Under the pieces are notes generated by a model that was given only the letters and a program-made list of their open reading frames with translations, did not search any database and was not told where the DNA came from. A stretch of 64,000 bases of DNA, from contig JAJZVX010000003.1 of the NCBI GenBank assembly GCA_021846985.1, positions 124,001-188,000 on the forward strand, given 5' to 3'. This document shows positions 1 through 64,000 of this stretch, in pieces. Within the stretch, counting starts at the first letter, position 1; every line of letters begins with the position of its first letter. The stretch comes from Acidobacteriota bacterium (lineage in GTDB: Bacteria; Acidobacteriota; Terriglobia; Terriglobales; Acidobacteriaceae). Made by a program: the position numbers and the translations under genes.

Positions 1-57
1 TACCATCGAAGGTTGAAGTGTTGCGGACCAGCCGGGTGGCGCGGAGGAAAAACTGCC

Positions 58-1005
58 ATGCACGCGGAGCAATGGAAAACAGACGTGGCGCCTGTGGTGC
101 GGTGGGAGACGGAGTGGCGGCTGCGCACGCGCCGTGTGAAGATGGGACGCCGCACGCTGGTGATGGGCATTGTGAACGTGACGCCGGACTCGTTCAGCGA
201 CGGAGGGAAATTCTATGCGCCGGAGCGGGCGGTGGCGCATGGTCTGGAACTGCTGGAGCAGGGAGCCGACCTGCTGGACGTGGGCGCGGAGAGCACGCGT
301 CCGGGGTCGCAGGCGGGCGGGGCGGAAGCGCTGGTGGGCACAGAGGAAGAGCAGGCGCGGCTGCTACCGGTGGTGGAAGGGATTCTGCGGGAGCGGCCGG
401 AGGCGATTGTCTCCATCGACACCTACAAGGCAGCGACGGCGCGAGCTGGGTTGGCGGCCGGGGCAGAGATCGTGAACGACGTGAGCGGCTTCCTGTGGGA
501 TGAGGCGATGCCGGGCGTGTGCGCCGGGGCGGGGTGCGGCGTGGTGCTGATGCACACACGGGGACGGCCCGAGGAATGGAAGACGCAGGAGCGGCTGGCG
601 GATGCGGAGGTAGTGGCCACGGTGCGGGCCGGGTTGGCGGCGAGCCTGGAAACGGCCGCGCGCGCGGGGATTGCGCAGGAGGCGATTGTGCTCGACCCCG
701 GATATGGATTCGGCAAGCGCATGGAAGAGAACTACGCGCTGCTGGCGCGGCAGGCGGAGCTGCTGGCTCTGGGGCGTCCACTGCTGGCCGGGGTGAGCCG
801 CAAATCGTTTCTGGGAAGAACGCTGGCACCGTTTCATGACGGCAAAGACGCGCCGCCCGCGCAACGGGAGACAGCCAGCCTGGCGGCACTGACGGCAGCC
901 ATTCTGCACGGGGCGTCGATTGCAAGGGTGCATACCGTGAGGACAGCGGCAGAGGCGGCGCGAATTGCGGACGAGGTAGCGAATCGTCTTTCACTTCTTT
1001 CTTAG
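58..1005 (+). CDS. folP: Dihydropteroate synthase
   Basis: The protein (315 aa) should condense 6-hydroxymethyl-dihydropterin pyrophosphate with p-aminobenzoate to give dihydropteroate in cytosolic folate synthesis. Three family signatures are visible: the first pterin-binding block GIVNVTPDSFSDGG near residues 37-50, DVGAESTRPGS near 75-85, and GVSRKSF near 245-251, the C-terminal phosphate/pterin loop. I chose the ATG at 58 because GGAGGA precedes it at a good distance; an upstream in-frame ATG at 13 has no such site. The N-terminus is about 35 residues longer than in short forms of the family. The window cuts off whatever lies upstream, so operon membership on that side is unknown. The next folate gene, folC, is about 46 kb away, so the pathway is dispersed. 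Confidence 0.96.
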   Translation: MHAEQWKTDVAPVVRWETEWRLRTRRVKMGRRTLVMGIVNVTPDSFSDGGKFYAPERAVAHGLELLEQGADLLDVGAESTRPGSQAGGAEALVGTEEEQARLLPVVEGILRERPEAIVSIDTYKAATARAGLAAGAEIVNDVSGFLWDEAMPGVCAGAGCGVVLMHTRGRPEEWKTQERLADAEVVATVRAGLAASLETAARAGIAQEAIVLDPGYGFGKRMEENYALLARQAELLALGRPLLAGVSRKSFLGRTLAPFHDGKDAPPAQRETASLAALTAAILHGASIARVHTVRTAAEAARIADEVANRLSLLS

Positions 1006-1072
1006 TCGTCTTCGGCCAAAAGCAATCTTCGCTACCTATTCGCTGTAGAGCCGCGCTATCCTCAAAGCAAGC

Positions 1073-4000
1073 ATGCCGTCCCGCCCTCCCAATCTGGAGC
1101 TGGAATCCGATCCTCTGGCCTGTTTCCATCCGGTAACCAAGGACTGGTTCAACGCGGTCTTTGATGCGCCCACCGCACCGCAGCGGCAGGGCTGGCCGGT
1201 GATCGCCCGCGGTGAGAGCGCCCTCATTCTGGCCCCCACCGGCACCGGCAAAACCCTCACCGCCTTCCTCTGGTGCCTCGACCGGCTGATGCTCGATCAT
1301 GGGGATCGCGGATCGGAGAGCGTGGGACGGAAATCCACGGGGAAAGGCGGCTGGGGCTGCAAGGTTGTCTACATCTCGCCGTTGAAAGCCCTGGCCGTGG
1401 ACGTGGAGCGGAATCTGCGTTCGCCGCTGGCGGGCATGGCCAACATGGCCCGCCGCATGGGCGTCCCTTTCCATGAACCGCTCATCAGCATCCGTACCGG
1501 CGACACTCCGCAGCGGGAGCGTGCCCGCTTTCAGCGCCATCCCGGCGAAATCCTCATCACCACGCCCGAGTCGCTCTACCTGCTGCTCACATCCCGCGCC
1601 GCCGAGGCCCTCCGCACTGTGGACACGGTCATCGTGGACGAGATCCACGCACTCGTTCCCACCAAGCGCGGCGCTCACCTGTCCCTTTCTCTGGAGCGGC
1701 TCGAGGCCATGGCGCGGCACCGCATCCAGCGCATTGGCCTCTCGGCTACACAGAGGCCGCTGGAAGAGGTGGCGCGGTTCCTGGGCGGCGTGGAAATAGA
1801 GGGCGCAAGGGAACAAGGAGGCAAGGGAACGGCCGGTCAAGGAGCAGGGCCGGCACGAAGCGATAGCGTGTATTCCGGGTGTTGGCCACCTGACGGAGAG
1901 TTCACCCGCTCCGCCGGCGCCTCGGCGCCAGAGGCGGCGGACGCCGCGCCCTTGCGCTACCGGCCGGTAACGATTGTGAACGCCGCGCAGCCCAAGCAGC
2001 TCAAGCTCCGCATCGAGGTTCCCGTTGAGGACATGGCGCACATCGGCGAGATGGAGGATCTGCCCAGCGGTCCCGCCGCGCAGATGCCGCGGCGCATCTC
2101 GATCTGGAATGCCATTCATCCGCGGCTGCTCGAGCTGATTCGCGAGCGCAACTCCACCATCCTCTTCGTCAACAGCCGTCAAGTGGCCGAGCGTCTGGCC
2201 AGTGCGCTCAACGAACGCGCCGGCGAAGAGCTTGCCCGCGCCCATCACGGTTCGCTGGCCGCCGAACAGCGGTCCGTCATTGAGGAGCAGCTCAAGGCGG
2301 GCAGAATCCGCGCTCTCTGCGCCACCTCCACGCTGGAGCTGGGCATCGATATGGGCGCGGTCGATCTGGTGATTCAAATCGAGTCGCCGCCCTCGGTGGC
2401 GAGCGGGATGCAGCGCATCGGCCGCGCCGGCCATCAGGTGGACGCGGTCAGCGAGGGCATTCTCTTTCCCAAGTTCCGCGCCGACCTGGTGGCCTGTGCC
2501 GCCGTGACGCGCGCCATGCACGAAGGCCACATTGAATCGACACGCTATCCGCGCAATCCCCTCGATGTGCTGGCCCAGCAGATGGTGGCTATCGCCGCTC
2601 ACCCGCCGGAAGAAACAGGAAACAAGGGACCCAAAGGACGCGGGAGCAGGAAGACCGGTGGTTCCGCTTCCCCGGAGGCCGAGAAGGATTTGCCGGAAGT
2701 CCGGGTTGATTTTCTCTATGATCTTGTTCGCCGCGCCGCGCCGTTCGCCGGCCTTGGCCGCGCCGCCTTCGAGGGCGTTCTGGACCTTCTGAGCGGACGA
2801 TACCCCTCCGATGAGTTCGCCGAGCTGCGGCCGCGCCTCAACTGGGACCGGCTCCGCAACGTGGTGACGGCCCGCGAAGGCGCCGCCCGCCTGGCCATTC
2901 TAAACGCGGGCACGATTCCCGACCGCGGACTTTACGGTGTTTTCCTGGCGCATAGCGAGGGCAAAGCGGTCAGGGTGGGCGAGCTCGACGAGGAGATGGT
3001 CTTTGAGTCGCACACCAACGAGACCTTCATCCTGGGCGCGTCGACGTGGCGGATTGTGGACATTACGCACGACCGCGTTCTGGTGGAGCCGGCGCCGGGC
3101 GAACCCGGCAAAATGCCTTTCTGGAAAGGCGACGGGCCGGGCCGTCCGCTGGAGTTTGGCCGCCGCATCGGCGCCATGGTCCGCGAGCTGTGCGCCCTGC
3201 CCAGGCCCGCCGCGCTCACTCGCCTGATCACCGGCCACGACCTCGATCCCGGCGCCGCCGAAAATCTGCTCCAGTTCCTCGCTGAGCAGCAGGAGGCCAC
3301 CAACCACGTTCCCGACGATCGCACTATCGTCATTGAGCGCTGTCGCGACGAGCTGGGCGACTGGCGCGTCTGCGTGCTGACACCATTCGGCAGCCGCGTG
3401 CACATTCCGTGGGCGATGGCGGTGAGCGCACGTATCCGCGCCAGCGGCGGTCCCGACGTGGAAACCCTCTGGAGCGACGACGGATTTGTTCTCCGCTTTG
3501 CCGACACGGATGCGCCGCCCGATTCCGACTGGATTCTCGTGGAGGCAGCCGAAGCCATGCAGCTTGTGGTTCGGCAGCTTGGCTCGACAGCCCTGTTTGC
3601 CGGCCGGTTTCGCGAGGCGGCGGGGCGCGCGCTGCTGCTGCCGCGCCGCCGCGCCGACATTCGCTCGCCGCTGTGGCAGCTTCGCAAGCGCTCCTACGAC
3701 CTGCTGAAGGTGGCGGCGCGCTATCCGTCGTTTCCGCTGATTCTGGAGGCCTATCGCGAGTGCTTGCGCGACGTCTTCGACATGCCCGCGCTGATCGAGA
3801 TTCTGAGCGAGATCGAGCAGCGCAAGCTGCGCGTGCATGTGGTGGAAACCCGCAAACCGTCGCCCTTTGCCGCGTCTCTGCTTTTCAGCTATGTGGCCAA
3901 CTTCGTCTATGACGGCGACGCGCCGCTGGCGGAGCGACGCGCCCAGGCCCTCACCATTGACCAGGACCAGCTTCGCGAACTGCTCGGCGAAGCCGATCTC

Positions 4001-5929
4001 CGCGAACTGCTGGACGCCGAGGCCATCGCCGCCGTGGAAGAGACCGCGCAGTGCCTGACGGAAAACTACCGCGCCCGCTCCGCCGATGGCATGCACGATC
4101 TCTGTCTCCGCCTGGGCGATCTGACGCGCGAAGAACTGGCCCGTCGCCTGGCCTCACCCGATCTGTTGCAGCACGTCGACCGCCTCATCCGCTCGCGCCG
4201 CCTGCTGGAAGTGCGCGTGGCTGGCGAGCGGCGCCTCGTCGCTGCTGAAGACGCGGCCCGCTATCGCGACGCTCTCGGCATTCCGCTGCCCCCCGGGCTG
4301 GCGCTGTCCCTGCTGGAGCCCGTGGCCCAGCCGGTGCTGGAGCTGGTGCGCCGCTACGCGCGTACTCACGGTCCTTTCACAGTGCGCGAAGTTGCCGGCA
4401 GGTTCGCTCTGGACGCAACCGACGTCGATGCGGCGCTGCGTCAGCTTGCCCGGGAGGGACGGGTTCTCGAAGGCGGCTTTCGGCCCGGCGGCATCCACGA
4501 CGAGTGGTGCGACGCCGAAATCCTTCGCCAGATTCGCCGCAAGTCTCTTGCCCGCCTGCGCCGCGAGGTGGAGCCCGTCGAGCAGCACACGCTTGCCCGG
4601 TTCCTGAGCCACTGGCAGGGGCTGCTGACGCCGCGCCGCGGCCCCGGCCTTGATGCGCTGCTCGACACCATCGAGAATCTGCAGGGCGCGCCACTGGTGG
4701 CCTCGCTTGCGGAAAGCGCCATTCTGCCCGCGCGCCTCGCGGACTACGCACCCGCCGCCCTCGACACCCTCATTGCCGCCGGCGAGGTGGCCTGGGCCGG
4801 CGTCGAGCCGCTCGGCGAGCATGACGGCCGCATCGCCCTCTTCCTCGCCGACAAGCTTCCTCTTCTCGCCCAACGCCGTCCGCTCGCGGAGCCCCTTGCC
4901 GAACGCGAAAAACGTCTCCTCGCGGTCCTCGAATCCAGTGGGGCCAGCTTCTTCGACCGTCTACACGAGGCGGCCGGCGGAGGCTATCCGGGCGAAACCA
5001 TGGATGCTCTCTGGAGCCTGGTGTGGCGGGGCCTTGTCACCAACGACTCGCTCCACGCTCTTCGTGCCTACCTGGCCCGCCCCGAAAGCACCCGCGCCCC
5101 GCGCCGCATGCACACCGGCCAGACATTCCGCTCCCGCCGCACCACCCCGCCCACGGCTCAAGGCCGCTGGTCGCTGCTGCCGATGCGCGCACGAGAGGGA
5201 GGCGAAGGAGGTCCCAGTTCGACTGAAGCGAGCCACGCGCTGGCGCTCCAGCTTTTGGCGCGCTACGGTCTTTTGACCCGTGAGGCCGTGGCCGCGGAAA
5301 ATATTCCCGGCGGCTTCAGCGCCGTTTACGATGTGCTGAAAGCCCTGGAGGAGTCAGGCCGCATCCGCCGCGGGTACTTTGTGGCCGGCCTGGGCGCCAC
5401 GCAGTTTGCTCTTCCCGCCGCCGTCGATCTGCTTCGTCGGCTCCGCGCGGCGCCGCCCGAGGAAGAGCCGGAGTTTGTCCAACTGGCCGCCTCCGATCCC
5501 GCCAACCCCTATGGCTCCGTTCTGCGCTGGCCCGATCTCCCCGTTGCCGAAGAGGACTCCGAATCTGCCCCGCGCATCCTCACCCGCGCCTCGTATGCCG
5601 AGGTTATCCTCCGCAACGGCCAGCTGGTTGCATGGCTGCGCCGCGGCAACCCGAATCTGCTCGTATTTCTTCCTGTCGAAGAACCGGAGCACAGCCAGGC
5701 CGCCGCCGGACTGGCCCACTTTCTGTGTGCACGCGGACAGCAGCGCATGCGGGGCTCCAGCCACCAAGGGATGCTCATCACCACCATCAATGGCCAGCCC
5801 GCCGCCGCCAGCCCAATGGCGCGCTCCCTGATGGATGCGGGCTTTCATCCCGGCCCACTGGGTATGCACCTTCGCCGCATCCTCCCTGGCGCCCCCAGCG
5901 ATGCGCGCTCCTCCGAAGCCACCATGTAG
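1073..5929 (+). CDS. lhr: Large Lhr-family DEAD/DEAH-box helicase
   Basis: This 1618-aa protein is a superfamily 2 ATP-dependent helicase of the Lhr (large helicase-related) type, used in DNA repair and processing. Walker A is APTGTGKT at residues 54-61, Walker B is DEIH at 189-192, motif III is SATQ just after, and motif VI is QRIGRAGH at 447-454. The long region after the two RecA-like lobes, with winged-helix and Lhr C-terminal parts, matches the family's usual 1400-1600 aa. Low-complexity, Gly/Ser/Lys-rich insertions occur near residues 243-295 and 510-545 and again near 1370-1385, and look like linkers. The gene starts 67 bases after folP on the same strand and may be read through from it. 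Confidence 0.93.
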   Translation: MPSRPPNLELESDPLACFHPVTKDWFNAVFDAPTAPQRQGWPVIARGESALILAPTGTGKTLTAFLWCLDRLMLDHGDRGSESVGRKSTGKGGWGCKVVYISPLKALAVDVERNLRSPLAGMANMARRMGVPFHEPLISIRTGDTPQRERARFQRHPGEILITTPESLYLLLTSRAAEALRTVDTVIVDEIHALVPTKRGAHLSLSLERLEAMARHRIQRIGLSATQRPLEEVARFLGGVEIEGAREQGGKGTAGQGAGPARSDSVYSGCWPPDGEFTRSAGASAPEAADAAPLRYRPVTIVNAAQPKQLKLRIEVPVEDMAHIGEMEDLPSGPAAQMPRRISIWNAIHPRLLELIRERNSTILFVNSRQVAERLASALNERAGEELARAHHGSLAAEQRSVIEEQLKAGRIRALCATSTLELGIDMGAVDLVIQIESPPSVASGMQRIGRAGHQVDAVSEGILFPKFRADLVACAAVTRAMHEGHIESTRYPRNPLDVLAQQMVAIAAHPPEETGNKGPKGRGSRKTGGSASPEAEKDLPEVRVDFLYDLVRRAAPFAGLGRAAFEGVLDLLSGRYPSDEFAELRPRLNWDRLRNVVTAREGAARLAILNAGTIPDRGLYGVFLAHSEGKAVRVGELDEEMVFESHTNETFILGASTWRIVDITHDRVLVEPAPGEPGKMPFWKGDGPGRPLEFGRRIGAMVRELCALPRPAALTRLITGHDLDPGAAENLLQFLAEQQEATNHVPDDRTIVIERCRDELGDWRVCVLTPFGSRVHIPWAMAVSARIRASGGPDVETLWSDDGFVLRFADTDAPPDSDWILVEAAEAMQLVVRQLGSTALFAGRFREAAGRALLLPRRRADIRSPLWQLRKRSYDLLKVAARYPSFPLILEAYRECLRDVFDMPALIEILSEIEQRKLRVHVVETRKPSPFAASLLFSYVANFVYDGDAPLAERRAQALTIDQDQLRELLGEADLRELLDAEAIAAVEETAQCLTENYRARSADGMHDLCLRLGDLTREELARRLASPDLLQHVDRLIRSRRLLEVRVAGERRLVAAEDAARYRDALGIPLPPGLALSLLEPVAQPVLELVRRYARTHGPFTVREVAGRFALDATDVDAALRQLAREGRVLEGGFRPGGIHDEWCDAEILRQIRRKSLARLRREVEPVEQHTLARFLSHWQGLLTPRRGPGLDALLDTIENLQGAPLVASLAESAILPARLADYAPAALDTLIAAGEVAWAGVEPLGEHDGRIALFLADKLPLLAQRRPLAEPLAEREKRLLAVLESSGASFFDRLHEAAGGGYPGETMDALWSLVWRGLVTNDSLHALRAYLARPESTRAPRRMHTGQTFRSRRTTPPTAQGRWSLLPMRAREGGEGGPSSTEASHALALQLLARYGLLTREAVAAENIPGGFSAVYDVLKALEESGRIRRGYFVAGLGATQFALPAAVDLLRRLRAAPPEEEPEFVQLAASDPANPYGSVLRWPDLPVAEEDSESAPRILTRASYAEVILRNGQLVAWLRRGNPNLLVFLPVEEPEHSQAAAGLAHFLCARGQQRMRGSSHQGMLITTINGQPAAASPMARSLMDAGFHPGPLGMHLRRILPGAPSDARSSEATM

Positions 5930-6020
5930 CCAACCAGCCTTGCCCCACAGACGGCGGCTCCTCATGCGCTGGAACAGCGGAGATGAGCAATTGCTACACT
6001 CGACATAAGGGTGGAGTGGG

Positions 6021-6743
6021 ATGCGTGCAAGCGAGACGGAGTTTCGTTTTCGAGCACTGATCGTTATGGGCCTGGTGGGCCTTGGCTTCTGGGCGCCATG
6101 GGTGGAAAAACTCGGCATAGGAAGGCGCACGCCTTTGCTGCGCTGGCTGGTGGTCGAGGCCAGCCGGAATGCACACATTCCTCAGGGAACGGCAACGGTT
6201 GTGGTGCTTGTTTTTGCGGCGTTGATTGCCGCCATGGGGGCGCTGCTGCGCGTGTCGGGAACGGCGTGGATCAGCGCCGGCGTGATGCGCGACACCGAGA
6301 TGCAGGCGCGCGCCCTGGCCACCGGCGGGCCTTATCGTTTTGTGCGCAATCCGCTTTATCTCGGAGCCTGGTTCATGGTGGCGGGCATGGCCTTCCTGAT
6401 GCCGGTGAGCGGCGCGATTTTCGCTTTGGCCACCGTCATCCCGTTCCAGGTGCGCCTGATCTTCAGCGAAGAAGATTTCCTCATGCGGAAACTGGGAGAG
6501 CCGTATCGGGTTTACCTGCGCACCGTACCCAGACTCCTGCCCCGGTTGCGGACCGGACTGAAACCGGCCCAACAGCGTCCCGACTGGCTCCATGCCGTGA
6601 TTGCAGAGATCTTTGCCATCAGCGTATTTCTGATTCTGGCCTTTCTCTCGTGGGATCTCGACGACGCGCTGATGCGTTGGTCACTTCTGGTGTGCCTGGT
6701 GGTTTCGATGATTGCCAGGACGCTGATCCCCAAAGAAGAGTAA
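6021..6743 (+). CDS. Isoprenylcysteine methyltransferase-like (ICMT/PEMT) membrane protein, copy 1
   Basis: This 240-aa polytopic inner-membrane protein has the signature GPYRFVRNPLYLG at residues 103-115, which marks the S-adenosylmethionine-dependent ICMT/PEMT/NnrU-like methyltransferase fold. Hydrophobic segments lie around residues 12-28, 57-75, 115-140 and near the C-terminus. The substrate of bacterial members is mostly unknown; it could be a lipid or a small molecule. A close paralog at 12689-13420 aligns without gaps through this motif with about 55% identity, so the two arose by duplication. The start is the first ATG after a GGAGTGGG stretch. Membrane methyltransferase is a family-level statement; the reaction is not established by the sequence. 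Confidence 0.75.
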   Translation: MRASETEFRFRALIVMGLVGLGFWAPWVEKLGIGRRTPLLRWLVVEASRNAHIPQGTATVVVLVFAALIAAMGALLRVSGTAWISAGVMRDTEMQARALATGGPYRFVRNPLYLGAWFMVAGMAFLMPVSGAIFALATVIPFQVRLIFSEEDFLMRKLGEPYRVYLRTVPRLLPRLRTGLKPAQQRPDWLHAVIAEIFAISVFLILAFLSWDLDDALMRWSLLVCLVVSMIARTLIPKEE

Positions 6744-6862
6744 CTAGCCCGACAGGCCTGCGGCGCGGATCGCCGTCTCAAGAATGCCGCACCAAAGGAA
6801 AAGGGAAGAGCCAGCCGCCCTTCCCCTCCTCACCACCATCTTGCTACCCGGCCCGAACGCAG

Positions 6863-7159
6863 CTACTTCTTCGGGGGAGCAATCACGTCCTTGGCGGCCT
6901 TGGCCACGCGGAACTTCACCACCGTCTTGGCCTTGATCTTGATGGCCGCGCCGGTCTGCGGGTTGCGTCCAATGCGGGCCTTGCGCTCTGCCTTCACCAG
7001 CCGGCCGATGCCGGGGATCACGAAAACGCCGTTCTTCTTCGTTTCCTTGATGGCGGTCTCGGCCAGCAGGTCCAGGAAGCCCGCGGCCTGCTTGTTGGTG
7101 AGTTGCATCTTCTCGGCCATGTGCCGCGTCAGGGCAGTCTTGGTCATTGCAGTTGCCAT
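6863..7159 (-). CDS. HU-family DNA-binding protein
   Basis: This 98-aa histone-like protein of the HU/IHF family bends and compacts DNA as a dimer. The signature GRNPQTG at residues 64-70 sits at the base of the beta-arm, with basic flanks (KAERKARI before it and Lys-rich KIKAKTVVKF after it). The tail ending APPKK is slightly longer than in canonical HU (90 aa). The start at 7159 is supported by AAGGAG eight bases upstream; a second ATG at 7147 is possible. About 220-270 bases upstream lies an unusual phased repeat array (7375-7430) that could belong to its control region. Confidence 0.95.
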   Translation of the reverse strand: MATAMTKTALTRHMAEKMQLTNKQAAGFLDLLAETAIKETKKNGVFVIPGIGRLVKAERKARIGRNPQTGAAIKIKAKTVVKFRVAKAAKDVIAPPKK

Positions 7160-7374
7160 TGTCTCTTCTCCTTCTGGGCGTGCCCTCGGGGCAGCCGTTG
7201 TTGCCTGGGATCCTGTCGCAGGATGCGAACCGCATGGAGGGAGTGCGACCGAGGCAACGTTTGCACGAAACCCCTGTATTCATGCGGGTCCAAGAACCCT
7301 GTCGATGGTTACAATGCGGCCTGAGGGGTGATGAAGTCAATGGAAAAAATCGGAATTTCCACAGTTTTCTCCGG

Positions 7375-7430
7375 TTTTTGCCTGTAATTTGCCTAAAATT
7401 GCCTCAAATTGCCTGTATTTAGCCTATAAC
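7375..7430. repeat. Five helically phased GCCT direct repeats with A/T tracts
   Basis: The tetramer GCCT occurs at 7380, 7391, 7401, 7411 and 7422, a spacing of 11, 10, 10 and 11 bases. Each copy is flanked by short A or T tracts, so the units read like TTTGCCTAAAA. The spacing equals the helical repeat of B-DNA, so bound proteins or A-tract bends would all face the same side. The array begins 18 bases beyond the stop codon of the DUF2461 gene and lies upstream of the HU gene in its reading direction. It may be a regulator-binding array or a curved upstream element. Confidence 0.7.
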
Positions 7431-7447
7431 CCACATCTTTGCCCCGT

Positions 7448-8191
7448 CTACCGCAGGCCGAACAGCACCCTCTTCTTCGGTGCCAGCGTGGCCGCAATCG
7501 GCGCATTCAGCGCGTCCACCACTGGTGAGGCCAGCTTGAAGGATCGAATCAGCAGCGCCGCCAAGCCCGGTTTCAGCGCCTCTGTTGCGGGCAGTGTAGT
7601 GGCCAGTCCCCACTGGCGGCAGCGGATCATATCCATCGCCGGATGCTGGGCAGGAAAGCCTTTGGGCGGGCGCGTGAGGGCATTGCCCTCGAACTCCTCG
7701 AAGGTTTTGCGCACCGCGGCACGATGGATCAACTTGCGGAATTCCTCATGATGATCCAGGAGCCAGTGGCGCACGGCGGCCAACTGCTCTTTCTCCGGCA
7801 TCCATACCCCCGCGGCGATAATCAACTCTTTTGCGCTCACGTGGAAGTAGTAGCCGGCGCCGGAGGTTTTTTCCATCCCCTCGGCCGCCCACCACGCGGC
7901 TACGTGCGTTTTGTAGGGCGCCTTGTTGGCGCTGAAGCGCGTATCGCGATAGATGCGGAAAAGGCACTTCTCCGGCGGGCGTGCAAAACGGGGCGCAAAG
8001 CCCGCCATGGCGTCGTTCACCTTGCGGACAATGGCCAGCATGGGCGCCTTCAACTCCGCTTCGAAAACGGCCTTGCGGGGCTGAAACCATGCGCGCTCGT
8101 TGTGCCGCGCCAAGTTGCGCAGAAAAGTCAAGGCTTCGGGGCGAAAGCAGGGAAGAGCAGCCGCCATCTGCGGCTTGGATTGGGTAGCCAT
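7448..8191 (-). CDS. DUF2461 family protein (TIGR02453 type)
   Basis: This 247-aa protein resembles the DUF2461 family, found in bacteria and fungi and of unknown biochemical role. Recognisable traits are the N-terminal FLRNLARHNERAWF block, a central FRIYRDTRFSANKAPYKTH block around residues 80-98, and a GYYFHVSAKELIIAAG stretch after it. I chose the ATG at 8191 because the alternative GTG at 8224 adds residues that do not look like the family start; no strong ribosome-binding site is visible for either. It has no signal peptide or membrane segment. The phased repeat array begins just past its stop codon. Confidence 0.85.
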   Translation of the reverse strand: MATQSKPQMAAALPCFRPEALTFLRNLARHNERAWFQPRKAVFEAELKAPMLAIVRKVNDAMAGFAPRFARPPEKCLFRIYRDTRFSANKAPYKTHVAAWWAAEGMEKTSGAGYYFHVSAKELIIAAGVWMPEKEQLAAVRHWLLDHHEEFRKLIHRAAVRKTFEEFEGNALTRPPKGFPAQHPAMDMIRCRQWGLATTLPATEALKPGLAALLIRSFKLASPVVDALNAPIAATLAPKKRVLFGLR

Positions 8192-8454
8192 GGCAACAGC
8201 AGTGTACCGCGCAAGCCTGCGCACTCAGTGCCAGAGCAGACGCCATGAGAGGCTGGGACTGGCTGCTGTTTCTCTCTCCCCGAACCGGCGTGCGGAATGG
8301 CGCCTTGACGATCCAGCGCGGACTTTTTGCTGGAACTCCGCCAATCAGCGTTGCACCCATCGCTCTTTGCCAGGGCTGAAGCTCCGCTTGACTAGAAACG
8401 GTCCCAAGGGAAGTGCCCGCCGGTTTGTTACCCTACGGGAAAGGAGACTTCTCA

Positions 8455-8562
8455 ATGAACCTCTCTTCCCCGTTTTTTGTGGTTCCCCTGTTAATGGTGA
8501 TCTTTGTGGCAGGAATTTTGTTTGCCACTTCCAGCAAGGAAGACGAGCCACCGGCGCACTGA
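8455..8562 (+). CDS. Small single-span membrane protein, 35 aa
   Basis: A short frame encodes 35 residues: a Pro/Phe-containing N-terminus, one continuous hydrophobic segment of about 18 residues (from FFVVPLLMV to GILFA), and a charged tail with KEDE near the end. A strong ribosome-binding site, AAAGGAGA, lies eight to nine bases before the ATG, which is the main argument that it is translated. It sits 60 bases before a lipoprotein gene on the same strand and could share its transcript. I do not recognise a family. It could be a regulatory membrane peptide, a toxin-like peptide, or a chance frame with a good start. Confidence 0.5.
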   Translation: MNLSSPFFVVPLLMVIFVAGILFATSSKEDEPPAH

Positions 8563-8622
8563 GCCAGAACGGATTTTCGGAACCATATCGACTTTCCGGC
8601 CGTATAACAAGCGAAGAGGGCG

Positions 8623-9258
8623 ATGGCCATGATTCGTTCAGCAGCGGTTTTGGCAGCCAGCCTGGCGCTGGCGGCTGGAATGACTGGATGCCGGGTCCAT
8701 GTGGAGAAGGGCGCAAACGGCGAGGACAAGAACGTCCAGGTGGACACGCCGTTCGGCGGCGTGCACGTGAACACCAACCAGACCACGGCCGCGGACCTGG
8801 GACTTCCCGTTTATCCGGGTGCGCTAGCCGTCACCGACGACGACAAGCACAAGTCGGCGGACGTACACATGGGCTTTGGCGAATGGGAAATGAGGGTGCA
8901 GGCCGTAAACTACGAAACCACAGACTCGCGGGATAAAGTAGAAGCTTTTTATAGGAAAGCCATGGGCCGTTTTGGAGATGTGTTGACATGCGAGGATGGC
9001 TCGCCGGTGGGTAAGCCAACCCGCACCTCCGAAGGCCTCACCTGCGAAGACAGCAAGAATTCCCCCCATGTGCAGGTAAAAGGGGACGCCATGAGCTGGA
9101 GCGACCACAGCGGCGGCCTGCAGCTCAAGGCGGGCTCCAAGCGGCATCAGCACATTGTGGGCTTTGAACGCAGCCGGGAGGGCAAGACGCGCTTTGCACT
9201 GGTGGCGCTGGATCTGCCGGCCGGGATAGGCAACCGGAACTCCGATAAGAGCGACTAG
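8623..9258 (+). CDS. Predicted lipoprotein of unknown function
   Basis: The 211-aa protein starts with a signal sequence ending in a lipobox-like GMTGC, so Cys23 would be lipidated and the protein anchored in the cell envelope. After it comes a polar stretch with VHVEKGANGEDKNVQVD, then a region containing LGLPVYPGA that resembles secreted acidobacterial proteins of unknown role, and an alpha/beta-looking remainder with two cysteines near residues 123 and 140. The start at 8623 has AGAGGG upstream; the next ATG at 8629 is also possible. It follows the 35-residue membrane peptide on the same strand. I recognise no enzyme motif. Confidence 0.7.
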   Translation: MAMIRSAAVLAASLALAAGMTGCRVHVEKGANGEDKNVQVDTPFGGVHVNTNQTTAADLGLPVYPGALAVTDDDKHKSADVHMGFGEWEMRVQAVNYETTDSRDKVEAFYRKAMGRFGDVLTCEDGSPVGKPTRTSEGLTCEDSKNSPHVQVKGDAMSWSDHSGGLQLKAGSKRHQHIVGFERSREGKTRFALVALDLPAGIGNRNSDKSD

Positions 9259-9589
9259 CGTCGCTCCACCCTGGGGCTTGCCCGAGAGAAAGATATGCAC
9301 CGCGCGCGCCGCCTCCAAGGTCCGCGGGTATAAGATGGTGTGCCGGAACTCTTTTTTTGGCGATTTGCACCCGTTGCAACAGCGTCACCAGCCCCTTGCG
9401 AGCGATTCCGGAGATGGGGGCTTTTCGAAGGGGAATGTCGCCGCGCGCGACGGCATTTTCCTGAGGAACCGGCCCCCGGAGGCCGGGCTTACGTGCCGCG
9501 GACGCTCTGCGGGTGCATCGGGGGCTGGGCTGAATGGCCATAGAAGTCTCATGACGGGCGCATGCACGCTCGATCCAGGAGGATTCACG
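9259..9589. other. Intergenic region without a supported gene
   Basis: This 331-base stretch has no frame with both a ribosome-binding site and plausible composition. It holds an imperfect inverted repeat around 9431-9460 and a short CCGG-rich hairpin near 9470-9486. The AGGAGG ribosome-binding site of the next gene is at its right end. Confidence 0.5.
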
Positions 9590-10609
9590 ATGAAGTCACT
9601 TCACCGCACTGTTCTTCTGCCCGCAGCCCTGTGTCTGGGGTCTGCTTTCATTGTCTCGGGGCTGAACGCCCAGAGCCGCGCAACGGCGGCGCCGCCGAAG
9701 TACCGTACGCACATTGTGGTTTACAACGTTCAGACCAGGACGACAAAGACTATCTTCACCGCCGATGGCGAGTGGCATGCTCCCAACTGGACCCCGGACG
9801 GCAAGTACATTGTCTCTGACATGGGGGGAGAGCTTTATCGCATTCCCGTCAACGGCGACAAGACCGGGAAACCGGAGAAGATCGCGATCAGCCAGAAGAT
9901 GATGGCCACCAACGATCACGCTCTCTCCTGGGACGGCAAACAGATCGCCATCACCGGCATCGTGGGGCCCATACCCAAGCACGCTCGCAGCGCCGCGGAT
10001 ATACGCAATCCGCTTTTCATCATGAACATGGACGGAAGTGACGCGCACGATGTGCATCTGGGCTGGCTGCACGGCTGGTCGCCGGACGGCAAGTACGTGG
10101 TGTACACGCAGTATCACGTGGACAACTTCGATCTCTATCGGATCGACAAAGACGGAAGCGGCGAGCTGCAGCTAACCTCGAACAAGGGCCAGGACGACGG
10201 ACCGGAGTACTCGGCCGACGGCAAGTGGATCTACTTCTGCTCGAACCGCTCGGGCAAGTGGGACGGATGGCGGATACCCGCCGATGGCGCGGGCCCTGAC
10301 GATAAGCTGGCGGAGAAGGTGACCAACGGAAACACGCAGGACTGGTTCCCGCACATTTCGCCCGACGGCAAGTGGCTCTATACCCTCTCCTATCCGATGG
10401 ATCACCCCGATCACCAGTACATCGGACCCGATATGAGGATCAAGCTGCTGCGGCTGGAGAACGGACTGCCCGCGAAGGGCGCCAAATTGACGACGGTCAG
10501 GACCTTCTTTGGCGGGCAAGGTTCGGGCAACACGGGCGGCTGGGCGCCCGACTCGAAGAGATTTGCCTGGACGGAGTACGAAACGCTTCCGAAGGCAGCG
10601 GCAAAATAG
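9590..10609 (+). CDS. Secreted TolB-like PD40 beta-propeller protein
   Basis: This 339-aa protein has a classic signal peptide (basic MKSLHR, hydrophobic core, cleavage near GLNAQS) and at least five repeats of the WD40-like PD40 type, seen as WTPDGKYIV, WSPDGKYVV, YSADGKWIYF, ISPDGKWLY and WAPDSKRFAW. Such propellers act as periplasmic binding or scaffold proteins, and some belong to peptidases, but no hydrolase domain follows here. The ATG at 9590 is preceded by AGGAGG with ideal spacing. The sulfatase gene follows about 107 bases later on the same strand, so a joint role in handling an extracellular substrate is possible but only inferred. Confidence 0.85.
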   Translation: MKSLHRTVLLPAALCLGSAFIVSGLNAQSRATAAPPKYRTHIVVYNVQTRTTKTIFTADGEWHAPNWTPDGKYIVSDMGGELYRIPVNGDKTGKPEKIAISQKMMATNDHALSWDGKQIAITGIVGPIPKHARSAADIRNPLFIMNMDGSDAHDVHLGWLHGWSPDGKYVVYTQYHVDNFDLYRIDKDGSGELQLTSNKGQDDGPEYSADGKWIYFCSNRSGKWDGWRIPADGAGPDDKLAEKVTNGNTQDWFPHISPDGKWLYTLSYPMDHPDHQYIGPDMRIKLLRLENGLPAKGAKLTTVRTFFGGQGSGNTGGWAPDSKRFAWTEYETLPKAAAK

Positions 10610-10716
10610 GCGCGACGGCCAGACGCTTGTTTGGATTGCGCGGCGGCTCTTTAGGATGGGAGCCGCCGCGGTCGTGAGCGAGGTGGCGCCGCTGGAGTCC
10701 GTTTCGTGGGAGCATA

Positions 10717-12168
10717 ATGTTGCCTATGGGAATGAACCGGCGCAATTTCCTTCTCGGCACGGCAGCCGCTGCTGCCTCACTCTCGCAAGCCGCAACTACA
10801 GCGGACGCGCAAGCCGCACCGGCCGCATCCAAAAGCCGTCCCAACATTGTGATCTATCACTCCGACCAGTTCCGCTGGGACTTTCTCGGCGCCAACGGTC
10901 TCAACGGCTCTACCCACACGCCCAACCTGGACGCACTGGCCGCCGTAGGCACCAACTTCACGCACGCTGTCACCAATCAGCCGGTTTGCGCTCCTTCGCG
11001 CTCGGTTCTGCTCACGGGCCGCTACGCCACCGAGACCGGCGTCTGGCACAACGGTCTGGGAATGCGCCAGGATCTGCCCACCCTGGCCACCGAACTGCGC
11101 CGCGCCGGCTATACGGCCAACTACATTGGCAAATGGCATCTCGCTCCCGGCTCCAAGGCCGACGGCGGCGGCGACGGGCCTGTCGCCGCGGAGCATCGCG
11201 GTGGCTTTCTCGATCTATGGGAGGCCGCCAACGCGCTGGAGTTCACCACGCATCCCTATGAGGGCACCATCTGGGACCGCGACGGACAGCCCATCACCTA
11301 CCACGACGAATATCGCGTCGATTTCCTCACCGATCGCGCCGAGCGCTTCCTCCGCCAGAAACACAACCAGCCATTTCTGCTCATGATTTCGCAGCTCGAG
11401 CCCCACCAGCAGAACGACCTGAATCGCATGGTTGGCCCCAAAGGCTCGGCCGCGCGCTTCATCAACGCTTATGTTCCGCCGGACCTGCGCGCCTTTCCCG
11501 GCGACTGGCACCAGCAGCTTCCCGACTACTACGGCTCCTGCGAAGCCATTGACACTTCAGTTGGCCGCCTTCGCCGCGTACTCGAAGAGCAGGGCCTGGC
11601 CGAAAACACCCTTTTCGTTTTCACGAGCGATCACGCCTGCCACTTCAAGACCCGCAACACCGAGTACAAGCGCAGCACCCACAACAGCTCGCTGCGCATC
11701 CCGCTCGTGATTGCCGGTCCCGGTTTTGAGGCTGGGCGCCAGATGCAGGAGATTGTCGGCATCATCGACACCACGCCCACTTTGCTGGAAGCCGCCGGCA
11801 TCGCCGTGCCGGAGTCCATGAAGGGGCACAGCATTCTGCCTCTCATCCACGATGCCCAGGCCCGCGCCGCCTGGCCCAACCGGCAACTGATTCAAACCAG
11901 CGAATACATGACGGGCCGCGCCATCCGCACGCGCGACTTTACTTACTGCATCGCCGATCCCACGGGCGACATCTCTTCGCCCTCCAGCTCGAACTATCAC
12001 GAGTACCAGATGTACGACCAGCGCAACGATCCCTACGAATTAGTGAACGTGGTGGGCCGCCAGGAGTATCGCGCTCAGGCCGAAGAGCTGCGCGGACAGT
12101 TGAAGGAGCTCATCGCCGTCTCCGGCGAGCCCGAGCCGGAGATCGTCCCGGCCAGGCTTTACCCGTAA
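10717..12168 (+). CDS. Tat-exported type I sulfatase
   Basis: This 483-aa protein belongs to the alkaline-phosphatase-like sulfatase family, which hydrolyses sulfate esters of glycans or small molecules. The formylglycine motif is CAPSR at residues 91-95, so Cys91 would be converted to the catalytic aldehyde. Metal-binding residues are expected at Asp50 and Gln51 (SDQFR) and in the SDHACHF block; NYIGKWHL is also typical. The N-terminus carries a twin-arginine motif (NRRNFLLG) and a hydrophobic stretch, indicating Tat export. I start at 10717 because GGGAG lies just upstream; the in-frame ATG at 10732 is an alternative. No sulfatase-maturating enzyme is encoded in this window, so activation must come from elsewhere. 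Confidence 0.92.
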   Translation: MLPMGMNRRNFLLGTAAAAASLSQAATTADAQAAPAASKSRPNIVIYHSDQFRWDFLGANGLNGSTHTPNLDALAAVGTNFTHAVTNQPVCAPSRSVLLTGRYATETGVWHNGLGMRQDLPTLATELRRAGYTANYIGKWHLAPGSKADGGGDGPVAAEHRGGFLDLWEAANALEFTTHPYEGTIWDRDGQPITYHDEYRVDFLTDRAERFLRQKHNQPFLLMISQLEPHQQNDLNRMVGPKGSAARFINAYVPPDLRAFPGDWHQQLPDYYGSCEAIDTSVGRLRRVLEEQGLAENTLFVFTSDHACHFKTRNTEYKRSTHNSSLRIPLVIAGPGFEAGRQMQEIVGIIDTTPTLLEAAGIAVPESMKGHSILPLIHDAQARAAWPNRQLIQTSEYMTGRAIRTRDFTYCIADPTGDISSPSSSNYHEYQMYDQRNDPYELVNVVGRQEYRAQAEELRGQLKELIAVSGEPEPEIVPARLYP

Positions 12169-12180
12169 GGCTCGCACCGC

Positions 12181-12506
12181 CTATTTCTTCAGAAGTTCCA
12201 GCGCCGTGGCCGTCATCGCGGTCACGCCGGTGGTGATGGCGGGCGCGAAATCGGGCGCAAAGAGCGCCGAATGCAGCCCCGGCAGCGGTACGCCGGTTTT
12301 GCGGCTCTGGGCCAGCGACTGGGCCGTGGCGCAGTCGTGGCTTTTGGCATCGATCTTGGCGCCGCGATCGAGCCGCAGCCGCATCGCCCTTCTCCACAGC
12401 CTTATTGATCCGGCCCTATGAGGTGAGACTTGCCTATCCCACCCTGGCCGCCGGGCGCAGGCAGCGGCATGCCGACAACAAGAACCAGGAAGACGGCCTT
12501 CTTCAT
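12181..12506 (-). pseudogene. Relic of a secreted M20 amidohydrolase (internal deletion)
   Basis: On the minus strand a good ribosome-binding site (GAGGA) precedes an ATG at 12506 that opens a signal-peptide-like sequence (MKKAVFLVLVVGMPLPAP). That frame stops at 12402. In another frame, GRINKAVEKG resembles the first mature residues of M20 enzymes. In a third frame, residues such as PLPGLHSALFAPDF followed by TGVTAMTATALELL match the conserved C-terminus of M20 carboxypeptidase/amidohydrolases and end at 12181. Normal enzymes need about 1.3 kb, so roughly 1 kb of the centre is gone and the frame is broken. The homology is recognised by eye only. Confidence 0.6.
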
Positions 12507-12688
12507 CGCCGCATTCCTCAGTGCCAACCGGGGGCCCCTGCGTGTCCAGGCCGGGTGGGCAATATCGCGGAGAATGCTACTTCTGTTGCGTCTTTGCTGT
12601 GCAAGCTCCGTGCGGGGGTGGCTCAACTTCGCCGCTGTCCGCGCCAGGGGAAGCGGTAGGGTACACTCAGGCAACAAGGAGCAAACTC

Positions 12689-13420
12689 TTGGGAGCAACC
12701 CGGATTGAGTTTCGCCTGCGCCTGCTTATCGTTGTTGCCTTTGTGGGGCTGGGCTTCTGGGCGCCGTGGATCGAGGCGTGGGGCGTGGGGCGGCGCATCT
12801 CGCTGCTGGAATGGCTGGCGCTGGAGCTAAGCCGCCTCGCCAGCCTGCCTTTTGCTATCTCCACCGCCGCGGTCATTGGGCTGGCCTCGCTACTGGCCCT
12901 TATTGGAGCGCTGCTGCGCGTGTGGGGCGCGGCCTGGCTCGGTCCCGAAGTGGTACAGCACAGACGCATGCAGGCCCGCGGCCTGCTGGCCAGCGGACCT
13001 TATCGCTTCATGCGCAATCCGCTCTACCTGGGCTCCTGGTTCACGGTCGCGGCCCTGTCGTTTCTCATGCCGGCTGGCGGCGCACCGCTTGCGGTTGCGG
13101 CGGTTGTGCTGTTTCAGCTCCGGCTGATCCTCGGCGAAGAGGCCTTTCTGAGCGCACAACTGGGCGACTCCTATCTGGCCTACAAGCAGGCCGTGCCCAG
13201 GCTGCTTCCGCGCCTGAAGACCACAGTGCAACCGGAAAGGCGGCGGCCGCAGTGGCTTCATGCCCTGCTGGCGGAGATCTTTCCCATCGGCCTCTTTGTG
13301 ATTCTCGCCGCGCTGTCATGGCGGTACGACCTGCGCCTCATGGCCAAAGCCATCCTGGTATGCTTTGGGATCGCGCTTGTTGCGCGCGGTCTGGGCCAGG
13401 GAAGACGCGGAGAGGCTTAG
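12689..13420 (+). CDS. Isoprenylcysteine methyltransferase-like (ICMT/PEMT) membrane protein, copy 2
   Basis: This is the 243-aa paralog of the protein at 6021. It shares GLGFWAPW near residue 20, GALLRV near 73, and the methyltransferase signature GPYRFMRNPLYLG at 103-115 in exactly the same register, then diverges towards the C-terminus. Several hydrophobic segments indicate an integral membrane protein. The open frame runs further upstream, but the real start is very probably the TTG at 12689: AAGGA lies nine bases before it, and the length then matches the paralog without gaps. The substrate is unknown. The copies are 6 kb apart and same-stranded, with unrelated genes between, so this is a dispersed rather than a tandem pair. 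Confidence 0.75.
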   Translation: MGATRIEFRLRLLIVVAFVGLGFWAPWIEAWGVGRRISLLEWLALELSRLASLPFAISTAAVIGLASLLALIGALLRVWGAAWLGPEVVQHRRMQARGLLASGPYRFMRNPLYLGSWFTVAALSFLMPAGGAPLAVAAVVLFQLRLILGEEAFLSAQLGDSYLAYKQAVPRLLPRLKTTVQPERRRPQWLHALLAEIFPIGLFVILAALSWRYDLRLMAKAILVCFGIALVARGLGQGRRGEA

Positions 13421-13579
13421 TACCCGAGCCGAAGTTTGGCCACTGCGAGCAGGAGCCCGGACCTGGCGCAGGCTCCGCAAGGCGCCTCATTGCAAAGAGA
13501 AGCGCCGTGGCGCGTGACTTCCCCCCGCGCCAACCGGGACGCTGCCCGAGCTGCGCAAACCCGCATCCGGCGCGACGCA

Positions 13580-15808
13580 TCAACGTGAGGCCGGCGCGTT
13601 GGCGGGCGGCATGAGGTACTGCTCGAAGTGAGCAAGGATGCGATTGTACAGGTGGGTGCGCACATCGGGGCCCGCGATGGAGTGGGTTTTGCGCGGGTAG
13701 ATCTGGAGATCGTAGGGAAGGCCGGCCTCGATGAGCTGCTGAATAAACTGCACGGAATTCTCGATGTGCACGTTGTCGTCGCCGGTGCCGTGGACAAGCA
13801 GGAGGCGGCCTTTGAGCCGCGCAGCGGAGTTGACCACGGAGAACTCGTGGTAGCCCTCCGGAAAGTCGGCGGGGCAGCTCATGTAGCGCTCGGTATAGGT
13901 GGAGTCGTAGTCGCCCCAGTTGGTAACGGGCGCCACGGCCACGCCGGCGCGGAAGCGGACGGAGTGGGTAAGGGCGTAGAGCGTGAAGGTGCCGCCCCAA
14001 CTCCAGCCCCACCAGCCGAGGCGGTGGGGATCAAGCTGAGGATAGCGGGCCAGTGCGGCATCGATCACGGTGAGTTGATCTTCGAGTTGGACGGCGCCGA
14101 AGTTATGCCAGGCGGCCTGGGCAAAGGCGCGGCCGCGGCCGCCAGTGCCGCGGTTGTCGGCGTGGAGAACGGCAAAGCCGTGCTGGGCAAGCACCTCGTC
14201 GAAGAGCAGGCTGGCAGACCAGCGGTTGGCCACGGTTTGAGGTCCTGGACCGCCATAGGGATTGACAATGAGGGGAACACTGGCCGGGGCAGTGCCGGCA
14301 GGCAGCAGCAGCGTGGCGTAGAGCGTTGTGCCGTCGTGGGCCTTCACCTCAAGCTGCTGCGGAACGGTCAGGTGATACGGCTCCAGGGCGCTGGTGGACC
14401 AGATCCGTGTGCAGTGAGCCGGGTCAGCGGTGAGACAGAGGCTGACGGTGGGGGGATCCATGCGCGTGGACTGGTGCTCGACAAACGCATCGCCCGCGGG
14501 TGAAAATGTGGCCTCAACCGAGCCCGGCCCGGAGCTGAGCTGCTTGCGCTGGCCGTTGAAGGACACCTGCCAGAGATGCTGCTCAAGAGGATTGCCTTCG
14601 CTGGAGAGATAGTCCACAAGCTGGGCGGCGTGGTCCACGCGAACAATGTCGCCCACCTCAAAGTCGCCCTGGGTAAGCTGGCGCTCCAGATGCGCGGTGG
14701 CACTGCCGGGGTGGGTCTGGTCGTAGGTGTAGAGGTAGAGGTGGTTGTGGCCGTCGGTCCAGTTGGCAAGGACGATGGAACCAGCGGCCACATCCACGTT
14801 GTAGCCGTCGTCAATGAACATGTTGTCGGCGATCTGGAGGACGAGGTGGGATTCGCCGGTGGAGGCATTGGCGAAGTAGAGATCGCGATGCTGATGGTTG
14901 CGGGTGAGCGTTTCGATCCAGAGAGTCTCGGCATCGGCCCAGCCGAAGCGGGGAATGTAGTCCTGGCCGCGTTGAATGGGCAGGCTGACCCAGACCGTTT
15001 TGCCGCCGGCGGCGCACACAACGCCTACACGCACGTCCGGGTTGGGGTCGCCGGGCTGCGGGTAACGTTGCAGATGCACGGCGGCGTGCGTGGGAATCCA
15101 GTCCTCAATGGGATACTGCGGCACCGCCGTCTCGTTCATCTGGAGGAAGGCGAGGCGCTTTGAATCGGGGGACCAGAAGTAGTTGCTGCGGGTTTCAAGC
15201 TCTTCAAGGTAGAGCCAATCAACTTCTCCATTGAGAACGGCGGGGTTGGGAGCCGGGGCAACGGAAAGAACGGGCGTGCCGGTATCCTTGAGGCGGACGA
15301 CGGCAAGGCCGTGGTTGCGGACGAAGCTGATGGACGCGCCGTCGGGAGAAAACTTGGGATCATCGCCGGAACCCTCGCCGGCAGCGGCAATGTTGATGCC
15401 CGTACCGTTGCGCAGGTCGTACATCCAGAGATGCCCGTTGGCGTCAAAGAGGAGGTGGGTCGAGTCTGGGGCCCAAAGGTAACTGGCCATCTTGTAGCGA
15501 TTGCGGTGGTCGCTGTCGACCTCAGAGGCTTTGCCGCCGGAGAGGGCGGCGAGACTGGCGCGGCCAACCAGAACATGCGCCTTGCCGGAGGCGAGATCCA
15601 GTTCGAGGAGTTCGCCGCCGTCGAGATAGGTCAGATGCTTGCCGTCCGGAGACCAGGTAAGGCCAGAAGGGGGATTGCCGGTAAGAGAGCCGCGGGCAAA
15701 GATGTCGTCGACGGTAAGCTGCCGGGCGGGCGGCTGCGCAAGGAGAGAGAGCACGGCAAGCGAGGCGGCAACAAGAACAAAGAGAAAACGCGTGACAGCA
15801 CGGGACAA
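13580..15808 (-). CDS. Secreted S9 family dipeptidyl peptidase (DPP-IV type)
   Basis: This 742-aa serine peptidase has an N-terminal signal segment, a beta-propeller with PD40-like repeats (LTWSPDGKHLTYLDG, FSPDGASISFV, WSPDSKRLAFLQMNE), and a C-terminal alpha/beta hydrolase domain. The catalytic triad is Ser603 in GWSWGG, Asp677 in GTGDDNVH and His709 in RKTHSI, all typical of family S9B. YLEELE probably corresponds to the paired-glutamate substrate motif that selects X-Pro or X-Ala dipeptides. The open frame extends 101 codons further upstream, but the start is best placed at a TTG at 15808, seven bases after GGAGGA; the signal peptide then begins at the right place. It faces away from the DUF2252 gene across a 130-base promoter region. 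Confidence 0.9.
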   Translation of the reverse strand: MSRAVTRFLFVLVAASLAVLSLLAQPPARQLTVDDIFARGSLTGNPPSGLTWSPDGKHLTYLDGGELLELDLASGKAHVLVGRASLAALSGGKASEVDSDHRNRYKMASYLWAPDSTHLLFDANGHLWMYDLRNGTGINIAAAGEGSGDDPKFSPDGASISFVRNHGLAVVRLKDTGTPVLSVAPAPNPAVLNGEVDWLYLEELETRSNYFWSPDSKRLAFLQMNETAVPQYPIEDWIPTHAAVHLQRYPQPGDPNPDVRVGVVCAAGGKTVWVSLPIQRGQDYIPRFGWADAETLWIETLTRNHQHRDLYFANASTGESHLVLQIADNMFIDDGYNVDVAAGSIVLANWTDGHNHLYLYTYDQTHPGSATAHLERQLTQGDFEVGDIVRVDHAAQLVDYLSSEGNPLEQHLWQVSFNGQRKQLSSGPGSVEATFSPAGDAFVEHQSTRMDPPTVSLCLTADPAHCTRIWSTSALEPYHLTVPQQLEVKAHDGTTLYATLLLPAGTAPASVPLIVNPYGGPGPQTVANRWSASLLFDEVLAQHGFAVLHADNRGTGGRGRAFAQAAWHNFGAVQLEDQLTVIDAALARYPQLDPHRLGWWGWSWGGTFTLYALTHSVRFRAGVAVAPVTNWGDYDSTYTERYMSCPADFPEGYHEFSVVNSAARLKGRLLLVHGTGDDNVHIENSVQFIQQLIEAGLPYDLQIYPRKTHSIAGPDVRTHLYNRILAHFEQYLMPPANAPASR

Positions 15809-15938
15809 GAGGCACTCCTCCGGACGAGCGAGGAAGCGGGCCTCAAGCATGCGAGCGCACGGGGCGCCAATGGCCACGCCTCCAGGTTGCAGTGTAAAAC
15901 ACGCATTGCGCCGATTGCACAGGCGCCACGGAGAGAGT

Positions 15939-17255
15939 ATGGTGCGGCTCATGCACTGGGCAAGTCCTGAAGAACGCAAGAGTCTGGGCCAGGCGCGGCG
16001 CAAGCAGGTGGGCCGGCAGGCGCATGGCACATTCACCCCCAAGGCCCGAAAAACCGCCCCGCTGGCGCTGGTGGAGCGGTCCATGCGGGGGCGAGTTCCG
16101 GCACTGGTCAAGCTGAAGTACGCGCTGATGGCCGAGTCGCCGTTTGGCTATTTCCGCGGCGCGACAGCGGTGATGGCGGCGGACCTGGCAGCGCTGCCGA
16201 ATACAGGCATCGTGGCGCAGATCTGCGGGGATGCGCACGTGCGCAACCTGGGCGCCTATGCGGGGCCGGACGGGCGGCTGGTCTTCGACATCAACGACTT
16301 CGACGAAACCATCCGCGGACCGTTTGAGTGGGATTTGAAGCGCATGGCGGCCTCACTGGTGGTGGCGGGGCGCGCGGCCGGGCACAAGGATGCGACGGCG
16401 CAAGACGCGGTGGTGAAGTGCATGGAGCGCTACTGTGCACAGATGCGCCTCTTTGCGCAGATGCCCACCGTCGAGGTGGCGCGCTTCCAGGTGCACCGCG
16501 TGGCGGCGGCGGCTCCGGTGCATGATGCGCTGCGCAAGGCCGAGCGGGCCACGCCGCCGCACACGCTGGCGCAATTGACGGAGCCGGCAGGCGCGAGCCG
16601 GCGCTTCAAGGAGCAAAAACCGATGCTGACGCGGGTAACGGGACGGCAGGCGGCGGCGGTGCTGGCGGCCCTGGGGCCTTACCAGGAGATGCTGGAACCG
16701 GAGCGGCGGCATCTGCTCTCGCTCTACCGGCCCGTGGACGTGGGTTTCAAGGTGGTAGGGACGGGCTCGGTGGGGCTGCGCGACTATTGCATTTATTTTG
16801 AGGGCAATGGCGCGGCCGATCCGCTCTTTCTGCAGATGAAGGAAGAACCGGCGCCGGCCTATGCGCCTTATCTGCCGGAGGCGCAGCCGGCGCACCACAA
16901 CGGGCAGCGCGTGGTGGAAGGACAGCGGGCGATGCAGGTGCAGTCGGACCCGTTTCTGGGCTGGACGCGCATGGGCGGGCGGGACTACCTGGTACGGCAA
17001 CTGAACGATCACAAAGGCTCCATTGAGATGACAGAGTTGAGTGGCAGCGGCCTGGAAGCCTATGCCGAGGTGTGCGGCGAGTTGCTGGCACGGGGACACG
17101 CGCGCTCGGGCGATCCGCTGATGCTGACAGGCTACCTTGGCGCCGGCGATGGATTTGCCGAGGCGCTGGCAAAGTTTGGCGCCGTCTACGCGGACCAGAC
17201 AGAGAAGGACTGGCGAGAACTGCGCAAGTCGGGCAAAGCTGGAACTCGGGAATAG
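15939..17255 (+). CDS. DUF2252 family protein
   Basis: This 438-aa protein matches the DUF2252 family, a large bacterial group without a proven reaction that resembles aminoglycoside-phosphotransferase or kinase-like folds. Diagnostic blocks are FGYFRGATAVMAADLA, ICGDAHVRNLGAY, VFDINDFDETIRGPFEWDLKR in the first half, and RDYLVRQLNDHKGSIE near residues 348-363. The HxxN and DxxDxD-like arrangement in these blocks recalls phosphotransferase catalytic loops. I chose the ATG at 15939, just after GGAGAG, over many earlier in-frame codons that overlap the divergent peptidase gene. A Tat-exported isomerase gene follows after nine bases, so the two are probably co-transcribed. Confidence 0.88.
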   Translation: MVRLMHWASPEERKSLGQARRKQVGRQAHGTFTPKARKTAPLALVERSMRGRVPALVKLKYALMAESPFGYFRGATAVMAADLAALPNTGIVAQICGDAHVRNLGAYAGPDGRLVFDINDFDETIRGPFEWDLKRMAASLVVAGRAAGHKDATAQDAVVKCMERYCAQMRLFAQMPTVEVARFQVHRVAAAAPVHDALRKAERATPPHTLAQLTEPAGASRRFKEQKPMLTRVTGRQAAAVLAALGPYQEMLEPERRHLLSLYRPVDVGFKVVGTGSVGLRDYCIYFEGNGAADPLFLQMKEEPAPAYAPYLPEAQPAHHNGQRVVEGQRAMQVQSDPFLGWTRMGGRDYLVRQLNDHKGSIEMTELSGSGLEAYAEVCGELLARGHARSGDPLMLTGYLGAGDGFAEALAKFGAVYADQTEKDWRELRKSGKAGTRE

Positions 17256-17264
17256 GAGAGGACC

Positions 17265-18173
17265 ATGAATCGACGGAGGTTTACGCACATGCTGGGAGCG
17301 GCCGCGCTGGCTGCCGCCGTGCCGGAGCTGCCGGCACAGGCACACGGCGCGTTGGCCACGAGAAAGCAGCCTTACTCACTCTCTGTGATGCTTTGGACGG
17401 TTTTCCCCAGGCTGCCCTTCGAGCAACGGCTGGAGAAGGCGGCCGAGGCCGGGTACAACCAGGTGGAACTGGTGGGTGAGTACGACACGCACCACTGGAC
17501 GGCCGCCGACTTTGCCCGTGCCAACGCGGCGCGGAAGCGGCTGGGCATCCGCTTTGACGCCACCTCGGGATTGACGCATGGGATTGCCGACCCGGCGGCG
17601 CGCGAAGCGTTTCTCAAGGATCTGCGCCGCGCCACGGTGTCCATGGAGACGCTGGGCTGTCCGGCCATCATCGCGCTGGCCGGCAATGTGGTTCCGGGGA
17701 TGACGCGCGAAGCGCAGCACGCCTGCTGCGTGGAAACACTCAAGCGCGCCGCAGCGCTTGTGGAGGGACGCACGATCGAGGGACAACCGGTGCGTGTGCT
17801 GCTGGAAACCATCGACCCGGAGGAGAATCCGAAGCAGTTTCTAACCCGGATGACGGAGGCCATCGAGGTTGTGCGCGCGGTGAACCATCCGCAGGTGCAG
17901 GTGCTCTACGACTTCTTTCATGAGCAGATCGCCGAGGGCAACTTGATTGAGAAGCTGGAAAAGCACATCGACGTGGTGGGGCTGATGCACGTGGCAGACG
18001 TGCCGGGACGCCACCAGCCCGGAACGGGCGAGATCAACTACACGAATATCTATCGCGCGCTGGGACGGCTGGACTACCGGCACACAGTGGCAATGGAGTT
18101 TGTGCCGCTGGGCGAGCCTGTGAGTACGCTGCGGCGGGCAGGAGACGCGGCGCGGAACCCGGGCGTGGTGTGA
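17265..18173 (+). CDS. Tat-exported hydroxypyruvate isomerase-like TIM-barrel protein
   Basis: This 302-aa protein belongs to the xylose-isomerase-like TIM barrel family (sugar phosphate isomerase/epimerase, AP endonuclease 2 type). Metal-ligand glutamates are likely at Glu181 (LLETID) and Glu278 (AMEFVP), with histidines in the YDFFHEQ and MHVADVPGRHQ blocks; the latter resembles hydroxypyruvate isomerase. The N-terminus MNRRRFTHMLG is a twin-arginine signal followed by an Ala-rich hydrophobic segment, so it is predicted to act outside the cytoplasm, which is odd for a hydroxypyruvate isomerase. AGGAGAGG precedes the start with good spacing. A role on a periplasmic sugar or keto-sugar is inferred. 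Confidence 0.82.
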   Translation: MNRRRFTHMLGAAALAAAVPELPAQAHGALATRKQPYSLSVMLWTVFPRLPFEQRLEKAAEAGYNQVELVGEYDTHHWTAADFARANAARKRLGIRFDATSGLTHGIADPAAREAFLKDLRRATVSMETLGCPAIIALAGNVVPGMTREAQHACCVETLKRAAALVEGRTIEGQPVRVLLETIDPEENPKQFLTRMTEAIEVVRAVNHPQVQVLYDFFHEQIAEGNLIEKLEKHIDVVGLMHVADVPGRHQPGTGEINYTNIYRALGRLDYRHTVAMEFVPLGEPVSTLRRAGDAARNPGVV

Positions 18174-18244
18174 GGCGGGGCGACCCAACAGCAGCAGGGG
18201 AAGGTTTTCCGCGGCGCAGAGAGAACCCCCTACAATTAGGCGAT

Positions 18245-19312
18245 ATGTCGACAGCGGTACGTTCGCACGCAAAGATCAATTTGGGACTGGGCATTGGCGC
18301 GCCGCGCGCCGATGGCTTCCACGGGCTGGCAACGGTCTACCAGACGCTGGAATTGCACGACGTGGTCACGGTGTCGGCGCGGCCGGCGGCGAAGACCGCA
18401 ATCCGGCTGCGCTCAAACGATGCCCGCGTGCCAACGGACGAGCGCAACACCGCGTGGAAGATGACTGCGCTGGCGCTGGAGGCGCTGGGGCAGACGGCCG
18501 AGGTGGAAATCGAGATCGAGAAACGGTTGCCGGTGCAGGGCGGACTGGGCGCGGGTTCGGCAAATGCAGTAGCGGCTCTGCTGGGTCTGGAAGCGGAGAT
18601 AAGAGCAGCAAACCTGAGGAGCGGCGCGCTGTGGGCGGCGCGTCGGCTGCAGATTGCGGCGCAGGTGGGGTCGGATGTGCCGCTGTTTCTGATCGGGGGC
18701 GCTGTGCTGGGGCTGGACCGTGGACAGGAGGTGTATCCGCTACCGGATTTTGAGCCCGCGTGGTGTGTGGTTGCAGCGCCGGTGGTGGGCGTTTCCACAC
18801 CGCAGGCCTTCCGGGACTGGGACGCGCTTTGCGCGACCGAGGGTTTGACCGCCGATGCAAGTACGGATAAACTAAAGCAGTTGAGCCGCGCCTATGCCAG
18901 CGCCTTTGCGGAAGCGATTCCGGAGGGAGGGCGGGCGGGCTCCTCCGGTGTCCTCTCAAAGAAGTGTCAAAACGGAGAGGACCTGGCCGGACGCCGAGGG
19001 TCCGCGCTTGTCCGCACCGGGATCTGTGGCTGGATCGAGAACGACTTTGAACGCGTCGTCTTTCGCCAGCATCCCTCCCTTGCAGAGATCAAGCGTATTC
19101 TTGCCGCGGCGGATGGTCCGGAGGCAGCCCTGCATGCTTCGCTGTCGGGCTCCGGTTCGGCGCTTTTCGGGTTGTATTTGACCCGGGAGGCGGCAGAGGC
19201 GGTGCGCAGCCGGTTGGTGGCTGAATGCGGCGCGGCGGTGCAGAGCATGTTGACGCGCACGCTGCCTCGCGACGCTTACTGGCGCGGGATGCTTCTGCCA
19301 TCCGGCAATTGA
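18245..19312 (+). CDS. ispE: 4-diphosphocytidyl-2-C-methyl-D-erythritol kinase
   Basis: This 355-aa GHMP-family kinase phosphorylates CDP-methylerythritol in the non-mevalonate isoprenoid pathway. The N-terminal HAKINLGLGIG block is typical of IspE, the ATP-binding GHMP motif PVQGGLGAGSA is at residues 96-106, and the C-terminal LSGSGSALFGLY block is present. The protein is longer than the usual 280-300 aa because of a Gly/Ser/Lys-rich insertion at about residues 226-259, before the NDFERVVF block. I chose the ATG at 18245 because upstream in-frame codons overlap the preceding gene; its ribosome-binding site is weak. It begins a housekeeping run with tRNA-Gln and prs downstream. Confidence 0.93.
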   Translation: MSTAVRSHAKINLGLGIGAPRADGFHGLATVYQTLELHDVVTVSARPAAKTAIRLRSNDARVPTDERNTAWKMTALALEALGQTAEVEIEIEKRLPVQGGLGAGSANAVAALLGLEAEIRAANLRSGALWAARRLQIAAQVGSDVPLFLIGGAVLGLDRGQEVYPLPDFEPAWCVVAAPVVGVSTPQAFRDWDALCATEGLTADASTDKLKQLSRAYASAFAEAIPEGGRAGSSGVLSKKCQNGEDLAGRRGSALVRTGICGWIENDFERVVFRQHPSLAEIKRILAAADGPEAALHASLSGSGSALFGLYLTREAAEAVRSRLVAECGAAVQSMLTRTLPRDAYWRGMLLPSGN

Positions 19313-19357
19313 CAGTAGACCGCTGTGCGAGAGAGACTCGCCTTCGGCTGACAGTAC

Positions 19358-19431
19358 TGGGCGATCGTCTAATGGTAGGACAGTGCCCTTTGGAGGCACT
19401 TGTCCAGGTTCGAATCCTGGTCGCCCAGCCA
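19358..19431 (+). tRNA. tRNA-Gln (anticodon TTG), CCA encoded
   Basis: A complete cloverleaf can be drawn. The acceptor arm TGGGCGA pairs with TCGCCCA, the D arm contains AATGGTAGGAC, the anticodon arm is GTGCC-CTTTGGA-GGCAC with anticodon TTG, and the T arm is CCAGG-TTCGAAT-CCTGG. The discriminator G is followed by an encoded CCA at 19429-19431. It lies between ispE and prs on the same strand. Confidence 0.97.
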
Positions 19432-19492
19432 GATTTTCAAGCGGGGAATCCCGGAAAGCAGCCAGAGCCAACCAGCTTGGAGGCGTGGGGAG

Positions 19493-20593
19493 ATGGATGT
19501 GGGAACAGTGACGGTTTCGACAGAAGACAGGCCACAGACGGGCGTGCAGAGATCGGCTAGGGAAACGACCCATTCGGCTGCCATGGAGGCCTCGTTGAAG
19601 GCCAGGGAGGCAAAGCCGGCCCCGGATCGCAAGCGGGCGCGGAACCTGAGCGAAGACAAACGGTTCAAGATCTTCTCCGGAACCGCGAACCGGGCGCTGA
19701 CTGAGGAGATCGGGCGGCACATCGGCGTGCCCGTGGGCGAGTGCAAGATCCAGCGCTTTGCGGACGGCGAAGTTTACTTCCAACTCCTCGAGAACGTACG
19801 TGGAGTGGATGTGTTTGTGGTCCAGCCCACCTGCTACCCGGTGGACCAGCACCTGGTGGAATTGCTGGTGATGATCGACGCGCTGAAACGAGCGTCGGCG
19901 GCGCGGATCACGGTGGTGGTTCCTTATTACGGCTATGCCCGGCAAGACCGCAAGGACCGGCCGCGGGTGGCCATCAGCGCCAAGCTGATTGCCGACCTGC
20001 TGACCACGGCGGGAGCCAACCGGGCGCTGTTTGTGGATTTGCACGCCGCCCAGATTCAGGGCTTTTTCAACATTCCGGTGGACCACCTCTTCGCCAGCCC
20101 GGTGCTGGTGAGCTACTTCCGCGAACTGAATCTGCCCAGCCTCACGGTGGTCTCCCCGGATGCGGGCGGCGTGGAACGGGCGCGGTTTTTCGCCCAGAAG
20201 GTAGGAGCTCCGCTGGCCATCGTAGACAAGCGTCGCATCGACATGAATGTGGCCGAGATCATGCATGTGGTGGGCGACGTCAACGGCAAGACCTGCCTGA
20301 TTATCGACGACATGATTGACACGGCAGGGACGCTGGTGAAAACCGTGGACGCCCTCTACGATGCGGGAGCGGCAGCGGTCTATGCCTGCGCCAGTCACGC
20401 CGTCTTGTCAGGCCCGGCGGTAGAACGAATCGCGGCTTCTCGTCTGGTGGAAGTGGTGGTAACCAACACCATTCCACTGCGCGAGGCGGCGCAGAAGCTG
20501 CCCAAGATCAAAGTACTTTCGATTGCCGGCCTGCTGGGCGCGGCGATCGAAAGCATTCACATGGAAACGAGCGTGAGTACGTTGTTCACGTAA
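19493..20593 (+). CDS. prs: Ribose-phosphate pyrophosphokinase
   Basis: This 366-aa enzyme makes PRPP from ribose 5-phosphate and ATP, feeding purine, pyrimidine, histidine and NAD synthesis. The catalytic flexible-loop region YYGYARQDRKDRPR, DLHAAQIQGFF and the PRPP-binding loop LIIDDMIDTAGT at residues 269-280 are all intact. The first 50 or so residues are a polar, low-complexity extension compared with the usual 315-aa protein. I chose the ATG at 19493 because GGAGG and GGGGAG precede it; the open frame upstream runs into the tRNA. An internal start near MEASLK would remove part of the extension. rplY follows on the same strand. Confidence 0.95.
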   Translation: MDVGTVTVSTEDRPQTGVQRSARETTHSAAMEASLKAREAKPAPDRKRARNLSEDKRFKIFSGTANRALTEEIGRHIGVPVGECKIQRFADGEVYFQLLENVRGVDVFVVQPTCYPVDQHLVELLVMIDALKRASAARITVVVPYYGYARQDRKDRPRVAISAKLIADLLTTAGANRALFVDLHAAQIQGFFNIPVDHLFASPVLVSYFRELNLPSLTVVSPDAGGVERARFFAQKVGAPLAIVDKRRIDMNVAEIMHVVGDVNGKTCLIIDDMIDTAGTLVKTVDALYDAGAAAVYACASHAVLSGPAVERIAASRLVEVVVTNTIPLREAAQKLPKIKVLSIAGLLGAAIESIHMETSVSTLFT

Positions 20594-20779
20594 GTGATCG
20601 GCCTTCGGTCAGCAATTCTTGGCTGAAGTTGTGTTAACAACGAGCAGGCCGGCAGTGCCGGGAATCTCCGATACGGAAGCGGTTTTTTCTACTCCGCCGC
20701 CGGTAACTGACGCAAAGCTCTTCACAAAGGGAGCGGAGACTGAAAGTCCCGTGCCCGAATCAAGGAAACGAGAGAACCC

Positions 20780-21478
20780 ATGCCTGAAGTTGTTGTAGCC
20801 AAGACCCGGGAGGGCAAGTTTAACAAGAACGCCGCGCGGCGCGTGCGCGCGGCCGGCAGTATTCCTGCAGTTCTGTATGGCGCCGGACATGAGCCGGTGG
20901 CTGTGGAAGTGGACCCTAAACAGATTTCCCGGATTCTTTATTCTGAAGCGGGTCACAACACGATTTTCGATGTCGAGGTTGGCGGACAGGGAACGGCCAA
21001 GGCCATGATTGTGGACTGGCAGCACGAGCCGCTCAACGATAAGCTGATTCACATCGACATGAAGCGCATCGCGATGGACAAGGTGCTGCGCGTCAATGTG
21101 CGCGTGAAGCTCGTGGGTACGCCGGTGGGCGTTAAGACCGAAGGCGGAATTCTCGACCAGGTTCTGCGCGAGGTGGAAGTCGAGTGTCTGCCGGCCGACA
21201 TTCCGAGCCACATCGATGTGGATGTCAGCGGGTTGGCGCTGCACAGTGTACTGCGTGTCAGCGATCTGCCGCACTCGGAGAAACTCCAGTTTCTGGAAGC
21301 GGAAGATGCAACGGTGGCGCACGTGGTTGCGATCCGCGAAGAAGCGGCGCCTGTAGCCGAGGGAGAAGCGGCAGCGGGCGAAGCGGTCACGGCGGCCGAG
21401 CCCGAGGTGGCCAAGAAGGGCAAGACCGAGACCGAGGCGGCCAAGAAGGGCAAGACCGAGACCGAGGCGAAAAAGTAA
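20780..21478 (+). CDS. rplY: 50S ribosomal protein L25 (general stress protein CTC form)
   Basis: This 232-aa protein has the N-terminal 5S-rRNA-binding L25 domain (GKFNKNAARRVRAAGSIPAV, YGAGHEPVAV) and the C-terminal TL5/CTC-type beta domain (PVGVKTEGGILDQVLREVEV, LPHSEKLQFLE). It binds 5S rRNA in the central protuberance of the large subunit. The last 24 or so residues are a charged tail made by a tandem duplication of a 30-base unit, giving two copies of AKKGKTETEA. The start has GAGAG and AAGGAA upstream. The order prs-rplY-pth is common in bacteria and supports the calls. Confidence 0.96.
   Translation: MPEVVVAKTREGKFNKNAARRVRAAGSIPAVLYGAGHEPVAVEVDPKQISRILYSEAGHNTIFDVEVGGQGTAKAMIVDWQHEPLNDKLIHIDMKRIAMDKVLRVNVRVKLVGTPVGVKTEGGILDQVLREVEVECLPADIPSHIDVDVSGLALHSVLRVSDLPHSEKLQFLEAEDATVAHVVAIREEAAPVAEGEAAAGEAVTAAEPEVAKKGKTETEAAKKGKTETEAKK
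21404..21463 (+). repeat. Two-copy 30-bp tandem repeat in the L25 tail
   Basis: Bases 21404-21433 and 21434-21463 are identical except for one position (GAGGTGG versus GAGGCGG). They keep the reading frame and duplicate a Lys/Glu/Thr-rich decapeptide. A partial third unit (GAGGCGAAAAAG) follows before the stop codon. Confidence 0.9.
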
Positions 21479-21490
21479 GTCTTGGTGGCA

Positions 21491-22234
21491 ATGCACGATT
21501 CCCGTCCCTCCAGTGAGCCGCCGCACGAACAGCGGCTGGCTGGAGCCGCCGAACAAGAAAGGCGCTCTGGCCCCTTTCTTGTTGTTGGGCTGGGGAATCC
21601 CGGTCCGGAGTATCTGTGGACCCCGCATAATGCCGGGTTCATGGCGATTGACCGCATTGCCCAGCAGGAGGGAGTGGCTGTGCAGAATCGGCGTTGCCGG
21701 GCTGCCACCGCCGCTTGCCGGATGGCAGGACGCACGGTGGTACTGGCCAAGCCGGAGACGTATATGAACCTGAGCGGGCTGGCAGTGGCCGCGCTGGTTC
21801 GAGAGTTGGGACTGGATCCGGTCGAGGATCTTCTTGTCATCTACGACGAGTTGGATCTGACGCTGGGGACATTCAAGATTCGAGAGCGCGGTTCGCCGGC
21901 GGGGCACAACGGGGCTCGGAGCGTGACGGGCGCGCTAGGGACGCAGGAGTGGTTGCGCTTGCGCATCGGGGTCGGACCCGATCTTCCGCCGGAGGCAGCT
22001 CGCGGCGGAAGGCGGCCAGGCAGGGACTATCTGCTCTCGCCGATGCGGAAGACCGATCTGACGGTGCTGGATGAAGTGCTCGACCGGGTGGCGACAGCTA
22101 CACGGCGCATTTTGGAACTGGGACGGGTGGCGGTGATGAACGAGTTTAACCGGAAAGAACGGAGAGCGGACCCAGCCAGCCCGCTGGACAAAAACCGCTC
22201 CCCGGCGAATGAGGATCGAAACGACGGACCGTAA
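21491..22234 (+). CDS. pth: Peptidyl-tRNA hydrolase
   Basis: This 247-aa enzyme releases tRNA from stalled peptidyl-tRNA by hydrolysing the ester bond. Family hallmarks are VVGLGNPGPEY, the catalytic histidine His46 in TPHNAGF, KPETYMNLSG, YDELDL with Asp119, and AGHNGARS where most homologs have GGHNG. About 25 polar residues precede the domain and a charged tail of about 30 residues follows it, making it longer than the usual 190 aa. I use the ATG at 21491; a TTG nine bases earlier is in frame, and the ribosome-binding site is weak in both cases. The gene sits 12 bases after rplY. Confidence 0.94.
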   Translation: MHDSRPSSEPPHEQRLAGAAEQERRSGPFLVVGLGNPGPEYLWTPHNAGFMAIDRIAQQEGVAVQNRRCRAATAACRMAGRTVVLAKPETYMNLSGLAVAALVRELGLDPVEDLLVIYDELDLTLGTFKIRERGSPAGHNGARSVTGALGTQEWLRLRIGVGPDLPPEAARGGRRPGRDYLLSPMRKTDLTVLDEVLDRVATATRRILELGRVAVMNEFNRKERRADPASPLDKNRSPANEDRNDGP

Positions 22235-22317
22235 GGCGGAGAGTGCGATCCGGTGACGGGAACAAGAACAGATGGCTGTGAGCGGAATGAAGCCGCGGCA
22301 GCAGAAAAGGAATGCTG

Positions 22318-22758
22318 ATGTTGCGTTTGTATGAAGTGATGTTCATTGTTCGGCCCGACGTGGCCGATGAGGATGCGGACAAGCTGATCGCCGGCTTCAC
22401 TGCCGCGGTGACCAATGGTGGGGGCGTGGTGAAGTCCGTGGAGAAGATGGGCCGCCGCAAGCTCGCCTACCAGGTGCGAAAGTTCAACGACGGCAACTAT
22501 GTGCTGTTGACCATTGAGGCCAACGGCGCGGTGGTGCTGGAGTTGGAGCGCCGGCTGCGGGTAACCGAGCAGGTGATCAAGTTCATCACCGTCCGCATCG
22601 ACGAAGAAGAGAAGCGGTTGGCGAAGCTCAAGGCGCACCGGGGCGTGCGGCGCAGCGCGGCCGCGCCGGCCTCAGCGCCTGCAGCCGCCCCCGCGGCAGT
22701 TCCAGCGGCAGTTCCAGCGGCAGCAGAGACTGATGAGGCTGTCCAGGCCATCGTCTAG
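22318..22758 (+). CDS. rpsF: 30S ribosomal protein S6
   Basis: This 146-aa protein binds 16S rRNA as a partner of S18 in the platform of the small subunit. The S6 fold is evident from LYEVMFIVRPD at the start, MGRRKLAYQVRKFNDGNYVLLTIEA in the middle and RRLRVTEQVIKFITVRID. A C-terminal Ala/Pro-rich tail of about 35 residues (APAAVPAAVPAAA) is encoded partly by a 12-base tandem repeat. AAGGA lies six bases before the ATG at 22318; an in-frame ATG at 22312 is too close to it. It is followed by rpsR and rplI in the conventional order. Confidence 0.95.
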   Translation: MLRLYEVMFIVRPDVADEDADKLIAGFTAAVTNGGGVVKSVEKMGRRKLAYQVRKFNDGNYVLLTIEANGAVVLELERRLRVTEQVIKFITVRIDEEEKRLAKLKAHRGVRRSAAAPASAPAAAPAAVPAAVPAAAETDEAVQAIV

Positions 22759-22860
22759 CCGCAGTCAAGAACGCCCGCGGTAGTTCGCCGCGCGGCAAAT
22801 TCCGAGTCACCTGGCTATGGGAACGAGGGCCGGGACGCGAGAGAGTGAAGAGGAAGCATC

Positions 22861-23232
22861 ATGTCTGAAGAGACCACGGGAAAGGCGCCTGAAACAGGCG
22901 TAGCGCAACCAGCAACGACCGGATCCGAGCCCGCCGCCGCGGGAGCGCGCAGCGGAGGCAGGCCAGGAGCGGGTGGAGGAGGACGGCCCGGCGGCGGCGC
23001 AGGCGGCCGGGGCAAGTTTTTCCGCCGCAAGAAAGTGTGCAAATTCTGCACCGAAAAGATCGACGCGATCCCGTATCGCGATGTTCGTTTGCTGCAGGGC
23101 TTTGTAGCCGAGCGCGGCAAGATTGTGCCGCGGCGGCTAACCGGCGTCTGCACAACGCACCAGCGGCGGCTGACGCGCGCCATCAAGCAGGCGCGCAACA
23201 TTGCCTTATTGCCGTTCGCCACGCGGCACTAA
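22861..23232 (+). CDS. rpsR: 30S ribosomal protein S18, zinc-type, with Gly/Arg-rich extension
   Basis: This 123-aa protein is S18, the S6 partner in the 30S platform. The core begins near residue 50 with [11 protein letters not shown] and contains a second cysteine-histidine pair in [10 protein letters not shown], so this is the Cys-containing (C+) form that may bind zinc. The N-terminal 50 residues are unusual: an acidic/polar start, then a Gly/Arg-rich stretch with repeated GGRPG units, resembling RGG RNA-binding tails. GAGGAAG precedes the ATG well. It lies between rpsF and rplI and is probably co-transcribed with them. Confidence 0.95.
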
Positions 23233-23352
23233 GCCACAGGTGCCCGAATGCGGGCCAAGAAATGAGCGGGGAGTTGACCGGCCGCTGGCAGACAGCCCAG
23301 AGGATGGAGCCGCCAGCCGTTGAAGACGCGCCCGCAATATGGAGAGTTTGAC

Positions 23353-23847
23353 ATGGAAGTTATTCTGAAGGAAGACGTAGCCAATCTGGGCCACCGGGGC
23401 GAAGTTGTGAAGGTGGCGGATGGCTACGGCCGCAATTTTCTGCTGCCGCGCAAGCTGGCCATGCAAGCCACAGCGGCCAACAAGGCCGTGATCGAACAGA
23501 TGAAGGCAGCGGCGGCGCGCCGCTCGGCCACGGAGAAGGCGCAGGCTGAAGAGCAGGTCGCCAGGCTGGCGCCGGTCGTGCTCAGCTTCACGCGTAAATC
23601 AGGCGAGGCTGGCCATCTGTTCGGCTCCGTCACCTCGGCCGACATCGCCGCCGCGCTTGCCGCAGAGGGCTTTGAGGTGGATCGTCGCAAGATCCAGCTC
23701 GACGAGCCGTTGAAGAGCCTGGGCGAGTTCACCGTCGCCATCAAACTGCATCGCGAGGTGGTTGCACAGGTCAAGGTGAAGGTGCAGGGCGAAGCCGCGG
23801 AAGAAACAACTGAAGAGGCGCCTGCCGCAGAAGCCGCCGCCGAGTAA
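23353..23847 (+). CDS. rplI: 50S ribosomal protein L9
   Basis: This 164-aa protein binds 23S rRNA and extends as a two-domain rod from the large subunit. The N-terminal domain MEVILKEDVANLGHRGEVVK with GYGRNFLLPRKLA is diagnostic, followed by the long connecting helix and the C-terminal domain (GSVTSADIAAAL). A 17-residue acidic Ala/Glu tail is added compared with the usual 148 aa. I chose the ATG at 23353, preceded by GGAGAG, over the in-frame ATG at 23320. Two terminator-like hairpins follow, marking the end of the ribosomal transcript. Confidence 0.96.
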   Translation: MEVILKEDVANLGHRGEVVKVADGYGRNFLLPRKLAMQATAANKAVIEQMKAAAARRSATEKAQAEEQVARLAPVVLSFTRKSGEAGHLFGSVTSADIAAALAAEGFEVDRRKIQLDEPLKSLGEFTVAIKLHREVVAQVKVKVQGEAAEETTEEAPAAEAAAE

Positions 23848-23864
23848 CGAACCCACACAACGCG

Positions 23865-23905
23865 CCGCCGCTCCCAGTCTGGCGGAGAGCGGCGGTGATT
23901 TTATT
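23865..23905 (+). terminator. Rho-independent terminator after rplI
   Basis: CCGCCGCT at 23865-23872 pairs with AGCGGCGG at 23888-23895. The loop can form an inner CCAG/CTGG pairing, and TGATTTTATT follows. It ends the forward ribosomal-protein transcript 17 bases after the rplI stop codon. Confidence 0.8.
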
Positions 23906-23933
23906 GCGTGTGCTGCCAGACGCACCAAGTGAA

Positions 23934-23961
23934 CGGCCGCACCCTGGATTGGGTGCGGCCG
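23934..23961. terminator. Second hairpin between convergent rplI and GH3 genes
   Basis: CGGCCGCACCC (23934-23944) and GGGTGCGGCCG (23951-23961) form a perfect 11-bp stem with a six-base loop. It lies between two converging genes and is followed by T-rich sequence on the plus side, so it could stop transcription from either direction. Confidence 0.7.
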
Positions 23962-23985
23962 CCGTGTTTCGTCTTTCCCTTGTCG

Positions 23986-26247
23986 TCAGGGCAGGGTCAC
24001 TTCCTGGTGGAGCGGCAGATCTTGTGAAGAGCCGCCGACCATGACGTCATAGGTTCCAGGAACGAGCTTCCAACTGTCGGAAGCCTCGCTGTAGATGGTG
24101 AGGCGGTCTTTGGCGACGGGAACGGTCACCTGCTTTGATTCGCCGGGCCCGAGCTCTACGCGCGCCCAGCCGATCAGTCGCTTGGGCGGTTCGCCCGCGG
24201 AGGCAGGAATCGAGGAGTAGACTTCGGCGATCTCGGTTCCCGCGCGCTCTCCGGTGTTCTTGACGGTAAAGGAGACAGTGAGCCCGTCACCCGGCTGCAC
24301 GCCCAGGCCGGAGTAGGCATACGTGGTGTAAGACAGGCCGTATCCGAAGGGGAACAGTACCGGCTTCTTCTGCGCGTCGTACCACTTGTAGCCGACCTCG
24401 AGCTTTTCGTTGTAGTAGATCTGAAACGGCGGCAGGCCCTTGGCCATCAGACTCATGGCCTTGGAAATGTCTCCGCGCAGCGAGGCCCAGTTGATCTCCG
24501 AGGCGGGCGGCGGCTGCACAATGGTCGGATGCGGCAGGTCGGCATCGCTCTTCGGGAAGGTAATGGCCAACTTGCCCGTAGGATTCACCTTGCCGGTAAG
24601 GATGTTGGCCAAGGCCTCGCCACCGCGGATGCCCGGATACCAGGCCTCTACGATGCCAGCCACCTTGTCCACCCACGGCATCAGCGCGGGGCTGCCGGTT
24701 TCAAGCACCACGATGGTCTTTGGGTTGGCAGCGGCCACCGCTTCGATCAGCGCATTCTGCTCCGGCGCCAGCGCCAGCGTGGGCAGATCCATGCCCTCCG
24801 ACTCCCACTGATAGGCAAAGACAATGGCCACGTCGGCAGCCTTGGCCGCAGCGATGGCGGCACTGACGTCGTCACCGGAGGTGTAGCTCAACTTGGCCGA
24901 AGGCATGGCGGCGACAAGAGCGCGTAGCGGCGAACTGGGCATCCACTGCATGCGCATGAAGGCTTCCATGGGGTTCTTCACAGGCGGAGGCGGAACCGCC
25001 GATCCGCCGGGCGCGTCGACCTGTGCCGAGCCGCCGCCGCAGATGACGCCCACATCCGCATGGCCGCCGATCAGCGCCACGCTATGGATCTCGGCAGAGA
25101 GAGGCAGAACGTTGTGCTCGTTCTTGAGCAGGACGATACTCTTTTCGGCAAGGCTCTGGGCAATGGCGTACCCTTTCTCAACATCAGGAACTTGCTTGAC
25201 GATCGGATGATCGAAAAGGCCACTGGCAAAGATCGTACGCAGGATACGGTGGACGTGATCGTTGAGCTCGGCTTGCGAAACTTCGCCGCTGGCGACTGCA
25301 TTCTTGAGTGCCTCGCCGAAGAAGAATTTGTCCGGCTGTTCCATGTCGAGGCCGGCGTGGGAGGCCTTGACGGTGGAGTGGGTGGCGCCCCAGTCGGAGA
25401 GGACGAATCCCTTGAAGTGGAAGTCATTCTTGAGAACGTCGTGCAGCAGGTAGCTGTTCTCGCAGGCAAAGTCGCCGTTAATGCGATTATAGGAGCACAT
25501 CACGCCGCCGGCGTCAGAGATGTCCAGCGCAATTTCAAAGGCGCGCAGGTCGCTCTCGCGCATGGAGCGCTTGTCGATGTTGGCGTTCACGGCGTTGCGG
25601 CCGCTCTCCTGGTCGTTGATAGCGTAGTGCTTGAGGTCGCCGATGATGTGCTGCGATTGAATGCCCTTTTCCACGTTGCCGTCCAGGGTTCCGGCCAGCA
25701 GCGGATCTTCTCCCTGATACTCGAAGGTGCGGCCGTTGCGCGGTTCGCGGGCCAGGTTGACGCCGCCGCCGAGCGACATGCTGTAGCCCTCGTCGCGGAG
25801 TTCGCGGCCGATAAGTGCGCCATATTCAAAGGCCGCCTGGGGATCCCAGGAAGAGGCGGCTCCCAGGTTGTTGGGCAGTGCGGTCGAATAGCGTCCGGCC
25901 GCCGCGCCGCGGGTTACGCCGTAAGCCGAGTCGGCCATCTGGATGGCCGGAATACCCAGGCGTGGAATGGCATTGCTGTAGCCGGCGCCACCATTCGACT
26001 CCGTGGGTCCGGTGGTGAAGAACGGCATGCCCTGGCCGTGAAGAAGAGAAATCTTCTCATCAAGAGTCATCTCTTTGATCACCAGGTCGGCGCGGAGATC
26101 GGGCAACAGCGTGGCGTCGGACCAGGGGTAGTGTTTGGGCGGCTGCATGCCCGGAAACTGGGCGGCCGCCAGCGGGGTCATGGCAAAGGCTGCGGCCAGA
26201 GCCAGCGCAAGCGCGGGAATCATCCGGCCATATAGAAACTTGATCAC
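23986..26247 (-). CDS. Secreted glycoside hydrolase family 3 beta-glucosidase
   Basis: This 753-aa enzyme is expected to remove glucose (or a related sugar) from the non-reducing ends of beta-glycans. It has a signal peptide (hydrophobic PALALALAAAF, cleavage near AAAQF), the GH3 TIM-barrel domain, the alpha/beta sandwich domain and a C-terminal fibronectin-III-like domain (GERAGTEIAEVY). The nucleophile is Asp285 in VLSDWGATHS. DLKHYAINDQE and VMCSYNRINGD are typical barrel blocks. Translation appears to start at a GTG at 26247, with AGAGGTG eight bases upstream. The gene ends against the ribosomal cluster and is divergent from the membrane protein gene at 26545. Confidence 0.94.
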   Translation of the reverse strand: MIKFLYGRMIPALALALAAAFAMTPLAAAQFPGMQPPKHYPWSDATLLPDLRADLVIKEMTLDEKISLLHGQGMPFFTTGPTESNGGAGYSNAIPRLGIPAIQMADSAYGVTRGAAAGRYSTALPNNLGAASSWDPQAAFEYGALIGRELRDEGYSMSLGGGVNLAREPRNGRTFEYQGEDPLLAGTLDGNVEKGIQSQHIIGDLKHYAINDQESGRNAVNANIDKRSMRESDLRAFEIALDISDAGGVMCSYNRINGDFACENSYLLHDVLKNDFHFKGFVLSDWGATHSTVKASHAGLDMEQPDKFFFGEALKNAVASGEVSQAELNDHVHRILRTIFASGLFDHPIVKQVPDVEKGYAIAQSLAEKSIVLLKNEHNVLPLSAEIHSVALIGGHADVGVICGGGSAQVDAPGGSAVPPPPVKNPMEAFMRMQWMPSSPLRALVAAMPSAKLSYTSGDDVSAAIAAAKAADVAIVFAYQWESEGMDLPTLALAPEQNALIEAVAAANPKTIVVLETGSPALMPWVDKVAGIVEAWYPGIRGGEALANILTGKVNPTGKLAITFPKSDADLPHPTIVQPPPASEINWASLRGDISKAMSLMAKGLPPFQIYYNEKLEVGYKWYDAQKKPVLFPFGYGLSYTTYAYSGLGVQPGDGLTVSFTVKNTGERAGTEIAEVYSSIPASAGEPPKRLIGWARVELGPGESKQVTVPVAKDRLTIYSEASDSWKLVPGTYDVMVGGSSQDLPLHQEVTLP

Positions 26248-26544
26248 AGTATTTCACCTCTTTTGAAGTGAACGGACCGTGAGCCGCCAGCTGAGAATGA
26301 AGAGAGTTCCGCAACACGACGGCTCACGCGATTCACTCGGCCGTCATAGTAGGTGGCTGAGAGGCAAAGATGCAAGGGTGCTACGGCTATAGATGGCCGC
26401 CATATTATGGGGTGCAAAGAGGCTTCTTGCTTTGTAGCGGTTAGAGCAGTTGCCGGGCTGGTAGCCGTGGACGTATGCTACGTTGAGCAGTGCGGAAGCA
26501 GTGGCCTCGGCAATGCGGGGCGCGTGATCGAAGCGCGAAGGCAG

Positions 26545-27846
26545 ATGACCGAAGATGGAGCACATCCCGGTAGCTGGATTCCCACAACGGAAGCGGACCG
26601 CGGTGTTGTACGCACTCAACTGGAGCGGATGCTGGCCAGCCCGCTGTTCCGGAATAGCAGACGATATCCGAGCCTTCTGCGCTTCCTGGTAGAGCAAACT
26701 CTGGCCGGGAACGATGCCCTCCTGAAAGAGCGCACCCTGGGTGTCACCGTCTTCCATCGCGCGCCCGACTACGACACCAATCAGGACACCGTGGTCCGGC
26801 TCACGGCCAGCGAGGTGCGGAAGCGCATCGCGCAATATTATCATCAGCCGGAACACGCCGGAGAACTGCAAATCGACCTGATCCCGGGCACCTACGTACC
26901 GGTGTTCCGGAAAATCGAACCGGCGGCAGTCCGTGCGCCGGCGTCGGATGAAGTGCCCGCTGCCCATCTCGCTCAAGAAAGCAACGGCAGCCCGGTGGCA
27001 GGGCCCAAGCTTCTGCGCACGAAATCGGTTCCAGGCCCCCTTGCTGCGGCCACTGCGCGCCAGTGGGCTGCGTGGATTGTGGGAACGGCTACGGTGGTGG
27101 CTGCCATTCTGGGCACTGTAGCCTGGCGGCAACACGACGAGGCTGAGGCCCGCAGTGCCGAACATCAACTATGGGAGCCCATTCTGCAGGAACCGGAGCA
27201 GGTCCAACTGGTCCTCTCAGACCTTTCAGGGGCAGTCAGCGCGGCAGCCCTGCGCGACCGCGAAGGCGGAGCGGTCTTGGTGCAACTGTTGCAACTGGGC
27301 GAGATGGTGAACTATCGCGATGCGCTGGCTGAGGCGGGCATTGTGGCCTTCCTGGCTCACCACAACAAGCCCTACACGCTGGCCTTGTCCACGCAGGCGA
27401 GTTACCCGGAACTGCAGCGGGGCGCCAGCGTGCTGGTAGGTGGGCTCAGCAACGTCTGGACGATGCGAGTCACTGCGCCTCTGCGCTTCCACTTTGTGCA
27501 GCGCGGCAACACCTTTGTCTACGGCATCGAGGACCGCAAGCACCCGGAACTGGGCGGATGGAACGTCAACATGGCGCAGACCTCCGACCGGGCAGCGGAA
27601 GATTATGCGCTCGTGGCCAGGATCTTTGATCAGACCACGGGCCAGCCTGTCGTGGTGGTTGCGGGACTGGGTGCAAACGGCACCAATGCAGCGGCGGAGT
27701 TCCTGCTGGACCCGGAGCGAGCCGCCGAACTGACCGCGCACGCCCCGCAGAACTGGCAGCGGATGAACATGGAGGCCGTAATCCGCACACAGATTCTCGA
27801 CAACCACGCGGGACCGCCGCACCTGGTGACCTGCGTCTTCTGGTAA
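26545..27846 (+). CDS. Membrane protein with an N-terminal regulator-like domain of a type frequent in Acidobacteriota
   Basis: This 433-aa protein starts with a cytoplasmic domain (about residues 20-120) containing SPLFRNSRRYPSLLRFLVEQTL, FHRAPDYDTNQDTVVRL, EVRKRIAQYYHQPEH and a closing GTYVPVF. This domain type is found on acidobacterial proteins and resembles the winged-helix-like modules on some TPR or cyclase proteins. A single transmembrane segment lies at about residues 174-194, and the remaining 240 residues would be periplasmic. The ATG at 26545 has AAGG upstream. It faces the GH3 gene and is followed by the convergent TonB receptor gene. A sensor or signalling role is inferred; no enzyme motif is seen. 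Confidence 0.6.
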   Translation: MTEDGAHPGSWIPTTEADRGVVRTQLERMLASPLFRNSRRYPSLLRFLVEQTLAGNDALLKERTLGVTVFHRAPDYDTNQDTVVRLTASEVRKRIAQYYHQPEHAGELQIDLIPGTYVPVFRKIEPAAVRAPASDEVPAAHLAQESNGSPVAGPKLLRTKSVPGPLAAATARQWAAWIVGTATVVAAILGTVAWRQHDEAEARSAEHQLWEPILQEPEQVQLVLSDLSGAVSAAALRDREGGAVLVQLLQLGEMVNYRDALAEAGIVAFLAHHNKPYTLALSTQASYPELQRGASVLVGGLSNVWTMRVTAPLRFHFVQRGNTFVYGIEDRKHPELGGWNVNMAQTSDRAAEDYALVARIFDQTTGQPVVVVAGLGANGTNAAAEFLLDPERAAELTAHAPQNWQRMNMEAVIRTQILDNHAGPPHLVTCVFW

Positions 27847-28090
27847 GGGGCGCAGCAGGCGAAGTACGCCGCGCGAACAAGGCTGGCAGGTCCAGATACG
27901 GCAGGGGCTCGTCGCGGTTGGAAAACCGCAAGCGGTGAAGAAGCAGAGCGGCGAAGCACGCGGGCATCATCGCTCCGGCCACCATCCCACAGGAGCATTC
28001 TCTGCTCGAACGGAATGGTGAAGCGGCCGGAGCCCAGCGAAGAGTCGCGCGTGCGTCTGCTACTGCGTGGTGGAGCGTGGGTCTTCGACC

Positions 28091-31000
28091 CTAGAACGAG
28101 AAACGCGTGCCAAACTGAAACTGACGCGGGCTGTTGGCGGTTGAGGTAATCTGCCCAAAGACCGCCGCCTCTGAAGGACTGGACTGCACGGCCGTCATGC
28201 TGGGTACATTGGGCATTCCGAACTGCGGGTGGTTGGCGATGTTGTAGGAGGAGATTTCGAAGCGCAGATCGCGCTCTCCGCCCAGTGAGAAATGCTTGTA
28301 GAGCGAGAGGTCGAGATCGCGGGCGCCCATGGTGCGCACATGGTCGAGATAGGCTGGCGTATTGCCGGGCAGGAAGGGGCTAGAGGGAATCGAGAAGCAC
28401 GCATAGTTGAACCAGGTGGACGTGTTGTGCGGCGCCCCGATCGAGGGGTCGCAACGGAGATTGGGCCTCTGGTTGAAGTAGGAGACACCCGCGCCTACCG
28501 CAGGGGACGCGATAGGAATGCCCGAGCTGACATAAGCGATTCCATTGATGGTCCAGCCGCCGAAGATACTGTTCGCCGCACCGGTAAGGTTTACCGCGCG
28601 CCCCCGCCCAAGAGGGAGATCGTAGGAGACCTGGCCGGTGAATTGATACTTCACATCCTGCGGACTCACCGCGTGCTCGTACTTCAGGTCTTTGGCGTCC
28701 TGCGCGGCCCCGCCATGGGCACCGACGAAGCCGAGCGGCGGGTTGCCGTCATCGGTCATCAGCTTGGCGTAGGTGTATGTCAACAAGGCGGTGAAGTGCT
28801 GTGTGAGACGCTTCTGCACTTTCATCTGCAGTGAGTGGTACTCGGAGTCGCCGCCCGGGTAGCCATGCACGTTAACGCCGTTGCCCGAGCCGTAGCTGCC
28901 GTTGCCAAACTGCGGGAACTGCTGTAGCGACACCCACAGCGGAACCGTGGCGGCGCCATAGTTGGCGTTGGTGGTGGGCAGGATGTTGGCCCATGTGTTC
29001 GGCACCATGGAGCAACTGGGGTTGGAAGTATCGACGCACAGCGATGCGCCGTGGTTGGCGATGGTGGCCAGATCCAGCTGGTTGAAGTCGTACGAGCCAA
29101 GGGGCAGGAAGAGACCGCGGCTGCCCACATAGCCGGCGGAAAGGATGACGCTGTAGGGCAACTGATATTCAAAGCCGAAGTTGAAGTTGTAGGTTGTGGG
29201 CGTGCGCTGGCTGTGAAGCATGGTGTTGAGTGAGGTGCCCAGGTTGTTGGCGTAGCCCGAAGGCGAACTGATGGGCTGCACCACGCCGTTGGGGAATGGA
29301 TTCGAGAGCGAGTAGATGCCCGTGACACTGGGAGCTGGACTGCCCGGAGCAGCCCCCACGCAGGCCGACGTTCCGTTGTAAACCGTGTTGCCGTCGGCGT
29401 TATAGCAAGTGGCGTTCCAGTTGGTCACCGTGGAGTAGCCGTCGCTGTCCAGTGAGGCGCCGCCCACCATTTGAGGGCTGGGGCCATAGTAGAAGCCGGC
29501 TCCGCCGCGCAGGATCAGGCTCTGGGACGCCTGCCACGCGAATCCGAGACGCGGTCCGAGATCCTTCATGTTGGTGGTGAAAGGTGAGCGGTTGCCGCCG
29601 TTTACGTATACCTCCGCGCCGGTGTAGTTGACTCCGCTGGCCGCCGCTGCAATTGCAGGATCGAAGTATTCCAGGCGGTTGTGGCGCTCGGTGCGTCCGC
29701 CGAAGATGTCCCAGCGGAGGCCCATGGTAATCGTGAGGGATTTGGTGGGCTGGTAGGTATCCTCGATAAAGGTTGCGTAGTAGGGGTTGGCCTCGGCCAC
29801 AAAGAGGTCTTTGGTAAAGTTGTAGCTCTCGCTGCCGGGCGTGGAACCCATGCCAATCAGGAACGAGGCGAAGTCGCTGCCACCAAGGGCCGAGGCCACC
29901 GTCTGATCGGTCGCCGTGATGTCGAAAGCGTACGCGCCGGAGGGCGCCGGAGGCTGGCCGACATTGAGGAAGCGCTTCATGTATTCGAAGCCGGTGGAGA
30001 GTACGTGCTTGCCCCAGGTCTTGGTGATGGCGGCGCTCGCGTCGTTGTTTTCGCTGGCATAGATGAAGGTGTTCCAGTTGGCGGTGCCGCCGATGCCGCC
30101 GCCCACATCCCAGAAGTTCACGTACGGCAGCGTCTTATAAACCTCCTGAGCTGCCAGCGATGCGGGGAATCCAAGGGAGGTGATATCAAAGCCGATCTGT
30201 CGCGGATCGCCTCCCTGGTTTTCGTAGTGGCGGGTGAACGAATAGCGGAGCTGCAAAATCGTGGTGGGATTCAAGGTGATGTCGTCAGCCACCAGCACAT
30301 TGCGGCCGTTGGTGACGTTTTGGGCGTAGTTCAGATCCCACATGTTGTTGAAGGCGTTCACTAGCGAGGTATAGAGGCGGTCGAACGAGAAGCGGCCAAA
30401 GATGCGCTGGCGCTCGCTCTTGATCCAGTCCATGCGGATGTCGAAGCGCTGCGCTGTGAAGGGATCCAGGCCCGGGACGTAAAGATTGTTGAGTGCTCCG
30501 GTGGGATCCGAGTCGCAAGTTGCCGCACTGGGATAGTTGCATTTCGGGAAATTCGACAGAAAGGTAACCGCGATCGGATTGGGGTTGATGATCTTGTTGC
30601 CAGGGAACGGCTGGCGGGTGCCGTCAGGATTGTCGGGCAGCAGCGGGTCATAGATCGTGAAGGTATCGCCAGAAAAGTCGCCCGTACGCTCCGGGGTTGT
30701 CGGCACCGTAAAGACGTTGGAGCCGTCGAACTGCTGCTGTTGGGTGGCTTCGTAATCGGCAAAGAAAAACAGCTTGTTGTGAAGGATGGGGCCGCCGATT
30801 GAACCGCCTTCCTGGTAACGGTGGTAGGCAGGGGCCTGGTTTGGCTGCCCGTTCATGATCTGGCTCTGTTTGTTGAAGTACTCGTTCGCCGCCATTATGT
30901 TAGGGCGAAATACGCCAAAAGCGTCGCCGTGGAACTTGTTGGTGCCGGACTTGGTCACGAGGCTGATCACGCCTGCACCGCCGCTCTGGTAGGAGGCCGG

Positions 31001-31744
31001 GGTGTTCTGGGTTTCGACGCGTGTCTCCTGCACGCCGTCTTCGGGAATATCGAGGGCGGGAATGATCGCCCCGGCGTTATTTTCAGCAATGCCCAGTGGA
31101 CTGCCGTCCACCATGTAGTAGACGGAGCCAACAATGGCTCCGTTGATGGTGTAGGAGGAGACATCGACCCCGGGACGACCGCTGGTTATGCTGCCGATCA
31201 CCTGTGAACTGGAGGAGTTGGGGGTGCCGTTGGCAGGCGTAACGCCGGCGCTCAACTGCACCAGATCAAAGACGTTGCGTGTGAGCAGAGGAACGCGGTC
31301 GATGGTCTCCGAGGAGATGAGCTGGCCGACGGTCGAGTTGCTGGTCTCCATCAGAGAGGTGGATTCGCTTACGGTAACCACCTCGCTGACGCTCCCCACC
31401 GGCAGACTGAAGTTCACGGTGGACCCCTGATCGACAGTAACCCGAACGGCTTTGCGCACGACCGTCTGGAACCCATTGGCCGAGGCCGTGATTTGATACG
31501 AGCCTGGGGTAAGAGAAACAAAGGTATAAAGGCCGGCGCCGGTGGTAAGGGTGGAGAGTTTGACTCCGGTTCCCTTCTCTTCGGCGGTGACCTTGGCCGC
31601 TGGAACGATGGCGCCGGTCTGGTCGGTAACCAGACCACTGATGGAACCTCTTCCCGCCTGGGCGCACAGGAGGGAGGGCGAGAGAAGGAGCAAGAAAGAG
31701 CAAAAGATGCAGGCCGCTGCGGCCGGCAGGCGACGGGTGAGCAT
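28091..31744 (-). CDS. Oar-like TonB-dependent outer-membrane receptor 1
   Basis: This 1217-aa protein is an outer-membrane importer of large substrates. Its signal peptide is followed by a carboxypeptidase-regulatory-like domain (GSISGLVTDQTGAIVPAAKV), a plug domain region around ETIDRVPLLTRNVFDLVQLSAGV and a long beta-barrel ending in the aromatic tail FGTRFSF. The first plug blocks and the terminal Phe are typical. I chose the ATG at 31744 because GGAGG lies seven bases before it; the longer frame starts inside the operator. A sigma-70 promoter and a LacI-type operator lie just upstream, and the repressor gene is divergent, so expression is probably induced by a sugar or oligosaccharide. 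Confidence 0.93.
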   Translation of the reverse strand: MLTRRLPAAAACIFCSFLLLLSPSLLCAQAGRGSISGLVTDQTGAIVPAAKVTAEEKGTGVKLSTLTTGAGLYTFVSLTPGSYQITASANGFQTVVRKAVRVTVDQGSTVNFSLPVGSVSEVVTVSESTSLMETSNSTVGQLISSETIDRVPLLTRNVFDLVQLSAGVTPANGTPNSSSSQVIGSITSGRPGVDVSSYTINGAIVGSVYYMVDGSPLGIAENNAGAIIPALDIPEDGVQETRVETQNTPASYQSGGAGVISLVTKSGTNKFHGDAFGVFRPNIMAANEYFNKQSQIMNGQPNQAPAYHRYQEGGSIGGPILHNKLFFFADYEATQQQQFDGSNVFTVPTTPERTGDFSGDTFTIYDPLLPDNPDGTRQPFPGNKIINPNPIAVTFLSNFPKCNYPSAATCDSDPTGALNNLYVPGLDPFTAQRFDIRMDWIKSERQRIFGRFSFDRLYTSLVNAFNNMWDLNYAQNVTNGRNVLVADDITLNPTTILQLRYSFTRHYENQGGDPRQIGFDITSLGFPASLAAQEVYKTLPYVNFWDVGGGIGGTANWNTFIYASENNDASAAITKTWGKHVLSTGFEYMKRFLNVGQPPAPSGAYAFDITATDQTVASALGGSDFASFLIGMGSTPGSESYNFTKDLFVAEANPYYATFIEDTYQPTKSLTITMGLRWDIFGGRTERHNRLEYFDPAIAAAASGVNYTGAEVYVNGGNRSPFTTNMKDLGPRLGFAWQASQSLILRGGAGFYYGPSPQMVGGASLDSDGYSTVTNWNATCYNADGNTVYNGTSACVGAAPGSPAPSVTGIYSLSNPFPNGVVQPISSPSGYANNLGTSLNTMLHSQRTPTTYNFNFGFEYQLPYSVILSAGYVGSRGLFLPLGSYDFNQLDLATIANHGASLCVDTSNPSCSMVPNTWANILPTTNANYGAATVPLWVSLQQFPQFGNGSYGSGNGVNVHGYPGGDSEYHSLQMKVQKRLTQHFTALLTYTYAKLMTDDGNPPLGFVGAHGGAAQDAKDLKYEHAVSPQDVKYQFTGQVSYDLPLGRGRAVNLTGAANSIFGGWTINGIAYVSSGIPIASPAVGAGVSYFNQRPNLRCDPSIGAPHNTSTWFNYACFSIPSSPFLPGNTPAYLDHVRTMGARDLDLSLYKHFSLGGERDLRFEISSYNIANHPQFGMPNVPSMTAVQSSPSEAAVFGQITSTANSPRQFQFGTRFSF

Positions 31745-31771
31745 GAATGAGCCTCCAAAAGAAATTCCTAT

Positions 31772-31787
31772 ATTCAAACGTTTGAAT
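31772..31787. promoter_or_regulatory. LacI-type operator upstream of receptor 1
   Basis: The 16-base perfect palindrome ATTCAAACGTTTGAAT has the CG-centred form of LacI/GalR family operators. It lies 28 bases before the receptor start codon and downstream of the promoter at 31801-31829. A copy of its 14-base core is found at 33086-33099. Confidence 0.85.
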
Positions 31788-31800
31788 TGGTTGCGGAAAC

Positions 31801-31829
31801 AATGTAGGATGATCCCGTTCGACTGTCAA
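31801..31829 (-). promoter_or_regulatory. Sigma-70-type promoter of receptor 1
   Basis: Reading the minus strand, TTGACA (31829-31824) is followed after exactly 17 bases by TACATT (31806-31801). The operator begins 13 bases further on, where a bound repressor would block the start or early elongation. Confidence 0.75.
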
Positions 31830-31957
31830 GAACAAAAATGTGCGCCTTGCGGAAAACGCCCCCTGCCGTGCATCGGGTCTCCGGAGCCGCAAACCGAAAC
31901 GCTGTGGAACAATAGGCTTTCAACGCTCGGCCCTTTTCGTCCCAAGGAGGCTCGCCA

Positions 31958-33052
31958 GTGGTTCAACGGAGGTCAGGGCACGTTACGCTTCTCGATATTG
32001 CGCGCGCCTGCGGTTGTTCGGTCTCAACGGTCTCCATCGTGCTCAGCGAAGCGCCGCTCTCAAAGAACGTCGCCGCGGCGACGCGCGAGCGCGTTCGGGA
32101 GATGGCGCGCCATCTCGGCTATCATCCCGACGCTTATGCGCGCTCGTTGCGCCGCCGGCGCAGCCAGACGATTGCCGTGCTGGCCTACGATCTCTCCGAT
32201 CCCTTCTGCATCCCCCTGGTGCAGGGCATCCAGTCCGGCCTCAAGCCGGCCAGCTATCTGCCTCTGCTCATGGATGCACAGACCAAACGAAAGCTCTTCG
32301 ACAATTATCTGCGCATGATCCTCGAGCGGCGCGCGGAAGCGGTCATCGTAATCGCGAGCTGGATCTTCGAGGAAACCAATCTGCTCGCCGATATCGAGAA
32401 AAACAAGGTTCCCATCGTTATCATCGGGCGCGACCTGACAGAAAAGAAGATCAACTCCATGCTCATCGACAACCAAGCCGGCGGAGCCATGGCGTTTACT
32501 CACCTTGCCACCATGGGCCATCGCCGCATTGCCATCATTCGCGGGCCAGAGGAGCTGCTCGACAGCGCACCACGATGGAAGGGCGTGCAGCAGGCCGCGG
32601 CCCAAGCCGGCGTTGTCATCGATGAGCGCCTGGTGCTGCAACTGCCCAGCCTCACCGATTCGGCTTTTGGATTTGAGGGTGGATTGCGCGCGGCCAGGAA
32701 ATTGCTTGCCGGAAAACAATCGTTTACGGCGGTGCTGGCCTTTGATGATATGACGGCATTAGGGGTCATCCGAGCCCTGAGCGAGGCCGGACGGCGGGTC
32801 CCGGAGGACTGCTCCGTAATCGGCTTTGACGATGTGCTGCCCGCGCGCGTGGCCACACCGGGAATCACCACTGTGCACCAGCCCTTGCACGAGATGGGAT
32901 TGCAGGCGGCCACGTGGGTAATGGAGGAAATCAAGGTGCGGCAGGCAGGAACACAAGGCCGGGTGCGACTAGAGTATGCGCAACCGGAACTGCTGGTGAG
33001 GGCCTCCACGACGAGGGCCGCGGAGGACGGCAAGCGACAGTCACAGGCTTGA
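31958..33052 (+). CDS. LacI-family transcriptional repressor
   Basis: This 364-aa regulator has the N-terminal helix-turn-helix and hinge helix (VTLLDIARACGCSVSTVSIV at residues 9-28, then RARHLGYHPDAYARSLR-like sequence) and a periplasmic-binding-protein-like sensor domain with FDDMTALGVIRALSEAG. Members bind CG-centred palindromes and release them on binding a sugar or sugar phosphate. The GTG at 31958 is preceded by AAGGAGG. Its gene lies between two near-identical palindromes that it most likely recognises, next to the promoters of the receptor gene and of the GH2-permease pair. The inducer is unknown. Confidence 0.95.
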   Translation: MVQRRSGHVTLLDIARACGCSVSTVSIVLSEAPLSKNVAAATRERVREMARHLGYHPDAYARSLRRRRSQTIAVLAYDLSDPFCIPLVQGIQSGLKPASYLPLLMDAQTKRKLFDNYLRMILERRAEAVIVIASWIFEETNLLADIEKNKVPIVIIGRDLTEKKINSMLIDNQAGGAMAFTHLATMGHRRIAIIRGPEELLDSAPRWKGVQQAAAQAGVVIDERLVLQLPSLTDSAFGFEGGLRAARKLLAGKQSFTAVLAFDDMTALGVIRALSEAGRRVPEDCSVIGFDDVLPARVATPGITTVHQPLHEMGLQAATWVMEEIKVRQAGTQGRVRLEYAQPELLVRASTTRAAEDGKRQSQA

Positions 33053-33077
33053 CATCCGTGAGGAAATGGTGGAATAT
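33049..33077 (+). promoter_or_regulatory. Sigma-70-type promoter of the GH2-permease unit
   Basis: TTGACA (33049-33054), overlapping the repressor's stop codon, is followed after 17 bases by GAATAT (33072-33077). The second operator begins nine bases after the -10 element, so it would cover the transcription start. Confidence 0.8.
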
Positions 33078-33085
33078 TCCCTTCA

Positions 33086-33099
33086 TTCAAACGTTTGAA
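33086..33099. promoter_or_regulatory. LacI-type operator upstream of the GH2 gene
   Basis: TTCAAACGTTTGAA is a 14-base perfect palindrome identical to the core of the operator at 31772-31787. It lies about 75 bases before the GH2 start codon, just downstream of the promoter. Confidence 0.85.
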
Positions 33100-33173
33100 C
33101 TAGACACCCGCCGTCATGCCACAGATCCGACAGACCCCAAGATGGCGGTTGCGATGAGGAGGCGCCAAAGCGC

Positions 33174-35825
33174 ATGAAAACGAGGATTGCCTTTTTACTC
33201 TTGCCCTTGGTTCTGTCCCCGCACTGTCTGCGGGCAGAAACGGTTATGCCCCTGCACGATGGCTGGCGCCTGCAATCCGCCTGCCCGGTAAAGGCGGAGG
33301 GAGAAACCGTCAGTACGCCCGCCTTCAAAGACGACGGCTGGCTGAAGACCGCCGTGCCAAGCACGGTGCTGGCCGCACAGGTAGCCGCCGGCGTGGTGCC
33401 CGATCCGTACTTCGGCGACAATCTGCGCAAACTGCCTGGAACCAGCTACCCCGTCGGGCAGAACTTTTCCAATCTGCCCATGTCCGCCGACAGCCCCTAC
33501 GCCTGCGCGTGGTGGTATCGCAAAGCCTTTGTCGCTCCGGCTGCGGCTGCCGCGGGCGAACACTACTGGCTGCTCTTTGGCGGCATCAACTACCGCGGCG
33601 AAGTGTGGTTGAACGGCCACCGCATTGCCGACGGCTCGGAGGTCGCCGGAGCCTATCGCACTTACCGTCTCGACGTAACGGAGTTTCTCGCGCCGGGGAA
33701 AGAAAACGTGCTGGCGGTGAAGGTGACGGCGCCCACGGAGAAGGATCTGGGCATCAACTGGGTGGACTGGAATCCCGCGCCGCCGGACAAGGACATGGGG
33801 CTGTGGGGCGCGGTTGCGCTCGTTGAATCCGGCGCGGTCACGGTGGAGTCGCCGCTGGTCGTTACGCACTTTCCCGATGCCACGCTGGATACAGCCGAAC
33901 TGACCGTATACGCCGAATTGCACAACGCTACGGACAAGACGGTGAAAGGCACAGTGGCGGGCACCGCGGCGGGAGCGCCTTTTGAGCAGGCCGTCGAGCT
34001 GGGGCCGCATGAAGACCGCACCGTGGTCTTTGCGCCGGAGCAGTTTCCCGCACTTCGCATTCACAATCCGAAGCCGTGGTGGCCGTTCCAGATGGGCAAC
34101 GCGCACCTCGAAAAGGTGACGGTGAGCTTCAGCGTGCAGGGCCAGGAGACCGGGGAAAAGAGCGCCGAGTTTGGCATCCGCGAAATCACCTCGGAGCTGA
34201 CCGTGCACGGCAGCCGGCTCTTCCGCGTCAATGGCAAGCCTATTCTCATTCGTGGCGGCGGCTGGTCGCAGGACATGATGCTGCGCACCAACGCGAAGCG
34301 GCTGCGCGATCAGTTCCGCCTCGTACGCGACCTGCGGCTGAACACCATCCGGCTGGAAGGCAAGATGGAGACCGACGACTTCTTCCGGCTGGCGGACGAG
34401 CAGGGCATCCTGGTCATGGCCGGTTGGTGCTGCTGCGACCACTGGGAGCATTGGAAAAGCTGGACTCCAGAAGACCTGCAGATCGCCACGGCTTCGCTGC
34501 GCTCGCAGATGCTGCGGCTGCGCAACCATCCCAGCCTTCTGGTGTGGCTCAATGGCAGCGACAATCCTCCCACGCCCGAGGTGGAGCGCGCCTATCTGCG
34601 GGTGGAAGCCCAGACCCACTGGCCCAATCCGATTCTCAGTTCGGCTACCGGCGCCACAACCACGGTGACGGGCGAGAGCGGCGTCAAGATGACGGGACCG
34701 TACGACTATGTGGCCCCCGGCTACTGGTATCTTGGGCTACGCTACGGCGGGGCCGCGGGATTCAACACGGAAACCAGCCCGGGTCCGGCCATTCCTTCGC
34801 TGGCCAGCCGCAGAAAGTTCCTTCCTGATCCGGAGGCATGGCCGCCCAGCGCGGACTGGAGCCTGCACAATGGCGGCGGCGGGTTTGTGAACCTCAAGGT
34901 CTTTGACGAAGCCATGGAGGCCATCTACGCCAGGCCTGCCTCGGCGGCGCAGTACGAGCGCATCGCGCAGACCATGGAGTACGACTCGGAGCGCGCCATG
35001 TTCGAGGCTTATGCCAAGAACAAGTACGATTCGACGGGCGTGATCCAATGGATGCTGAACAATGCCTGGCCGTCGATGATCTGGCATCTCTACGACTACT
35101 ATCTCGACGCCGGCGGCGGCTACTTTGGCGCCAAGAAGGCCTGCGAGCCTGTACATATCCAGTACTCCTACGACGACCAGTCGATTGTGGCCGTGAACAG
35201 CACCTATGCAGCTGTCAAAGGCCTGCACGCTACCGTCGAAATACACAACCCGGCATGGAAGAAGCTCTACAGCGCGGAAGGAACGGTGGACTTGGCGGCC
35301 GACTCGGCCGAACGCGTCTTTGCGATTCCAGAAAGCCTCTTTGCAGGCGCAGAGCGCACCTTCCTGATCGACCTCACGCTCAAAGACGCGCACGGACAGA
35401 TCGTGAGCCACAACTTCTACTGGGTTCCGGGCATGCTCACAACGTTTGACTGGCAGACGACCGAATACACGCACACGCCGGCGGCGCGGCAGGAAGATCT
35501 CACTGCCCTGGCTAATCTGCCGCCAGCCAGCGTGAGCGCGCATGCGGAAGCAATGACGTCCGCAAAGGGACGCGAGATTCGTGTTCGTCTCGAGAACCAT
35601 TCGCAAATACTGGCCTTCCAGGTGCGCGCAGCTGTGCGGACCAAAGCGGGCGACCTGATTGCTCCGGTGCTCTGGTCGGATAATTGGATTGAGCTGACGC
35701 CAGGCGAAACCACCACGCTTACCGCGCTGCTGCCCGACGAAACAACGGGCGAGCCGGTGGTCGAGGTGGAGGGCTGGAACGTGGCCCCCGTAACGCTGAC
35801 GCCCCAACTTGTGGCTGAAAAATAA
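33174..35825 (+). CDS. Glycoside hydrolase family 2 enzyme, exo-beta-D-glucosaminidase-like
   Basis: This 883-aa secreted enzyme has a signal peptide ending near LRAET, a GH2 sugar-binding domain, an immunoglobulin-like domain and a TIM barrel starting at FRVNGKPILIRGGGW. The acid/base position is occupied by Asp463 in WLNGSDNPP rather than the Asn-Glu pair of most GH2 enzymes, and the nucleophile is Glu533 in FNTETSPGP. This Asp/Glu pairing and the surrounding sequence are characteristic of exo-beta-D-glucosaminidases that act on chitosan oligosaccharides; a beta-mannosidase is the main alternative. AGGAGG lies 11 bases before the ATG, which is rather far. The APC permease gene follows after 8 bases, and both are downstream of a LacI operator. 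Confidence 0.85.
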   Translation: MKTRIAFLLLPLVLSPHCLRAETVMPLHDGWRLQSACPVKAEGETVSTPAFKDDGWLKTAVPSTVLAAQVAAGVVPDPYFGDNLRKLPGTSYPVGQNFSNLPMSADSPYACAWWYRKAFVAPAAAAAGEHYWLLFGGINYRGEVWLNGHRIADGSEVAGAYRTYRLDVTEFLAPGKENVLAVKVTAPTEKDLGINWVDWNPAPPDKDMGLWGAVALVESGAVTVESPLVVTHFPDATLDTAELTVYAELHNATDKTVKGTVAGTAAGAPFEQAVELGPHEDRTVVFAPEQFPALRIHNPKPWWPFQMGNAHLEKVTVSFSVQGQETGEKSAEFGIREITSELTVHGSRLFRVNGKPILIRGGGWSQDMMLRTNAKRLRDQFRLVRDLRLNTIRLEGKMETDDFFRLADEQGILVMAGWCCCDHWEHWKSWTPEDLQIATASLRSQMLRLRNHPSLLVWLNGSDNPPTPEVERAYLRVEAQTHWPNPILSSATGATTTVTGESGVKMTGPYDYVAPGYWYLGLRYGGAAGFNTETSPGPAIPSLASRRKFLPDPEAWPPSADWSLHNGGGGFVNLKVFDEAMEAIYARPASAAQYERIAQTMEYDSERAMFEAYAKNKYDSTGVIQWMLNNAWPSMIWHLYDYYLDAGGGYFGAKKACEPVHIQYSYDDQSIVAVNSTYAAVKGLHATVEIHNPAWKKLYSAEGTVDLAADSAERVFAIPESLFAGAERTFLIDLTLKDAHGQIVSHNFYWVPGMLTTFDWQTTEYTHTPAARQEDLTALANLPPASVSAHAEAMTSAKGREIRVRLENHSQILAFQVRAAVRTKAGDLIAPVLWSDNWIELTPGETTTLTALLPDETTGEPVVEVEGWNVAPVTLTPQLVAEK

Positions 35826-35833
35826 CCGCGCGC

Positions 35834-37177
35834 ATGACAGGCACCACCGAACAGACCAACCCGGGCGCCATCGGCCTGAAGCGCACCCTGCGCTTCAGGG
35901 ATCTGGTTCTTTACGGAATCATCCTCATCCAGCCCACGGCGCCCATGCCCAGCTTCGGCGTGATCTATCACGAAGCGCGGGGCCATGCCGTCACGGCTAT
36001 CCTCCTCGCCATGGTGGCCATGCTCTTCACCTCGGTGAGCTATGGCCGCATGGCGCGTGTCTATCCGCACGGCGGATCGGCCTTCCTCTATGTGGGCAAG
36101 GAAATCCATGCCAGCCTCGGCTACCTGACCGGATGGTGCCTGGTCATGGACTATGTTCTGAACCCCCTTATCTGCACCATCTGGTGCAGCCGCGCCGCCA
36201 TGAACTTCCTGCCTGAAATTCCCTATGTGGCATGGGCCATCTTTTTCGCGGCGCTCTTCACCTTGCTGAACTGCAATGGTGTGGAAACCTCAGCCCGCAT
36301 CAACGCCGGAATGGCCGCGGCGCTAGGCATCGTCATCCTTCTGGTGCTCGGAGCGGCGGCGCACTGGCTCTTGCGCCTGTCGCATCCGGGTGCGAGTTTT
36401 TTCCTCGATCCCTTCTACGACAAGGCGACCTTCAACACTACGGGTCTGCTGCGTGGAACCTCCATCGCCGTGCTCACTTACATTGGGTTCGACGGTATCT
36501 CCACGCTCACCGACGAAGCCCGTGACCCCGCGCGCAGCGTACCGCGGGCCATTGTGCTCACCTGCTTCATCACTGGCGTGCTGGCCAGCATCGAGGTGTA
36601 CGCTGCGCAATTGGTGTGGCCTCGCGGGTTGGCCTTTCCGGAGATCGACACTGCCTATTGCTTCGTATCCGGACGCATGGGCGGCCCAATTCTCTTCCTG
36701 ATCGTGAATGCGGCGCTGCTGCTGGCCAACATGGGCTCCGGGATGGCCTCGCAACTGGGCGCGGCGCGTCTGCTCTACGCCATGGGCCAGGATGGAGCGC
36801 TGCCGCGGCGTTTCTTCGCCGCCGTGCATCCCAGGAGCCGCATTCCTCGCAACAATGTACTGCTGATTGGCGCCATCTGCCTGGCGGGCGCGCTGGTCTT
36901 CAGTTATCAACTAGGCACGGAACTACTCAACTACGGCGCGCTGCTGGCCTTCATGGGCGTGAACGTGGCCTCGATTCTCCGCGGTTGGCGTCACGGACGA
37001 TGGTCGCAGCTCTTCCCCATGCTGCTTTCACTTGGCGGCTTCCTGACCTGTCTCTTCCTGTGGATCAACCTGGGGCCACTGGCGCGCATGGCGGGCACCG
37101 GATGGGCACTGCTCGGAATCCTGTTCTGGGTGGTGCGCCGCCGCGCAACGGTGCTGCCGGAAGAAGCAGCGGCTTGA
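35834..37177 (+). CDS. APC-superfamily permease
   Basis: This 447-aa integral membrane protein with about twelve hydrophobic segments belongs to the amino acid-polyamine-organocation superfamily (QPTAPMPSFGVIY near residue 33, YVGKEIHASLGYLTGW near 91, YIGFDGISTLTDEARDP near 217). Members usually import amino acids or amines. It starts 8 bases after the GH2 stop codon, so it is almost certainly in the same transcript under LacI control. This makes an amine-bearing sugar such as glucosamine, or another product of the same polymer, a reasonable guess for its substrate. That link is inference from context, not from residues I can assign. Confidence 0.85.
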   Translation: MTGTTEQTNPGAIGLKRTLRFRDLVLYGIILIQPTAPMPSFGVIYHEARGHAVTAILLAMVAMLFTSVSYGRMARVYPHGGSAFLYVGKEIHASLGYLTGWCLVMDYVLNPLICTIWCSRAAMNFLPEIPYVAWAIFFAALFTLLNCNGVETSARINAGMAAALGIVILLVLGAAAHWLLRLSHPGASFFLDPFYDKATFNTTGLLRGTSIAVLTYIGFDGISTLTDEARDPARSVPRAIVLTCFITGVLASIEVYAAQLVWPRGLAFPEIDTAYCFVSGRMGGPILFLIVNAALLLANMGSGMASQLGAARLLYAMGQDGALPRRFFAAVHPRSRIPRNNVLLIGAICLAGALVFSYQLGTELLNYGALLAFMGVNVASILRGWRHGRWSQLFPMLLSLGGFLTCLFLWINLGPLARMAGTGWALLGILFWVVRRRATVLPEEAAA

Positions 37178-37208
37178 GACTGGCGCACTCCGGCAATTGA
37201 AATCCGAT

Positions 37209-37709
37209 TCAGAAGCGTTCCCAGTGCAGTACCTCGTCCAGCGAGCGCTTGTCCACACGCGGAGCCTCGGCGGGATAACCGAAAGAAACAATGGCGATCA
37301 GTTGCCGGCCGGCGGGCGCGCCAAAGGTCTTCGCCACCGTCGGTCCGTAAGGCTGCTTCGTCCCCGCCACCCAGCAGGAGCCGATGCCGTGCGCCGCGGC
37401 GGCAACAAGCAGGTTCTCCGTGGCGGCCGAGCAGTCCTCCACCGCATAGCCGGTCTCGCGCGCCAGCACCAGCACGGCAAAGGCCGCACTGGCAATGAAC
37501 TCGGCATGACCAAGCAGGGGAGGAATGCGTGCCAAATCTTCTTTCCCCGTGACCACGACAAAGTCCCAGGGCTGGTCGTTCATGGCTGTGGGCGCCAGGC
37601 GGGCGCAATCGACAATCTCTTCGATGACGGCACGCGCAACCGGTTCGGCGGTGTAGGCGCGAATGCTGCGGCGGGACTTGAGAACCTGAATAGCCTTGTT
37701 CACAGGCAT
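37209..37709 (-). CDS. Nitroreductase family protein
   Basis: This 166-aa flavoprotein of the nitroreductase family should bind FMN and use NAD(P)H to reduce an unidentified acceptor. The FMN-binding block RRSIRAYTAEPV starts at about residue 12, APTAMNDQPWDFVVVTG follows, and GIGSCWVAG and a closing FGYPAE are typical. The ATG at 37709 has AGGAG close upstream. The frame continues for 67 more codons upstream but they look non-conserved. It converges on the permease gene with about 30 bases between stops. No partner gene suggests the substrate. Confidence 0.9.
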   Translation of the reverse strand: MPVNKAIQVLKSRRSIRAYTAEPVARAVIEEIVDCARLAPTAMNDQPWDFVVVTGKEDLARIPPLLGHAEFIASAAFAVLVLARETGYAVEDCSAATENLLVAAAAHGIGSCWVAGTKQPYGPTVAKTFGAPAGRQLIAIVSFGYPAEAPRVDKRSLDEVLHWERF

Positions 37710-37949
37710 GCTTGCTCCTGTTCTGTGCTGCGAACTCGAACACTCCATCTTAATTGGAGCGGAAGGCGATGCACGAAGCTCAGGCCCTGTTGGGAAACCA
37801 CCGCCGCGGCTATGGCTGCGCTGGCCAAAGCGCCAACCTGGGTGTAGAAGCGTCCTGTCAGGCCGTCTCGGCTTCGGCTTTGCAAGCAGGCGGAGCCTTG
37901 CCTTCTCCACTTCTGACGCCCGTCTCCGAGATTCTCTTGGAACCTCTCC

Positions 37950-39031
37950 TCACGAAAGCGCGGGCAGGCGATCGATCCACTGCGTTCCGTTGGCCGCTGC
38001 TTCCATCAGGATGCAGAAGGCCTGGGCCTCGGTGGAAGTGCCCGGACGGTCGAAGTTGGGCGCGCCGCACACTCCCTGGACGTATCCATCGCGGTCCATC
38101 CTGGCCCGCGCCGCCGCGCGCATCCGGTCCGCGTGGGCGCGGTAGCTGCGCGGCAGCCAGCCCTCGGTTGCGCCTTCGTAGGTTGCATACGCCAGCATCT
38201 GCGCCAGATTGGTCTCCACAAAGGTGTGGGGATCGTCAACCACGTCGTGGAAGAGACCGTCGGACCGCTGATGCGCCAGGCAGCCGTCTATAAGTTCGCG
38301 TGCAAAGGCGGCCAGTCGCTCGCGGTCCGCGCGCCGCTTGCCCGGCAGGCTGCGGATGACGCGCGCCAGCCCCGCCGCCGCCCAGCCGTTGCCGCCACCC
38401 CAGCAGCTCGCATCCTTGAACTGCCCCTTGCCGTCGTCCCAGATGTGCCCCAGCAGCTTCCTGTCGGGAATCCAAAGCCGCTTGCGGAAGCCTTCGGTCT
38501 GAAGGATGGCTTCGTCGTAGAATCCCATCGCAGCCAGAAAGGGCGGCGCGCCGTTAAAGCCGTCCGACCAGACCTCTGGTGCTTCAAAGACGTGATAGAG
38601 AATGCCGCTCGACGAGCGCGACGCCTTGAAACGAATCCACGTCAGCAGCTCTGCCACAGCCGCCTGCATCTGCGGGTCGCGGGTCCACTCAGCCGCCTTG
38701 GCATAGGCCACGCCACCCATGGCGGGGTCCGTGGGTCCGCCGCTGACCACCACAGCCAGACGCCCATCGGGAACGCGCTGCACCATGGCCGCTCGCGTGA
38801 GCCGGATGACGCCCTCGCGATCGCCTGACTCGAGTAAAGCCTGGGCCAGGATGCCTCCCAATCGCGACGCTGCATGGCCAAGCCAGCGGCCCTGGCGCGC
38901 TCGATGCGCCGCGCGCTCTCCGAGTGCCCACGATCGGCGGCAGCAGGTTGCGGCAGGGGCTGAGAGGCTTGGGCCACAGCCCGGCCGAGGCCCACAATAG
39001 CGCTGGCGTGAAGAAAGCGGCGGCGATTCAT
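37950..39031 (-). pseudogene. Tat-exported GH88/GH105-like hydrolase gene with a frameshift
   Basis: The start ATG at 39031 has GGAGGG nine bases upstream and opens a Tat signal (MNRRRFLHASAIVGLG), then a spacer and GLAMQRRDWE. From about 38860 the homology moves to another frame, which reads GILAQALLESGD and continues to 37950. Family members keep these parts in one frame (roughly MQR-x-WEQG-x-x-x-QALLE). The body shows the six-hairpin fold marks FNGAPPFLAAMGFYDEA and CWGGGNGWAAAGLARV of unsaturated glucuronyl or rhamnogalacturonyl hydrolases. The single break lies near TGGGAGG. It may be a true inactivating indel or a sequencing error; otherwise about 360 aa would be encoded. Confidence 0.75.
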
Positions 39032-39377
39032 GGCGGCGTTCCCTCCGGACCGTCCATCATAGTACGCCTGCGAGTTCGTGCGGCCAGGGATGTGCTGCGA
39101 GGAACTGGTCGGCTCTTTGTATCGCAGGTTCTTGCGTCATTCCTGTTTGGGCCACACACACGACAAGTCGCGTTTCCACCTTCATCTTTGAGTGCTCTCA
39201 AACAAGCGATCGGACATTTTTCGTGTTAGCGGCGGGATGGGAAGGATGCGTCAAAGGGATTAGTATGGAGCGGGGAAAAACTCGCCGGCCTGGCTGGCAG
39301 CTAAACGCGCATCGTGCTTCCCTTGCTCTCTCCCCTCAGAGAAAGAGCCGGATGCGCGCCGGATAAAAGGAGAATCC
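39032..39377. other. Divergent promoter region, no gene seen
   Basis: This 346-base region separates the minus-strand GH88/105 gene from the plus-strand oxidoreductase gene. I see no open frame with a good start, and no copy of the LacI-type palindrome. It ends with the ribosome-binding site AAAAGGAGA. Confidence 0.5.
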
Positions 39378-40697
39378 ATGGTAACGCGACGGGAGTTTCT
39401 TGACTCACTTGCGGCAGGTACAGCGGGGTTGGCCATCAGCGCCAGCGCCCAGAGCTACGCGCAGATTCTGGGATCGAACGAACGACTCAACTTCGCGGTC
39501 ATCGGCCTGAACAGTCGAGCGTATGCGCACCTGTCTGCCCTGAAGGCAAACCAGCAGCACGCACGGATTGCGCATGTGTGTGACGTGGAAAGTAACATCT
39601 TGGCGCGCTTTGCCGCCGCCACGGAAAAGCAGATGGGGACCGCGCCGGTCACGCACAAGGACTTTCGCAAGATTCTCGAGTTGAAAGACGTGGACGCCAT
39701 CACCATCGCCACGCCCGACCACTGGCATGCGCCCATGGCGATTCTCGGCCTCGAAGCCGGCAAGAACGTGTACGTTGAGAAACCTTGCAGCCACAACCCC
39801 GGCGAGGGCGCGCTGCTGGTGGCGGCGCAAAAAAAATACGGCAAGCTGTGCCAGATGGGCACGCAGCAGCGCTCGTCCGATTACACCATCGACATCATCG
39901 AGAAGATTCACAACGGCCTGGTGGGCCGGCCCTACTTTGCCAAGTGCTGGTACAACAACACCCGCAAGTCCATCGGCATCGGCAAAGAAGTTCCCGTCCC
40001 CGCCACCCTTGACTGGGATCTGTGGCAGGGACCGGCGCCGCGCCAGCCCTACAAGAACAACGTGCAGCCCTACAACTGGCACTGGTTCAGGATCTGGGGC
40101 ACCGGCGAAACGCTGAACAACGGCACCCATGAGGTGGACGTGTGCCGCTGGGCGCTGGGCGTGGACTTTCCCAATCGCGTTACCTCGTCAGGGGGCCGCT
40201 ACGCCTACAAGGACGATTGGCAGTTCTACGACACCCTCATCACCAGCTTCGAATACGACGACAAGATGATCGCCTGGGAGTGCACCTGCTGCCAGGGCAT
40301 GAGGTACTTCCATCGCGGCCGCGGCTCGCTCATCGAGGGCACCAAGGGCACCGTGCTCATCGACCGCGACGGCTATGAGATCTACGACCTGGACGGGAGA
40401 AAGACGAGCGAGTTCAAGGTGGGTCACAAAACTTCAACGGCCGACCTGGTGGGCGCCGACTCCATGACCGACGCCCACTTTGCCAACTTCATCGCCGGCA
40501 TCCAGAAGGGTGAACCGCTGCACGCGCCAGTCTCGGTGGGCAATGTGGCGGTGACCATGCTGCAACTGTCCAACATAGCCTGGGAGGTCAACCGCGAACT
40601 CGATCTGAACCCCGCCGACGGCAAAATTGAGAACGATCCCGAAGCCATGCGCTACTGGGACCGCACCTACGAGAAAGGATGGGAACCGCGCATATGA
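39378..40697 (+). CDS. Tat-exported Gfo/Idh/MocA family oxidoreductase
   Basis: This 439-aa NAD(P)-dependent sugar oxidoreductase has a twin-arginine signal (VTRREFLDSLAAG, then a hydrophobic stretch). The Rossmann domain begins at LNFAVIGLNSR, the catalytic lysine lies in VYVEKPCSHNP, and NNGTHEVDVCRWAL fits the C-terminal catalytic block with its histidine. The enzyme would oxidise or reduce a hydroxyl of a sugar, possibly C-3 of a glycoside, outside the cytoplasm; exported members usually carry a tightly bound cofactor. AAAAGGAGA gives a strong start. The following isomerase gene overlaps its stop codon, so the two are translationally coupled. Confidence 0.9.
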   Translation: MVTRREFLDSLAAGTAGLAISASAQSYAQILGSNERLNFAVIGLNSRAYAHLSALKANQQHARIAHVCDVESNILARFAAATEKQMGTAPVTHKDFRKILELKDVDAITIATPDHWHAPMAILGLEAGKNVYVEKPCSHNPGEGALLVAAQKKYGKLCQMGTQQRSSDYTIDIIEKIHNGLVGRPYFAKCWYNNTRKSIGIGKEVPVPATLDWDLWQGPAPRQPYKNNVQPYNWHWFRIWGTGETLNNGTHEVDVCRWALGVDFPNRVTSSGGRYAYKDDWQFYDTLITSFEYDDKMIAWECTCCQGMRYFHRGRGSLIEGTKGTVLIDRDGYEIYDLDGRKTSEFKVGHKTSTADLVGADSMTDAHFANFIAGIQKGEPLHAPVSVGNVAVTMLQLSNIAWEVNRELDLNPADGKIENDPEAMRYWDRTYEKGWEPRI

Positions 40698-41569
40698 AAA
40701 CCACTCTCTCTCGCCGCACCTTTGTCCGTTCTGGCGCGCTGCTCACGGCGGCTTGCGCCCTGCCCGGCGCGCGTTCCGCCTACGCAAGCCTCTCGCAGGC
40801 GCCCACCGGGGAATCCCCCGTGCGCCTGGGGCTGTGCAGCTACACCTTCCGCGAATTCACGCGGGCACAGCTGATCGGCGACATGCAGCAGCTCCACGTG
40901 AACAGCCTCAATGTCAAGGACGCGAAAGACCACCTGCCCATGGAGCCCCAGGCCGAGGCCACAGCATTGGCAGACTATACAGCCAACGGCGTACAACTCC
41001 ACGCCGCCGGGGCCATCTACTTTCCCAAAGACGAAGACGAGGACATTCGCGCCAAGTTTGAATATTGCAAGCGCGCGGGCATTCAGGTGATCGTGGCCGG
41101 CGATCCCACCCCCAAAACGCTGCCGCGCATCGAAAAATTTGTCAAGGAGTACGACATCCGCCTCGCCATCCACAACCACGGGCCGGAAGACAAACTGTGG
41201 CCCTCGCCTCTGGATATTTTGAAAGACATCAAGGATCTGGATCCGCGGATTGGCTGCTGCATCGACGTGGGCCACACTGTGCGCGCCGGCACCGACGTCG
41301 TCGAAGCCATCCATGCCGTCGGCCCGCGCCTCTACAACATGCATATGAAGGATCTCAGCAGCTTTACCGACAAGGAAAGCCAGGTGGCCGTGGGCGAAGG
41401 CCTGATGCCGGTCCGCCAGATCTTCGAGGCGCTCATCCAGATGAAGTACCAGGGTTGGGTAGACCTGGAGTACGAGGTCCACGGCGACGACCCGATGCCG
41501 GGCGTGATCAGCAGCTTTGCCTACATGAGAGGCGTACTGGCAGGCATGGGTTATCCGGCGCATACCTAA
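40694..41569 (+). CDS. Tat-exported sugar phosphate isomerase/epimerase-like TIM-barrel protein
   Basis: This 291-aa protein has a Tat signal (SRRTFVRSGALLTAA) and a xylose-isomerase-like TIM barrel. LGLCSYTFREFT starts the barrel, and potential metal ligands appear in HNHGPED (His), CIDVGHTV (Asp, His), MHMKDLSS (His) and DLEYEVHGDDP (Glu). The start ATG at 40694 overlaps the TGA of the oxidoreductase, an arrangement that argues strongly for a shared pathway. Enzymes of this fold beside exported Gfo/Idh/MocA oxidoreductases have been linked to 3-keto-glycoside breakdown in Bacteroidetes; applying that here is inference. Confidence 0.85.
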   Translation: MKTTLSRRTFVRSGALLTAACALPGARSAYASLSQAPTGESPVRLGLCSYTFREFTRAQLIGDMQQLHVNSLNVKDAKDHLPMEPQAEATALADYTANGVQLHAAGAIYFPKDEDEDIRAKFEYCKRAGIQVIVAGDPTPKTLPRIEKFVKEYDIRLAIHNHGPEDKLWPSPLDILKDIKDLDPRIGCCIDVGHTVRAGTDVVEAIHAVGPRLYNMHMKDLSSFTDKESQVAVGEGLMPVRQIFEALIQMKYQGWVDLEYEVHGDDPMPGVISSFAYMRGVLAGMGYPAHT

Positions 41570-41604
41570 AGGCTTTGCCATTCCCTGAAGCAGCGGCCAC
41601 GGCC

Positions 41605-41796
41605 TTACCAGATTTGGTTGGAGTGCCGTGGCCATTCTTCTTCCGGCACAGAGGGCTTGGGAAGATCTTTCTGCTCGATGGGAACAAGCCGGGCTACTGG
41701 AACGCCGTTCTTCTGAAGGACGAAGGCAGCTCCCTGATAGCGAACGCGGTTGACGCAATCGGCGAAGTTTCTCGACGCCTCGGTGACGCTGATCAT
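41605..41796 (-). CDS. Orphan Phd/YefM-family antitoxin
   Basis: This 63-aa protein has the Phd/YefM N-terminal DNA-binding sequence (MISVTEASRNFADCVNRV, then VLQKNGVPVARLVPI) that normally represses its own operon and neutralises a toxin with its C-terminus. The ATG at 41796 lies a few bases after AAGGAG; an upstream GTG at 41808 is possible. No toxin frame follows: the stop is 35 bases from the convergent isomerase gene. Two tandem 8-base repeats lie just upstream as a possible operator. It may be a solitary antitoxin left by loss of its toxin. Confidence 0.8.
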   Translation of the reverse strand: MISVTEASRNFADCVNRVRYQGAAFVLQKNGVPVARLVPIEQKDLPKPSVPEEEWPRHSNQIW

Positions 41797-41810
41797 GCGC
41801 TCCTTCACCC

Positions 41811-41826
41811 TATCAGATTATCAGAT
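41811..41826. promoter_or_regulatory. Tandem 8-base repeat upstream of the antitoxin
   Basis: TATCAGAT occurs twice in direct succession (41811-41818 and 41819-41826). On the minus strand it reads ATCTGATA twice, contains a -10-like GATAAT, and lies 15 bases before the antitoxin start. This fits an autoregulatory operator. Confidence 0.5.
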
Positions 41827-42043
41827 TTTTTACACTTTGTCATGCACGCAAGCCAGCCGATCTGCCTCTCCCGCAAGAAGATCGTGTCTTCCTTCCACGC
41901 GCGCCGATCTCTGTATCTTTTGGGTAAAGGACGCGAACAGGCAGACAATGCGCCCAGTTGCCGGCCAGACGCCATCCCAAAGCCAGAGAAAGAGCACGAT
42001 GAGGGGCTGTTGCGAGCGCCCTTGCCGATGAGCCGCACGGACT

Positions 42044-42946
42044 CTACTGCGGCGCTAACTGCTCCAGCAGGGCATCGAAGTCTTCCAGGCGCGCGTATTC
42101 GATGATCAATTTACCACGGCCGTTGTGGTCTTCTATGTGGACTTTGAGGCCCAGTGCGCGCTGCAGACGCTCCTCTACCTCGCGAACGTTCGGGTCGACG
42201 GGGAGCGCAGGCTTGCGCTCTTTCTTCCGCGTCTTTTCCGGATTGATCAGACCCTGAATGTAGCTTTCTGTTTGGCGAACAGAAAGCGAAAGTGAGACGA
42301 CTCGCTGCGCCGCTTTCTCCATCGCCTCGGCATGTTCTAACGCCAGCAGTGCTCGCGCATGGCCAAAGGTCAGCACGCCTGACTCGACACGGGTTTGGAC
42401 CGAAGATGGCAGCCTGAGCAGGCGCAAAAAGTTGGCCACCGTGGCGCGATCTTTTCCCGTGCGCACCGCCATCTGTTCCTGCGTCATGTGGAACTCGCGC
42501 GACAGACGCTCGAAGGCGCGGGCCTGTTCCATCGGGTTCAAGTCGGCCCGCTGCAGGTTTTCCACGATGGTAATCTCCATCGCCTGTTCGTCGGAGACCT
42601 GGCGCAGAATGACGGGGATGGTCTGCTTCCCGGCAAGCTGCGAGGCAAGCCAGCGCCGCTCGCCAGCAATGAGTTGGAAACGGCCGCTGCTGAGCGGACG
42701 AACCAATATCGGCTGGACGACGCCGTTCGAGGCAATGGAGGCTGCCAGCTCTTTCAACTGCTCTTCATCCATGTGCGAACGCGTCTGGAAGGGATTGCGA
42801 TCAATCCTGTCGACCTGAACTTCTAGCGGCTTTCCTCCTTCGCTTCCGGAGGGGCTTGCGGCGGTGGCTGCCGGAACGCGCGGAAGCAGTGAGTCGAGGC
42901 CCCTTCCCAGGGCGCGGCGTTTGGTGTCAACGGGAGCGGCATTCAT
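42044..42946 (-). CDS. parB: Chromosome partitioning protein ParB
   Basis: This 300-aa CTP-dependent DNA clamp binds parS and spreads to form the partition complex. After a Lys/Arg-rich start (RALGRGLDSLLP) comes the ParB/Spo0J domain with GERRWLAS at residues 95-102 and ENLQRADLNPMEQA, then the helix-turn-helix TVANFLRLLRLP and a C-terminal dimerisation domain. AGAGG lies upstream of the ATG. It follows parA with about 95 bases between, in the usual order, and two perfect parS sites are only 1.2 kb away. Confidence 0.97.
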   Translation of the reverse strand: MNAAPVDTKRRALGRGLDSLLPRVPAATAASPSGSEGGKPLEVQVDRIDRNPFQTRSHMDEEQLKELAASIASNGVVQPILVRPLSSGRFQLIAGERRWLASQLAGKQTIPVILRQVSDEQAMEITIVENLQRADLNPMEQARAFERLSREFHMTQEQMAVRTGKDRATVANFLRLLRLPSSVQTRVESGVLTFGHARALLALEHAEAMEKAAQRVVSLSLSVRQTESYIQGLINPEKTRKKERKPALPVDPNVREVEERLQRALGLKVHIEDHNGRGKLIIEYARLEDFDALLEQLAPQ

Positions 42947-43040
42947 GATTCAAAATCCTCTGCTCCGGCCGTGGCGCCGGAAGTTCACAATGATCGAAAG
43001 GCACAAATTGGATTCCTCAGCGAGAGGCAAGCGCGGCAAA

Positions 43041-43868
43041 TCAGGAGTCCGGTGGGGCCTGAGTCTGGGGTTCGCACTCCGGTGCGGTTTCAGTTGGGAT
43101 CTCGATTCCGTTGCGCGCCATGAATTCGCCGGCCAGCTCAAAGTAGGCCTCGGTGCCGCGTGATCGGGGATCGTAAAGCGCCACTGGCCGTCCGTGGCTG
43201 GGCGCCTCAGCCAGGCGCACGTTGCGCGGAATCACCGTCTGGAAAAGCCGATCGCGGAAGTACTGCCGGAGCGTCTCCGTCACCTGCTGCGCCAAGTTGG
43301 TGCGGTCGTCATACATGGTTAGCAGAACGCCCTCGATAGTGACCGCGGGATTAAAGTTGGCCCGCACTCGCTCCAGCGTCGAAACCAACTCTGAAATGCC
43401 CTCCAGGGCGAAGTACTCGGCCTGCATGGGTACGATGAGTGAGTCTGCCGCCACCAGCGCATTCAGGGTCAGCAGATCGAGAGCTGGCGGGCAGTCAAGA
43501 ACAACCAGGTCGTAAGCCCCTTGAATGGGTTCGAGAGCGCGGCGCAGACGCACGGCACGGTCGGTTGCGGTGGCCAGCTCGACGTTGACGCCCGTGAGGT
43601 TTTTTGAGCCCGGCAGCAGCCAGAGCGTGCTAATCTCCGTGGGCAGAATGACTGATTCTACCGGAGCATCGCCCACAAGCACGTCATAGATGGAGTGGCG
43701 GCTGTCGTCACGCTGAAAACCAACTCCGGAGGAGGCATTGGCTTGTGGATCACAGTCGACGAGCAGAACCTTCAGGCTTTCAAGGGCCAGACATGCGGCC
43801 AAGTTGATGGCTGTGGTAGTTTTGCCAACTCCGCCTTTCTGGTTGACGATGCCGAGAATCTTTCCCAT
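43041..43868 (-). CDS. parA: Chromosome partitioning ATPase ParA
   Basis: This 275-aa P-loop ATPase works with ParB to segregate chromosome origins. It begins [20 protein letters not shown], with the deviant Walker A motif at residues 11-18, then [11 protein letters not shown] and [13 protein letters not shown] as the Walker A' and B regions. A low-complexity tail of about 20 residues rich in Glu, Pro and Thr follows. The start has no strong ribosome-binding site. The gene is in tandem with parB and is preceded by a region with two parS sites and a relic gene. Confidence 0.97.
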
Positions 43869-44140
43869 GGCATTTCAGAGTAAAGTGTAGGCCTTCCGGA
43901 AGATAGGGCATTGCGTTGTGGAGAACGCGGCGCGGCTGTGGAAAGCGGCTCTGACACAATACCCATGTTCGGGCAAAGCCGTAGATGGAAAGGACTTTAC
44001 AGGTGAGGGGCGAAATATCTGCAGGAAGGCGGACAGGACCGCTCGTGGTGGAAAACTTTTCTCCGCGAAGCAGAAGAGACGGAGGAGTTTCAGGCCGTCG
44101 CCTCAATCAGGCATGTTCCAAAATGAACCAGCGGCCCGAT

Positions 44141-44156
44141 TGTTCCACGTGGAACA
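44141..44156. promoter_or_regulatory. parS: parS site 1
   Basis: TGTTCCACGTGGAACA is a perfect 16-base palindrome matching the bacterial parS consensus, which differs only by the two inner positions of TGTTTCACGTGAAACA. ParB nucleates here. Confidence 0.93.
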
Positions 44157-44189
44157 TTGAGTGGGCGCCAGACAGCAGGAGGGAGATTG

Positions 44190-44205
44190 TGTTCCACGTG
44201 GAACA
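44190..44205. promoter_or_regulatory. parS: parS site 2 inside a 34-bp perfect palindrome
   Basis: A second perfect TGTTCCACGTGGAACA. Here the symmetry extends to 34 bases (44181-44214), with outer arms GGGAGATTG and CAATCTCCC. The long palindrome could also form a hairpin in RNA or a cruciform. Confidence 0.93.
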
Positions 44206-44321
44206 CAATCTCCCTGCACAGTGGACAGCAATCTCCTTCTTCCGCTCGCAGTCACAATCCACGACCGACGCGATCATTCCTTCGTCCCGAGCCGCCGCGT
44301 CAGCCGTTCCCCGGAGCTTAG

Positions 44322-44717
44322 ATGATCGGTGCAGGGCTCACGGATAAGGTCGTCCTTATCACCGGAACCAACACCCTCCTTGGCATCGGAGCTGCTGTCG
44401 CTCGCGTCTTCGCCGGTCAGGGCGGTCGGCCTCTCCTGCACGACTTTCGTCCACCTTAAACCGCCGTGCTGCCGCCTGTGTCTGGCTCTCCATTCCGCCC
44501 CTCTGCGTGCTCTTGCCTGTCCCTGCAAACCTTTTCTCCAAGTCTCTTGCCCGATGAGGTACGCTCAGCCAGCACCCTCGTCTGCGCCATCGAGCCCGAC
44601 CTCTCCAACCCAGACACAATTTCCTCCCTCTTTAACGTTGCCAAGGAGAGGCTGGGCGCAGTCGACATCCTCGCAGACAAATACCGCTACTCGAGAAGGG
44701 AAGACGTTCCTGCCTCA
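44322..44717 (+). pseudogene. Relic of a short-chain dehydrogenase/reductase gene
   Basis: An ATG at 44322, with GGAG upstream, opens a frame with the SDR nucleotide-binding sequence VVLITGTNTLLGIGAAVARVFA, which stops at 44459 after 45 residues. A different frame from about 44544 resumes SDR-like sequence: VCAIEPDLSNPDTISSLF, then AKERLGAVDILADKYRY, matching the usual second beta-alpha-beta unit where DILVNNA is expected. Homology then fades at about 44717. The gene is broken by a frameshift and truncated, lacking the catalytic Tyr-x-x-x-Lys part. It is on the plus strand between the minus-strand rsmG and parA genes. Confidence 0.7.
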
Positions 44718-44841
44718 AGAGAAAACGATCCAGAACTCCTGACTGGCACTGATAAGGCGACGCGCTACGCTGAAGGGATTCGCATCTGTCTCATCGAGAA
44801 AACGAGGGAGGACCTGCCACGTATACGCAAGCCAGCCCTCG

Positions 44842-45489
44842 TCAAACGGGCGAACGGACAACGCGCTGCGCCAGAGTCAGTACTCGATTGCCGTGGCCAG
44901 CGAACGCATGTGCAACGGCCCAGGAAAACGCCGCACCTGCAATCGCCTTCAACTCCGGAAGGTTCCCGGATGTGGTCAACAGTACCAGCCACCCACCAGG
45001 GCGCACGAGCTGTGCGGCTGTCTCCACCGCCCGTTCCATGCGGTCCACAGCGCGCAAAGTCACACAGTCAAAGTCCTCTTTCAACCCCTCTGCCCGACCT
45101 GCATACACTTGCGCTTCAAGTTCCAGAACCCGCACGGCCTCCTGAAGAAACGCGGCCTTCTTTCCCTGCGACTCCGCCAACGTCACGGCAATCCCAGGTT
45201 GGCAAATCGCGATGGGAATCCCTGGGAATCCTGCGCCCGACCCGAAGTCGAGCAACGTGCGGATCTGGGGCGGAAGCCTCCGGGCGCAGGTAATCGACTC
45301 AATAAAATGCCGGCAGAGGATGCCTTCCTCATCGCGCACAGCCGTCAAATTCATGCGCGCATTCCAGCGCGCGAGTAGCAGATAGAATTCCCCAAAGCGT
45401 TCGGCCCTCTCTGGCGCGAGCGCATCCAGACCGGCCTCACAGAGCAAAGTCTGCAACCGTGCGCCTACGCGCTGCGCATCGTCGCTCAT
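44842..45489 (-). CDS. rsmG: 16S rRNA (guanine-527-N7)-methyltransferase
   Basis: This 215-aa enzyme (formerly GidB) methylates G527 of 16S rRNA. The S-adenosylmethionine-binding loop DFGSGAGFPGIPIAI starts near residue 81, with NARMNLTAVRDEE upstream and VTLRAVDRM downstream, all typical. The ATG at 45489 overlaps the TGA of the C26 gene (ATGA), so translation is coupled. It is often found next to parA and parB, as here, although a relic gene and parS sites now separate them. Confidence 0.95.
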   Translation of the reverse strand: MSDDAQRVGARLQTLLCEAGLDALAPERAERFGEFYLLLARWNARMNLTAVRDEEGILCRHFIESITCARRLPPQIRTLLDFGSGAGFPGIPIAICQPGIAVTLAESQGKKAAFLQEAVRVLELEAQVYAGRAEGLKEDFDCVTLRAVDRMERAVETAAQLVRPGGWLVLLTTSGNLPELKAIAGAAFSWAVAHAFAGHGNRVLTLAQRVVRSPV

Positions 45490-46235
45490 GCGCTCGTTGC
45501 CTGAACGGCGATCTCCCGGGGCTGCCACACTGTGGCTGCCTGTACAAAGGCGCCGAAGACGGCCCGTGACAGGGCGTTCGTAGAGTAGGTCCGTTCAGGA
45601 TGCCACTGCACCCCCAGCACAAAGTGATCCGGCGAATCCAGCTCGATGGCCTCGATCACGCCATCTTCGGGGCTCACCGCCGTCACCCGAAGGTTGTCGC
45701 CGGGCACCCGAATCGCTTGGTGATGGCTTGAGTTCACCTTGGGCTCAACTCCTTCGCCCCGCGGCACAAGACCTGCCAGTCTCGATCCCGGTGCAATCCG
45801 GATCGGGTGCGCCTCTGCCACGTCACTCCCTGGATTATGGTTCACCTTTGTCTTCAAATCTTGAATCAGCGAGCCACAGCACCACACGTTCAAGCTCTGT
45901 GCTCCCAGGCAGATGGCCAGGATCGGCTTTCTCATTCCAAACGCGTCCTGCAGGAGCAACTCGTCCACGGCCGTACGCGCTGGATCAGCCGCCCCGCAGG
46001 CAGCCGTTGCTTCTTCGCCAAATCTTTGTGGATCAACGTCGGCATGCCCGCCCGGCAGCAGGACTCCCTGCACGCCGGCGAGCAGCCTCGCCACGCGATC
46101 CTGCCGCTCATGCAAAGGCACAAGAATCGGCTTGACTCCCGCCGCATGCAGGGCCAGAAAATACTGCGGCAGCGTGCGCTGGTTATAAGCCATGTCGGTG
46201 CTGATCGGTTCGGGGATTGCAATGTGAACACACAT
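45486..46235 (-). CDS. Class I glutamine amidotransferase-like peptidase (C26, PuuD-like)
   Basis: This 249-aa protein belongs to the gamma-glutamyl hydrolase/PuuD group, which hydrolyses gamma-glutamyl bonds. The nucleophile is Cys109 in AICLGAQ, and the partners are His212 and Glu214 in GVQWHPE. LPGGHADVDPQ is typical of PuuD. The start at 46235 lies after TGGGG. It overlaps the rsmG start by four bases. The order with rsmG is unusual, and I see no other polyamine genes nearby, so the specific substrate is uncertain. Confidence 0.9.
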   Translation of the reverse strand: MCVHIAIPEPISTDMAYNQRTLPQYFLALHAAGVKPILVPLHERQDRVARLLAGVQGVLLPGGHADVDPQRFGEEATAACGAADPARTAVDELLLQDAFGMRKPILAICLGAQSLNVWCCGSLIQDLKTKVNHNPGSDVAEAHPIRIAPGSRLAGLVPRGEGVEPKVNSSHHQAIRVPGDNLRVTAVSPEDGVIEAIELDSPDHFVLGVQWHPERTYSTNALSRAVFGAFVQAATVWQPREIAVQATSA

Positions 46236-46433
46236 AAAGACCCCAGTTTACTTATGCAGAACCTGCTGGTGAAGTGCCATCGGGGGAAAGATGCCTGAAG
46301 AGTAACGGCTGCTGCAAAGGCATCCCCCGACCGTCTGACAGAGCAGCCTGGCCGCCTGATCTCATCCTTTGACGCAGCACATCTCCGACCGTTGCATTAA
46401 AAACATAACTATTTATATATGTATAACTTACAA
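46236..46433. other. AT-rich intergenic segment
   Basis: Between plsC and the C26 gene, bases 46385-46432 are strikingly AT-rich for this genome (TTATATATGTATAA lies in the middle). This may be the promoter of the C26-rsmG transcript. A clear -35/-10 pair with normal spacing was not found. Confidence 0.45.
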
Positions 46434-47231
46434 TCATTCAGCGATCACAATGCACTGATCTCCAGCCTCCGTCGTGTCCGAGGCTTGCTCACACGCCTCC
46501 AGCATCTCACCGATCTGCGCCTTCACGCGCTCCGTTAGCTCGTCCATCTGGCGCAGATTCATTCCCGCAGTCTCCACTGGCTTGCCCACGGTCAACGTCA
46601 GTTCCCCTGGAAAAAAGTGGTGGGTATGGATTGGCAGCAGGTCGTAGACGCCGTGGAGGGCAATGGGCACCAGTGGAACCTGGGCGCGGATCGCCAGATA
46701 GGCAGCGCCGGATTGAAAGGGTTGCAGTCTGCCGTCCGGAGTTCGGCCGCCCTCGGGAAAAACAAACAGCGGCATGCTGCCTCGCAGGGCCTTGATCGCC
46801 GCTCCGAGGCTGCCAAGGGTGGCGTGCGAGTTGGAAGTATCGATAGCAATCTGGCCGGAGCGGTTCAGATACCAGCCAATGAACACAATCCGCCAAAGCT
46901 CCTTCTTGGCCAGGATGCGGAATTGAAAGGGCAGCGCGGCAAAGATCACCGGCGTGTCCATGTACGACGTATGGTTGGCAACCAACACCGCCACAGGGTA
47001 GCGCTTCAGGTTCTCCGCGCCATGCACGGTAAGCCTACAGCCTGAGACCCGCACCAACGCCCGCGCCCAGAGCCGGGCAATCCCATGCTGTGCTTTGCCG
47101 CTGCGATCCACAAGCGAAACCAACAGCGCGCAGGAACCGCACACTGCCGTGATGACCGCCAGCAGCGGCGATTGCAGCAGGTTGGTGCGCCAGCGTTGGA
47201 GCACCGGCAACGGATTGGGCCGTCGGCTCAT
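46434..47231 (-). CDS. plsC: 1-acyl-sn-glycerol-3-phosphate acyltransferase
   Basis: This 265-aa membrane-associated acyltransferase makes phosphatidic acid from lysophosphatidic acid in phospholipid synthesis. The catalytic HX4D motif is His87-Asp92 (NHTSYMD), and FPEGGRTPDG near residue 158 is the glycerol-phosphate-binding block. A hydrophobic N-terminal segment (LLAVITAVCGSCALLV) anchors it in the membrane. The ATG overlaps the folC stop codon (ATGA), so it is translated from the folC transcript. Confidence 0.94.
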   Translation of the reverse strand: MSRRPNPLPVLQRWRTNLLQSPLLAVITAVCGSCALLVSLVDRSGKAQHGIARLWARALVRVSGCRLTVHGAENLKRYPVAVLVANHTSYMDTPVIFAALPFQFRILAKKELWRIVFIGWYLNRSGQIAIDTSNSHATLGSLGAAIKALRGSMPLFVFPEGGRTPDGRLQPFQSGAAYLAIRAQVPLVPIALHGVYDLLPIHTHHFFPGELTLTVGKPVETAGMNLRQMDELTERVKAQIGEMLEACEQASDTTEAGDQCIVIAE

Positions 47232-48556
47232 TGCCTCTCCGTTTCCGCAAGCAGCAGCGAACGAGCCTCGCCTGCCAGATAAACCGAACCGCAGACTACC
47301 GCGATGCCGTTCGCCGTGGACTCCTCCGCCATGGCGAGCGCTTGCACCACCGACTCCGCCGGCTCGGCGGCAACGCCCACGGCTGCCGCGGCCGCCAGCA
47401 GATCCGGGAGCGCCGTGGCGCGGGCGCTATGGATGGGAGCCACAATCACGCGGTCGAAGAGTGGAAACAGGATGCTGCTCATCTCGTGGACTGACTTGTC
47501 GCGCAGGCAACTGAAAACCAGCGTGCGCGGTTGGCTGCCGCGCAGATCGTCTTGCAGTGCGGCCCGCAACGCCTGTGCGCCGGCGGGATTGTGGGCCACA
47601 TCCAGAACCCACTCCACTGCGCCACGCCGGATGCGCTCCATCCGGCCCGGCCAGCGCGTCTGCCGGATGCCGGCCTCGATCGTGGCGGGCGTGATCCCTC
47701 GGCCTGTCAGCGTGGCCAGTTCTACGGCGGCGGCCATGGCCAGGGCTAGATTCCGATGTTGATGGGGTCCCTTCAGAGGTGAATCCACGCGGATTGGCGC
47801 GCCGAGTGCCTCGACCAGATAGGCTTTCGCCGCGGTATCACCTGGAGAGGGCAGGTACACCGAAGCATCGACGATCCGGACTCCCAGCTGCGTTTCCACC
47901 TCGCCCAGCGCCTCGTTCACCTCGCGATCCTGCGGCAGCGTGATCAGGACGCCGCCGCGGCGAAGGATTCCGGCCTTTTCCCGCGCAATGGCGCCCAGCG
48001 TGGAGCCGAGCCATTCCATATGGTCATACGCAATGTCGGTGATGATCGAGAGTTGCGGATCGACAACGTTGGTTGCATCCAGGCGTCCGCCCATCCCGAC
48101 TTCCAGCACGGCCATTTCCACGCGGCTTCGCGCAAAGTGGAGCAACGCCTGGGCCGTCAGAACCTCAAAGAAGCTGGGCAACTGCGGCAGCGCGCCCTCG
48201 CGCACCTGCCGTTGCGCGGCCGCATCCACCTCAAAGTAGAGTCCGCCAAAGTCCGTGTCGGCAATCTCCGCGCCGTCTATGCGAATCCGCTCGTTCACGC
48301 GCGTCAGGTGCGGCGAGGTATATAGCCCGGTGCGTACACCCGAGGCGGTAAGGACCGAGGCCAGCGTGGCGGCCGTAGAGCCTTTACCATTGGTCCCTGC
48401 AATCAGGATCGTCCGGAAGCGTTTCTGCGGATTGCCAAGCGCCTCCAGCAGCACCCGGACCTCGCCGAGTGAAAACTTGCGCTGCGGCGTCCCGGCTGCC
48501 GTGTAAAGCTCCGGAACCTTGGCGTAGAGTTGGTCGATGGCCGCTTGGTAAGACAT
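47228..48556 (-). CDS. folC: Bifunctional folylpolyglutamate/dihydrofolate synthase
   Basis: This 442-aa ATP-dependent ligase adds glutamate to folates and may also make dihydrofolate. Motifs are the P-loop ILIAGTNGKGSTAATL, the Ser-Pro-His-Leu loop YTSPHLTRVNERIR, and LEVGMGGRLDATNVVDP. The Mur-ligase C-terminal domain with DVAHNPAGAQAL follows. I chose the ATG at 48556 because the frame extends 32 codons upstream into sequence that overlaps the next gene. It is translationally coupled to plsC. Confidence 0.95.
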   Translation of the reverse strand: MSYQAAIDQLYAKVPELYTAAGTPQRKFSLGEVRVLLEALGNPQKRFRTILIAGTNGKGSTAATLASVLTASGVRTGLYTSPHLTRVNERIRIDGAEIADTDFGGLYFEVDAAAQRQVREGALPQLPSFFEVLTAQALLHFARSRVEMAVLEVGMGGRLDATNVVDPQLSIITDIAYDHMEWLGSTLGAIAREKAGILRRGGVLITLPQDREVNEALGEVETQLGVRIVDASVYLPSPGDTAAKAYLVEALGAPIRVDSPLKGPHQHRNLALAMAAAVELATLTGRGITPATIEAGIRQTRWPGRMERIRRGAVEWVLDVAHNPAGAQALRAALQDDLRGSQPRTLVFSCLRDKSVHEMSSILFPLFDRVIVAPIHSARATALPDLLAAAAAVGVAAEPAESVVQALAMAEESTANGIAVVCGSVYLAGEARSLLLAETERQ

Positions 48557-48606
48557 GGAAGCTTCAGTATAAAAGGCTCGTGGCTGCGGCGCACGGCGTG
48601 TTTTTT

Positions 48607-49416
48607 TCACTTCAGCAGCAACTGCAGCGCACGGCGCGCACTCTGCAGGCATTCCCGGGCCTCGTCTTCCGAGAGCAGGCCGTGATGAACGGCCTTCTTG
48701 CCGGTGTCGTTCACCTGGTTGGCCACGCCCGGAAACTCCGCGTCGATGCCGGTGAGTTGCAGGTTATCATTCACTTCGCGCAGAAGGCTTCCCAGCGTCG
48801 CGGCATTGCGGTAGCGGGTGCGCACCTGGCGCGCCAGGACCGAGGGAAGCTTTTGCTTGATGGCTTCCTCCAGCACCGAGCGGCACATCACCGCGCAAGC
48901 GGTAAACATCCCAAAGAAGTAGCAACGCGTGGCTTCGTCAAGATAGCGATCCGCTTCTTCCGAACTGGCCGCAGACACCACGCATTCCCGCAGATGGGCG
49001 GCGCGCAGCACCGCTGGCTCAATCATCTCCAGCAGCTCCAGAGAAAAAGCCGCGCGCAGCAACTCGTTCTGCTGGTAATCGAGCGCCCGCTGAATCTCCT
49101 GCCACGCCGGGACCGTCGATGCGCTGTCCGCTGGCTGCAGCCGCGTCAACGAGGTCAACCGCTGCCGTGCGTGCTCCACAAAGCCCTGTCGCATCTCCTG
49201 GGCCAGCCTCTGCCACTCCGCTACAAACACTGTTGGCTGCTGCTGGTAGCGCGCCCACAGTTCGTCGTAGACAATCCCAGGCAGAACGCTGCGCAGTTGC
49301 GGAAAGCGGCCCGTCCTCGCCAGCTCCGCTATGGCCGCACAGAACTCCCGCCCGGGAGCATCCGCCGTGGACATCTGCAGTAGCTCACTCTCCAAGCGCC
49401 CTACGTCAATGCTCAT
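48607..49416 (-). CDS. Conserved protein of unknown function (DUF4145-like C-terminus)
   Basis: This 269-aa protein has no signal peptide or membrane segment. Its second half is helical: EATRCYFFGMFTACAVMCRSVLEEAIKQKL resembles the DUF4145/HEPN-like core found in proteins of nucleic-acid or defence context, and KKAVHHGLLSEDEARECLQSA is the matching final helix. The first half has no recognised motif. GGAGGAAG lies nine bases before the ATG, so the start is well supported. It is the first gene of the minus-strand folC-plsC group, facing the intergenic region before dnaN. The family assignment is tentative. Confidence 0.55.
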   Translation of the reverse strand: MSIDVGRLESELLQMSTADAPGREFCAAIAELARTGRFPQLRSVLPGIVYDELWARYQQQPTVFVAEWQRLAQEMRQGFVEHARQRLTSLTRLQPADSASTVPAWQEIQRALDYQQNELLRAAFSLELLEMIEPAVLRAAHLRECVVSAASSEEADRYLDEATRCYFFGMFTACAVMCRSVLEEAIKQKLPSVLARQVRTRYRNAATLGSLLREVNDNLQLTGIDAEFPGVANQVNDTGKKAVHHGLLSEDEARECLQSARRALQLLLK

Positions 49417-50223
49417 AACCCCGTGCTTCCTCCGTACTTAACCGCACAGTGTAAAAGCAAGCCGCTGTCGAACCAATGCCCATTCCCTGCTGCCGCCAAT
49501 CCGCATACGGAAATGGGAACACTGGACCCAAGAAGCCGACAGCGGGAATCTCTCGCTGATGTGCCGCCCGGCGATCGCATGGCGTCCCTCTCGGCGGGTA
49601 CACACTGCGCCTACGCTCCATCGGTCACGCTGCCGCCTCCCTCATCCCGCCTCGCATGGCACGGCATCAAACTCCCTGCCCTGTGTATTCCCGGGTCGTT
49701 CCATCTCCTCGTTTCACGCGCGGTTAACCCGCTATTTCACACAAACACCCTCTGTCCCACAGGGATCTTGCGCCCCCTTGTGGATACCGTGGGAAACTCA
49801 GCACCGAACCCGTCCTCTCTGTCCCGCTTTTCCAATCATCCTGAATTCCACAGCCAGGATTTAGAAAACCCGCACTACGCCAACTCTGGCGCACCAAACC
49901 ACTTGGCCGTTCTTTCCACTTTTCCTTCGATAACGACGGAGACTACTATCTTTTTCTTCTTTCATCCTCCCCATTTCCTCACCCTTCGCCACGATCAACG
50001 CGAAGCACGAAACCATCTCCACATGCGCAGGCCAGAAGGCTCGCAAGGCTAAAACGGAAAAAGAGCGCCCGGATCAACAGAAGCAACCCGGTTTTCCACG
50101 CGCAATTGATTGCCGGGATGACTACAATCGAAAACAACCGGGCTGAGCCGTATCCGCAGGGCAGCAAGTTGTTGTAGAGTGTGGCCAGTGCGGCAACGCG
50201 CTCAAATTTATGAAGGTAGGCCT
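49417..50223. other. Long non-coding region before dnaN, possible replication origin
   Basis: This 807-base region has no frame I can support as a gene, although one open plus frame exists by chance. It contains TTGTGGATAC at 49778-49787, one mismatch from a DnaA box, and several weaker TCCACA-containing matches. Genes diverge from it to the left (unknown gene, folC, plsC) and to the right (dnaN). With parABS and rsmG 5-8 kb away, an origin here is possible but not shown. Confidence 0.35.
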
Positions 50224-51396
50224 ATGCCGAAAGTTGAGAGCGATGTGGAGATGCCTGCCGCGCAGGGGGCAGCGATGGAGATCACGGTAAGCCGCCAGGA
50301 GCTGGTGAAAGAGCTTACGGCCACGCAGAGCGTAGTTGAGCGCAAAACGACCATTCCGATTCTTTCCAATTTTCTAATCGAGGCGGATGGCGAGCGGCTG
50401 AACATCACGGCAACGGACCTCGATCAGGCCATTCACACCAGCGCCGCCGCCAAGGTAAAGAAGCCCGGCGCCTGTACGATTCCAGCCCGCAAGCTCTACG
50501 ATTACATCAAGCTGCTTCCCGATGGAGAGATCTCTATCAAGCTCCTGGAGAATCACTGGGTGCAGATCCGCTCGGGCCGGTCGAACACCAAAATGGTAGG
50601 CATGGCGCGGGCCAACTATCCGCAGGTTCCGGAGTTTCCCGCGCTGTCTCCCACGCCCATCTCCACGGGGGCCCTCAAGACTCTTATCACGCGCACCATC
50701 TTCGCCATTTCCAACGAGGAGTCACGCTACACCCTGAACGGCGCGCTGCTCATCCTCAAGGCCGAATCGCTGGCCATGGTAGCCACAGACGGTCATCGCC
50801 TTTCGTTTGTCGAAAAGCCCAACGAGACCCTGGAAGGCATCAGCGGCGAGAAGCGCGTTCTTATCCCGCGCAAGGCGCTCTCGGAGCTGCAGCAGCTTCT
50901 AGCCTCCACGGAAGCCGAGAAGATTGACTTTGCCGACGACGAACATACACTCTTCTTCCGTGTCGGCCATCGCACCCTGAGCAGCCGCAAGCTCAACGGG
51001 CAGTTCCCTAACTTCGAAGCCGTGATGCCCCGCGACAACACCCGGTTCGTGATCATTCGCTCCAGCGAGCTTTCTGCCGCCATTCAGCGCGTGGCGCAAT
51101 TTGCCGACGAGCGCTCCGGCGCCATCCGCATGCGCCTTGAGGCCAACGAACTCCGCATCAGTTCCAGTTCCACCGAGTCTGGCGAAAGCGAAGACACCAT
51201 CGATACGCCCTACGCCGGCGAATCCATTACCGTGGGTTTCAACTCCTCTTACATTCTGGACTTTCTCAAGGCGCTCAACAACGAGGGTGAGGTGCGGCTG
51301 GAGTTCAAAGACGCGCAATCCGCCGGCCAAATGCGCCCCGAGGATCCCAACGCCGAGTACAAGTACCGCTACGTGCTGATGCCTATGCGCATCTGA
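50224..51396 (+). CDS. dnaN: DNA polymerase III beta subunit (sliding clamp)
   Basis: This 390-aa ring-forming clamp tethers polymerase III to DNA. The start of the first domain MEITVSRQELVKELTATQSVVE and the KTTIPILSNFLIEADGERL block are diagnostic, and the final VLMPMRI ends like typical clamps. I use the ATG at 50224, preceded by AAGGTAGG; the ATG at 50275 would start exactly at the conserved domain. No dnaA lies beside it in the window, unlike the classic dnaA-dnaN order. Confidence 0.97.
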   Translation: MPKVESDVEMPAAQGAAMEITVSRQELVKELTATQSVVERKTTIPILSNFLIEADGERLNITATDLDQAIHTSAAAKVKKPGACTIPARKLYDYIKLLPDGEISIKLLENHWVQIRSGRSNTKMVGMARANYPQVPEFPALSPTPISTGALKTLITRTIFAISNEESRYTLNGALLILKAESLAMVATDGHRLSFVEKPNETLEGISGEKRVLIPRKALSELQQLLASTEAEKIDFADDEHTLFFRVGHRTLSSRKLNGQFPNFEAVMPRDNTRFVIIRSSELSAAIQRVAQFADERSGAIRMRLEANELRISSSSTESGESEDTIDTPYAGESITVGFNSSYILDFLKALNNEGEVRLEFKDAQSAGQMRPEDPNAEYKYRYVLMPMRI

Positions 51397-51422
51397 GCGG
51401 TTCCTCCGGCGCTCTCCGTGCG

Positions 51423-52133
51423 TTATCCGGCCAATTCGTGTATGCGCTCGTGCGGCCGGTCGCGCAGCATGCCGTCGCCCTTCGTCAGCCACGCCACGCC
51501 AAACGCAATCAGCGCTACCGACTCGCAGCAGAAGAACGGGTGCAGCATCCCCTGCGCCTCGGTGAGCCCCTTCACTGTCAGGCCCACCATCGCGGACATG
51601 CTGATGATGATCGTCACGCCGCACACCCAGTAGATCGTGTTGCGCTTCCGTTTGCGTTGTGTGAGCCTCCGTTCCGGCGACGAGCGCCGGAATAAGAACA
51701 GGCAGAAATACGCAATGGAAAGAAACATCAGCGCAGCAAAGGCGGTGTGCGTATAGCCAATGTCGATCTGCAGCCGGGTGTAGCGGCTGCAGCCAGGATC
51801 CTCCGAAGGAAACAGCGCTACTCCTAGCGTGAACGCCCCCGCCATATAGCCTGCAATTTCATCGTGCCGGTCGTAGCCTCGCGAGCAGATGAGAAACATG
51901 GCGATCACCCACAGGCTGCCGATGTATACGCTGCTCATGGGGGTGTAGTAGTAGTCGCTCACGGCGCGCTCAATCAGCGGCCGTGGCAGCGCATGTCCTG
52001 GCCCCGCCAGCGCCAGCGCAATGGTCCCGCCAGGCAGCACAAAAGGCAGCGCCAAGGCGATGATCCCCACCAGTCTGCGCAGCATGTGATAGGAGAGAAC
52101 GGCTGGATTCCTGGTCGCATTCCTGGCAGCCAT
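51423..52133 (-). CDS. DUF998-like integral membrane protein
   Basis: This 236-aa protein has about six or seven hydrophobic segments and resembles DUF998 membrane proteins, which have no assigned role. SDYYYTPMSSVYIGSLWVIAMF and DRHDEIAGYMAGAFTLGVALFP are characteristic stretches. GGGGGAG lies a few bases before the ATG at 52133. It is convergent with dnaN and on the same strand as accD, whose stop codon is about 80 bases upstream. No functional link is evident. Confidence 0.65.
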   Translation of the reverse strand: MAARNATRNPAVLSYHMLRRLVGIIALALPFVLPGGTIALALAGPGHALPRPLIERAVSDYYYTPMSSVYIGSLWVIAMFLICSRGYDRHDEIAGYMAGAFTLGVALFPSEDPGCSRYTRLQIDIGYTHTAFAALMFLSIAYFCLFLFRRSSPERRLTQRKRKRNTIYWVCGVTIIISMSAMVGLTVKGLTEAQGMLHPFFCCESVALIAFGVAWLTKGDGMLRDRPHERIHELAG

Positions 52134-52214
52134 CGGCTCCCCCGCGCATCTCTCTTGCTGGAACCGGCCCCAGCATGGCCTGTCTGTTCCCGCCCGGCGT
52201 CTTTCGTTGTCTGC

Positions 52215-53075
52215 TTACAGCTTCATGAAGCTGAAGGCGCGGATCAGGTAGCTCTTCAGATCCTTCCGATGCACAACCGCATCCAGAAAGCCCTTTTCCA
52301 GCAGGAACTCCGAGCGTTGAAACCCTTCGGGGAGCTTCTGCCGGATGGTCTGCTCGATCACGCGAGGACCGGCAAAGCCAATCAGCGCCCCCGGCTCGGC
52401 AATGTTCAAGTCGCCCAGCATGGCAAAGCTCGCCGTCACGCCGCCCGTGGTTGGGTCGGTCAGCACGCAGATGTAGGGCACCTTTGCATCGTCCAGTTGC
52501 GCCAGCGCTGTGGACACCTTCGCCATCTGCATCAGGCTCACTACGCCTTCCATCATGCGCGCGCCGCCCGAGGCCGCCACCACAATCAGCGGCATTCGTC
52601 CCACCCGCGCACGGTCCACCGCGCGGGCAATCGTCTCACCCACCACCGCGCCCATGGAGCCGCCGATAAAACTGTACTCCATGGCGCTCACCACCACACG
52701 GTGCGGCCCCATCTGGCCAACGGCGTTCACAATGGCGTCGTCCAGTCCCGTGTCTTCCTGGGCTTTGCGCAATCGCTGCTTATAGGGCTTCACATCGGCA
52801 AAGTTCAGCGGATCGGTCGAGCGCAGCCCGCCATCCACGTGTTCGTAGCCCGGCTCCAGCAGCAACTGGATACGCCGCCGTGCCCCGATCCTGAAGTGGT
52901 GCTGGCACTTCGGGCAAACGTTCAGGTTGGCTTCCAGATCGGCCTTGAAGATAAAGGCGCGGCACCCTACACACTTTACCCACAAGCCTTCGGTCCGGAC
53001 CGTTTTGCCGGCCGCGTCGGCGCTTTCCGCTGGCGCCGGCTCGAACTCGCCATTCTCTCGTTTGAACCAGGACAT
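52215..53075 (-). CDS. accD: Acetyl-CoA carboxylase carboxyltransferase subunit beta
   Basis: This 286-aa subunit transfers the carboxyl group to acetyl-CoA, giving malonyl-CoA for fatty acid synthesis. The zinc ribbon uses Cys35, Cys38, Cys54 and Cys57 (KCVGC and VCPKC). The crotonase-like catalytic domain is seen in SFIGGSMGAVVGE, ASGGARMMEG and DPTTGGVTASFAMLGD. I chose the ATG at 53075, preceded by AAGAGAG; the frame is open for 35 more codons upstream. The alpha subunit is not in the window. Confidence 0.97.
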   Translation of the reverse strand: MSWFKRENGEFEPAPAESADAAGKTVRTEGLWVKCVGCRAFIFKADLEANLNVCPKCQHHFRIGARRRIQLLLEPGYEHVDGGLRSTDPLNFADVKPYKQRLRKAQEDTGLDDAIVNAVGQMGPHRVVVSAMEYSFIGGSMGAVVGETIARAVDRARVGRMPLIVVAASGGARMMEGVVSLMQMAKVSTALAQLDDAKVPYICVLTDPTTGGVTASFAMLGDLNIAEPGALIGFAGPRVIEQTIRQKLPEGFQRSEFLLEKGFLDAVVHRKDLKSYLIRAFSFMKL

Positions 53076-53826
53076 CGAAACTCTCTTCCGCTGCGTGCGC
53101 CGCACCCAGCCCACGGATTCTCTTGTCGCCCGGATGGGCCCCAGCGGCCACCCCAGGCTCGGCCCGGGATCTGCGTTCAACCCGCCTCCCAGTATTTTAA
53201 GCCGCTGCAGCCATTTCCGCGCCGCCCTGCCCCTCCAGCCCTCGACTCAGCCGATGCGCACTCAACAAGCCTTGGGCGGCCGCCGGTTGCCCAAGCGGCC
53301 GGACAGGTCCTTGCATCCGGTATCACGCTGCGCGATGGCAAAGGCTTTTCCGCCAGCGTGCGCCTGCGCAACTTCGGCCCCCGCAATTTAACCTCCGGCG
53401 CGATCTTTGGTTCCCGCGCGACCATCCTCGTCAAGACACAGGTGGCCTATCGGATCAACAGCAAATGGCGCCGCGCGGCTGAAGCGCTGAACCGGCTGAA
53501 CCGCTGCGATCACGACATCGACTGCGCCAAGGAGTTCCGGATTGCGCCGGCCGCCCCCTCGGCCTTCACCGGCGTCTTTCACCCCGTCGAACCGCTTCAG
53601 GCGCGGTTCTGGCGGGAGAGGTTCTTTTGACCAGGGCAGCGCAGAGAATATCCCATCTGCCACGATTGATACGAACCGGAGGAAGCGAATCTTGGAGCAA
53701 CTCTGCTTCTGCTCTACGGCCGGCCACATCCACACTCCGGATCCTGTTTCGGCGTGGATGGAATCCAACGACAAGGCAGTTTCTATCCAACCGGCGCGTG
53801 AACGACGCGGGTATAGAAGGGCGGTT
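53076..53826. other. Long region without a clear gene
   Basis: Between accD and nikR 750 bases are unexplained. On the plus strand a frame that stays open until the stop at 53630 has GC-rich third positions after about 53300 (reading GFSASVRLRNFGPRNLTSG), which looks coding. However, it has no ATG and no ribosome-binding site, and I recognise no family. It could be a degraded gene, a gene with a start I cannot identify, or a by-product of high GC. Confidence 0.3.
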
Positions 53827-54291
53827 CTAGCGGGAGTGCTTGTGTTTGTGCTTCTGGACCGTCTTCATGTCCGTATCCAGCGCATGCGCCGGCACCGTCT
53901 TGACCAAGCGTCCGTGCTGTACGCCTTTCAGGCCGATCAGCCGGTCGGCCAGTTGCTCCACTTCGGCCGCCTTGCCCTGCACAATCAGCACCTCAAGACA
54001 CGAGTCGTGATCCAGATGAGCGTGGCTGGTAGACACTACCAAGGGATGGAACGCGTGCTGCAGGTCCGTGAGTTTTTCGCCTACCCCGTGGGCGTGGTGG
54101 TCATAGATCAGTGTTACCGTCCCCACCACAATGGCATCGGGCGAGGCCGTCTCTTCGCCCACCAGCCGGTCGCGAATCAAATCCCGGAACGCCTCGGAGC
54201 GGTTCGTATACCCACTGCGCTGAATAGAGCGGTCAAAACGCTTCAATAGGTCAGAATCGATGGCAACGCCGATGCGGCTCAGAACTCCCAT
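53827..54291 (-). CDS. nikR: Nickel-responsive regulator NikR
   Basis: This 154-aa ribbon-helix-helix repressor controls nickel uptake. The N-terminal DNA-binding part is RIGVAIDSDLLKRFDRSI. The C-terminal ACT-like domain has the full set of nickel ligands by position: His79, His90, His92 and Cys98 (SHAHLDHDSC). A short His/Lys-rich tail (KHKHKHSR) follows and could bind metal too. The ATG at 54291 is six bases after GGAGTG. No nickel transporter or hydrogenase gene is in the window; cobO and rlmH are its upstream neighbours. Confidence 0.9.
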   Translation of the reverse strand: MGVLSRIGVAIDSDLLKRFDRSIQRSGYTNRSEAFRDLIRDRLVGEETASPDAIVVGTVTLIYDHHAHGVGEKLTDLQHAFHPLVVSTSHAHLDHDSCLEVLIVQGKAAEVEQLADRLIGLKGVQHGRLVKTVPAHALDTDMKTVQKHKHKHSR

Positions 54292-54451
54292 AGGCACTCC
54301 GGCAAACTGCAGGCTTCTCGAAGAATAGCGTACAACCGTGCTCATCCGGGGCCACAAATACTTGCGCCTTCTGGCAAGGCGCTGCCGTGGCTGGCAGGGA
54401 GGGATCCCGGACCGCACCGCAACCCCGGCCCCGGCACTCAACCTGCTTTCC

Positions 54452-54988
54452 TTAGTATTCGATTCCCCGTTGCGCCAGCACACCTCTTGCATAGGCATGC
54501 TTGATCTCGCGCATCTCCGTTACGGTGTCGGCCAGCTCCACCAGCGCGGGATGCGCATTGCGTCCGGTCAGGATGACATGCAGCATCTCCGGCCGGTTCC
54601 GCAGCGCCTCCGCCACTTCGGCGGCATCCAACATTCCATAGCTTATGGCGTAGTTGATCTCGTCCAGGATCAGCATGTCCCAGTCGCCGGTTACCATGGC
54701 CTTGCACGCCTCGGTCCAGGCTTCCTGCACCAGCCGAATATCCTCGGGATCGGCTTCCGCCCCGCCGATCTTCACAAACCCACGGCCCATCTGCCGGATA
54801 ACAAAGCTTCCGCCGAACGCCTCGACGGCCTCCAGTTCTCCATAGCGCCACGAGCCCTTCAGGAACTGCAGCATCAGAACGCGCATGCCGTTGCCCATGG
54901 CGCGCAAGGCCGTGCCCAGGGCGGCTGTCGTCTTGCCCTTGCCAGGCCCGGTGTTGATCAGAAGCAATCCTCGACGGGATTCGCTCAT
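54452..54988 (-). CDS. cobO: Cob(I)yrinic acid a,c-diamide adenosyltransferase
   Basis: This 178-aa ATP-dependent enzyme of the CobA/CobO/BtuR family adds the adenosyl group to cobalt of corrinoids. The P-loop GPGKGKTT is at residues 14-21; LQFLKGSWRYGE, WDMLILDEINYAI and LTGRNAHP are characteristic. Length and motifs fit the family. It lies between nikR and rlmH, all on the minus strand. No other cobalamin genes are seen, so it may serve corrinoid salvage. Confidence 0.93.
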   Translation of the reverse strand: MSESRRGLLLINTGPGKGKTTAALGTALRAMGNGMRVLMLQFLKGSWRYGELEAVEAFGGSFVIRQMGRGFVKIGGAEADPEDIRLVQEAWTEACKAMVTGDWDMLILDEINYAISYGMLDAAEVAEALRNRPEMLHVILTGRNAHPALVELADTVTEMREIKHAYARGVLAQRGIEY

Positions 54989-55123
54989 GGCAGTCCCCTG
55001 TTTTCAGTTGGCGGTTCTTGGCAAGGATACAACTTGATTCCCGCATGCGGCTCGACCATTTCTTTGTCCGCGCCGGAGCCTGCCATGTCCCGTTACCGGC
55101 CACAACCAACGGCGAACTGCCTT

Positions 55124-55573
55124 TCAGTGCCCCGCGTGGTACGGGTGGCCCGAGAGAATTGCAAATGCCCGGTAGATCTGCTCAGCCACCACCAGGCGGG
55201 CCAGAGAGTGCGCCAGCGTCATGGGCCCCAGCGACAGGAGAAGGCCCGCCCCGCTGCGCGCTGCATCAGACCAACCGTCGGGCGGCCCTACCGCAAAAAC
55301 CATGTGCTGCGCGCCTTGGTCCCGTCGCGCGCCCAGCCATGCCGCAAAGGTCTCCGAGCTCATCTGCCGGCCACGGCTGTCCAGCAGCACCATGGCCACC
55401 GGTGTACGCCCCCTCTGGCGTTCAAGCCATTCAAATAACGCACCTTCGCTGCGAAAGACCTCCTCCCGGCACTGAGCAAATGGAGCACAGCGGTCGAGGT
55501 AATTGCGTACTTGCCGGTCGATCAGGTTCTGCGATGTGGGGCGAGCGCCAACGTGAGCCAAGGTCAGGTTCAT
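55124..55573 (-). CDS. rlmH: 23S rRNA (pseudouridine-1915-N3)-methyltransferase
   Basis: This 149-aa SPOUT methyltransferase modifies helix 69 of 23S rRNA. LLDSRGRQMSSETFAAWL is a family hallmark, and the knotted C-terminus contains SLGPMTLAHSLARLVVAEQIYRA and GHPYH. Where most homologs have a glycine-rich FxIGGxxG, this one reads FAVGPPDGW, a visible departure. Its ATG lies after GGAGCAG-like sequence. It is normally next to rsfS and nadD, but here the second TonB receptor separates them. Confidence 0.92.
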   Translation of the reverse strand: MNLTLAHVGARPTSQNLIDRQVRNYLDRCAPFAQCREEVFRSEGALFEWLERQRGRTPVAMVLLDSRGRQMSSETFAAWLGARRDQGAQHMVFAVGPPDGWSDAARSGAGLLLSLGPMTLAHSLARLVVAEQIYRAFAILSGHPYHAGH

Positions 55574-56001
55574 GGGGAGCAGAATACCCCAACAAAGACG
55601 TCCAGGTGTCGGCTTCCGACACTCGAAATCGGAGCAATTCCCCGTTTCCTGGATTTTTATCCCACACTCTACCGTTTTTCATATCAAGGCTCTCTCGGCA
55701 GTGGGAGAAGAATCTTTATATGTACTTTATAGTCAGAATGTTACAAATATTTTCGTCCAGCTCGGAGAATGGCACACGTCATGCACTCGTATCAGGCAAC
55801 ATTTGCACTATTTTTCTGAGTTTTGGACGAGATGCGGCAAGAAAGGCGTCCTTCAATTAGTTATTGCGTGCCGTAACGGTTTTTTCTGAGATTCAACCAT
55901 ATCGGGGATTTGGTCCCGGTGAACAAATACGTTGAAAGGCGAAGCGGATCGTGAAGTCTTTGCGAGGACTTGCGATCCTGATCGATTTTTGGAGGAGTTC
56001 A
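55574..56001. other. Upstream region of receptor 2
   Basis: This 428-base region between rlmH and the receptor is AT-rich for this genome. It holds a palindrome with GTGTCGG and CCGACAC arms at 55606-55622 and a long hairpin at 55946-55978 just before the receptor's ribosome-binding site GGAGGAG (55991-55997). No gene is supported. Confidence 0.6.
55946..55978 (+). promoter_or_regulatory. Stem-loop in the receptor 2 leader
   Basis: GGATCG (55946-55951) pairs with CGATCC (55973-55978), and AAGTC pairs with GACTT inside it, with small bulges and an eight-base loop. It sits about 13 bases before the ribosome-binding site of the receptor gene. Confidence 0.5.
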
Positions 56002-59000
56002 ATGCGATTTTTCCGGTTGCAATTTGTAGCGCTGGCGTTGGTTGCTCTCTTCTTGGGGCTAGGCTGTGCTCCGCTTGCGCACGCAGATAACGTCTATGCC
56101 GCCATCCGCGGCACCGTCACAGACCCGTCGGGCGCCGTCCTGCCAGGAACGACGGTGACGGCACTCAACACCGACACGGGCGTGCCGCGTACCGTCACCA
56201 CCAACTCCAAGGGCGTTTTCGAGATCTCCTCCCTGCCCATTGGCCACTACAGCGTGACCATTACCAAGGATGGCTTCAAAACCTATAAAAGCGCTGGCAT
56301 CCTGTTGGTGGTCAACCAGATCTATGAACTGGATGCGGCCCTGTCAGTGGGCGCCTCGAACGAGACCGTTGAGGTGAAGGCCGACACCGTCCAGGTGGAG
56401 ACCTCCGATACGCAGTTGAAGGATCTGATCGACGCCACGAAGATCGTCGATCTGCCCCTCAACGGACGCAACTGGACCCAGTTGGAGCAGTTGGCTCCTG
56501 GTGTCCAGGGTTCCAGCGATCGTTTCGGCACCTACTCTTCCAACGGCAGCCAGTCCAACCAGTCCAGCTACCTGGTAGACGGCCAGGACTCGAACGACCT
56601 GCCCTTGAATGAGCCCTCGATCGTCCCCAGTCCGGACTCGATCGCCGAGTTCAACCTGGTTAGCAGCACCATGAACGCCGAGTACGGACGCAACTCCGGC
56701 GCGGTGGTCAACGCCATCACCAAGAGCGGCACCAACCAGTTTCATGGCGACGCCTTCAACTTCTATCGCGACACCTTCATGAACTCCGGCAACTACTTCA
56801 ACACGATCAAGCCGCAGTTCCACCAGAACACCTTCGGCGGCACCCTGGGCGGACCCGTCTACAAGGATCACGCCTTCTTCTTCTTCTCGTATGAGGGCCT
56901 GCGCAACCGCACCGGCACCGCAACGGACACCGAAGTCTTCTCCGATACCGAGCGCACCGGCGACTTCAGCGCTCGTCTTCCTGGCGGCCTGTCAAGCAAC
57001 TTTATGCCGTTTGCACCGCCTTCGGGCGCCTGTCCTACGGGTGCGACGTTTACTCTCGGAACCACTAAGTGGAAGGATTGCTATTCCAGCGCCTCCCAAT
57101 TCACCTCCAACGACTTCAATTCCATCTCAAATACCCTGCTGAAGAACTTCATTCCCAAATACAACGCCACCCTCAACGGTGTGCCGTACTACGCCTTTAA
57201 CGCCAATGCCACCGCCCAGCACGACCAGTACATCTGGAAGCTCGATGAGAACCTCACCAGCAATGACCACATCTGGTTCAAGGGGCTGATGCAGAGTTCT
57301 CCCGGCACCACCGTCCTGCCATTCCGGGGCGCTACGCTGCCAGGATTTGGCGAAACGGACGCCCGCCACTACAAGCAGTTTGTGGCCGACTACACGCGGA
57401 TCTTCACCCCCAACCTGATCAACGAGTTCCGCGCTGGCTACACCCGGACCAATCTCAACGTCGTCAATCCCATCAATCCGATTGATCCCACGACCTACGG
57501 ATTCAACATCACCCCGCAGGATACGGCGGCGGAGAGCCTGCCCTTCATGGGCATCGCCGGCTACAGCGGCCTGTCTCTCGGCTTCTCCTATAACGGACCG
57601 CAGCCCCGCATCGACCAGACGTATGAGCTGACCGACAACCTGAGCTACAACCACGGCAAAAACTCGTTCAAGGCCGGCATCGATCTTCGCAGGATGCAGG
57701 TCTATAACCCGTACTATGCTGAGAACAGCGGCTACTACGCTTTCAGCCCCACCGCGACGTTCTCCACCGGCGATGCCGGCCTGGACTTCCTGCTTGGCAT
57801 TCCCTCGGAATACATCCAGTTCTCCGGCGGCCTGGTCAATGTCCGCGCCTACGAGTACTACTTCTATGGGCAGGACAGCTACAAGGCGTCCGACAACCTC
57901 ACCCTCAACGCCGGCCTCGGTTACCAAATTGATACGCCGATGAATGCGTTCCAGTTTGGCGGTATTGGCGTGAACTGCTTCTCTCTGGACCACATGAGCC
58001 AGCAGTCCATCGTCTATCCAACGGCGCCCCAGGGATTGCTCTTCCCCGGTGATCCGAACTGCACGCAGTCAGGCGGCTACACGACCCACTACGGCCACTT
58101 TGGTCCCCGCGTGGGCTTTGCCTGGACGCCGAATCTGGGCCGGATCTCCGACGGCGACAGCAAGAAGTTTTCCATTCGCGGCGGCTTCGGCATCTACTTC
58201 AACCGCGCCGAGGAAGAGGGTGCGCTACAGGATCTGAGCGCGGCGCCGTTTACCGCGCAGTCTTACGGCGTGCAGGATGTGGGCGGTCATCCGTCGTTCG
58301 GTAACCCGTGGGCGGACATCACCGGGGCTGGCTCGATCGCCAACAAGTTCCCGTATATTGCTCCAGCGCCTGGCGCCACCTTCAATTTCGCCAACATCGC
58401 GCCTCTCGATTTCAACACCTTCGACAAGAACTACGCTACGCCGTACGCCTACAACTTCAACCTGAATCTCCAACGCGAGCTGCCCAGCAACATCGTGTTG
58501 AGCGTGGGCTACGTAGGTTCGCTGGGACGGCGGTTGATCCGGATGTACGAAGGCAACCCGATGACCTCCGCGGGACACACGGCTTGTATGAGCGACCCGC
58601 TTTGCGCCGGCAATCCAGCCTATACGCACCTCCTCGATCCGCAGTACCTCGCGGATCCGATGATCGTTCCCGGCACGGCCGCCATTGCTCCCAACGGCTA
58701 TCCGTACTACCTGTCGGATGGCACCCAGGCGACGAACGGCTCCAGCAACTACAACGCGCTGCAGATTGGCGTAACCAAGGCCGAGACGCATGGGCTGAGC
58801 TTTACCTTGAGCTACACCTACAGCCATGCGCTGGACAACGCTTCGGGATATGAAAGCGCGTCGGGCGCCAACGGACGCATCGTCAACTGGGTGCCGGGAT
58901 ATGAATACCTGAACTACGGCAACTCGGACTACGATGCCCGGCATCGCTTTGTGGCCAGTTACAACTACATCATCCCGGTACCCGCGGGATGGGCGAGGCC

Positions 59001-59493
59001 GGTTCGGATCGGTCTCGGCGGCTGGCACGTAACGGGCATCACCACCTTTGCCACCGGCTTTCCGGTCTCCCTCTACGACAGCGTGAGCTACGGCTCGCTG
59101 TGGTGCGACCAGTACTCCTACTTTGGATGCCCGGATGTTCCGCAGCAGCTGGTCTCTCACGTCGCGCTGAGCAATCCGCATAGCGTTAACGTCCTCACCA
59201 CCCCCTACTTCTCGCCTTCGGACTTCACGTTTGAGGCGCCGGGAACGTTCGGCAACACGCACCGTAACTTTTTCGCCGCACCGGGATTAGCCAATACGGA
59301 TTTCTCGCTGATCAAGGACACGCACTTTACCGACGCACAGTATCTCGAGATCGGCATCGAAGGCTACAACCTTTTCAACCGCACCAACTATGGCACGCCG
59401 GACGGCAATGTGGGCGACGGTCCCGCCATGGGCTCCATCACCTCGGCCGCGGCTGGCCGCATCTGGCAGCTGCGCGCAAAGTACTACTTCTAA
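56002..59493 (+). CDS. Oar-like TonB-dependent outer-membrane receptor 2
   Basis: This 1163-aa receptor has a signal peptide (cleavage near LAHADN), a carboxypeptidase-regulatory-like domain with IRGTVTDPSGAVLPGTTVTA, a plug domain around IVDLPLNGRNWTQLEQLAPG and AEYGRNSGAVVNAITKSGTN, and a long beta-barrel ending in LRAKYYF, an outer-membrane assembly signal. It differs clearly from receptor 1 in the barrel. The ATG at 56002 follows GGAGGAG. It is flanked by the minus-strand rlmH and rsfS genes and ends with its own terminator, so it looks like a self-contained insert. The substrate is unknown. Confidence 0.93.
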   Translation: MRFFRLQFVALALVALFLGLGCAPLAHADNVYAAIRGTVTDPSGAVLPGTTVTALNTDTGVPRTVTTNSKGVFEISSLPIGHYSVTITKDGFKTYKSAGILLVVNQIYELDAALSVGASNETVEVKADTVQVETSDTQLKDLIDATKIVDLPLNGRNWTQLEQLAPGVQGSSDRFGTYSSNGSQSNQSSYLVDGQDSNDLPLNEPSIVPSPDSIAEFNLVSSTMNAEYGRNSGAVVNAITKSGTNQFHGDAFNFYRDTFMNSGNYFNTIKPQFHQNTFGGTLGGPVYKDHAFFFFSYEGLRNRTGTATDTEVFSDTERTGDFSARLPGGLSSNFMPFAPPSGACPTGATFTLGTTKWKDCYSSASQFTSNDFNSISNTLLKNFIPKYNATLNGVPYYAFNANATAQHDQYIWKLDENLTSNDHIWFKGLMQSSPGTTVLPFRGATLPGFGETDARHYKQFVADYTRIFTPNLINEFRAGYTRTNLNVVNPINPIDPTTYGFNITPQDTAAESLPFMGIAGYSGLSLGFSYNGPQPRIDQTYELTDNLSYNHGKNSFKAGIDLRRMQVYNPYYAENSGYYAFSPTATFSTGDAGLDFLLGIPSEYIQFSGGLVNVRAYEYYFYGQDSYKASDNLTLNAGLGYQIDTPMNAFQFGGIGVNCFSLDHMSQQSIVYPTAPQGLLFPGDPNCTQSGGYTTHYGHFGPRVGFAWTPNLGRISDGDSKKFSIRGGFGIYFNRAEEEGALQDLSAAPFTAQSYGVQDVGGHPSFGNPWADITGAGSIANKFPYIAPAPGATFNFANIAPLDFNTFDKNYATPYAYNFNLNLQRELPSNIVLSVGYVGSLGRRLIRMYEGNPMTSAGHTACMSDPLCAGNPAYTHLLDPQYLADPMIVPGTAAIAPNGYPYYLSDGTQATNGSSNYNALQIGVTKAETHGLSFTLSYTYSHALDNASGYESASGANGRIVNWVPGYEYLNYGNSDYDARHRFVASYNYIIPVPAGWARPVRIGLGGWHVTGITTFATGFPVSLYDSVSYGSLWCDQYSYFGCPDVPQQLVSHVALSNPHSVNVLTTPYFSPSDFTFEAPGTFGNTHRNFFAAPGLANTDFSLIKDTHFTDAQYLEIGIEGYNLFNRTNYGTPDGNVGDGPAMGSITSAAAGRIWQLRAKYYF

Positions 59494-59516
59494 ACCCAAC
59501 CCAACTCAAGCAGTAC

Positions 59517-59546
59517 AAGGAAGGCGCCCCACGGGGCGCCTTCCTT
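59517..59546 (+). terminator. Terminator of receptor 2
   Basis: AAGGAAGGCGCCCC (59517-59530) and GGGGCGCCTTCCTT (59533-59546) form a perfect long stem just after the receptor stop codon. The symmetrical flanks (AAGGAA and TTCCTT) can serve both strands. Confidence 0.85.
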
Positions 59547-59734
59547 GCTTCCAAAGGATGACGGCTCGGTTTGCTACGAGCCTTGCCGTGCGCATCGTCG
59601 AGACCGCGCCTCCTCCAGATTCGGCAAGAGCGCGTGGGGCCTGAATGCGCTCAGGCACAGTTTCCCTCAAGAGCACGGCACACTGCAGGCGGCAGGAATC
59701 CTTGCGCGTCTTCTGAGCCCGATCGAACCGGGAT

Positions 59735-60364
59735 CTACGCTCTCTTTGCCTGCTTCTTTACGGCCTTCTTCCTGGGTGTCTTGACCTTTGGGGCCTCTTT
59801 CGGGGCAGGCAGCTTGGTTTTCTGCCTGGCCCTGGCCTTCGTCGCGGCCTTTTTCACCGCAGGCTGGCCCGCCGCCTTCTTCTCCGGAGCTTTGGATTTC
59901 TTTCCGGCCTTCTTGCGCGCGGCCAGGGTTTTCTCAGCCAGCGTGGCCTTCAGTTCCGCGTCGAACTCAGCCGGTGTCATGGGGCGGGCCGACTTGCGCA
60001 ACCGCTCGATGTCATAAAAAGCCCGGCGCTCGGTCAGAAAGACGTGCACCACAAAGTCCACGTAGTCGAGCAGAATCCACTCGCCCACCCGCCGCCCCTC
60101 CACGGAATGGGGCAGCACGCCAAACTCCTTCTTGAGCTTGTGCTCAATTTCGTCGGCAATGGCGACAGCTTGCCGGTCGTTGGTGGCCGAAGTGACCAAA
60201 AAGAAGTCCGACAGTCCCGAGTCGATGGGATCGAGCTCGAGAATCCGTGTGTCGTGTGCCTTTTTGTCTTCGCAAACCGCGGCGGCGGCCTGCACAAGGA
60301 TGCGTGTCTGCTGGTGGTGGTCCTTCACGGTTGCCATGCGTTGCAATCGTTCTCCGAGCTTCAT
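59735..60364 (-). CDS. rsfS: Ribosomal silencing factor RsfS with basic tail
   Basis: This 209-aa protein has the RsfS/Iojap domain in residues 15-125 (DIxSGLSDFF-like DSGLSDFFLVTSA, VEGRRVGEWILLDYVDFVVHVF). It binds L14 and prevents joining of the subunits in stationary phase or starvation. The last 60 or so residues are a Lys/Ala/Pro tail with about 40% Lys plus Arg, like histone H1 tails, not usual in the family. I chose the ATG at 60364; the next ATG at 60337 is possible. It lies 28 bases after nadD. Confidence 0.9.
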   Translation of the reverse strand: MKLGERLQRMATVKDHHQQTRILVQAAAAVCEDKKAHDTRILELDPIDSGLSDFFLVTSATNDRQAVAIADEIEHKLKKEFGVLPHSVEGRRVGEWILLDYVDFVVHVFLTERRAFYDIERLRKSARPMTPAEFDAELKATLAEKTLAARKKAGKKSKAPEKKAAGQPAVKKAATKARARQKTKLPAPKEAPKVKTPRKKAVKKQAKRA

Positions 60365-60392
60365 CGTAGCCCCTGAAACCGGCAGGAGCAAG

Positions 60393-61106
60393 CTAACGGT
60401 AGAGTTGATGCGCGCCAATGTACTCGGCAACGGCGCGGGGGAGCATCCCGGCTGCTGCGTTCCGGCGGTCCGCGGACCCGCCGATCGCCTCACGCATGGC
60501 CGAGGCGCTCACCTCCACGTGGAGTCCCGGGAGCAGGTAGAGGGACGCTTTCGCGCCCGCTTGATTTTGCAAACGGCATGTACGAACCGGTACGCCAGCC
60601 ACAGATGCCGTTTCTCCGGCGATCTCCACCGTCAGGCCCTCGGGCAAGGCGGCTTGCAGGTCGGCCAGATCAAACCCTGGCCGCGCGGCCACAATCAACG
60701 AGGCGGTGAAGGGGAGTTCAGCGGCACCGCGCCAGTGCCTGAGCCCGGCAAAAGAATCCGCGCCCATCAGGCAGAACAGCTCGACTTCGGGCGCAAATTC
60801 GGCGCCTAAAGTGCGTAGCGTTTCCAGCGTGTAGTTAGGAGCGCGCTGGTGGCGGGGCGCATCCGCGAGCGAGAGCGCGAAACCAGTCTCTCCGGCAACT
60901 GCCAGCCGGGTCATGGCCACGCGATCCTCAAAACTAGCGGAGGAACCGGCAGGTTTAAGCGGCTGTGCGCCCACGGGAGCAAAGAGTACCGTGTCGAGGT
61001 TCAGAGCGGCGCGGGCCGCGCGCGCCACCGCCAGGTGGCCCACATGAGGCGGATCGAAGCTGCCCCCGAAGAACGCCACCCGTCCACCCCTTAGTGCCTT
61101 GTTCAT
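60393..61106 (-). CDS. nadD: Nicotinate-nucleotide adenylyltransferase
   Basis: This 237-aa enzyme makes deamido-NAD from nicotinate mononucleotide and ATP. GGSFDPPHVGH at residues 14-24 is the nucleotide-binding motif, LFCLMGADSF is conserved, and VSASAMREAI is the degenerate second motif of the family. I give the start as the ATG at 61106; the ATG at 61124 is equally possible since no clear ribosome-binding site exists. The adjacent rsfS supports the call. Confidence 0.94.
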   Translation of the reverse strand: MNKALRGGRVAFFGGSFDPPHVGHLAVARAARAALNLDTVLFAPVGAQPLKPAGSSASFEDRVAMTRLAVAGETGFALSLADAPRHQRAPNYTLETLRTLGAEFAPEVELFCLMGADSFAGLRHWRGAAELPFTASLIVAARPGFDLADLQAALPEGLTVEIAGETASVAGVPVRTCRLQNQAGAKASLYLLPGLHVEVSASAMREAIGGSADRRNAAAGMLPRAVAEYIGAHQLYR

Positions 61107-61184
61107 GCGTTCATGGTAGAGCATCCGGCGTGGTACGACCCGTGTCCTTGTACGGGTCTTCGCTGATAAAATCGAACCAGGCCC

Positions 61185-62468
61185 ATGCTCAAAGAGATGT
61201 ACGCGCGCTGGATGTACGCCTGGGAAACGCGTCTGACCATGCGCGACGAAAACCGCGTTGTCCGTCCGTTGGAGTGGGGCTTCGAGTGGCTAGCGCCCTT
61301 TCTTGAGGGGCATGGTTTTGGCCATGCCGTGCCGGCGCCGGGGATCGAAGGCGATCCGGCAGCGGCAGAGGCTGCCATGGTCCGCATTAACCGCCTGCTG
61401 ATCCGCCACAGCGAGGTGTTCTTCGGCTACGAGCGGCCTACCGACTTCCGGCTGGAAGAACGCTACCCGGAGCTCTTTCCCACCAACGTGCGCCCCGAGA
61501 CGCTGGCCCTGGACGCTGCGCTCAAGCAGCAGGCCGCCGCCGGCAAAGTTCCGCGCGCGCAGTTTCTGCGTTTTACGTCGCCGGAGCGCACACCCTATCC
61601 TGAGAATGACCTGGTGAACGCGCGCTGGTACCCAGCGCCCGCGCACAAAGACCCGCGGAGACCCAAGCAGGCCATCGTCATCATGCCGCAGTGGAATGCC
61701 GATGCCTTCAGCCATAACTCGCTGTGCACCATCTTCAACCGCATGGGCATCTCAGCGCTGCGGCTCTCCAAGCCCTATCATGACATTCGCCGGCCGGTGG
61801 AGCTGGAGCGCTCTGACTATGCCGTGAGCGCCAACCTTGGGCGCACCATCTCCGCCTGCCGGCAGGCGGTGGTGGATATTCGCTGTTGCTTAGACTGGCT
61901 TGAAGAACAGGGCTACGAGCACTTCGGCGTTCTGGGAACGAGTCTTGGCTCCTGCTATGCCTTCCTGGCCTCTACGCACGACAAGCGCATCCGCGTCAAC
62001 GCCTTCAACCACGCGTCCACAGCGTTCGGGGACGTAGCCTGGGCCGGGCAAAGCACGCGCCATGTCCGCGCCGGCTTCGAACAGGCCGGCCTCACCCAGG
62101 ACCGACTTCGCGAGTTGTGGTCTGCGATCAGCCCGTGCAGCTACTATCCCAAGATCGCCAGCCCCGCAGTAGACGGTCCCCGGAAGAAAGTCCTGATGAT
62201 CTATGCCGACTACGATCTGACCTTTCCCCGCGAATACTCGCTGGAGGTCGTTCGAGCCTTCAAGCGCATCGGGCTGAACTTCGAGGTGCGCGTGCTGCCC
62301 TGCGGCCACTACACTACGGGCGAAACGCCCTACAAATTCATCGACGGCTGGTACATGGGCTCCTTTGTCTATCGTGCCTTCAAGGCGCTGCGCGAGGAGA
62401 AGGCCACCAGCGTGGAGAGCCTGCCGGCGCGTGTGCTGGAAGCAGAGGAAGAAAGCATCTCCCGCTAA
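61185..62468 (+). CDS. Alpha/beta hydrolase family protein
   Basis: This 427-aa protein contains an alpha/beta hydrolase fold: GVLGTSLGSCYAFL is a nucleophile elbow with Ser in GTSLGS, MIYADYDLTFP may carry the acid and LPCGHYTTGE the histidine. The N-terminal 100 residues are polar and family-specific. It resembles the ABHD18-like group, but I cannot assign a substrate. No signal peptide is evident, so it is probably cytosolic. It is divergent from nadD and isolated from the next gene. Confidence 0.75.
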   Translation: MLKEMYARWMYAWETRLTMRDENRVVRPLEWGFEWLAPFLEGHGFGHAVPAPGIEGDPAAAEAAMVRINRLLIRHSEVFFGYERPTDFRLEERYPELFPTNVRPETLALDAALKQQAAAGKVPRAQFLRFTSPERTPYPENDLVNARWYPAPAHKDPRRPKQAIVIMPQWNADAFSHNSLCTIFNRMGISALRLSKPYHDIRRPVELERSDYAVSANLGRTISACRQAVVDIRCCLDWLEEQGYEHFGVLGTSLGSCYAFLASTHDKRIRVNAFNHASTAFGDVAWAGQSTRHVRAGFEQAGLTQDRLRELWSAISPCSYYPKIASPAVDGPRKKVLMIYADYDLTFPREYSLEVVRAFKRIGLNFEVRVLPCGHYTTGETPYKFIDGWYMGSFVYRAFKALREEKATSVESLPARVLEAEEESISR

Positions 62469-62669
62469 GGGAAAATCGGTCCCCGCAAGGCGCGGAGCTT
62501 CCCTTGCCATCGATCCGGAGCAGAGGGCGACGCCGCGCGGCCATTCATCGCGATCCATCAAGCCGCGATGGGTACACCCTCCATCCTTCCCAAGGAATCA
62601 AGACTACCGCGGAGGGCATAAGCGCGCCACCGGCGCGCAGGGTGGACAACCGGTCCCCAGCCTGCGATG

Positions 62670-63857
62670 TCAGGCAGGGACGAGGCCTTTGGCAAACATC
62701 TGCCGGATGCCGCGGAGAGCCTGGCGGGTGCGCTCCTCGTTTTCAATGAGGGAGAAGCGGACGTGGCGGTCGCCGTGGTCGCCGAAGCCGATGCCGGGGC
62801 TGACGGCGGTTTTGGCCTCGGCAAGCATACGCTTGGAGAACTCGAGGGAGCCAAGGGACTGGTACGCCTCGGGGATTTTTGCCCAGACGAACATGGTGGC
62901 CTTGGGTGAGGGGACCGACCAGCCCAGCTTGTTGAGTCCCTCGATGAGGACATTGCGGCGGCGCTGATAGGTTTCGCAAATCTCGCGGACGCAGTCTTGG
63001 GGGCCTTCGAGAGCGGTGATGGCAGCGACCTGGATGGGGGTGAAGGTTCCGTAGTCGAAGTAGCTCTTGAGCTTGGCCAGAGCGGCGACGAGGCGGGGGT
63101 TGCCGACCATGAAGCCAACGCGCCAGCCTGGCATGTTGTAACTCTTGGAGAGGGTGAAGAACTCGACGGCGACCTCTTTGGCGCCGGGAACCTGGAGGAC
63201 GCTGGGCGGCTTGTAGCCGTCGAAGGCAATGTCGGCGTAGGCCAGATCGTGGATGAGGTGGAAGCCGTATTGGTGGGCGAGTTCGACGAGCCGGGCGAGG
63301 AAAGGCAATTCCACGCACTCAGTGGTGGGGTTGGAGGGAAAGTTGACGATGAGGGCCTTGGGGCGCGGGGTCATGCGCGGGATGAGGTCCTCAAGCTGGG
63401 CGAGGAATTCTTCCTGGTCGTGGACGGGCACGCTGACCACGTGAGCACCGGCGATGACGGGGCCATAGATGTGGATGGGGTAGGAGGGGTTGGGGACGAG
63501 GACCGTGTCGCGCGAGTCGAGGATGGCGAGACAGAGGTGGGCGATGCCCTCCTTGGAGCCAATGGTGACAATGGCTTCGGACTCGGGGTCGAGATCAACG
63601 TCGTAGCGGGACTTGTACCAGTTGCAGATGGCGCGGCGCAGACGCGGGATGCCGCGGGAGACCGAGTAGCGGTGGGTGGCGGGCTTGAGGGCCGCTTCCA
63701 CCAGCTTCTCGACGATGTGGCGGGGGGTGGCGCCATCGGGATTGCCCATGCCGAAGTCGATGATGTCTTCGCCGCGCTGGCGGGCATCGCGCTTGAGGGC
63801 GTCGGTGATGGAGAAAACGTATTGAGGGAGGCGCTGGATGCGGCTGAACTCTTCCAT
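62670..63857 (-). CDS. Class I/II aminotransferase, AlaC-like
   Basis: This 395-aa PLP-dependent aminotransferase is most like AlaC, the alanine-forming glutamate-pyruvate transaminase, though aspartate or other substrates are possible. The PLP lysine is Lys238 in FTLSKSYNMPGWRVGF, NFPSNPTTE holds the conserved Asn176, and DFGMGNPDG starts the fold. GGAG lies five bases before the ATG. Its 143-base upstream region runs to the window edge, and I see no other gene there. Confidence 0.92.
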   Translation of the reverse strand: MEEFSRIQRLPQYVFSITDALKRDARQRGEDIIDFGMGNPDGATPRHIVEKLVEAALKPATHRYSVSRGIPRLRRAICNWYKSRYDVDLDPESEAIVTIGSKEGIAHLCLAILDSRDTVLVPNPSYPIHIYGPVIAGAHVVSVPVHDQEEFLAQLEDLIPRMTPRPKALIVNFPSNPTTECVELPFLARLVELAHQYGFHLIHDLAYADIAFDGYKPPSVLQVPGAKEVAVEFFTLSKSYNMPGWRVGFMVGNPRLVAALAKLKSYFDYGTFTPIQVAAITALEGPQDCVREICETYQRRRNVLIEGLNKLGWSVPSPKATMFVWAKIPEAYQSLGSLEFSKRMLAEAKTAVSPGIGFGDHGDRHVRFSLIENEERTRQALRGIRQMFAKGLVPA

Positions 63858-64000
63858 GATGACTCCAGTGTAAAGGCAATGGTTCAGGGATTAGGGACCG
63901 AGGGAACAAGAGAACAAGAAAGCCCGATGCTCTCTGATTTGTGGATGTTGGGTTGTGGATGAGATGAAACGAGTTTAGGCGGCCAAAGCCGCCGCAGCCG

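Follow-up and report, generated by a model that had tools for sequence, protein, structure and literature searches.

A probable LacI-controlled unit for the uptake and digestion of glucosamine-rich oligosaccharides in an Acidobacteriaceae genome, with a candidate hexosamine permease of the APC family

Within the window (the 64,000-nucleotide stretch of Acidobacteriaceae DNA analysed here), four genes, encoding an outer membrane receptor, a LacI-type repressor, a GH2 enzyme and a permease, form a unit with one repressor and two matching DNA sites. We read it as a LacI-controlled system for the uptake and digestion of glucosamine-rich oligosaccharides, with chitosan fragments the likeliest substrate, and put the probability of this reading at about 0.65. 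The LacI-controlled circuit is itself of an ordinary kind. The new element is the reading of the permease, which is probably an APC-family carrier of hexosamines, an amino-sugar role overlooked by a sequence-only reading of the same DNA. Since the genes flanking the unit vary among relatives, we limit it to these four, whose earlier calls were all confirmed by open reading frames and Pfam. The features are as follows.

28091..31744, minus strand: Oar/TonB-type outer membrane receptor, CarboxypepD_reg domain plus OMP_b-brl_4 barrel (Pfam; start read from the sequence)
31772..31787: operator 1, 16-base palindrome ATTCAAACGTTTGAAT, between the receptor promoter and the receptor start (exact match)
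31801..31829, minus strand: receptor promoter, TTGACA-N17-TACATT (sigma-70 scan)
31958..33052, plus strand: LacI-family repressor (Pfam LacI and Peripla_BP_3)
33049..33078, plus strand: GH2-APC promoter, TTGACA-N18-AATATT, its -35 overlapping the lacI stop codon (sigma-70 scan)
33086..33099: operator 2, 14-base palindrome TTCAAACGTTTGAA, directly after the GH2 -10 box (exact match)
33174..35825, plus strand: predicted GH2 exo-beta-D-glucosaminidase, GH2_16, CsxA-like (signal peptide by reading)
35834..37177, plus strand: APC-family permease with QPTAPM at the TM1 break, a predicted hexosamine permease (Pfam, motif and neighbours)

The receptor start used here is the ATG at 31744, set by reading; the automatic list of open reading frames gives a TTG at 31777. 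The gap between the GH2 and APC genes is 8 bases.

We infer the repression, inducer, substrate, transport steps and cell compartments of the unit as follows. Without inducer, a LacI dimer would occupy both operators, which overlap the start regions of the receptor and GH2-APC transcripts, and would block both; a sugar derived from the substrate would bind LacI, and both promoters would fire. Oligosaccharides would then cross the outer membrane through the receptor and lose glucosamine from their non-reducing ends to the exported GH2 enzyme in the periplasm; the APC permease would take this glucosamine across the inner membrane.

The 14-mer of operator 2 occurs in exactly two exact copies in the 3.79-Mb genome, one on either side of lacI, and the next-best match carries 2 mismatches. 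When up to 3 mismatches were allowed, the 64-kb window held three matches, two of them perfect, against a shuffle mean of 1.01, with 8 of 100 shuffles also reaching three. Further, a sigma-70 scan of positions 31600-33300 returned two promoter-like sites where 0.4 were expected. The sequence-only reading had described two palindromes with a common 14-base core, and its coordinates for them are exact. It had also put a TTGACA-N17 promoter upstream of each palindrome; both sites were recovered, and the spacing holds at the receptor, but on the GH2 side it is 18 for the better -10. The operator centres lie 1313 bases apart, and DNA looping between them was considered.

Conservation differed between the two sites. 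Among relatives with a LacI protein at least 57% identical and a receptor at least 50% identical, 25 of 26 had the receptor-side operator with no more than 1 mismatch, against none in base shuffles, and a TTGA hexamer lay upstream of it in all 25 relatives displayed. The single counted miss, L225, has a receptor match that starts at residue 565, and 97 bases upstream of this there is a site with 1 mismatch. The GH2-side operator was recognisable, at up to 2 mismatches, in only 14 of 30 relatives, a limit that had previously been overlooked, and the promoter-operator arrangement is similar in most of the 14 displayed; the 16 with no recognisable site were counted against the unit. None of 18 relatives had an operator on the APC side, which fits a gene transcribed together with GH2. 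One relative, G062, has GH2 on one contig and a receptor of 71% identity, accompanied by a perfect operator, on another; hence, the operator follows the receptor. Cultivated relatives that possess all four genes include Occallatibacter savannae (L207), Terriglobus roseus (L244) and Terracidiphilus gabretensis (L228). The pattern across relatives supports the proposal, already made from the window, that one promoter would serve the receptor and the other GH2 and APC, with two matched operators for a single repressor.

The LacI protein matches PF00356 (the N-terminal HTH) and PF13377 (the sugar-binding domain), both above cut-off, and has PurR and CcpA as relatives. In the LacI/GalR family, operators are palindromic with a central CG, and a regulator commonly has several of them. 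The unit resembles the sugar regulons of this family (PurR, CcpA, RbsR) in joining an HTH to a periplasmic-binding-protein fold and, to the differing extents given above, in keeping a palindromic operator at the regulated promoters along with the regulator. It deviates from them in its exact operator and in joining an Oar-type receptor to GH2-APC. The receptor itself matches PF25183 (574 bits) and PF13620 (72 bits), corresponding to a barrel and an N-terminal carboxypeptidase-regulatory domain, and Pfam gave no Plug domain match at E 0.001. Another receptor adjoining a LacI relative, at L093, does contain a Plug domain.

The GH2 enzyme fits an exo-beta-D-glucosaminidase of subfamily GH2_16, with CsxA of Amycolatopsis orientalis (PDB 2vzs) as its closest model. 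The similarity is full length (window residues 27-875), with an E value of 6.6e-163, whereas the best beta-mannosidase reaches 3.2e-24. Residues E395, S462, D463 and E533 are invariant both in a set of 36 proteins that includes the window GH2 and in a set of 80 named relatives. E533 aligns with CsxA position 541, a Glu that we take to be the nucleophile; E395 aligns with Glu394 in the C2 pocket, in place of the usual His; and S462-D463 form an SD at the acid/base motif, in place of NE. According to PMC6566704, CsxA Glu394 binds the C2 amine, and PMC12243196 assigns an SD motif with Glu at the C2 pocket to the glucosaminidase subfamily GH2_16, the beta-mannosidase subfamilies carrying Trp there. 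The acid/base Asp, the preceding Ser, the nucleophile Glu and the C2-amine Glu of CsxA thus all have counterparts in the window protein, in which Asp463 and Glu533 stand where the sequence-only reading had put them; the name it gave, exo-beta-D-glucosaminidase, is supported by these alignments. Unlike CsxA, whose chain has 1032 residues, the window protein has 883, and it is encoded in a Gram-negative unit alongside an outer membrane receptor, LacI and an APC permease.

Given that GH2 is multifunctional, that Pfam also matches Mannosidase_ig, and that the NCBIfam matches are only of galactosidase and glucuronidase types and fall far under their cut-offs, the enzyme could instead be a beta-mannosidase or act on another glycan, in which case the glucosamine reading would be wrong. 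The gap in E values and the SD motif and C2-pocket Glu, invariant in 80 of 80, make this very improbable. For the GH2_16 reading, the support is stronger for glucosamine as the released sugar than for chitosan as the polymer, which is plausible. A GH2 protein beside an APC gene in another family of the phylum (L276) lacks the SD and nucleophile residues and was therefore not counted as GH2_16, although it bears the GH2 label in the neighbour survey and tree. The GH2 label at L169 in the same survey belongs to a distant GH2 relative.

The permease matches only amino-acid-permease models in Pfam (PF00324 and PF13520, above cut-off), and its structure model (pLDDT 83.6) aligns with ApcT (3gia; Z 40.5, rmsd 2.5 over 400 residues) and GkApcT (6f34; Z 39.7, rmsd 2.7 over 412 residues, 23% identity). 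With GkApcT and CAT-type carriers (PDB 6f34, 5oqt), it shares the APC fold and the amine-binding helix 6 stretch, YIGFD. It differs in its frequent proximity, as a subfamily, to amino-sugar genes and at the TM1 break, which reads IQPTAPM in the window protein against IIGTGIF; the glycine-rich break is missing, and QP[TVI]A replaces IGTG in 57 of 57 proteins. According to PMC5803215, this TM1 stretch binds the substrate carboxylate in GkApcT. Hence, amino-acid transport by the window permease should not be assumed, while its APC membership stands by fold. QPxA is absent from three distant APC relatives (L288-L290, 34-41% identical), so the motif marks a subfamily and not all nearby APC proteins. 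The protein has the fold and family of amino-acid carriers and could be a normal amino-acid permease that happens to be cotranscribed, scavenging, for example, from fungal cell walls or peptidoglycan; the invariant QPxA and the repeated linkage to amino-sugar genes make this unlikely. A sugar-bearing amine is already carried within the APC family by FrlA, the fructoselysine carrier, whose cargo retains an alpha-amino acid end. The window permease matches the FrlA model in NCBIfam weakly, its 50 bits falling far under the cut-off of 800.

We lean, by a narrow measure, towards the view that the APC branch with invariant QPxA, for which our searches revealed no assigned function, carries hexosamines (glucosamine, galactosamine) and was recruited more than once into GH2_16 and aga loci in Acidobacteriota. 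Its members repeatedly adjoin GH2_16 or aga genes, with neighbours of the AgaR, AgaS, GatZ and PIG-L types, and on the tree the links with GH2 and with aga genes changed several times. An APC gene lies within 1.6 kb of GH2 in 42 of 89 GH2 rows of the survey; the other 47, some of them near contig ends, have no listed APC row within that distance and were counted against the unit. Of the 77 APC rows, 7 have AgaS within 6 kb, where 0.10 would be expected; none of the 118 control APC-family rows does. No AgaS-family match reached the curated cut-off across 150 genomes. These loci resemble the Escherichia coli aga/gam clusters for galactosamine and GalNAc in that AgaR, AgaS, AgaZ/GatZ and PfkB-type genes adjoin the subfamily. 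The Escherichia coli systems import by PTS, whereas an APC member fills the transporter slot in the Acidobacteriota loci.

The same survey also bears on a further possibility, in which regulation and GH2 enzyme are as above and the permease is a general one of glycan loci, for neutral sugars or oligosaccharides. Among the 40 counted APC loci without GH2_16, 19 had no amino-sugar marker at all and only 12 had a stricter one (AgaS, GatZ or NagB-like); members also adjoin GH92 and GH94 (L283), a sulfatase (L147) and a ceramidase-like gene (L277), and the melibiase-like genes may act on non-amino sugars. Against this stand the AgaS excess, the repeated changes of GH2 and aga links on the tree and the kept amine-binding helix 6, and we regard a general permease as doubtful, if less so than an amino-acid one. 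Literature searches (APC glucosamine transport; chitosan with TonB, LacI or Acidobacteria; aga with Acidobacteria), made at title level and covering few subscription papers, found no report of the unit or of an APC hexosamine carrier.

Should the hexosamine reading of the permease be true, a large number of genes in Acidobacteriota whose only matches are to amino-acid-permease models would encode amino-sugar carriers. There would then also be a candidate gene, with a testable sequence signature, for bringing glucosamine and galactosamine across the inner membrane in this soil group. For Acidobacteriaceae, the unit also supplies a LacI operator that is clear and conserved, and it offers a route by which they could live on fungal chitosan.

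For the cytoplasmic part of the route, searches of the source genome found neither NagB (TIGR00502, E up to 0.001) nor AgaS (E 1e-40), and both results were counted against the unit. The one SIS-type candidate that was found (C3:43802-44746) scores best with GlmS-type models (351, cut-off 381) and has no glutaminase part; it resembles a GlmS isomerase domain standing alone, an ambiguous assignment.

A further protein family, c5, was considered as a member and set aside, as it was not found in the source genome at E 1e-60. Its proteins, of 726-748 residues, contain an F5/8C module, and one of three scanned with Pfam had a weak, sub-threshold GH39 match; a structure model built from three near-identical rows reached a pLDDT of 32 and is uninformative. 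In G119, a perfect operator lies 60 bases before a c5 gene; in G040 it precedes a pair of receptor and c5 genes, and in G142 it stands 62 bases past the end of a c5 gene. At four named loci (L252-L255, the first cut by a contig end), GH2 is followed by c5. GH2_16 is present in 43 of 48 c5 genomes, and GH2 in 83 of 150 genomes, raw counts that ignore relatedness. The best PDB matches of the c5 module, at a weak E of 6.6e-4, are domains of glucanase/chitosanase entries that presumably bind chitosan.

In the segment at 28091-37177, part of a 3.79 Mb genome assembled in 48 contigs, a receptor gene on the reverse strand is followed by a 16-base palindrome, then by the receptor promoter and a forward-strand lacI. 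The -35 element of a second promoter overlaps the stop codon of lacI; after this promoter come another palindrome, the GH2 gene, and, 8 bases past GH2, an APC permease gene. The sequence-only reading had placed two palindromes with a common core on either side of lacI, each beside a promoter, one for the receptor and one for GH2-APC. That finding is real and was well read: both palindromes contain the perfect 14-base core TTCAAACGTTTGAA, which has no further exact copy in the genome (the next-best match has two mismatches), and our own reading of the segment recovered both promoters. As a LacI regulon, the circuit is of an ordinary type and new only in its details.

Features of the unit and its surroundings (window positions)
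23986-26247: neighbouring GH3 gene, 753 aa, that is not conserved with the unit
26353-27846: 497 aa open reading frame lying between the GH3 and receptor genes
28091-31744, reverse strand: receptor
31772-31787: receptor-side operator
31829-31801, reverse strand: receptor promoter
31958-33052, forward strand: lacI
33049-33078, forward strand: second promoter
33086-33099: GH2-side operator
33174-35825, forward strand: GH2 enzyme
35834-37177, forward strand: APC permease
37950-38861: neighbouring GH88-like gene that is not conserved with the unit

Across 40 fetched neighbourhoods plus the window (35 picked by GH2, five by the operator), only four gene clusters occurred in more than seven loci, namely GH2 (36), LacI (18), APC (16), and the receptor (14), and flanking genes varied between genomes; the unit thus comprises these four genes. 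On this neighbourhood evidence, the GH3, GH88-like, and other window genes lie outside it. The 497 aa frame matched nothing in Pfam or NCBIfam at E 0.001, and Plug was absent from the receptor's Pfam matches. In one locus (L087), a GH3 relative (55%) adjoins GH2. Further, relatives carry, near an identical operator or downstream of GH2, a protein family whose members combine an F5/8C module with a weak match of the GH39 type (L112:9507-11687, L113, L116, L098, and L252-L255); it was not found in the window genome and is a candidate chitosan-active enzyme family.

The proposal that GH2 is an exo-beta-D-glucosaminidase gained support from homology. Specifically, its closest solved relative is CsxA, the exo-beta-D-glucosaminidase of Amycolatopsis orientalis (PDB 2vzs; E 6.6e-163), with beta-mannosidases far behind (3.2e-24), and Pfam places an exo-beta-D-glucosaminidase Ig domain in it. 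One report marks the GH2_16 glucosaminidase subfamily by SD replacing NE and Glu replacing His (PMC12243196), and another has CsxA Glu394 holding the glucosamine amine and Asp469 as acid/base (PMC6566704). E395, S462, D463, and E533 align with CsxA 394, 468, 469, and 541 and are invariant in 36/36 proteins from the window and the 150-genome family set and in 80/80 proteins of an 80-locus set. An N-terminal stretch that reads as signal-peptide-like likely sites the enzyme outside the cytoplasm.

Operator conservation exceeds chance. The exact 14-mer is present in 13 of the 150 family genomes, where several sites adjoin LacI and receptor genes and others are located elsewhere; a backwards-read control pattern occurred in 0/150. 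The GH2 alignment yielded 80 loci (the best 80 of 373), each gene being scanned over 450 bases upstream and 60 inside; these come partly from the same contigs as the 150-genome set, so the two sets are not independent. Where LacI was at least 57% and the receptor at least 50% identical, the receptor-side site was kept with at most one mismatch in 25 of 26 loci, and 50 base shuffles per region produced no such site. A TTGA hexamer stood upstream in all 25 loci shown (by reading, 24 TTGACA and one TTGACT). The GH2-side site was found in 11/30 loci with at most one mismatch and 14/30 with at most two, and the same scan found an APC-side operator in 0/18. In six of the 16 loci lacking the GH2-side site, the estimated lacI-GH2 gap is shorter than in any site-bearing locus, so GH2 there may be transcribed from further upstream; in the remaining ten, a short gap does not account for the absence. 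In one family genome (G062), a receptor (71% identical) with a perfect operator lies on a different contig from GH2, an arrangement suggestive of control in trans. The third-best operator-like site, TTCAAACGATTGAT (G000:C40:53993-54006, or L004:1501-1514), lies ~25 bases upstream of a receptor-like frame (L004:1540-2562) that, by reading, appears shortened after a plug-like region; it is possibly a decayed regulon member, or chance.

The anatomy and conservation of the unit are observed; LacI binding, the inducer, GH2 activity, and the permease cargo are inferred. LacI would keep the receptor and GH2-APC transcripts repressed, a sugar released from the substrate would free it, and receptor, enzyme, and permease would then act in series.

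Our most interesting result is that this APC-family branch is predicted to comprise hexosamine permeases. The 150 genomes contain 89 GH2 rows with an identity of 45% or more, and for 42 of them an APC relative occurs no further than 1.6 kb away; of 77 APC rows with an identity of about 49% or more, 31 are within that distance of one of these GH2 rows. An AgaS-family row lies within 6 kb of 7/77 APC rows versus 0.10 expected under a uniform model that ignores relatedness; conversely, 53/60 AgaS rows have none of the 77 within 6 kb. The APC protein may instead be a general carrier of glycan loci, as some members adjoin GH92, GH94, a sulfatase, or a ceramidase-like gene. A control APC family in the same genomes, its query taken from a GH2 neighbourhood, gave 0/118 within 1.6 kb of GH2 and 0/118 within 6 kb of AgaS; GH2 lay within 6 kb in 4/118, three being the query and its two closest relatives. 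Two results from the window's own genome do not fit: NagB was not found at E 0.001, nor an AgaS-family match at E 1e-40.

We also read 44 neighbourhoods of APC rows not beside GH2_16, 40 of them usable, with a called APC gene carrying QPxA, the motif at the TM1 break, in its first 80 residues (L180, L182, L186, and L194 lacked one). At least one marker lay within 6 kb in 21/40 and none in 19/40: AgaR (10), AgaS (7), GatZ (5), melibiase-like (11, two clusters), NagB-like (2), and, in one, a distant GH2 relative. These are unequal, AgaR falling within a broad family of regulators and the melibiase-like genes possibly not being amino-sugar enzymes; the strict set (AgaS, GatZ, or NagB-like) marks 12/40. 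The AgaR representative exceeds its curated cut-off (270.3 vs 260), those of AgaS and GatZ fall below theirs, and NagB-like is a weak label. In L147 and L148, a sulfatase (L147:9248-10789) adjoins close relatives of the window APC protein (76-79%); it carries the C-terminal domain of N-sulphoglucosamine sulphohydrolases (SGSH_C), scanned in L147 only, and neither genome has a listed GH2_16 row.

As modelled with AlphaFold2 (18 rows, mean pLDDT 83.6), the window permease has the APC fold (ApcT 3gia, Z 40.5; GkApcT 6f34, Z 39.7), with breaks in helix 1 at residue 36 and in helix 6 at residue 218. In GkApcT, as PMC5803215 describes, bound alanine has its carboxylate against Thr43 and Gly44 in helix 1 and its amine against Ile40 and helix 6. 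In a sequence alignment, where GkApcT has I40 I41 G42 T43 G44 I45 F46, the window permease has I32 Q33 P34 T35 A36 P37 M38. In 57 subfamily proteins not picked by motif, Q33, P34, A36, and helix 6 stretch Y216-D220 never vary, and 55 retain P37. The motif and the kept helix 6 fit a cargo having an amine and no carboxylate, which is not proof because the backbone amides of T35 and A36 remain.

A phylum-wide search of 297 genomes gave 29 rows, 16 of them new, whose neighbourhoods were fetched. The motif occurs in 13/16 (L288-L290 lack it), and 7 of these 13 loci carry markers. L278, L280, L284, and L285 have a GH2 that shows the SD residues, L279 has a melibiase-like gene, and L287 and L286 have AgaS-like genes, the latter locus with GatZ, PfkB, and an APC protein with a long N-terminus. 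L276, whose GH2 lacks the SD residues, was not counted as a GH2 marker. Eight of the 13 loci lie outside the family, and three of these eight have markers. L284 and L285 share the order LacI, GH2, APC, PfkB kinase. In a quick-method tree of 97 APC proteins, biased in that many were picked for GH2, it takes 12 changes (at least nine on well-supported branches) to account for the label "beside GH2" and 11 (at least eight) for "beside aga genes" (galactosamine genes); changes can be gains or losses, and the labels count L276 and L169 and depend on how long each contig is. This scatter of both links argues against a single inherited accident. Finally, L280 carries, between GH2 and APC, a gene of the PIG-L type, a family of GlcNAc-PI de-N-acetylases, and PIG-L/LmbE type genes adjoin GH2_16 and APC at L280:6113-7474 and L102:12641-15352, as if chitin oligomers were deacetylated beforehand.
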